Source of the DNA: Acidimicrobiaceae bacterium
GTDB taxonomy: Bacteria > Actinomycetota > Acidimicrobiia > Acidimicrobiales > RAAP-2
Assembly: GCA_003133075.1 (NCBI GenBank)
Contig: PKZN01000043.1
Span: 22,475 to 54,596 of the forward strand
Length of the DNA: 32,122 bases
Direction of reading: 5' to 3'
In this document: positions 1 through 32,122 of the stretch, in pieces
How positions within the stretch are numbered: position 1 is the stretch's first letter
Layout: the number at the start of each line of letters is the position of its first letter
The notes under the pieces: generated by a model
Seen by the model: only the letters and a program-made list of their open reading frames with translations
Told to the model about the DNA's origin: nothing
Database searches by the model: none
Position numbers and translations under genes: made by a program

Positions 1-15
1 TTCGCGGGGGGACCG

Positions 16-345
16 ATGGGCGTATTGGGGGCAGCGGCAGCGGCGGGCGGAATCGGCCTCATCGGAGTAATCATCATTATTGCTTTGTATTTCATCCCCA
101 CGATCGTCGCGACGTCACGCAAGGTCACAAATGCTGGCTCCGTCTTCGTGATCAATTTTCTTCTTGGATGGACTCTCGTGGGTTGGGCCGTGGCGCTCGC
201 CATGGCGGTCAAATCCAAGACGCCTCAAGTTGTGGTGGTGCAGTCGCCAATTCCGCTGCCTGGTTGCGTCAAGTCCGGTACGGGACTTTTACCGGGACAG
301 CAATTTTGTTCGAATTGCGGCGCCCCTCGCTCAAGCGCTAACTGA
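16..345 (+). CDS. Superinfection-immunity (Imm)-like small membrane protein with C-terminal zinc ribbon
   Basis: 109 aa; two hydrophobic segments (GLIGVIIIIALYFIPTIVA, VFVINFLLGWTLVGWAVALAMAV) plus C-terminal FCSNCGAP half zinc ribbon; resembles the Imm superinfection immunity family layout. Confidence 0.65.
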   Translation: MGVLGAAAAAGGIGLIGVIIIIALYFIPTIVATSRKVTNAGSVFVINFLLGWTLVGWAVALAMAVKSKTPQVVVVQSPIPLPGCVKSGTGLLPGQQFCSNCGAPRSSAN

Positions 346-588
346 ATTGATCGCACCTATCGGAGTTTCCTGAGGAACTGACCGACCGCGCTTCAACGAG
401 CCTCATCGTTGAGAGGACCAACTTTTGTGGACGATCTATCAGTCCTGAAGCTTGGCGCGGAGTCGCTCCTGTCGAAAGAGCAGTCAATGAGGTGCGTCAG
501 CTCCGTACCCCTTGGATTTCGCTGATCGGGGCCTCAAACCGACTAACCTCACCCACCCTCGAGGTTCTCGAAAGTCGTTGAGAAGTAG

Positions 589-617
589 TTGACACCGTGT
601 AATTACAGTGCTGTAAT
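589..617 (+). promoter_or_regulatory. Sigma70-type promoter TTGACA-N17-TGTAAT overlapped by operator-like inverted repeat ATTACAG-TG-CTGTAAT (602-617)
   Basis: TTGACA at 589-594, exact 17-nt spacer, TGTAAT at 612-617; 7-bp perfect inverted repeat covers the -10 box. Confidence 0.65.
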
Positions 618-660
618 GGCATCCTTAGCAGTCCAACGCTTGAAGTGCTAAAGCGCGATA

Positions 661-746
661 CGCCAAGGTGGGCAAGGTGCCCACGGAATGTGACAGGAGG
701 CTGGCGCGAACCAGCCTCCTGTCATTCGAACCAACCCGCCTTGGCG
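661..746 (+). ncRNA. Structured leader RNA / regulatory element upstream of the MBL gene
   Basis: Outer stem CGCCAAGGTGGG (661-672) with CCCGCCTTGGCG (735-746, one G-U); inner 14-bp perfect hairpin TGACAGGAGGCTGG-cgcgaa-CCAGCCTCCTGTCA (691-724); alternative hairpin GTGGGCA-agg-TGCCCAC (668-684) overlaps the outer stem. Confidence 0.5.
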
Positions 747-811
747 AAGCTGCCCGATGTCATACAGCTAAGACAGTAGCGCCAGAGCGGGTCCTATAGA
801 GAGGACCTTTC

Positions 812-1903
812 ATGGCTTCCATTTATTACCCCGCGGATGCGGGATTTGAGATTGACTTCTTCCCGGTAGGCGAAGGATCAAGAAGTGGCGACGCGATTGT
901 CGTGCGGTTCGGTCAGGTGAACTCCTCACGAGACAAGCAGTCCGTCGTTGTAGTTGATGGTGGTTACTCGACCACCGGTGACGCGCTCGTCAAGCATCTC
1001 CAAGACGTGGTAGGCACTGACCGTGTTGACCTAATTATTTCTACTCACCCCGATACGGATCACATCAACGGTCTCTGTACTGTGATTGAAACTCTCGAAG
1101 TGGATGCACTTTGGATGCATCTGCCCTGGGACCACACGGAAGATCTCGCTCGACTCTTTCACGATGGCCGCATTACTGACAACAGCGTGAGCAAGAAACT
1201 ACGAGATGAACTCACCGGTGCGCGAATCTTGGCAGAGGCAGCGCTTGAGCGCGGCGTCCCCGTGACAGAGCCGTTCACGGGTGTCACCGCCTTCGACGGA
1301 CTTCTGCGGGTTCTCGGACCTAGCGTCGACTTCTACGAGAAGCAACTCATCGAGTTCCGAAGCACACCAGAGCCTTCGAGACTGGGGCCTTTGGCCAAAA
1401 TGGCTGAAACCACCAGGCTCGTTCGAGAAAGTTTTGGCGTGGAGACGCTCAAAGACGGTGGGACTACGTCAGCCGAAAACGAGACGAGTGTCATCACCCT
1501 TTTCGACTTCGACCCGAAGCGGGTCTTACTCACTGGCGATGCTGGCATAGCTGCCCTAGACCTCGCGGCAGACCAGCTCGATTCCCTCGGGCTGACACAG
1601 AAGCTCGACTTCATTCAGGTACCCCACCACGGCAGCCGGCACAACGTCGGGCCTTCGATACTGGATCGAATGATTGGCCCGAAGACCAGCCCTGAGCCCC
1701 GGAACGTAACGGCCTACGTATCTGCAGCACCCGGTGGCGGCCCCAAGCACCCCTCACGACAAGTGACGAACGCGTTTACCCGCCGAGGAGCGCGCGTCTT
1801 CGTTACTGAAGGCAATCAGCTCTTTCACAATCACAACGGCTGTCCGCGCCCGGGTTGGGTCGAAATTGAGCCGCTTCCGCTCTTTGATGAAGTTGAAGAG
1901 TGA
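812..1903 (+). CDS. MBL-fold metallo-hydrolase (ComEC/Rec2 C-terminal-like)
   Basis: 363 aa; STHPDTDHINGL metal-binding motif, LLTGDAG, VPHHGSRHN. Confidence 0.88.
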   Translation: MASIYYPADAGFEIDFFPVGEGSRSGDAIVVRFGQVNSSRDKQSVVVVDGGYSTTGDALVKHLQDVVGTDRVDLIISTHPDTDHINGLCTVIETLEVDALWMHLPWDHTEDLARLFHDGRITDNSVSKKLRDELTGARILAEAALERGVPVTEPFTGVTAFDGLLRVLGPSVDFYEKQLIEFRSTPEPSRLGPLAKMAETTRLVRESFGVETLKDGGTTSAENETSVITLFDFDPKRVLLTGDAGIAALDLAADQLDSLGLTQKLDFIQVPHHGSRHNVGPSILDRMIGPKTSPEPRNVTAYVSAAPGGGPKHPSRQVTNAFTRRGARVFVTEGNQLFHNHNGCPRPGWVEIEPLPLFDEVEE

Positions 1904-2619
1904 TGGCAAACGTCGATTCATTTCAGTACCGTTCGAGGGTTCAGCCTGCGCTCTTGTGCGTTCTCCCCTTGTCACTCACTCTCGCATTGGTACTTGGTCT
2001 CTCAGGGAGCGCACTGAGCGGAGCCATCTCGTTTGCTGCAAGCACCGGTGTGTTCTATTTCATTGCGACGCTGGTAAGAGATCGCGGCAAACGACTCCAG
2101 GATGAACTTTGGTCTTCGTGGGGAGCACCACCGACGACTCTGTTGTTGAGAGGTGATGCAGAGGACTCCGTCGAAGTTCGCACACGACGATGGCAGCTCA
2201 TGCGAGGGATAATGCGCGATGGCATCATCGAGATTGACGGGGCGGCGCCATCCGACGGAGAGATAGAGGTTTATGTCGCTCGATTACGCGAACTGACTCG
2301 GGATCGCGACCAGTTTCATTTGATTGCCGCAGAGAATGCAGGCTACGGATTTCGGCGAAACACACTTGGCCTTCGACCACTCGGTATTTGCCTTGGACTT
2401 GTCGCATTAGGTGTCGCGGTCGTTGCTTCGCTCGTCGCCCTGCCCGCTCATTCAACGCAGGCGGCGTTGTTCGGCGCTGCTGCGGTCGGCAACCTAATTG
2501 TCATCGCATTGTGGATTTGGGCTGTCTCGCGAAACTGGGTAAAGAGGCAAGCCTTCAATTACGCCAACGCCCTCCTAGGTTCAGCTGAAGTACTTGTGGG
2601 TGATGCCTCGAATATTTGA
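1903..2619 (+). CDS. Predicted 4-TM protein, start overlaps MBL stop (TGATG)
   Basis: Hydrophobic pairs at both termini around a ~100-aa soluble middle; ATG at 1903 overlaps TGA at 1901-1903. Confidence 0.75.
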   Translation: MANVDSFQYRSRVQPALLCVLPLSLTLALVLGLSGSALSGAISFAASTGVFYFIATLVRDRGKRLQDELWSSWGAPPTTLLLRGDAEDSVEVRTRRWQLMRGIMRDGIIEIDGAAPSDGEIEVYVARLRELTRDRDQFHLIAAENAGYGFRRNTLGLRPLGICLGLVALGVAVVASLVALPAHSTQAALFGAAAVGNLIVIALWIWAVSRNWVKRQAFNYANALLGSAEVLVGDASNI

Positions 2620-2742
2620 ATGGCGGCGATGCCGTTTCGACTCGGTCGGCATCCTTGTTTTGCACTCATCAGTCGCTCGACGCTGCGGCGTCAGGGACTC
2701 ATAATTTCCTGCAGCATCGTGCAACTGACACGCCTCTTCGTT

Positions 2743-3282
2743 CTAGCCATGGTGGGTCACGATCTCTGCCACTTCATTGAAGGTCAGCGAGAGATCGGCG
2801 CTTTCACCAAGTAATTGGGCCAAAGCGACGAGTGATGAACTCCGAGCCTTCAAGATTGCGTTCGTTGATGCTGTGAGTTCGGCAATTGGAACACCAAGAG
2901 CCCTTTCAATCGTCTCCATCGTCTGCTCTTCTCGCAACCCTGCGAGCGTGCGCCAGAGATTTACGTCGAGTTCGTAAGATCGGTCGAGTGAGTGTGCAAA
3001 GGCAGCCCTCTCGCCCAGCGCCCCAGCTAGACAGAACTGAAGACTACTTAGCGGATCTTCTCTCACCCTTCTTTCGAAATCTTCGATGGAGGTGAGACGT
3101 ACACCGCCACCTATCACACGAGTCTCGTCGAACCGATGATTCCACGGATCACTGTTTACCGAAACGTCAACGAACGAAACGCCGAGATGTATGGCGACAA
3201 CTGCGTGAGAAGCTTCGTGAACGACGGCGTGGCTCAATCCCCCGTGTTCTTTACAGAGGCTGTCCCAGAAGAGGTCTGTCAC
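2743..3282 (-). CDS. HExxH zinc metallopeptidase, M41/FtsH-protease-like
   Basis: 179 aa; VVHEASHAVVAIHLGVSF motif and LAGALGERAAF segment. Confidence 0.7.
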   Translation of the reverse strand: MTDLFWDSLCKEHGGLSHAVVHEASHAVVAIHLGVSFVDVSVNSDPWNHRFDETRVIGGGVRLTSIEDFERRVREDPLSSLQFCLAGALGERAAFAHSLDRSYELDVNLWRTLAGLREEQTMETIERALGVPIAELTASTNAILKARSSSLVALAQLLGESADLSLTFNEVAEIVTHHG

Positions 3283-3345
3283 GCGAGCCGACTCGCCGAG
3301 TCTTGCCGGTGGCGGTGGGCCAACGCCGATAGCGAAATGTCCCTG

Positions 3346-4902
3346 TTAATGGTGGAGAACACTTCGAACGCGCTCGATGAGTTCGAAGCAACCGCCGTCT
3401 AAGGCATTGAACGAGATGCCCCCATCGCTCAATACCCGAATACGCTTCACGTCACCGGCTCTTATGGCGATCGTCGAGAGTTCGCTGGCAAGCGCGGACT
3501 CAGGATCGTCCTGAGCGAGGAAGCGAACCGCTTCAGCCACAATCTGTTGAATCTCTGCAGCAAGCCTTGACCGGTCGACGGTGTCAAAAGTACCTTGAAG
3601 GCCGTCATACAAAGTCTGCCACCGTGCAACGTAACCAAGAAGTTGACTTCGAACCCCGGCGAGATTCGATTGCGGATTGCTCTCCCCTTGACCCTCAGAT
3701 GAGAGCAACGAGTCGTACTCTTCGTTACTCAAGTCAGTCGGCGTCACGACGCCGAAGTGAGCAGCAATCCTCCTTATTGCGCGGTCGACGTCGTCCTGGT
3801 CCGCGAGGTGCACACCTTGAACTTTTCCAACGAGGGGACCCGGAACGTCGGATGGCTCAATTTCCACGAAGAGCGGGATGACGAGCTTTCTAAGTGCCCA
3901 CGCGCTAGCCGTCTCCCAGATGACGTAAGCGCTCGAAGCACTCTTGTGCGTGAGGACCACGAGTAGGGCACTTGAACCTAAGAGACCTTCGTCAAACATT
4001 CTTCGCGACGGGTCCGCTCCCGGTTCGATACTGGTTGGAGAGAAGAACACATCGACGCCCGGCAGTCGCTCTACGAGCAGCGGCACTAGTTTCTCAGCTA
4101 CGGACCGGCTTCTTCCATTGCTCCAGGAGATGAAGAGAATCGGCTCTTGCTCGGAGTTATCTCGGACATCATCGAGAGTTCTCGAGTCGAAGACCTCTGC
4201 GCCGGGGTATTTCGGAGTTGTGTCGGGGACTGAAGCGAGGCTCTGTTCAGGCTCAGGTTCGACAAATTCCTGCACATCAAATGCTGAGCGGACTTGGAAC
4301 GTTGGCGCCATCATGCCTGCTTGTGCAGCTATCTCCGCTCGCACGACGTCCTGACGAGCCACAAGGTCCTCAATGTTCGTGACATCTCGAAATTGACGAA
4401 CGAATCGGGAGTCGACTTCCATACGCCAACTATCGCCACTGGAACCCGAGCCACCGAATGGAGACGGATACTCATTGGAGAGAACTTTGTACACACGATT
4501 CGAGAGGTCGCCATCCAGTTTCGACGGCGGCTCCGTTAGAGGGTCCTCGCTTGAAACAAAGGGAGTCTCGGCATCCGAGAGGTAAGACACCACCGCTCTT
4601 TGGACTGCTCTGACGCAGACCGTGACTAAGGGACCCGCTCTTGGCACCCACATGAGATGGCGAAGATGGAGGGTGAGATATTGCAAGTAGATAGGCCTTG
4701 CTTCGTTCAGTACCCGTGGCTTACTGTCGATGACGTCTTGCACTGAGATTGACTCGCCCGCTCGATCAAAGTGACGCTGCAATTCGCTAGCGGTGGGCCA
4801 CTCGCCGGTACGGGCAAAACTCTGGTAAGTCTCCTCCACAACCTCGCGATTTGCCTCGACCCAAAGGCCCGCTGCCTTAGCTGAGTTCGAGTGATCGCTC
4901 AT
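3346..4902 (-). CDS. TIR-domain protein with N-terminal uncharacterised domain
   Basis: TIR-like core EPILFISWSNGRSRSVAEKL...DVFFSPTSIEPGADPSRRMFDEGLLGSSALLVVLTHKSASSAYVIWETASAWALRKLVIPLFVE, with candidate catalytic Glu in IWE; probable ATG at 4902 (MSDHSNS) rather than the track start at 5007. Confidence 0.8.
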   Translation of the reverse strand: MSDHSNSAKAAGLWVEANREVVEETYQSFARTGEWPTASELQRHFDRAGESISVQDVIDSKPRVLNEARPIYLQYLTLHLRHLMWVPRAGPLVTVCVRAVQRAVVSYLSDAETPFVSSEDPLTEPPSKLDGDLSNRVYKVLSNEYPSPFGGSGSSGDSWRMEVDSRFVRQFRDVTNIEDLVARQDVVRAEIAAQAGMMAPTFQVRSAFDVQEFVEPEPEQSLASVPDTTPKYPGAEVFDSRTLDDVRDNSEQEPILFISWSNGRSRSVAEKLVPLLVERLPGVDVFFSPTSIEPGADPSRRMFDEGLLGSSALLVVLTHKSASSAYVIWETASAWALRKLVIPLFVEIEPSDVPGPLVGKVQGVHLADQDDVDRAIRRIAAHFGVVTPTDLSNEEYDSLLSSEGQGESNPQSNLAGVRSQLLGYVARWQTLYDGLQGTFDTVDRSRLAAEIQQIVAEAVRFLAQDDPESALASELSTIAIRAGDVKRIRVLSDGGISFNALDGGCFELIERVRSVLHH

Positions 4903-5172
4903 TGGCCAAACAATACGGACCGGGTGTGACTTGATGCTTGACCTTGAGACGGTCTTCGGGAACGGCCCGACGACCTGCACACACCCTCCGCCCTTCCCAG
5001 CACACAACTCGCGTTCGTACCCATACCAGCCATCCTGTCCTCAGGTCCCCTCTCCCTCAGAAGCATTTCGTCTCTCCTTCAGTAAGCCTTCGATTTTTTG
5101 TCTCACACGTCTGGCACTCTCGGCGGAACTCGCCCAACGCCGACAGTTGGGTGCGATGGAAGTCCTGACATC

Positions 5173-8100
5173 ATGATGACGATCCGACGCCTCACCATCG
5201 GATCTGGCTACAAATACCTGCTCAAGTCCATCGCTGTTGGCGACGGGCCCACGAGTGCCGATACCTCAAATCTCGTCCGCTACTACAGCGAGTCCGGCAC
5301 GCCACCGGGCGTGTTTCTCGGCGCAGGTCTTGGCGGACTTGACGGCGGCCGCGGTGTTGCGACGGGCCAGAGCGTCACCGCAGAGAACCTCAGACGGATG
5401 CTTCAAGAATGCGCCGATCCCGTGACGGGAGAGGTGCTCGGTCGTGCCCCGAGTGCGAAAGCCGTCGGAGGCTTCGACCTCACCTTCAGCCCTTCGAAGA
5501 GCGTGTCCGTTGCCTGGGCACTTGGTGACAGGCAGACCCGCGACGTCGTTTACCGGTGCCACCAACAAGCGGTCGCCGAGGTCCTCGCCTACGCCGAGCG
5601 CGACGTTTTCCGCACCCGGTCCGGCACTCGAGGCTGCGTCGAAGAAGAAACGCTCGGCGTCGTAGCGGCGAGCTATACCCACTTCGACTCGCGCGACGCA
5701 GATCCCCAGCTTCACGATCACGTCGTCGTTCTTAATCGCGTCCAGGCGACGAGCGACGGCCGCTGGCGCACGCTGGACAGTCGAGGACTGTTCTCGTCAG
5801 CGGTGATGCTCTCCGAACTCCACCAAGGTGTGTTGTCCGACCTGCTCACTGAAGAACTCGGTTGGGACTGGACACCGCACGCTCGACGTTCCAGTCCGGT
5901 TCCCAAGTGGGAGGTCGCTGGCGTCTCGCCAGCGCTCATGGGCGAGTTCTCACGGCGCACTGCGGCGATCGTCACAGCCAAGGACCAACTCATCGCCGAG
6001 TTCGAGATTGACCACGGCCGCCCCCCCACTGACGTCGAAGTGTTGAAGTTGCGCCAGACCGCAACGATCGCGACGCGACGCGCGAAGAAGGGCCTCAGTC
6101 TCGGCCAACTGACCACGACGTGGACCGTCCGCGCCCGCCCCTACCTCGACGACGAACCGACCGCCTGGGTCCACGAACTAGGCAATAACATCGTGGCCAC
6201 GTTCGCGAGCGGCGACTTTACCGACGAGATCTTGCGCGATCTGGCGAGAGCATCATTGGACGTAGTGAGCTCGAAGCGTCCAACGTTTTCGAACGCCAAC
6301 ATTCAGGCCGAAGTTCTTCGCCAGCTGCAGGCAGTCCGTTTCAGTGATCCTTCTGAACGCATCCTGACGGCGAAGCGCACAACCGAACTCGCGCTGAAAC
6401 AAGCTCTCCTCATTACCATGCCGAGCCTGCACCACACGCCACGTTTTCTACTCCGCAATGACGGTTCTTCGAAGTTCCAGTCAACCGGGCACTGGCTCTA
6501 CACCACGAAGACGTTGCTCGACGCCGAAGCGCGCCTGCTCGCCGCAGGTCAGCGAGTCGACGCGGACGTGGTGCCCAGGAGTGCCGCATCGACCATCACC
6601 AAGAGCCGTCTCCCCGGCACGGGGCTTACCCTGTCCGAGGACCAGGCGCGCTGCCTGCACGCCATCACCACATCCGGTCGAGCGCTCGACCTACTGGTCG
6701 GACCGGCGGGCACCGGCAAGTCAACCGCGATGGCGGGCCTGCGAGCTGTCTGGGAGGTCGGTCACGGTCAAGGCTCGGTTCTGGGACTCGCCCCGTCCGC
6801 GGCGTCGGCGGAGGTCCTGGCAGAGGAGATGGGTATCGAAACCGACAACCTCGCGAAATGGATCTACGAACACCGCCAACACGGTCGACGCGTGCGCGAG
6901 CTTGCAACCTTACGGGAACGAGCCCGCACGGTCCGACGCTTCGGTCGCGGATCGAGTTCCCATTTACGCTCGGCGGCCGCTCAACGTGAAGCGGTCCTTC
7001 AACGTTGGACGCTCCGTGCGGGACAGCTGGTGGTCGTGGACGAAGCCAGTCTCGCCTCGACCTTCGCCCTCGACGAACTCGTGTCCGCTGCCGGCGACGC
7101 AGGGGCAAAAGTGGTGCTCGCCGGTGACTGGGCGCAGCTCTCCAGCATTGACGCCGGCGGAATGTTTCGTACATTGGTACGCGACAGGGGCGACGACGCA
7201 CCGACGTTGAGGGACGTTCGACGGTTCAAGTCCGCATGGGAGAGGTGCGAAAGCCTGAAGATCCGACGCGGCGATCCCACTGCGCTCCACGCCTACCACT
7301 CCCGCGACCGAATTGTAGAAGGCAGTCGCGACCATCTCCTCGACTCGCTCTACGCAGCGTGGAACGCCGACTGTGAACGCGGACGACGATCGCTCATGCT
7401 GGCCGGTGACGCCGAGACCGTCGCGGAGCTCAACCTGCGAGCACAGACCGACCGAGTAAAGAGTGGCCTCGTTGTTGACGTCGTCGGTCGCGGAGGCGGC
7501 TTGATGGTCGGCGTGAACGACCTGGTGGTGACGCGCCAGAACGATCGTCGACTCGTCACCGACGGGGGGTGGGTGAAGAACGGCGACGAATGGCGCGTGT
7601 TCGCGGCACATAAGGACGGTTCGCTGAGCGTCATGCGTACTAAGGGCTCTGCCTCAGTGCGGTTGCCAACCCGCTACGTTGCCGAGCACGTTGATCTGGC
7701 TTACGCGTCGACGGCGCACCGCGCCCAGGGTCGCACCGTCGACACCGCGCACGCCTTCGTGAGTCCGGCCACGACTCGCGAGGTCCTCTACGTCGCGCTC
7801 ACCCGTGGCGCTGAGGCTAACCACCTCTATGTGGACACCCACTACGACCCTGATCCCGATACGGGCCACGACGGTCTAGCCGCGACACCGAGCGCGGTTG
7901 AGGTGCTGGAAGGGGTGCTGCGGCGCGAGGGGGCAGAAGTGTCCGCCACCGACATGATTCGTACGGCTCAGAGTGTGTCCATTGCCACGTTGGTCGCGGA
8001 ATACGAGACCATCGTCGCCTTAGCTGATGGTGAGCGCTGGAAGACGCTACTTCTCAAGTCGGGACTCAGCGGCGCAGAGCTCGCGCGAGCAACGTCCTCC

Positions 8101-8721
8101 CCCGCTTATCCCACCTTGGTCTCAAAACTGCGGGAGGCGGAGCAGAGAGGTCTCGACGTTTCGGTCGATCTTCGCCTGCTCGTTAAGGGCCGTTCCTTCG
8201 ACGACGCGGTTGACGTGGCGAACGTGCTCCATCAGCGCGTCAATGACTTTCTGAGCGCGGTGGATTTTCCTGCTCTCGTCGATGAGCAGCTCGTAGTCGG
8301 TCTCTTTCCGCGACCGATTGCCTCCATTGATTCCGACACCGACAGGGCAATCGGGGATCGCGTCGACGCCATCGAACAACGGGCGCGCGAACTCGCAACT
8401 CTCGCAATTGAACGCGGCGACGACTGGGTACGGGCGTTCGGTTCTCCACCAGCGGACCGTGACGCTCATGAGTGCTGGCTACGGGTCGTCACCGACGGCG
8501 CCGCTTATCTTGAGCGCTGGGGAGGTGAGGACATAGTCCGGCATTCTGGTAACAATCCCCAAGCCTGTGACCAGGACTCTCACCGAAATCGCATTCTTGC
8601 TGCCGCGCAGATCGTCAACACCGACTTCGCGATACCGAGTGCGCGACTGGAATCTGTCTCCTCAAATTCAGAAAACGCTCTTCCTCAGATTTGGAGCCAA
8701 GACTTTGTGCTCGAAACGTAA
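5173..8721 (+). CDS. MobF (TrwC/TraA-type) conjugative relaxase with C-terminal helicase
   Basis: N-terminal GFDLTFSPSKSVSVAWAL, histidine motif DPQLHDHVVVLNRVQ, Walker A VGPAGTGKST, VVVDEAS, AYASTAHRAQGRTVD; likely start ATG at 5173 (MMTIRRLTIG). Confidence 0.93.
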   Translation: MMTIRRLTIGSGYKYLLKSIAVGDGPTSADTSNLVRYYSESGTPPGVFLGAGLGGLDGGRGVATGQSVTAENLRRMLQECADPVTGEVLGRAPSAKAVGGFDLTFSPSKSVSVAWALGDRQTRDVVYRCHQQAVAEVLAYAERDVFRTRSGTRGCVEEETLGVVAASYTHFDSRDADPQLHDHVVVLNRVQATSDGRWRTLDSRGLFSSAVMLSELHQGVLSDLLTEELGWDWTPHARRSSPVPKWEVAGVSPALMGEFSRRTAAIVTAKDQLIAEFEIDHGRPPTDVEVLKLRQTATIATRRAKKGLSLGQLTTTWTVRARPYLDDEPTAWVHELGNNIVATFASGDFTDEILRDLARASLDVVSSKRPTFSNANIQAEVLRQLQAVRFSDPSERILTAKRTTELALKQALLITMPSLHHTPRFLLRNDGSSKFQSTGHWLYTTKTLLDAEARLLAAGQRVDADVVPRSAASTITKSRLPGTGLTLSEDQARCLHAITTSGRALDLLVGPAGTGKSTAMAGLRAVWEVGHGQGSVLGLAPSAASAEVLAEEMGIETDNLAKWIYEHRQHGRRVRELATLRERARTVRRFGRGSSSHLRSAAAQREAVLQRWTLRAGQLVVVDEASLASTFALDELVSAAGDAGAKVVLAGDWAQLSSIDAGGMFRTLVRDRGDDAPTLRDVRRFKSAWERCESLKIRRGDPTALHAYHSRDRIVEGSRDHLLDSLYAAWNADCERGRRSLMLAGDAETVAELNLRAQTDRVKSGLVVDVVGRGGGLMVGVNDLVVTRQNDRRLVTDGGWVKNGDEWRVFAAHKDGSLSVMRTKGSASVRLPTRYVAEHVDLAYASTAHRAQGRTVDTAHAFVSPATTREVLYVALTRGAEANHLYVDTHYDPDPDTGHDGLAATPSAVEVLEGVLRREGAEVSATDMIRTAQSVSIATLVAEYETIVALADGERWKTLLLKSGLSGAELARATSSPAYPTLVSKLREAEQRGLDVSVDLRLLVKGRSFDDAVDVANVLHQRVNDFLSAVDFPALVDEQLVVGLFPRPIASIDSDTDRAIGDRVDAIEQRARELATLAIERGDDWVRAFGSPPADRDAHECWLRVVTDGAAYLERWGGEDIVRHSGNNPQACDQDSHRNRILAAAQIVNTDFAIPSARLESVSSNSENALPQIWSQDFVLET

Positions 8722-8940
8722 GCACGCTGAGCGATGAGTCACCCATCTGGAAATCGGCAAGTACCCCGTCAAGAGGCGTAGTCGCGCAGGAAAAACGTCC
8801 CATCTGAGGTTCTGGACGTAAATCTTCCATTCCTCACAGTCGCTTCGAATTACACGAGCTCATTGATGAAAGGTGCGAGCCGTTGCCGAACACTAACTGA
8901 GTACGGGCGCGAATGCTTCGAGCCCGCTACTGGAGAGACA

Positions 8941-9417
8941 ATGATAAGAAATGCAGTGAAAGCGGTCGGATTGATTTCCGTCGTGCTTTCGTTAGGCATA
9001 TTGAGTTCCCCGTCGGCGTTCGCAGACGGTTCATCGAATGCGACTTCATCCCTGGCCCCAACGACTGTCACAGATACACCTGATGGGTGTACGGGCGTAC
9101 TAGTTGCCGATGCACCCCTGGTGAACTCCGGAACAACCTACGGCGAGATCTCGTTGTACTACGATTCCTGTGACCGAGACGTAAAGGCCATTGCAACGTC
9201 GAATAAGGCACTCACTTTGGGTGAGGAGATGGAAGCTTGCTTGCACGTTTCGACCGAGCCTTCGGGGACGGACGAGACATGCAACTACCTTTTCAATTCG
9301 GGGAGTTCAGTCACAACGGGCTGGTACAGCGACGCTGGCATCGAAACACAGGGATACGGTTGGCTCTTAATTACAGCCTCCGGACCTGCCGCGACGGGAA
9401 CAACGAGCTACTACTAA
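8941..9417 (+). CDS. Small secreted protein
   Basis: ATG at 8941 preceded by GGAGAG; Sec signal MIRNAVKAVGLISVVLSLGILSSPSAFAD; multiple Cys in mature part. Confidence 0.6.
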   Translation: MIRNAVKAVGLISVVLSLGILSSPSAFADGSSNATSSLAPTTVTDTPDGCTGVLVADAPLVNSGTTYGEISLYYDSCDRDVKAIATSNKALTLGEEMEACLHVSTEPSGTDETCNYLFNSGSSVTTGWYSDAGIETQGYGWLLITASGPAATGTTSYY

Positions 9418-9438
9418 ACGTTCAAAGAAAATTCAGTT

Positions 9439-9502
9439 GAACCCTGTGCTTCAGCGCATTGATCCTCCATCGGAGTCATGAATGCGCTGAAGCAGAGGGT
9501 TC
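9439..9502. repeat. Long inverted repeat (22-bp arms, one mismatch, 20-nt loop); terminator or structured element
   Basis: GAACCCTGTGCTTCAGCGCATT (9439-9460) versus reverse complement of AATGCGCTGAAGCAGAGGGTTC (9481-9502); 21/22 pair. Confidence 0.8.
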
Positions 9503-9672
9503 GTTTCCGGATTCCCATTGCCCTTCTCCTGTATCACGAGACTCTAAGGGTACGAGAAGCAGACGGGCGAATGCACAATTCAAGCGATTCAACCACCATT
9601 TTGGATGTCGATATGATTCCCACTATCGACTTCAATCAGGCTTGCAGAATCAACTTCGCAGATGGGTAGATA

Positions 9673-11178
9673 GTGTCACACCGAATCTGGGCGCTAGCCG
9701 TTGTCATAATGCTGTTATTCGTATTGGTCGCCGTCCAGTCGTCTTGGGTTCAGTTATTCCACGCCCAAGCGCTCGATAATTCACCAATTAACCCAAGGAA
9801 CAATGTTAGTAGTGACCAATACGATCGCGGCGGTATCTACGCAGCAAATGGGGCAGTGCTCGCAAGATCAATCGCGACGTCATCAAAATCTAACCCTTGG
9901 AGACGGATCTATCCCTTTGGGTCACTGACTTCGAATGTAGTCGGCTTCACCTCATCAGAATACGGAGACTGGTACTTAGAAGTCGAATACAACAAGTACC
10001 TGGAATCGCATCGAGAGCCTCCTCAAAGTTTTGAACAACTCCTTGCACCGTCAATGGGAACCGACTCCTTGAACATCACTCTGGAACCCGCTCTCCAACA
10101 ACTGGCACGAACGGAACTCGCAGGTCGCGACGGGTCCGTGGTTGTTCTCGACCCTAGAAGTGGCGCAGTTTTGGCCCTCTATTCGAATCCCACATTCAAT
10201 CCGAAGCCATTCACCTCAGTTCATCCAAGTGAGCAAACCGCCGCGTGGAAAAAGGACAACAGAAAGGACGCTGATGGCTATCCGCCCCTCGGCCTAGTTG
10301 CTACTGAACAAACAATCTTCCCTGGATCGACTTTTAAAATTGTGACGACCGCCGGAATTGTTAAGTACAAGCCGTCGCTGCTCACGAAAAGGTATCCCTC
10401 CATGACTTACACAAAACTTCCTGACACAACGAACCTTTTACATAACGATGGTGGCGAACCCTGCGGGGGAACGGTTGCGGAAATGCTTCCCTCTTCATGT
10501 GACCCAGGATACGGACTGCTCGGTCTTGCTCTGGGTGCTCAAGATTTAACGAACATGGCCAACGCATTCGGTTTCAACGAGATTCCTCCCCTAGACCTGC
10601 CGGGAGGCGTCCCATCCTTCTTTCCAAAGGAGGCCAATCTTGCCGCCAATCCACCCTTCTTGGCTTACTCTGCCATTGGCCAAGAAGACGTCAGCGTTAC
10701 GGCACTTCAAGACGCATTAGTGGCTGCGGCAATCGCAAACGACGGCATAATAATGACTCCGCACCTTATGAACTACATCTCGTCACCGGAAGGCAAAACG
10801 GTGATTCGATACAAAGATTCTGAATGGAAAGCGCCACTTAGTGCCGTTCAGGCTGCAACCATTGTTCCACTCATGGAAGACGTGGTGAAGTATGGAACGG
10901 CTGCCGAAGTCGGTTTCCTTCCGGCTGACGACGTCGCTGCAAAGACGGGCACCGCTCAAGTCGGAGATAACCTAAAAAACGACACTGACGATTGGATGAT
11001 CGCTTTTGCGCCCGCCGACGACCCAACCGTCGCAATCGCAGTCAGTGTTCCTTTCCAGACATTCAGCGCTACGGGGGCAGAAGTTGCCGGACCAATTACT
11101 AAGTGCTTGATCGAAGGGACTCTTGCACTTCAGGCTCATTTACCGGTTACCGGAACCGCGACAACTTGTCCTGCGTAG
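9673..11178 (+). CDS. Class B penicillin-binding protein (PBP2/PbpA-like transpeptidase)
   Basis: N-terminal TM, YDRGGIYAANGAVLA, SxxK motif PGSTFKIV, KTG motif AKTGTAQVG; GTG start at 9673. Confidence 0.88.
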   Translation: MSHRIWALAVVIMLLFVLVAVQSSWVQLFHAQALDNSPINPRNNVSSDQYDRGGIYAANGAVLARSIATSSKSNPWRRIYPFGSLTSNVVGFTSSEYGDWYLEVEYNKYLESHREPPQSFEQLLAPSMGTDSLNITLEPALQQLARTELAGRDGSVVVLDPRSGAVLALYSNPTFNPKPFTSVHPSEQTAAWKKDNRKDADGYPPLGLVATEQTIFPGSTFKIVTTAGIVKYKPSLLTKRYPSMTYTKLPDTTNLLHNDGGEPCGGTVAEMLPSSCDPGYGLLGLALGAQDLTNMANAFGFNEIPPLDLPGGVPSFFPKEANLAANPPFLAYSAIGQEDVSVTALQDALVAAAIANDGIIMTPHLMNYISSPEGKTVIRYKDSEWKAPLSAVQAATIVPLMEDVVKYGTAAEVGFLPADDVAAKTGTAQVGDNLKNDTDDWMIAFAPADDPTVAIAVSVPFQTFSATGAEVAGPITKCLIEGTLALQAHLPVTGTATTCPA

Positions 11179-11194
11179 CTATAAACGAGACCGC

Positions 11195-11231
11195 CCCGAA
11201 TTCTCGTGGTCAAACGAGGCACCTATTCGGG
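11195..11231. terminator. Candidate bidirectional terminator between convergent genes
   Basis: Nested inverted repeats CCCGAAT...ATTCGGG (11195-11201/11225-11231) and CTCGT-ggtcaa-ACGAG (11203-11218) at the ends of the convergent PBP and sigma genes. Confidence 0.45.
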
Positions 11232-11720
11232 AGGTACCAAAAGGTTGCGTAACTTTGATCTCGAGCGCGTTACTCGTATGGCTACTGCGTTTTCAGTAAT
11301 TCCCATCGCCTGAGCAACTTCTCGATGACTCAAATCCTCCCAATAAAGCAGTCGAAGCAACTCACGTTCGTTGCTGCGTAGCTTCGATAGAGCAAGACGA
11401 ATGCTTCTCGTACCGACTGTATCGACCTCGACATTCTCTTCGGTCCTTTCCATCGCGAGTCGGACAAACAAACTCTGTCTACGGTCTCGAGCTCTTCGAA
11501 GATTTGCAAGGACGCGAAATGTAATCCCATAGAGCCACGCGCGCTCCAGCGTTTCGTCCGGCCTGTCCCTCCATTTCTGCCAGGCGATAAAGAGCGCATC
11601 GACAACCACGTCTTCGCAACCTTCGACATCGTCCCACCTGCGTCTCGCGTACTTCATCATCGCAGATGAATGCTGCTCAGCGAATATTGAGAATTCTGAA
11701 GAAGACGAAACGGGGGTCAT
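11223..11720 (-). CDS. ECF-type RNA polymerase sigma factor
   Basis: Region 2-like CEDVVVDALFIAWQKW and region 4 ALSKLRSNERELLRLLYWEDLSHREVAQAMGITENAVAIRVTRSRSKLR; ATG at 11720. Confidence 0.85.
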   Translation of the reverse strand: MTPVSSSSEFSIFAEQHSSAMMKYARRRWDDVEGCEDVVVDALFIAWQKWRDRPDETLERAWLYGITFRVLANLRRARDRRQSLFVRLAMERTEENVEVDTVGTRSIRLALSKLRSNERELLRLLYWEDLSHREVAQAMGITENAVAIRVTRSRSKLRNLLVPPE

Positions 11721-12892
11721 TGGCAATCATCGAGGTCTGCCGCGCGGCGAGCCGGATTAGTCAGACGAGCGTAACTTGAATGACGCATTCCTGCGCGTGA
11801 ACCTCTGACCTGAGTTTGTCACGCAACCGTCTCCATTTTTTCCCATCCCTTGCCACAAGCGCGGACCAATGTGTAGTGGGTGGCCCACTAATAAACCTAT
11901 GCGCAGTATGACCATGCCACTCAAACTCGCGAGTGACGCCTCTTAGAGCGCCGACATGCCTATAATTTCCAGCCATGCGGAAGAAGTTGAGTGACGCTCA
12001 GTTAGGGGATTCGATCAAAAGTGCAGATCCTCTCACTCGCCTCTCTACTGACGAAAGAGGTGACGCTGATACAAATGCGAGGATTCTGATCCGCGTCAAT
12101 GACAGAATAAACTCCTCCACGCGCCAACGCTGGCGGCTCTGGAAGAGGTCACTCACCACACGTGCGATCGACAGGAGCCAGGCCCCTATTCCGTCTGAGG
12201 GAGGATGGTCCTCCGATTTGCCGGGCGCAGGTTCCGCCTCTCAATAGATAGGAAGTCGTCTTCGCCACTCGTTGTATTTCGACAGACGCAAAGTATTAGA
12301 CGAGGGCAGCAGCAATCTCAATACTGCGTACTTCGATGATCATATTTTGAATGTCTTGCAGCCACTACTCTGACTCATGGCTACCGCCGGCTAGAGCGTC
12401 GACTTCGAATCGAAATCGGACTATTCTTCTGCAGCGCAACTTCTCCTGCCGACAATCCGACGTGCCTGTTCATTACAAGATTGTGGGGATCGGCGTCAAT
12501 GCGAAACTACGAGAGCGGCCAAAGAAAGACAAGACGTCTGCACCGCATAAAATCAAAGAACTTTGCGTGCCTTATGGATCCTCAAAACACGCAGCAAACT
12601 TCCTCGAAGGCTACAAAGGTCAGCGTCTCCATTCGGACGGATCCTGCTAACTCCGCCGCATGGAACGCGAGAGGTTCGCTTCGCGAATGAAATGTTGAAG
12701 ATTTACGCACGAATAAGGGTTTCGCTTTTCGAGGAAGTTGACGAACTTGTCAACGATGCCTTTTCTAATTTGTGACGGTGACCATGACACTCAAAGAAAT
12801 ACGGTCCGAGATGCTCGACGCGTCAACAACGGTAGTTTTAGAAAAGTTCCCCCAACAACTACTTCCCGGACGTTGGACGCGAAGTCAAGAAC

Positions 12893-13858
12893 CTAGTTTC
12901 CGCCAAGAGGGACATCTTCGGGCAATGCGTTTCCCGTCCTCACGTCTGGAGGCACCGACTCAGCGCCTTCCATTGAATTGCCGCGCGGAAGTGCCTCAAG
13001 GCTGTCACGCGGCACCTCGTGGAATTCTTTCGTCTTCGCATTAGGAAGATATAACTTTGATGGCCACATCGCGCTTTCGGCACATGCAACACACAATTTC
13101 AGGGCGGCCTCCACGTCCGGCTTCTGCCTCATCATTCCCTCGATGGCGGCGTTTACTGGGTCGGCACATTGCCGGTCAATCGAGAAGATGGGATATTCGC
13201 GTCCATTCCAAACTCCCTTCAAAGAACGAGTTTCAAATAGAAGTGCTCTTTCATGATCTTCGATGTGTTTGTGGGTCTTGTCCCAAAGGCAAATCAGCAT
13301 TGCCCAAGCAACTTCGAGAGTCATCGTGAATAGTCTCTGAGAACTGGCAGCAACGACCCTAAATCCTGTATCAATTCCTGGTCCGAAATAGTCATACAGA
13401 AATTTCTTTCCGTCGCTAGATTTGATGGCCTCATGGTTTAACTCGACCACACCTTTGTCACTCACTTCGGTTGTGGGATCTCGCGGTATTGAACTTTGAC
13501 TGTCCGGTCCGGGAAAGGTACCGATGAAACCACCCCCTTTCGTACTTAAGGACGTATCTCTTAAATAGTCCGTCTCATACTTGTCCATCGCTTTGAGCCA
13601 GAGACTCACCGCCGCGCAAATGTCTTCCTCGCTTCGAACGCGAGAAAAGAAGAGCATCTCGTCACCGAGAACCTTCCAAAGTTCGAAACCAGGACCATAT
13701 TGGTGTTCAAGAGTCAAATCTCCGAGAACCTGCGGAAATCCACGGTAGAAAGAGAGGAAAGTCTCGCGCCACCCTTCGACGTTTTGCTGCTTATAAGCCG
13801 TGGATCCCACTACGTCGCACGACAAAAACAAGAGTGACTCCGCCACGGAGCCGCTCAT
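12893..13858 (-). CDS. Class III nucleotidyl-cyclase-like protein (possible Pycsar-type cyclase)
   Basis: 321 aa; LLFLSCDVVGSTAYKQQ and WKVLGDEMLFFS match the two metal-Asp segments of the class III cyclase core; YFGPGIDTGFRVVAASSQ downstream. Confidence 0.65.
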   Translation of the reverse strand: MSGSVAESLLFLSCDVVGSTAYKQQNVEGWRETFLSFYRGFPQVLGDLTLEHQYGPGFELWKVLGDEMLFFSRVRSEEDICAAVSLWLKAMDKYETDYLRDTSLSTKGGGFIGTFPGPDSQSSIPRDPTTEVSDKGVVELNHEAIKSSDGKKFLYDYFGPGIDTGFRVVAASSQRLFTMTLEVAWAMLICLWDKTHKHIEDHERALLFETRSLKGVWNGREYPIFSIDRQCADPVNAAIEGMMRQKPDVEAALKLCVACAESAMWPSKLYLPNAKTKEFHEVPRDSLEALPRGNSMEGAESVPPDVRTGNALPEDVPLGGN

Positions 13859-14352
13859 GTAAGCCTGAGGACCTCGGCGCGAATCTCAGCTGCCGCGGGG
13901 GAAACGTCGAACACTTGAGCAATGTGGAAGAAATTTGAGCCAAATCTCTCATATTGGTTCTTAAAGCTTTCTTTCGGCATCAGAAGGGAGGCCGCAAAAA
14001 AATTCGCCTGCGTTTCGAGTCGGTTTTGACCCCCGCGCTGAAAGGCCATTTCGCCAGTTTCGCCCAACTGGAGATAGTGCAAGAAGTAATGGCCCAACTC
14101 GTGCGCGAGGGTGAATTGATCGCGTCTCTGAGAGGTGTGGTTCGGGAGAAAAATGGTGAATTTGCCTTCGTCGGCCACGAACAGAGACTCGTCAGTATCC
14201 ACATATTCAATCTGTCCGCCCAAAGTCTTAACCAGATCTTTTAGGTTTGCTCGGCCATCCGCGTCATAAATCTTGTATTTCGTACCTATGCGCTCTGCGT
14301 ATTGCTGAATGGCATCATAAGACAATTCTGAAGCCCGCTGCGCTTGCCCCAT
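13855..14352 (-). CDS. ImmA/IrrE family metallo-endopeptidase
   Basis: FTLAHELGHYFLHYL (HExxH), RLETQANFFAASLLMP. Confidence 0.9.
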   Translation of the reverse strand: MGQAQRASELSYDAIQQYAERIGTKYKIYDADGRANLKDLVKTLGGQIEYVDTDESLFVADEGKFTIFLPNHTSQRRDQFTLAHELGHYFLHYLQLGETGEMAFQRGGQNRLETQANFFAASLLMPKESFKNQYERFGSNFFHIAQVFDVSPAAAEIRAEVLRLT

Positions 14353-14737
14353 CGCGAAACCTCCTCAAACTAACGCCCGTCCATTGGCGACTTCCCGACA
14401 GACACAGATTATCGGGGAAAAGACTTCCACCCGTTTCTTCTGGCGTGACAATTACTTCAGATATCGGGTTCAACCGTCCTCCGACATACGGGTGACCGTT
14501 GTTTCCTCAGACGCTTGCCTCAGGAACGGAGGATGTGACGGACCGTCGAAGGCAACCCGGGAACAATAAGTCGTCAGGCCTGGACACTTGCCACGAACGC
14601 GCCCGATCTTCAAATCAGACTGCGCGGATGGGTGTACCCCCCGAGAGAGGACGGTACTCCTTAACCCCTGAAGCGGTCAGAGTATTGGGTGATCAAGAGT
14701 GAAGTCCCCTGCGACACCTTCCCTGGAGCGACAAACC

Positions 14738-15373
14738 CTATGACCCAAACGGACTTTCTGAAGATAGGTCACTTCTGCCATAGTCTGGCCAAATGACGGG
14801 AGATGTGGCCCACTCAGGTTGAGGTGTCTCTCCGACGCGCCACATCTCCCGATGTTCGACTATTGCCCTTTTCGAACCGTCCTTTACAACTAAGAATCGA
14901 TAGCGGTTGCCAAGGATGTCTTTCGTGAAGATTGCGCCGAGCGACTCCGAATTGTGATTGAAGCCATCTTCTGCTTTCCATGTCGAAAGCGGCACCGAAG
15001 TCGCAGCGTCAAGCACCTGGTCGGCAAGAGTTTTTAGGGAAACGCCCGGCGGGATATCAATGGCCGACGTAAGCCAACCGTCTTGGCCATCCTGTTTGAC
15101 GACGAGCCGACACGACAATGCCGGACCTCCTCCCGCGTTGGTCAGTTCGATGCCGTTGACTGGACCACCAGTTCCCACAGCACTCTGAAACCAACGAACG
15201 CCGGGCGAAGGCTGCCACCGAAGTTCTCGATCTCGAACGACCTCTGCAATGAGTTTGTTTGAAGCGTTGACCTCATCAGATGCGGTTCTCACGAGCGATC
15301 GATTCTGCCGCAAAGTAACAGCGCTCACCGCGGCGAGACTCAGTGTACCGACGGCGGTTCTATAGATGGCCAA
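14738..15373 (-). CDS. Hypothetical protein with N-terminal hydrophobic segment
   Basis: 211 aa open frame; apparent TTG start, no ATG upstream before an in-frame stop, so the 5' end is uncertain. Confidence 0.4.
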   Translation of the reverse strand: MAIYRTAVGTLSLAAVSAVTLRQNRSLVRTASDEVNASNKLIAEVVRDRELRWQPSPGVRWFQSAVGTGGPVNGIELTNAGGGPALSCRLVVKQDGQDGWLTSAIDIPPGVSLKTLADQVLDAATSVPLSTWKAEDGFNHNSESLGAIFTKDILGNRYRFLVVKDGSKRAIVEHREMWRVGETPQPEWATSPVIWPDYGRSDLSSESPFGS

Positions 15374-15673
15374 TTGGACATCAGCGAACTTTTCGAATTG
15401 TTTGGCGAATTGCCCAAATTAGATAGAGCGCCATAACGAGTCACTCTATACACGTGTCATGCGCACGTTCAGCCCTCGTTGCCATCTCCGACGTTCATCT
15501 TGACGAAGGGTCCCAGGGCTCGAGCGAGTAGTTCATTCGGGGTCTCTGGATCAATTTTGTTGCCAAGAGATATCGCCAAATTCCGATCACTTTCGCGAGT
15601 TGGGGTACTCACCGTTGCAGGACCCGTGAACTATGAAGTGACGGAAGCAGCATTCACCGATCCTCTGTAGAGA

Positions 15674-16081
15674 TCATTCTGTCGTTGGCAAAAGCTCATA
15701 TGAAGCGCGACCATCGACCCAATGATCTCCATTATCCCAGTCCATCTCTTCCGGCTCGACCGCGAATATCTCCACGTGTACCACGCCTTCGCTCTCCCAT
15801 TCGGCATCTTTGTAGCGCAATCGCAATACCAGATACTGCCCAGTGGGGGGTCCGATATGCGCTTCGCGTTCCGAAAGCGGTACCGCCTCCACCAGCTTTA
15901 CCAAACACGCGGGCATCCGCCCCGGCCGGGGATACCAGCCGGCCACTAACCCCTCAACGTGACCAAGCCCCCACGTCCAATCGGCCTCCGGACGCGTACT
16001 CCCAAATACTCGAACTCCGTCGCCAAGGTCCATCGTTCGACTGTAACTTTCGCTCAAGTTGCCGTCTACTCCTTCGTCCAA
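15674..16081 (-). pseudogene. Hypothetical protein, likely 5'-truncated by the IS3-family element
   Basis: Coding-like frame opens at a TTG 10 bp from the IS terminal repeat and stays open into it; no ATG start. Confidence 0.45.
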
Positions 16082-16141
16082 ACTTGCCCCTGAATCACGC
16101 CGGGAAAGTGGGACAGGTAATTCCTCTGAGAGGATTACTTC

Positions 16142-16462
16142 ATGTCAGGAACTCCCCGATACTCACCCGAGCTGCGTGAACGTGCAGTGAAGATGGTGCA
16201 AGAACGCCGCCAGGACTACAGGTCCGACTGGGCGACGGTCACGGCCTTCTCAAAACTGTTCGGCATGTCGCCCGAGACGCTGCGAACTTGGGTCCAAAGG
16301 ACTCAGGTCGATCAAGGCAGTCGCCCTGGTCTTACCACTGACGAACGAACTCGCCTCAAAGAGTTGGAACGCGAAGTGCGCGACTTGCGACGGGCCAATG
16401 CCATCTTGAAGGATGCCTCAGTTTTCTTCGCGACCGAGCTCGACGGTCAAACGCGGAGGTAG
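16142..16462 (+). CDS. IS3-family transposase OrfA (HTH)
   Basis: YSPELRERAVKMVQE, FGMSPETLRTWVQ, LEREVRDLRRANAILKDAS leucine zipper. Confidence 0.92.
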   Translation: MSGTPRYSPELRERAVKMVQERRQDYRSDWATVTAFSKLFGMSPETLRTWVQRTQVDQGSRPGLTTDERTRLKELEREVRDLRRANAILKDASVFFATELDGQTRR

Positions 16463-16614
16463 TCACCTACATCGACGCTCGCAAGAGCCGGTGGGGAGTC
16501 GAGCCGATCTGCAGGGCCCTGCAGTTTGCTCCCACGACCTATTACGCCGCCAAGACGAGAGCCACCTGCGCGCGCCGGATTCGCGACGAGGAACTTAAGG
16601 CTGAGATCAGACGC

Positions 16615-17385
16615 GTGCACCACGACAACTTCGCCGTTTACGGCGTCGTCAAGGTCTGGAAACAGTTGCAGCGCGAGGGCCACTCGGTCGCGCGCTGCAC
16701 CGCCCAGCGGCTCATGAAAGACCTGGAACGGCAAGGCGCCCGGCGTGGTCGCCGGTTCAAGAAAACGACCTTCGGCGATGACCAACTGCACCGTCCGAGT
16801 GACCTCGTCGATCACCAGTTCGTCGCCAGTGCACCGAATCGTCTCTGGGTCGCGGACCTGACCTACGTGAAGACCCACAGTGGCTGGACCTACGTGGCGT
16901 TCATCATCGACGTCTTCAGCCGAGCCATCGTGGGCTGGCAGGTGTCGAACTCGTTACGCAGTGACCTCGCGATCGACGCGCTCGAGATGGCGATCTTTGC
17001 GCGAGGCGACCGAGACCTGAGTGAATTGATACATCACAGCGATCGTGGAGTCCAATATTTAAGTATTCGCTACTCGGAGCGACTCGGTGAAGCCGGCGTC
17101 GTCGCATCAGTTGGGAGTCGCGGCGACAGTTACGATAATGCGCTCGCCGAATCGTTCAACGGACTCTTCAAGACGGAACTAATCCATCGGCAAGGACCTT
17201 GGCGCAACGTGGAACACGTTGAATGGGCGACGCTTAACTACGTCGACTGGTTCGATCGACGGCGTCTGCACGGCGAGATCGGCATGGTCCCGCCTGCAGA
17301 GTTCGAGGCTCGCTACTATCACTCGAACGAGTCAGAAAGTCTGGCCGGTTTGGAAGGAATTTTGTCTACACAACACCCGGCGTGA
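16615..17385 (+). CDS. IS3-family transposase OrfB (DDE integrase); frame extends upstream to about 16420 for -1 frameshift expression
   Basis: DLTYVKT, HHSDRGVQY, GDSYDNALAESFNG; in-frame ...EVVTYIDARKSRWGVEPICRALQ upstream of the track start. Confidence 0.93.
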   Translation: MHHDNFAVYGVVKVWKQLQREGHSVARCTAQRLMKDLERQGARRGRRFKKTTFGDDQLHRPSDLVDHQFVASAPNRLWVADLTYVKTHSGWTYVAFIIDVFSRAIVGWQVSNSLRSDLAIDALEMAIFARGDRDLSELIHHSDRGVQYLSIRYSERLGEAGVVASVGSRGDSYDNALAESFNGLFKTELIHRQGPWRNVEHVEWATLNYVDWFDRRRLHGEIGMVPPAEFEARYYHSNESESLAGLEGILSTQHPA

Positions 17386-17652
17386 TTCATAAAGTGCTCC
17401 GTCGACTACAGCCCACGGGTGTCCAGTGCCCAACTTATTGTCGGCGATTCTGCGATTGGCTTCCAGGGTCAACGAAGCAACATCGCAACTACGTCATGTC
17501 ACATTCATTCCCGCTTTTTTACTTCATCAGAACGGACTTCCACGGTCCACTCTCGTCTGAATACCCACGAAATATCTCTCAGAATTCTTGCCCACGGATC
17601 CCAACGGTCGCGCCCAACTCCAGTTTCTAAGAGAATTCGGCAAAAGGCTGGC

Positions 17653-18183
17653 TCAGACGTGTCCTCTGATGCCAAGGTTTACAAGCCGATAGTCCATCGC
17701 TTGACGGCTTACTCCGAATTGTTCCGCCAATGAGTCCACAAGAACGTCCACCGAGTCATCTGGACCGAGGCCCGTTTCTGTAACGGCGCGCATCACCAAA
17801 TCCTTTGGCATAAGTAGCTCCGCGGCAAACGCATTGGCTTGAATTTCTTCTTGGTCCGTCCCGGCACTCGATCGGTCGTCGCGGAAATCCACGCGAACGA
17901 GGCGATCTACGAACACCTTTCTCCCCTGGTGAAGGCTCATATGGCCAATCTCGTGAGCGATCGAGAATCGTTGACGCACATCAGGATGTCCCGTATTGAC
18001 GCCGATGACTGTACGCGTCCCATCTCGATACAGCATCGCTGAGATATTGCCGTCGAACGGTTCATATGTGATGGACGCACCGAGACTTCGAGCTATCGCC
18101 TCAACTGGAACGGGTGGTCGACTCACTCCCTGTTCCTTTAGTACGGCCTGGGCCTTTTCTTCTACGTTTCGCTTATCTGGCAT
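17653..18183 (-). CDS. ImmA/IrrE family metallo-endopeptidase
   Basis: RFSIAHEIGHMSLHQG, EIQANAFAAELLMP. Confidence 0.92.
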   Translation of the reverse strand: MPDKRNVEEKAQAVLKEQGVSRPPVPVEAIARSLGASITYEPFDGNISAMLYRDGTRTVIGVNTGHPDVRQRFSIAHEIGHMSLHQGRKVFVDRLVRVDFRDDRSSAGTDQEEIQANAFAAELLMPKDLVMRAVTETGLGPDDSVDVLVDSLAEQFGVSRQAMDYRLVNLGIRGHV

Positions 18184-18514
18184 TTCTCATCGCTCCTATA
18201 TCGTCATCGGTAACGATCGGTTGGATTTGGCGAAGCACCCACGCCTGAGACGCTTCATCCATTCCTTGCAAGCCCCCCGGAAGATTCTCGTCTCCAGTCG
18301 AGCTCCGCTCGGGCAACAGTGCCGTTGGTTCTACACCAAGGGCCGCGGCCATATCGATGAGGAGGTGGAGCGGAACGCGCTGACGACCTTTTTCAACGTT
18401 CACGATGGATGTGCGACTGAGCGACACGCGCTCGCCGAGAAGTTGCTGCGACATCCCGTGATCTCGACGGGTACGCGCGAGGAGTCGTCCGAAATCTCGG
18501 TAGAAAACCTCCAT
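18173..18514 (-). CDS. XRE-family HTH transcriptional regulator
   Basis: LLARTRRDHGMSQQLLGERVSLSRTSIVNVEKGRQRVPLHLLIDMAAALGV; overlaps the ImmA gene by 11 bp. Confidence 0.9.
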   Translation of the reverse strand: MEVFYRDFGRLLARTRRDHGMSQQLLGERVSLSRTSIVNVEKGRQRVPLHLLIDMAAALGVEPTALLPERSSTGDENLPGGLQGMDEASQAWVLRQIQPIVTDDDIGAMRNAR

Positions 18515-18549
18515 GTGTTCAGCCTACACATTACGTCAGTGATGCTGAC
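18514..18549. promoter_or_regulatory. Two operator-like inverted repeats in the XRE/Bil-like divergent intergenic region
   Basis: TGTGT-N7-ACACA (18514-18530) and GTCAG-TGATG-CTGAC (18535-18549). Confidence 0.45.
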
Positions 18550-18681
18550 ACGTTTGCTTCACCAACACCCCCGTATGGAATACGGACAGTGGTGATAACG
18601 TGATGAGAACGACCCGAGTGCTCGAGGACGGCTCAAGTCGAGCCGCAGTTGCAAGGGCGCGAGTCGCTTAAGGAGTTGCGG

Positions 18682-18957
18682 ATGTCAGAGAACCCCGAAC
18701 ACGAGATCACGCTGATCATCGTCTATGGAGTAAACAAGCCCCTAACGGTCCAAGAGGACGAGACAATCGAGACAGTCAAGCTCGACGCGATGGAACTCTT
18801 CAGCATTGCCCGGGAGGACAAGGACAAATTCGTCCTCAAGACCAAGGTCGACGAGAAAGAAGAACAGCTCGAGGAGGCGGAAAAGGTCGAGCATTATCAC
18901 CTGAAGAACGATCAGAAGGTCACCCTCGCTGCCGGAACGCCTTTCGGCGAGCGATGA
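18682..18957 (+). CDS. bilA: Ubiquitin-like beta-grasp protein (BilA-like / DUF2604-like)
   Basis: 91 aa; ATG at 18682 preceded by AAGGAG; EITLIIVYGVNKPLTVQEDETIETVKLDAMELF...HYHLKNDQKVTLAAGTPFGER; first of four overlapping genes with E2/JAB/E1. Confidence 0.75.
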   Translation: MSENPEHEITLIIVYGVNKPLTVQEDETIETVKLDAMELFSIAREDKDKFVLKTKVDEKEEQLEEAEKVEHYHLKNDQKVTLAAGTPFGER

Positions 18958-19427
18958 CCGATGAGGCGATCTCGCCCGAGGATGAATCAAAGGCACATGC
19001 AAGGGAGCAGTACCGAATGATCTCGGCGCAACAAGACGAGTATGGCTGGCAGTCGACGATCATCGATGTCGGCGACTACGTCGTGACTTTCGTCCGAGTC
19101 GAAAAACCTCTTGGTCGAACCTTCGTCATGCGTTTGAAGTTCGACGACTACCCCGAGATAGCCCCAGAACTACGGTTCATAGACCCGGTTGCCGTTGACG
19201 ACTCCTTGGCTGAAGCTGAGGCAGGTGCAGTCTTCTATCCCATCGGTCCTCACATCGTCGATGCCAACCAAGGTCGTGGCCCGCTTCCTGTCCCGTGCAT
19301 CATCGGTCACCGTGACTACTACGCGGCAGGTTGGCACGGTGGCTGGAGTAATCCACCGACTCGGGAACACTCTCCTTACCAGCTCGTCATGAACGTGCGA
19401 AACGCGATTCTCAATGTTTGGTCGTAA
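18954..19427 (+). CDS. bilB: E2-like ubiquitin-conjugating-fold protein (BilB-like)
   Basis: FDDYPEIAPELRFIDPV, candidate catalytic Cys in LPVPCIIGHRDYY; ATGA overlap with the Ubl stop. Confidence 0.75.
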   Translation: MTDEAISPEDESKAHAREQYRMISAQQDEYGWQSTIIDVGDYVVTFVRVEKPLGRTFVMRLKFDDYPEIAPELRFIDPVAVDDSLAEAEAGAVFYPIGPHIVDANQGRGPLPVPCIIGHRDYYAAGWHGGWSNPPTREHSPYQLVMNVRNAILNVWS

Positions 19428-20040
19428 GGGTCATCGCGACCGGGCCTCGACTGTCGCAACGCCGCGCGTAGTTGTTCAGCCGGAGCTGACATCAGTCCGC
19501 GTGTCTACGAGCAAGCCTAAGACTCCTCGCGCGCTCGGTCGAAGAGACGTGGAGTTTTCATTCGAGCGCGTGTTCGTGCCTTCACTCATTGTTGATCACA
19601 CAGAGTTGGTCCTTCGACAGGCCGGGCAATGCGGTGAGGAGGGGTTCGTCGTATGGGCGGGATCCATCGCCGAAGGCAACGCGTACATCTGCTCGTTAGT
19701 AATCCCGAAGCTCGAACTCGGTAAGTATGACGGCGAAGTCAGCGCGGAGACTACCGCCCATCTGCTCGAAGCTCTTGACGAGCGAGATCTCGTCCCCCTT
19801 CTCCAGATCCACAGTCACCCACGGGCCGCATTTCTGTCCCCCATCGACGCCATTCGGCCGCTCGTTGCGGTACCCGGCTTCATGTCGATCGTCCTACCGC
19901 ACTTCGGCTTCATAGACCTCGCGGAGGTCGCGAACTGGTCGGCACATAGGTTCCTCGGCGCGGGCGGGTGGCACGAACTCTCCGAAGGTGAGCTCGCTCA
20001 TCAATTCATAATCGACGACTCGATCATTCGAGTTGACTAA
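19414..20040 (+). CDS. bilC: JAB/JAMM-domain peptidase (BilC-like)
   Basis: HSHPRAAFLSPID JAMM-type motif, upstream EGFVVWAGSIAEGN; overlaps the E2 gene. Confidence 0.82.
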   Translation: MFGRKGHRDRASTVATPRVVVQPELTSVRVSTSKPKTPRALGRRDVEFSFERVFVPSLIVDHTELVLRQAGQCGEEGFVVWAGSIAEGNAYICSLVIPKLELGKYDGEVSAETTAHLLEALDERDLVPLLQIHSHPRAAFLSPIDAIRPLVAVPGFMSIVLPHFGFIDLAEVANWSAHRFLGAGGWHELSEGELAHQFIIDDSIIRVD

Positions 20041-21377
20041 TGGCCATTGCCCTTCGGTCCCGACTCCATGAACTCGTAGGTAGCTCGGCATGCAGAACGA
20101 CCGCCCAGTTGGAGAGCCTGGGCATTAGACGTACCGATCGCCAGGTGGCTGTTGGTGTACGTCTTCCCTTGGCGGCCGATCCCGCACGTCGCCTCCTCGC
20201 GGAATCTCTTGTGGACATGCTTTTGCGGTTGGATCCTCTGGTTGGCGAAGTTGTGATCGATATGCCAGGTGGACACGAATTTGAGTGGGTCGCCGAGCTT
20301 GCGAGAAGAGTCCCATTCGAGCAGACCGATGTGAAGGCGCTACCGGAGTTCTGCGTGGGAGTTGGCGACTTCGATGGCGCTGCTCTACTCGTCGACGGCG
20401 CCGGTTGGCTCGCCGGGATCAGATCAACGGTCGAAGCGAAAGACGATGGTAATCCGGTAGGACCCTTGGCCGCGGCAGCGCTGGGCGCCGCCGAAATATT
20501 CAAGTGGGCGTTCAGTGAGGTGCATACCGAGCCATCGACCGCACCCGAACTCCGCGAGTGGTCGGGTGTTTTCTCTCTCTCGTCGTACGCATTCGATCTT
20601 GCCAATCCCCCAATGGGCCCCGTCAACCTGGACGCAACGCTCGTTGGCCTCGGTGGAGTTGGCGCCGGCGTCCTACGGGTGATCGCTGCACTTGGGTCCA
20701 GAGTGACCGGCACGCTCGCCCTCGTAGACGCAGACATGCTGACAGTGCACAACCTCAACCGAGTGTCATATTCGTCGACACAAGCCGCCGAGGCTGGTGC
20801 ATCCAAAGTCGAAGAAGCAACTCGATTTCTGCACATGCGCAGCCCAAACCTGACGGTCACTGGATTTCGCGAGACCTATGGAGAGTTCAAGCTCCGGACT
20901 CCTCTCCGCAAGGATCGCCGATATGACGTCGTGGTCGCCGGTCTTGACAATGACGAAGCCCGTTGGGAGATCCAACGGGATATTCCCCGCATTCTGATTG
21001 ACGGAGCCACAGGTCGAGACATGAACACTCGCGTGGAACGCGTTGAATTTGGTCGATACGGCTGCTTGGGATGCTCGCGACAAATGACGAGGATCCTCGA
21101 AGAGGACGCCAGAGATTGCGACGCTCCGCTGGACTCTCGCGCACCATCGCTCTCGTTTCTCTCCTCCTTTCCGGGTATCCTTGCGGCTGGAGAATTGATC
21201 AAAGAAGCGCAAGGAGCGTTCCAGCTTCGCGGGAGCTTTGACCACGTCTTCCGGTATGGGCCGAACCCCGACCTTCGTGGAACGCCCGAAAGGCGTGTCG
21301 ATTGCACCGTGGGCTGCTCTCGATCGGCGAAAATTAGCCAATATCACTCGAAATATCCGACCGAGCGTCTTGGCTAA
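20040..21377 (+). CDS. bilD: ThiF/E1-like ubiquitin-activating enzyme (BilD-like)
   Basis: Rossmann TLVGLGGVGAGVLRVIAALG...LALVDADMLTVHNLNR; YGCLGC and DCTVGC cysteine pairs; TAATG overlap with the JAB gene. Confidence 0.85.
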   Translation: MAIALRSRLHELVGSSACRTTAQLESLGIRRTDRQVAVGVRLPLAADPARRLLAESLVDMLLRLDPLVGEVVIDMPGGHEFEWVAELARRVPFEQTDVKALPEFCVGVGDFDGAALLVDGAGWLAGIRSTVEAKDDGNPVGPLAAAALGAAEIFKWAFSEVHTEPSTAPELREWSGVFSLSSYAFDLANPPMGPVNLDATLVGLGGVGAGVLRVIAALGSRVTGTLALVDADMLTVHNLNRVSYSSTQAAEAGASKVEEATRFLHMRSPNLTVTGFRETYGEFKLRTPLRKDRRYDVVVAGLDNDEARWEIQRDIPRILIDGATGRDMNTRVERVEFGRYGCLGCSRQMTRILEEDARDCDAPLDSRAPSLSFLSSFPGILAAGELIKEAQGAFQLRGSFDHVFRYGPNPDLRGTPERRVDCTVGCSRSAKISQYHSKYPTERLG

Positions 21378-21380
21378 CAG

Positions 21381-21554
21381 ATGCGCTTCCTCTCTGAAAT
21401 CGTTAAACTCCTTCTGAGAGCCGTGAGTTTCGAATTTTCCCCGAGGTCGATGGTGCGTCTGGCGATTGGAATACTCCTTGCCATCCTCGTGATTTCTCCC
21501 GTTGCCTTCGATAAGGGCGTGATCATGGAGCAACGAGGAAGCGTGCACATATGA
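21381..21554 (+). CDS. Putative 57-aa single-pass membrane protein, fifth ORF of the Bil-like operon
   Basis: Translated by hand: MRFLSEIVKLLLRAVSFEFSPRSMVRLAIGILLAILVISPVAFDKGVIMEQRGSVHI*; ATG 3 nt after the E1 stop; below the ORF-track size cutoff. Confidence 0.5.
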   Translation: MRFLSEIVKLLLRAVSFEFSPRSMVRLAIGILLAILVISPVAFDKGVIMEQRGSVHI

Positions 21555-21736
21555 CCAAGCCATCGTGCCCTCGATCTCAATTCCCGGTTTGCCTCCAATG
21601 AAGGTGCAAGAAAAGAATGGGCTCTGTTCAGTCAAATTGGATACATTGACGCGGAAGTGATGGGGTCCCGTCCGATGCTCAGTTGACTATTGACTTCGGA
21701 GAATGATTCATATATAGTGCTTTAAGCCTCTAAAGG

Positions 21737-21748
21737 CCTATATATAGG
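21737..21748. promoter_or_regulatory. Palindromic operator CCTATATATAGG upstream of hipB
   Basis: 12-bp perfect palindrome 8 bp before the hipB ATG (21757). Confidence 0.55.
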
Positions 21749-21756
21749 ATAATATA

Positions 21757-22089
21757 ATGCGTCGACCACACACGTACACACCCCAAACTTCAGACGCCGC
21801 CCGGGTAATTGGGCTAGAAATTGCGCGAGCCCGTAGAAACCGTCGATGGACGGCAGCTGAATTGGCGAGCCGCGCCGGCATCAGCAGGACGACGCTATTA
21901 CGCGTCGAACACGGCGATCCAACTGTCGCGATTGGAATCGTCTTTGAGGTCGCAACTTTGCTCGGTATTCAATTATTTGGTGCGGACCGAAACGAATTAG
22001 CCGCGCTCGTGGGCCGAGGCCAAGAACGTTTGGCACTCCTTCCGGCTCGGGTTCGCGAGCCGGAAGGACCTGTAGATGACGACTTCTAA
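21757..22089 (+). CDS. hipB: HipB-like XRE antitoxin
   Basis: IGLEIARARRNRRWTAAELASRAGISRTTLLRVEHGDPTVAIGIVFEVATLLGI; overlaps hipA. Confidence 0.85.
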   Translation: MRRPHTYTPQTSDAARVIGLEIARARRNRRWTAAELASRAGISRTTLLRVEHGDPTVAIGIVFEVATLLGIQLFGADRNELAALVGRGQERLALLPARVREPEGPVDDDF

Positions 22090-23323
22090 CGCTGCGCCAA
22101 AGAGGGTTTACGTGTGGGTCTGGCTTCCAGGATCGACCGAGCCGGTTCCCGCCGGCGTGATTGAAAAGAGCGGCGAAGTCGCTTATTTCAACTATGGCCG
22201 CAGTTATCTTGAGCGAGAAAACGCCGTCTCCATTTATCTTCCAGAACTGCCGCTCCAGCGCGGGCGCATTCGACCCCTCCAAGGCTTAACGATCGCTGGA
22301 TGCTTCAGTGACGCGGGACCCGACGCTTGGGGCCGACGAGTCATTCGATATCGGATGCTGGGAACAGCCGACTTGGACTCGGAGGATGACGACCTCACGG
22401 AATTGACCTACCTCCTCGAATCAGGCTCCGATCGAATTGGAGCTATCGATTTTCAGTCAAGCCCTAAAATTTACGTTCCAAGGACTAGCGAAGCGACTCT
22501 CGCTGAAATGCAAGAGGCCGCAGAACGACTCGAAAAAGGCGTTCCCTTCTCAGCTGAACTTGAAATGGCACTCCTCCACGGTTCCTCAGTTGGGGGAGCC
22601 CGACCAAAAGCGCTGCTCAAGGACGGCGTGAGATCGCTCATTGCCAAATTTTCCTCAACTACAGACAGTTATCCGGTCGTCAAAGCCGAAGGTGTTGCGA
22701 TGGAACTCGCCAGACGAGTTGGATTAAAGGTGGCGCACACTGAAGTCATCGAAAGCTTGGGTAGGGACGTGCTGCTAGTGGAACGATTCGACCGGACCTC
22801 GACCCAAGGACAACGCCATTCGATAGTTTCCGCTCTAACCCTCCTGGAACTCGACGAAATGTTTGCACGATATGCCACATATTACGCCTTAGTGCCAATT
22901 ATTCAAGAGCGCTTTAGCAACGCACTTCCCACGCTGCACGAGCTTTTCTCGCGCATCGTATTCAACATATGCGTAGGGAACACCGATGATCACGCAAGAA
23001 ATCACGCTGCATTCTGGGACGGTACTTCGCTCACATTGACGCCCGCTTTTGACATATGCCCGCAGCAACGTTCCGGAGGCGAGGCTGTTCAAGCCATGAC
23101 AATTGCGCCAGGTTTCAGGTACAGCCAACTCGCTGGTTGCATCAAGGCGTCCGAAATATATTTCCTTTCGAAAGTTGAGGCAAGGCAGATTATTGACGAA
23201 CAACTCGAAATCATCCGATCCCAATGGACGGAAGCTTGTGACGTCGCCCGACTCACCGAAAGTGAGCGTTTACAACTTTGGCGACGACAGATCCTAAATC
23301 CTTACGCGACGGAAGGTCTCTGA
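22076..23323 (+). CDS. hipA: HipA-family serine/threonine kinase toxin
   Basis: GGARPKALLKDG, IAKFSS, FNICVGNTDDHARNHAAFWDG, LTPAFDICP. Confidence 0.92.
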   Translation: MTTSNAAPKRVYVWVWLPGSTEPVPAGVIEKSGEVAYFNYGRSYLERENAVSIYLPELPLQRGRIRPLQGLTIAGCFSDAGPDAWGRRVIRYRMLGTADLDSEDDDLTELTYLLESGSDRIGAIDFQSSPKIYVPRTSEATLAEMQEAAERLEKGVPFSAELEMALLHGSSVGGARPKALLKDGVRSLIAKFSSTTDSYPVVKAEGVAMELARRVGLKVAHTEVIESLGRDVLLVERFDRTSTQGQRHSIVSALTLLELDEMFARYATYYALVPIIQERFSNALPTLHELFSRIVFNICVGNTDDHARNHAAFWDGTSLTLTPAFDICPQQRSGGEAVQAMTIAPGFRYSQLAGCIKASEIYFLSKVEARQIIDEQLEIIRSQWTEACDVARLTESERLQLWRRQILNPYATEGL

Positions 23324-23486
23324 ACTTGCCGACGAACAGAAAAGGCCACGGCAGATTTTATTCACCGCCAACACCGTGGTCGCCGTGGTGCTCGCCTTGG
23401 TCCTCTTCGTCGTTATCGTCTTCGTCATCATCGTCGTGCGCGGCAACTCAGTTAATTGGTGACCCTAGGCAATTGAACAAGGCTGA

Positions 23487-24774
23487 TCAGATGAAAACGC
23501 CTTCTTCGCGCCAGCGCTTGAAGATAACCCAAGTCGCAACATCGATGTCACTAATAACCCCTCCGACTCTCAGTTCATCGAACAGCGCGCGGGCTTCGTA
23601 GTCCTGGCGGCGGAGAATCAATCGAGCGAGTTTGTAAGGCAGTGGCAGTTCGGAAGTGTCCCAGTCGTCAATCTCATCTTCAATGGCGGTCGATCCTGCG
23701 CGTGCCTCAAGCGCAAGTAGTCGGTTTACCTTGGCACGCCATCGCACATCGTCCTCGTTCGAGTTCCCCTCGATGATTGAGGCGAGTTGCTCGACTAGAT
23801 AGAAACAACCATCGATAAGTGCATCGTGTACACACTGGTCGAGCATTCTTGCAGCCTGATATCGAATCGATGGCTTCGCATCGCTCCACGTCGATACAGC
23901 GCTCCGATTGCAAGAGCCGTAAGTATGTCATTCGCTTCGTTTAGGTAGTCGGTCGAAAGCAGCAGAGGCATTCCGATCATTTCGCTGGAACCGGTGATCT
24001 CCCGATAAGCGGCGTCTACGACACCACCTTGGTGAACGTGCGCATGTCGACGCGCAAAAATCTCGGTGATTCGCTCCCATTCGTTCGACCAGTCCCTGAT
24101 CTCAATGCCGAGCTTTGTTCGAAACGGGTTTTCCCAAGCACCGAGCCCACCACGAAACAATTGTCCAAGAAACGCTCTCCGTTTCACCGGGTCGGGGTGA
24201 GTCCCCTTAATTTCGACGAATCTCCGCATAATTCTTCGAAGCCGTGTTTCTGCGGTACTCACAAGGACGATCAGCGCCGACGCAATGAAGAGCTGCTCTC
24301 GAGAAGAAGTTGTGTCGGCCATAGTCAGCGCGTTGAAATACTCAAGCGCGGCGGGGAGAGAAAGGACTTCCGTGATGTGGAGTTGAGTTCAAAAACAAAG
24401 TCTTCGATCGCACCGGTCTTGAACATGAAGTTCTCGGGATCGCTGAGAAAAGTCTCTAGGTCTGTCGGGTCGGTTTCAAATCTCGCCGAGGCTTCTTCCT
24501 CCCAATTCACGTGCGCTCGAGTAAAAGCCTCATCTACCGCAATTCGAGTTGACTCGGGGATTGCCAATCCACGTAGAAGCGGTTCGGTTCGGTCCGCGAG
24601 GGTTCGACCGTCAAGTCGTTGAACTTCAGTGTCAAGAGAAGTGATCAATTCGTGCTGAGAAGAGTGGGCATCGAGAATCAACCGAAATTGGAGTCCATAC
24701 GACAGCTCTGCGCCGGATTGGGGAAATAATGGTGAGTCGAGATTGATGCCCTCATCGAATTCGGTCATGATCAA
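23487..24774 (-). pseudogene. HEPN-like protein gene split into three frames by two apparent frameshifts
   Basis: ORFs 24774-24325, 24322-23795 and 23846-23487 join after two frame changes; upstream extensions of the downstream frames read TQLHITEVLSLPAALEYFNALTMADTTSS and STWSDAKPSIRYQAARMLDQC; Rx4H motif in FARRHAHVHQGGVVDAAY. Confidence 0.55.
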
Positions 24775-24794
24775 TGATGGCTCTCAGACCGGAA

Positions 24795-24827
24795 CATCCC
24801 TCATTACATCCCTCATTACATCCCTTA
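24795..24827 (-). repeat. Three 12-bp-period repeats CATCCCTCA/CATCCCTCA/CATCCCTTA (TGAGGGATG on the minus strand)
   Basis: Copies at 24795, 24807 and 24819; the same 9-mer occurs at 25429/25441 and 32035/32046. Confidence 0.85.
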
Positions 24828-24934
24828 TTTTTCCAAAACGCGGTAAGACGTTATAGACGTTTGCACCACCGACTTTCTCGAAAACACAACGGTTTCCTGT
24901 TATTTACCAAACGTCAAGACACGCCGCCTAGACC

Positions 24935-24977
24935 TCTTAATCAACAGGTTGCGGGTTCAAGTCTCGCCCGGCGCACC
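24935..24977 (+). other. 3' fragment of a tRNA (anticodon loop CTCTTAA, probably tRNA-Lys CTT); candidate attachment site
   Basis: CTCTTAATCAACAGGTTGCGGGTTCAAGTCTCGCCCGGCGCACC contains anticodon loop, T-arm and acceptor 3' strand; no matching 5' half upstream (coordinates +/-1). Confidence 0.7.
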
Positions 24978-25428
24978 GCTTAAAAATCCTCATCAAGGTG
25001 TATCTCTTAGGCATCGGCATTCCAGGTTCCATTGTCTGTAGTGACCTTGACGAGATTGCCAATATTTGGGCGAAGATTCGTACCGGCTGCTAATTTCAAT
25101 GGTACGTACACTCGCCTCGCTACCAAAGTATGTGTCAGTTGCAAGCCATGGCGAGATCGTTGGCTACGAAGCGGCGATCTCATCTCTGCTGCGGCGCTCG
25201 AGGTAGAAGGCGGCAACAGCCGGGGATTGTCTCGAGGCGATCGTCGCGTCGGCGTCGCCATACGTTGTCCCAGTCGCTCCACCTGTTTCGATTCTTGATT
25301 GCGACGGAGACGTGATTACGAACATGTACTGGACGTTTTCAGCGAGCATGGCGTTAATTTCGTTGTTGGCATTAGTAGAACTAGTGTTGACCACCATGTC
25401 GGTCCTGTTCATCAGGGTTAGTTCGGTG

Positions 25429-25449
25429 TGAGGGATGAATTGAGGGATG
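25429..25449 (+). repeat. Two direct TGAGGGATG repeats, 12-bp period
   Basis: TGAGGGATGAATTGAGGGATG. Confidence 0.8.
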
Positions 25450-25513
25450 ATTTACACCGCCTCAATCACACTCAAGAGGGCCGAGTTGAGAGAATTCCCT
25501 CGACTGTGATTAC

Positions 25514-26239
25514 CTACGCCGAGCGATGAGGGCCGGGGTGGCCGAGCCGGCGAACACACGTGGACTTGGCACGCACCATCAAGGCGCCGCATCTATCGTC
25601 TTGACGTAATTCGAGAATCTTGCGCACGGAGAAATCCGCGCTCCCGCGAGCGCGTTCCAGCGCCGCGAGTAGAGCTTTATCTGGATCAGCACCATCGGGC
25701 CCCCAGCCCGAATTCATAGCGACTTCCAACTCGTCTTTGGACAGAACGCTCGCGGTGTCCGCGTCGAGCAAACCTGCTTTCACGGCGGCCCGACGCATTC
25801 CTTCGGGCGCTGGCTCGGGACGATAATCCCATCCCTCCAAGCCAACGTCTTCGATCACAACATCCAGAAGACCGAGCGCCTCCCATAACTGCACCACTTC
25901 TTCGTTGGATAACAATCCCGTGCTCGTGATCGCGTTCGCCATGTCGTAGACCTCGGAGTCAGAACGTGGGCCCACGCACAGCACTTCCACGAGTACGACG
26001 CCATCAGTGACGGTGGCTTTGTACACGACTCGATATTCGGCGGCTAAGACGTCGAGCGTGTTCCATCCAGAGAGCGGGCTACTGAGGGGATGTTTGCCCC
26101 CGGGATCCTCGCAAAGTCGAACAACTTCAACTAATACATCTATCCTGTCGACTTCAGTCAACTCTTCCAGTTGCTCGATGATCACATCGGAAAAGACAAT
26201 CTCGGCTTGATCGTCAGGGAAGCGACTCCCGCGTCTCAC
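25514..26239 (-). CDS. RelE/ParE-like toxin domain with long C-terminal extension
   Basis: N-terminal segment LAAEYRVVYKATVTDGVVLVEVLCVGPRSDSEVYD resembles the RelE/ParE C-terminal strands; ~150 aa extension; overlaps the upstream antitoxin by 4 bp. Confidence 0.6.
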   Translation of the reverse strand: MRRGSRFPDDQAEIVFSDVIIEQLEELTEVDRIDVLVEVVRLCEDPGGKHPLSSPLSGWNTLDVLAAEYRVVYKATVTDGVVLVEVLCVGPRSDSEVYDMANAITSTGLLSNEEVVQLWEALGLLDVVIEDVGLEGWDYRPEPAPEGMRRAAVKAGLLDADTASVLSKDELEVAMNSGWGPDGADPDKALLAALERARGSADFSVRKILELRQDDRCGALMVRAKSTCVRRLGHPGPHRSA

Positions 26240-26538
26240 CCTCGCTTTGCCGCGACACGCTCGCGCACTCGCGAAGGATCAATGTTTAACTTGGCGCACA
26301 CGTCTTCCAACGTGAACTTGTTAGAACGCCCCAAAGCAAGTTCACCCGCAGTCTCGACAACAGACCGGCTTGCTTCACGAACTCGCCGGAGGTCTTCGTC
26401 GAGCCGCTCAGCCGAATCCACGACCGCGATAGGACGGCCGTGGCTAGTCAAGACGACTCGCCACTTTTCAGCTTCCGAGGCGAGTTTTGAGACGCCTTTT
26501 CGAGATGCGGTCGTTACAGGCATGCGAGTTGATTTCAT
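26236..26538 (-). CDS. Phd/YefM-like antitoxin
   Basis: MKSTRMPVTTASRKGVSKLASEAEKWRVVLTSHGRPIAVVDSAERLDE; start at 26538 chosen from motif and operator position. Confidence 0.75.
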   Translation of the reverse strand: MKSTRMPVTTASRKGVSKLASEAEKWRVVLTSHGRPIAVVDSAERLDEDLRRVREASRSVVETAGELALGRSNKFTLEDVCAKLNIDPSRVRERVAAKRG

Positions 26539-26542
26539 ATAC

Positions 26543-26574
26543 TGCAAGACTACACAGATATACATCGTCTTGCA
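26543..26574. promoter_or_regulatory. TA operator: TGCAAGAC-N16-GTCTTGCA
   Basis: 8-bp perfect inverted repeat 5 bp upstream of the antitoxin ATG. Confidence 0.65.
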
Positions 26575-26765
26575 ACAATACTGCTCTGAATCCCACGAAG
26601 ATGGCCAAATCTCGTACTTTTCGGCGCCTCTGACCACACAAAAATGACCTCAGATGTTGAGGGGCTGAAGTCGCCATAACGAATTTCAGATTATCGAGCC
26701 GCGTAAGAAACGACGCCATTTTTGGCGGGCCGTAGCTCTGGATCCTTCATCTCCAGAACGGGAAT

Positions 26766-28364
26766 CTAAGGCGCTGAAATTCTAGAGAGCGTGACCTTGA
26801 TACCGAGATTGCGGAGTTGTCTCCCGCATTGCATAAGGTTCAACTTGCTGAAAAACGGGAGCCAATCGTTTTCTGCTTTGGAAGAATTAGCGATGACAAC
26901 GTACGAAACGGAATATCTAGACCTTTCAACCGTGCCGCTGGCGTCGGGCACTAGATCAAGCCAACCTGCGAGATTGCTCGCGTCCGATTTCAAGTTGAGT
27001 TCGCGGCGAATTTCGTCCCGAAAAGGCCCATCTGCAAGGAATGTAGACACCGAAATAATGCCCTGGGCAAAGAGGTGGCTCAAGGTTGATGATCGTGACC
27101 GTCTCTTTACGTGAATGAATTCTCCTTCTTTAGTAAACACATCGCACAATTCGATTCCACTCGATGCACCTCCCGGCCGTTTCACGCGAGCGTCTAAAAG
27201 AAGGAACTCGGTGGATGAAGAATTTGCCAATCTTGAGTTATAGGTTGGCTCAGTCTCTCCTGATTTGGACTGAATTAATGTCGCTGCGGCGCTCGGCAAA
27301 GATGCGACAAAAGAATCAACCTCGGACACCAATGATTCGTTAATCATGAACCAACGCCCCTCAATCAGAACGTACAACTGGCCATCCAAACGTTGTTCAC
27401 TAACCAGGCAGTGGTACAGATTCCATCTATCGTCCCAGTCACTCGATCTACTGAATCGAACTGCCACAGAACCACGTTTCAATTTCTCTAGGGAGATTTC
27501 ACTCCGCTTGGATCGAAGATTTTCTAGATACTTGTCCAAATCGAGATCGTCATATTCATGACTGCGAGTTCCCGCCATTTTGAATGCGTCGATATCCTCC
27601 CAACCTATGTTTTCGGGTATGGCCATGTGAGTTTTTGAAGTATCGGCCGCTCGTAATTGTTCAATAGTCAAGTTGTTTAACTTTTCAATCAACAGAGTCC
27701 CATTGACGAGTGTCAAGTTATCGATCCAGGCAAAATTCTCTTTATACGAATCCTCTTCGAATGCTCGAAGGAGTCCTTCGCAGAACTTCGATAGGTCTGC
27801 TGCAACGATCGGTGCGGTTACTACAAGGGCGTCGGCACCCGACAACGTCTTTGCGAACGACTCGTCTGAGGGCTTGCCCGTCACCGCTCGCAGAATGTCG
27901 CGTGAGATATCGACACCAAACGTCGGTAATTCGGAACTCTTACTTACTTGCGTGCTTTTGGCGACGACCATGTCCTCAAACGTCTTGGTATCGAGACTTC
28001 GAATTTGACTCGGGTCGATTCGATTGAGGGCTACCTTGAGCCCAAACCTATGCTCGATCTTTGATTGATTGAGGAATCCCCGCCCGTATCCGAAGGTGAA
28101 TGCAAAAAATCTACTTTCCACTTTCAAAACGAGAAGTCCAGATGCCGAAGAAGAAGTGACGGAGGCGAGATTGTCGTCCAAGAGGGGTTGCACGAATGAA
28201 ACCCATGCGGGTGGCGTTGCCGGACGCGAGTCGTAATAGAAAATGCCATCAGTAGCAACCGAGGAATCTAAGTGAATCGATTTGGGTTTCTTATCAGACG
28301 CAACCGCCTGGTCTGATTGATCGACATCCTTCAGCAAATAAATAGTAAGACGAATTGACTTCAT
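26766..28364 (-). CDS. TIGR04141/DUF6119-like sporadically distributed protein
   Basis: MKSIRLTIYLLKDVDQ..., FFAFTFGYGRGFLNQSKIEHRFGLKVALNRIDPSQIRSLDTKTFEDMV, TFGVDISRDILRAVTGKPSDESFAKTLSGADAL. Confidence 0.8.
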   Translation of the reverse strand: MKSIRLTIYLLKDVDQSDQAVASDKKPKSIHLDSSVATDGIFYYDSRPATPPAWVSFVQPLLDDNLASVTSSSASGLLVLKVESRFFAFTFGYGRGFLNQSKIEHRFGLKVALNRIDPSQIRSLDTKTFEDMVVAKSTQVSKSSELPTFGVDISRDILRAVTGKPSDESFAKTLSGADALVVTAPIVAADLSKFCEGLLRAFEEDSYKENFAWIDNLTLVNGTLLIEKLNNLTIEQLRAADTSKTHMAIPENIGWEDIDAFKMAGTRSHEYDDLDLDKYLENLRSKRSEISLEKLKRGSVAVRFSRSSDWDDRWNLYHCLVSEQRLDGQLYVLIEGRWFMINESLVSEVDSFVASLPSAAATLIQSKSGETEPTYNSRLANSSSTEFLLLDARVKRPGGASSGIELCDVFTKEGEFIHVKRRSRSSTLSHLFAQGIISVSTFLADGPFRDEIRRELNLKSDASNLAGWLDLVPDASGTVERSRYSVSYVVIANSSKAENDWLPFFSKLNLMQCGRQLRNLGIKVTLSRISAP

Positions 28365-28623
28365 TCGCGTCTCAGATCTGTTCGAGAGATAAATCTGCGC
28401 CTAGCATCCCACGTCTAGCTTCTCCGAGCGCGAGTCACCTAATTCACTTGCCAAAGCACTCATCACCCCAACGAGGCTGCGAAGACTTTCGATTGTTGCC
28501 GGCGACAACTGTTGTCGCGTCCCATCCATTCGCTTTGCGACGCAATCTCGGGGTGGGTCGTGGCCAAGTCGTTGTAGCCGACGAGAACCGTCCTATTTTC
28601 GCAGACGGAACAACCATTGACGT

Positions 28624-28893
28624 TCACCGTCGCTCTCGCCTACCACGTCCCAAAGTGCCGCACGGTACCGCGCTGGGGCGATGATGACGATCGCGTACCA
28701 ATGACGATAAGCCTCTTTCTTCGCCCTCGCCGTCGTCAAGTGCTGCCTTGATCCATCGGCGGCTCATCGCAGGCACGACCGAAACTGCTTCTCCCGATTC
28801 GGGCGACGCCAATATCTAATCTCGTTCCAGCACGTCGGCCAAGGTGCTTCTGGGGCGAATGAATTCTGCAATGTGAACACTTTCGATCTTCAT
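28624..28893 (-). pseudogene. Possible gene remnant with one in-frame TAG
   Basis: MKIESVHIAEFIRPRSTLADVLERD-TAG-ILASPESGEAVSVVPAMSRRWIKAALDDGEGEE... in one frame; TAG at 28818-28816. Confidence 0.25.
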
Positions 28894-28914
28894 TAGACCT
28901 TCTTCACTCGTTTC

Positions 28915-29316
28915 CTAGCTGGTCGTAGGTAGTCCAAGACGACCGCAAGCCGCCACTCCTAGTTTGAGCGCTCGCACCATCGCCGTTCCGTTTCCCGACG
29001 GCGATTTTGAACGGAGAGCAATCTTCAAATCTCGGGCAACATCCTCGAGAGTTTGGTCATTTGAGTCTGCCAGCGCCAAAATCAAAGATGACTTCACTGA
29101 TATCTCGGTGAAGCTTCCGGGGCCCGACTTTGGCAATTTCGGAATCGTCCCGATCTGTTTACAGGCGACCTCCTCCAAGTGCAATCGGTGGCTCCGCGTT
29201 GACTGCGCAGTGTTCACCGAACAACTCGCCAACAATAACCCGATACCCCCAGCACATAAGGCGTTGCGGAAAAGGGACCGGCATTGAGGTGACCGCATTG
29301 CGAAAATAACCTCCAC
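28915..29316 (-). CDS. Putative lipoprotein
   Basis: Signal region with lipobox-like LLLASC; ~110-aa mature part. Confidence 0.5.
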   Translation of the reverse strand: MEVIFAMRSPQCRSLFRNALCAGGIGLLLASCSVNTAQSTRSHRLHLEEVACKQIGTIPKLPKSGPGSFTEISVKSSLILALADSNDQTLEDVARDLKIALRSKSPSGNGTAMVRALKLGVAACGRLGLPTTS

Positions 29317-29451
29317 TCAGTATTCGTCGACTCTCGTCGCCACCAATGCCATCCGACTAAGGCATCTTCAAATCGCATGCCTCCACGACCGAAGTAGAAG
29401 GCTACCTGCCGGGTTCCGATCTTGACCTTGGAACACTCCCTTATGTCGAAG

Positions 29452-30260
29452 CTATTGGTTGCATGGCAGTGGCACGGGTGCCGAAACTGCATATCGAGGG
29501 GCTGTGGGCGGGTAGCCCGGAGGCCACGTGAGATCGGTATTCAAGTCGTCATGGAAGGAGTTCCTAGGTGCGTAGCCAGAAGCGCACGCGGCAGTGCCTT
29601 GCGGGTAATCGACCGTTATTCCCGCCGAGACTGTGGACTCAATAAGTTCGTACGTCGAATTGTTGTAGTAATCCCACAGTCGTAGCAAGTCATTGATTAC
29701 AACAGGCCCGTCGCAGATGACGGAGCCACTGGAGATGATTGAGGTGCCGACTTGATATGGAACCGCCACTATTCCATTGCAACTAATGAGATCCGGACTC
29801 GCGCTGGGTGCAGACGAAGACTCAGAAATGGTTTCCGTTGTCCCCGGCACCGTCACTTGATCAATCACGGCGGGTGAAGCGCCTGATCCATTTAGAACCC
29901 AGTTGAGAACCTGGCTAGTACCGGGCACCCACCGCTGATGACCTCCATGCCGTCATCGGCGACCGTAATGCCCAGCGCAATGGTTCCAGAACTGTCGGAG
30001 GCTTCGAGTGACCAATGTTGCGATATCCCGACGCTTTGATTCTCCGTGGTTGAAACCCATACTCCGCTAGACAAACTTCCCGCCGCTGTGTCAATCGTAA
30101 GAGGCCCACTCTCAAGAGAGTTCGCCACGACGGTTAGAGCGTCTTGAACTGGGATTGGCATAGCTGACGTCGCGGAGATGTCTGAACTCGCTGACGATTC
30201 GCCAGTTATCATGAAAACAGTGGCGAAAGTCGTTAGCAGCGCCGCTGTCGAAACTTTCAA
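29452..30260 (-). pseudogene. Secreted protein split by a frameshift near 29922-29927
   Basis: ORF 30260-29892 begins with signal peptide MKVSTAALLTTFATVFMITGESSA; ORF 29928-29452 continues in another frame (MEVISGG then VPGTSQVLNWVLNGSG) at GGTGGGTG. Confidence 0.5.
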
Positions 30261-30433
30261 GGTGCGGATCAGTGCTTCGAATTTCCTGAATTATTTAACA
30301 TTTTTTCCCGCTTCCATGTATTTCGTGCCGGTGACATTCGCCGAGCTTTAACCGCTCAACTTGATGGATGTTTACCATCTCAGAGCCGCAAAATATTCGG
30401 GAAATTGCTCGTTTATCATATTTTGAACTGAGT

Positions 30434-30733
30434 TCAAGTCAGAACCGCATTGCCCACGTCGACGGGAAGGCCGTTATTCATCATAAGTGGCACGTTGTGC
30501 CACGTCCTCGCGCGTGATAAGGTACCAACTCCCGAGACCGTAATGCACGACTCAACGAGCGAAGGCGGTTCTCCAATCCAGTCGTCAATTTTGCTTTCGC
30601 ACGTCATGAAGTCATTGTTTTGGGCCAGTTCTTCGCTCGGCAACACTTGAAATTGCTCGAGGTCGTCCTCCCGGTAGAGGATGCTTAGATTTTTGCGCCG
30701 ACTCGAACATCCCGACACGCCTGTCGCCTCCAT
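30434..30733 (-). CDS. Hypothetical protein
   Basis: 99-aa ORF with ATG start and no better alternative frame here; weak support. Confidence 0.3.
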   Translation of the reverse strand: MEATGVSGCSSRRKNLSILYREDDLEQFQVLPSEELAQNNDFMTCESKIDDWIGEPPSLVESCITVSGVGTLSRARTWHNVPLMMNNGLPVDVGNAVLT

Positions 30734-30808
30734 TAGACCTCTCGAGCCGCGCTCACTACCGTGTCAGAATCACTTCCATCTGTCGAAAGAATCCCGCTTT
30801 CTCGGCCG

Positions 30809-31978
30809 TCATTTTCGCGGACGGACTTTCGATTTTTTCTTTGCCTGCTTCCTAGCGACGATGGACCCGATGAGTTCTGCGGCTTCCTGGTCCGCCGCTT
30901 CGACAAAGTGGCTGTAGACCTGTAGCGTCGTCGACGCATTCGAATGTCCAAGTCGGCCAGCCACAGTTCTTGCAGAGACACCGGCAGATATGAGTCGAGT
31001 CGCCGCGAAATGTCGGAAATCGTGAAGCCGAATCTGCGTCAGACCGAGATTGGCCCTCACTAATTCAAATCGACGCGTCACAAACGTCGGAAGTAGAGGG
31101 CGCTCGCCATCGGGTTCGAGGCTAAACACGAAACTCTCATCGGTGAGTGAAAGCTCAGCCAATTGGGCCAACTCCTCCGCGTGGGACCGTTGCTCGGCGA
31201 GCACATTCATGGTCTCGGCGTCAATCGCAATCCGCCGGCTCGCGTGGGTTTTCGTGTCCTTCTCTAGCCATCCCCCGCCGGGGGTTTCAATAATCGCGCC
31301 TTCGATGAGAAGTGCTGAAGATGCTGTGTCAACATGTTTCCACTTCAAGGCGCAGAGTTCACCGCGGCGTGCACCAGTAGTAGCGGCCAAATAGAGTAAG
31401 CGACCGAATACCGGATCCCGCTTTGCGGCCGCGGCCAACAACAACTGCACTTGCTGCAGGTCTGGCGGCGTCACTTCGCTTCGGAACATTCTCGGAAGAC
31501 TCACCAAACTCGCTGGATTCTCTCGAACCCATTTCCATCGCTCACCTTGTCGAAAGGCTTGGTGGATAATCGTGTGCACTCGTCGTACGCTGCTCGGCGA
31601 CAGACCCTTGCGCTTAACGAGGTTGTGATAAAGCAGGTCCAGATCTGCAGTCTGGATCTGACGGAGCGGCCACGTTCCAATGGCGGGAAGGATGTGGTTG
31701 TCTAGGAGCCCTCTGTACGAGCGAAGAGTTTGATGCCCGAGACCGGGCTTGGCGAGGTTAAGCCACTGTTCGGCCAGTTGGCTGAACGTCGCATTGGAGT
31801 TAGCTAGATTTCCCTGGTCGGCCTCAACGGCCAGTTGGTTCAGGGTCACCTGCGCATCTTTTTTCAATCCATGAAAGGTACGGCTGACCTGCCGATATTG
31901 ACCCGTAAGAGGGTCCAGCCCGGTCCTGACTCGCAATTCCCAGACCCCAGGTCGGATTTGGCGAAGCGAGCCGCTCAC
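30809..31978 (-). CDS. int: Tyrosine-type site-specific integrase
   Basis: ATTGARRGELCALKWKH, LHDFRHFAATRLISAGVSARTVAGRLGHSNASTTLQVYSHF; GTG start at 31978 with GAAAGG upstream preferred over the track start at 32086. Confidence 0.93.
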   Translation of the reverse strand: MSGSLRQIRPGVWELRVRTGLDPLTGQYRQVSRTFHGLKKDAQVTLNQLAVEADQGNLANSNATFSQLAEQWLNLAKPGLGHQTLRSYRGLLDNHILPAIGTWPLRQIQTADLDLLYHNLVKRKGLSPSSVRRVHTIIHQAFRQGERWKWVRENPASLVSLPRMFRSEVTPPDLQQVQLLLAAAAKRDPVFGRLLYLAATTGARRGELCALKWKHVDTASSALLIEGAIIETPGGGWLEKDTKTHASRRIAIDAETMNVLAEQRSHAEELAQLAELSLTDESFVFSLEPDGERPLLPTFVTRRFELVRANLGLTQIRLHDFRHFAATRLISAGVSARTVAGRLGHSNASTTLQVYSHFVEAADQEAAELIGSIVARKQAKKKSKVRPRK

Positions 31979-32034
31979 GTGGCACCTTTCCGGCTCCGTC
32001 CGGCGCCACAGGAAACGACGGCGTTTCCCCTTTG

Positions 32035-32054
32035 TGAGGGATAATTGAGGGATG
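32035..32054 (+). repeat. TGAGGGATA/TGAGGGATG direct repeats upstream of int
   Basis: TGAGGGATAATTGAGGGATG, 11-bp period. Confidence 0.8.
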
Positions 32055-32100
32055 CAAGTAGTGACTTCACAACGAAATTCTAGCATTTCCTTGCTACATA

Positions 32101-32122
32101 TGGTGGGCGCTGAGGGACTCGA
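32101..32122 (-). tRNA. 3' end of a tRNA gene truncated by the window edge
   Basis: Reverse complement TCGAGTCCCTCAGCGCCCACCA has T-loop, T-stem, acceptor 3' strand, discriminator and encoded CCA; identity not determinable. Confidence 0.65.

Follow-up and report, generated by a model that had tools for sequence, protein, structure and literature searches.

Phages, plasmids and genomic islands from at least six bacterial phyla carry a cassette of two genes, one for an M78 (ImmA/IrrE-type) protease and one for a class III nucleotide-cyclase-like protein. The protease is a dedicated, coevolving partner of the cyclase-like protein. The pair was analysed in the window, a stretch of 32,122 nucleotides from an Acidimicrobiaceae bacterium (contig PKZN01000043.1). 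The cyclase family, which previously had no name and is missed by the standard libraries, is now defined, tied to a protease across phyla and linked to a Pycsar effector. Pairing and distribution point to a signalling switch that has not yet been described. That the two proteins form a new signalling or defence module, acting as one switch in which proteolysis of the tail turns synthesis on (or in which the state of the cyclase gates the protease), is in our judgment an evenly balanced proposition. Beyond the first-pass annotation, which had proposed a cNMP-signalling defence module from the window alone, we find recurrence of the pair across phyla, a third catalytic segment (D-Y-F-G-P-G-I-D-T-G-F-R), a C-terminal tail present in paired members only, and PycTM beside three relatives.

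The gene pair and the predicted cyclase fold

Both open reading frames are found on the minus strand at the positions annotated before. The protease gene (13855..14352) encodes 165 aa that comprise the protease domain only, and the cyclase-like gene (12893..13858) encodes 321 aa; the two are coupled by the ATGA stop/start overlap of 4 bp (13855..13858, minus strand) that had been noted. The protease matches Pfam Peptidase_M78 (PF06114, 1.7e-19, residues 54-159) and the PADLOC capP model (1.1e-24). Both the HExxH motif and the third-ligand glutamate segment of M78 enzymes are present, as a HELGH zinc-binding motif at residues 84-88 (14089..14103, minus strand) and as ETQAN at residues 113-117 (14002..14016, minus strand). 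HExxH occurs in 65/65 partner M78 proteins and the second glutamate motif as written in 64 of the 65, the remaining one reading EYEAHEFAA. Within the 165 residues of the window protease we recognised no ligand-binding or sensing domain. Known M78 proteases cut specific partner or regulator proteins, as in PprI-DdrO and CapP-CapH (PMC10904395, PMC13373217).

Searches of Pfam, NCBIfam and PADLOC found no model that matches the 321-aa protein, and a sequence-only search of the PDB returned nothing useful; the PDB hits to a ribosomal protein and MCP2 were weak and were discarded as noise. For homology, we compared a profile of 89 members with 23 domains of class III cyclases retrieved with PF00211. 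The two were aligned by hhalign over 165 columns with a probability of 96.5 (P 8.5e-10), in a way that puts the three active-site segments of both families in register, and all controls (reversed, column-shuffled, M78) stayed at or below 1%. The cyclase fold that had been anticipated is indeed predicted by two AlphaFold2 models with Foldseek matches in the PDB. For the window protein (pLDDT 91, pTM 0.88) the leading matches are class III cyclases (best E 1.1e-7), and a distant paired member (pLDDT 91.3) matches PDB class III cyclases with E 3.6e-10. Profile, modelled fold and residues identify the 321-aa protein as a homologue of class III nucleotide cyclases, with an overall identity to known cyclases of 10-15%.

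The segments CDVVGST and KVLGDE, read earlier as the two metal-binding Asp segments, are present and not there by chance, as D15 and GDE66 are invariant in about 107 aligned relatives. The first metal-binding aspartate, D15 (13814..13816, minus strand), is kept in 106/106 aligned relatives. The segment K62-V-L-G-D66-E67 (13658..13675, minus strand) aligns to K-T-I-G-D of class III cyclases and would supply the base-site lysine and, with D66, the second metal aspartate; GDE is kept in 107/107 relatives and K62 in 105 of them (98%), the other 2 having R. The third segment, D156-Y-F-G-P-G-I-D163-T-G-F-R167 (13358..13393, minus strand), aligns to T/D-x-x-G-D-x-V-N-x-x-x-R and holds the base-site Asp156 (98/108 relatives, 91%, with E in the other 10) as well as the catalytic Arg. 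Both metal-binding aspartates of class III enzymes are thus in place (D15 106/106, D66 107/107). The canonical catalytic Asn-Arg pair is found in altered form: Arg167 is kept and the Asn position is Asp163, both in 108/108 relatives. Conservation of the metal and base-site residues in homologues, on which the cyclase reading had been staked, holds at 91-100%. The invariant Asn-to-Asp change may mean a chemistry that differs from that of canonical cyclases, and the Lys62/Asp156 base site, which looks adenylate-like, suggests a purine product.

Distribution, coevolution and the C-terminal tail

Relatives of the cyclase-like protein were detected by tblastn in 7 of 72,556 plasmids, in the Clostridioides phages phiC2 and phiCD27 and in the Leptospira phage LE1. 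Alignment-based scans yielded 19 and 42 loci in viruses and 164 in genomes, the best 80 of which were kept for analysis; a scan of viral contigs for close relatives found none. Of 398 evenly sampled genomes from the window's own phylum, just one, the window's genome, has the gene, so its distribution is very patchy. Pairs were found in Actinomycetota, Pseudomonadota, Verrucomicrobiota and Planctomycetota, on Leptospira replicons and in Clostridioides phages. Two phage members (L007, which is phiC2 gp41, and L035) carry a C-terminal Nudix-like domain after the cyclase-like domain; PDC-S07 matches were rejected as a cyclase identity, because the matched part is this Nudix-like domain.

The pairing, known at the outset from one locus, does recur in other genomes: in 65 distinct relatives from several phyla an M78 gene lies directly upstream on the same strand. 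A candidate start codon of the cyclase gene is at most 30 bp away from the stop of the protease gene in 61/64 relatives, 15 of which (15/64) have the same 4-bp overlap as the window. In the cyclase tree, pairing is found on all deep branches, and the orphans fall nearly all into two alphaproteobacterial clades, Sphingomonadales/Phenylobacterium and Caulobacteraceae. The M78 tree, for which the model was seeded with partner proteases (a mild bias), places 63 distinct partner proteases in one supported clade (99/91). Only two non-partner rows fall inside it, L021, a near-copy of a partner locus, and L143, which sits on a very long branch; the other sampled M78s, including the window's own second M78, lie outside. 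The distances between cyclases correlate with those between their proteases, with r 0.88 for 57 non-redundant pairs and r 0.62 in the actinobacterial subgroup alone, and 0 of 2000 permutations gave a correlation as high. Among the relatives we looked for a protease-cyclase fusion and found none, and the unpaired phage member L038 contains no hidden M78 fragment.

The C-terminal tail of the window protein (residues 287-321, ending ...MEGAESVPPDVRTGNALPEDVPLGGN; 12896..13000, minus strand) is acidic and predicted to be disordered, with pLDDT 46-72. Paired cyclases extend 95-257 residues past the last conserved motif and have an acidic end, whereas orphans mostly extend 49-100 residues and end near-neutral; the net acidic charge of the last 40 aa is +5.9 in paired members vs -0.3 in orphans. 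Tails of the actinobacterial group are predicted to be disordered and share a recurring GAE...P...PL(G) pattern, and in the predicted model of an alphaproteobacterial member the tail forms a linker followed by a short terminal helix. Neither orphan alphaproteobacterial clade has the extra tail segment. Because tail and protease were lost together in two clades, we suggest that the tail serves the protease, and from this co-loss we infer that the protease docks on the tail or cleaves it.

The Phenylobacterium-type orphans look like a second, chromosomal use of the cyclase-like family. Several of these genomes hold two orphan paralogues on separate contigs (L099/L128, L107/L111, L105/L112, L124/L142 and L103/L137). 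One kind adjoins pyrE/pdxJ/acpS and a RelA/SpoT gene, and the other often lies by a PP2C phosphatase gene and sometimes by a TorF-like porin.

Neighbouring genes and the mobile island

We surveyed 132 immediate neighbours at about 49 paired loci; genes were called with a simple gene caller, because clustering of raw six-frame translations mostly picked up spurious GC-rich frames. PycTM, the effector of Pycsar, is gated by a nucleotide. As had been stated, neither PycTM nor PycTIR lies beside the window copy, yet PycTM is the next gene to the pair in three independent lineages: 27 bp upstream in Methylomonas fluvii, 4 bp upstream on the viral contig L035, and as gp40 of Clostridioides phage phiC2, convergent at 70 bp. 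The PycTM family PF18967 occurs in 11/298 actinobacterial genomes, and because it is this rare the adjacency is well above chance. A rough Poisson estimate for 3 of about 49 loci is 2e-9, or 3e-4 if defence clustering lifts the rate 50-fold, taking as background the rate of Actinomycetota, which may not be that of the PycTM-bearing lineages. PycTM beside three relatives strengthens the cNMP-signalling reading. The original proposal is partly supported: its class III cyclase assignment stands by fold and residues, and a role as a cNMP defence module is possible.

At about 46 of the 49 loci scanned, neither PycTM nor any other recurrent third gene lies beside the pair, and the window's own genome (79% complete) contains no PycTM. 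Integrases are near the pair in 8 loci; these aside, no third gene is common among the loci, and most copies therefore consist of the two genes alone. Further neighbours of some copies are GajA/GajB, AriA, a dGTPase and an RT-helicase match. Directly upstream of the window pair, on the same strand, a 211-aa protein with one N-terminal hydrophobic segment is encoded (14738-15373); it has no family match, and none was seen beside the relatives of the pair.

In the window, the pair is part of a mobile island that also carries a TrwC relaxase, a tyrosine integrase, an IS3 element, a ubiquitin-like operon, and HipA together with an Xre partner. The TrwC relaxase-helicase (5098-8721) and the tyrosine integrase (30809-32086) lie on either side of the region, so this island is probably either an integrative conjugative element or a plasmid that has integrated. 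An IS3-type transposase pair (two ORFs, 16142-17385) lies between the cassette and the ubiquitin-like operon. The region 17653-21377 contains a second M78 gene and an Xre gene (CapP 4e-34, CapH 3e-8), divergent from the ubiquitin-like operon, which encodes a 102-aa ubiquitin-like protein, an E2-like protein, a JAB-type protease (BilC 8e-11) and a ThiF E1 (BilD 2e-12); the arrangement resembles a Bub/Bil-type operon regulated by CapH/CapP. The same island also holds a HipB/HipA-like pair (21757-23323) and a full-length DUF6119 protein (26766-28364, 7.5e-154).

Proposed direction of control and relation to known systems

Our working proposal is a mobile protease-cyclase switch in which the protease acts on the cyclase tail and the resulting cyclic nucleotide reaches an effector; taken as a whole, we consider it plausible, if a little short of an even chance. 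The cyclase-like protein would work as a homodimer with two metal aspartates, a Lys/Asp base site and a catalytic Arg, and the protease would bind it through the acidic C-terminal tail. A stress or phage-derived cue would trigger the protease, which would then clip or release the tail and thereby switch the cyclase on. The cyclic mononucleotide would gate an effector, which may be PycTM where this lies beside the pair and elsewhere an unlinked or some other target. We favour a protease-controlled cyclase because M78 proteases cut their partners and this protease has no sensor domain, and because the tail of paired members only is a natural target and PycTM is nucleotide-gated. Cyclase activity, the nucleotide made, the trigger and the direction of control are what we infer. 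From mobility and neighbours, the function is possibly defence against phages.

The wiring could also run in reverse, with the cyclase-like protein sensing infection or the nucleotide state and, on binding or turning over nucleotide, releasing the M78 protease as a toxic or defensive effector that would cut a protein of the cell or of the phage. We regard this as rather unlikely; it remains close, because most loci have no other effector and a two-gene module without a third gene would need to hold its own. The minimal protease without a sensing domain would suit such a role, and the tail might act as a tether or a pseudosubstrate. However, known M78s cut specific regulators and are not general toxins (PMC10904395, PMC13373217), two cyclase clades persist without the protease, and the presence of PycTM next to the pair in three lineages suggests that the output is the nucleotide product.

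Alternatively, the pair might govern prophage induction or plasmid maintenance and have no part in defence, in the manner of ImmA-ImmR, an option that we hold to be improbable. It draws on the location of the pair, which in LE1 and phiC2 is the region for immunity or lysogeny conversion, on the integrases near 8 loci and the TrwC-relaxase element of the window, and on the control of ICEBs1 by ImmA-family proteases (PMC2701414). A repressor as constant partner is missing, however: neighbours of the relatives include no widely recurrent Xre or repressor gene, and beside the window pair there is none either, in line with the first-pass annotation, the closest Xre gene being 3.8 kb off (18173-18514) next to another M78 gene. 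The defence genes GajA/B, AriA and PycTM beside some copies and the chromosomal fixation of two orphan clades likewise speak against element control. Least probable of all is a dead cyclase whose nucleotide pocket is only a sensor or scaffold for the protease, since the Asp at the catalytic Asn position in all members and the 10-15% identity to known cyclases are set against metal Asp, Lys, base-site acid and Arg kept at 91-100% over very diverged sequences, which would be unusual for a dead enzyme, and against the PycTM adjacency, which implies a product.

The pair resembles several known systems in part. With Pycsar it shares the class III cyclase fold and metal aspartates, the small mobile cassette and PycTM in three lineages, and AnPycC (8jsz) is among the Foldseek matches of the window protein. 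Unlike in Pycsar, the pair has a constant M78 partner, most loci lack a PycTM-type effector (an adjacent PycTM or PycTIR being absent from the window and its genome and present in three relatives), the PycC models match neither P0001 nor any of 89 members, and the Lys and Asp base site looks adenylate-like, unlike the pyrimidine sites that have been published (PMC11224242). Class III adenylate/guanylate cyclases (CyaB, CyaC, Cya2, Rv1900c) have the fold, the metal Asp pair, the Lys/Asp base site and the catalytic Arg in common with the cyclase-like family, but this family replaces Asn by Asp, adds near-invariant W30, W61, K23, K107 and GFR, has the acidic tail and the protease partner, and is missed by Pfam PF00211. 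As in CapH-CapP and ImmR-ImmA, an M78 is encoded beside its presumed target and there is a tie to immune operons; the partner here is a cyclase and not an Xre repressor, which the window pair lacks, and the partner M78s form their own clade.

The open-access literature that we searched, with subscription journals and preprints outside its scope, contains no description of the protease-cyclase pair. Makarova et al. 2009 (PMC2701414) listed the LE1 and phiC2 proteases (COG2856) among Xre-associated operons; their direct partner in our analysis is the cyclase-like protein. If the proposal is true, proteolysis joins the ways in which bacteria switch on cyclic-nucleotide immunity, and unexplained temperate-phage genes, Leptospira LE1 ORF1/ORF2 and Clostridioides phiC2 gp41/gp42, gain a function. 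A review (PMC4009436) labels the gene beside the phiC2 DUF955 gene as tcdB-like; if this gene is gp41, with its cyclase-like and Nudix-like domains, the label looks mistaken.
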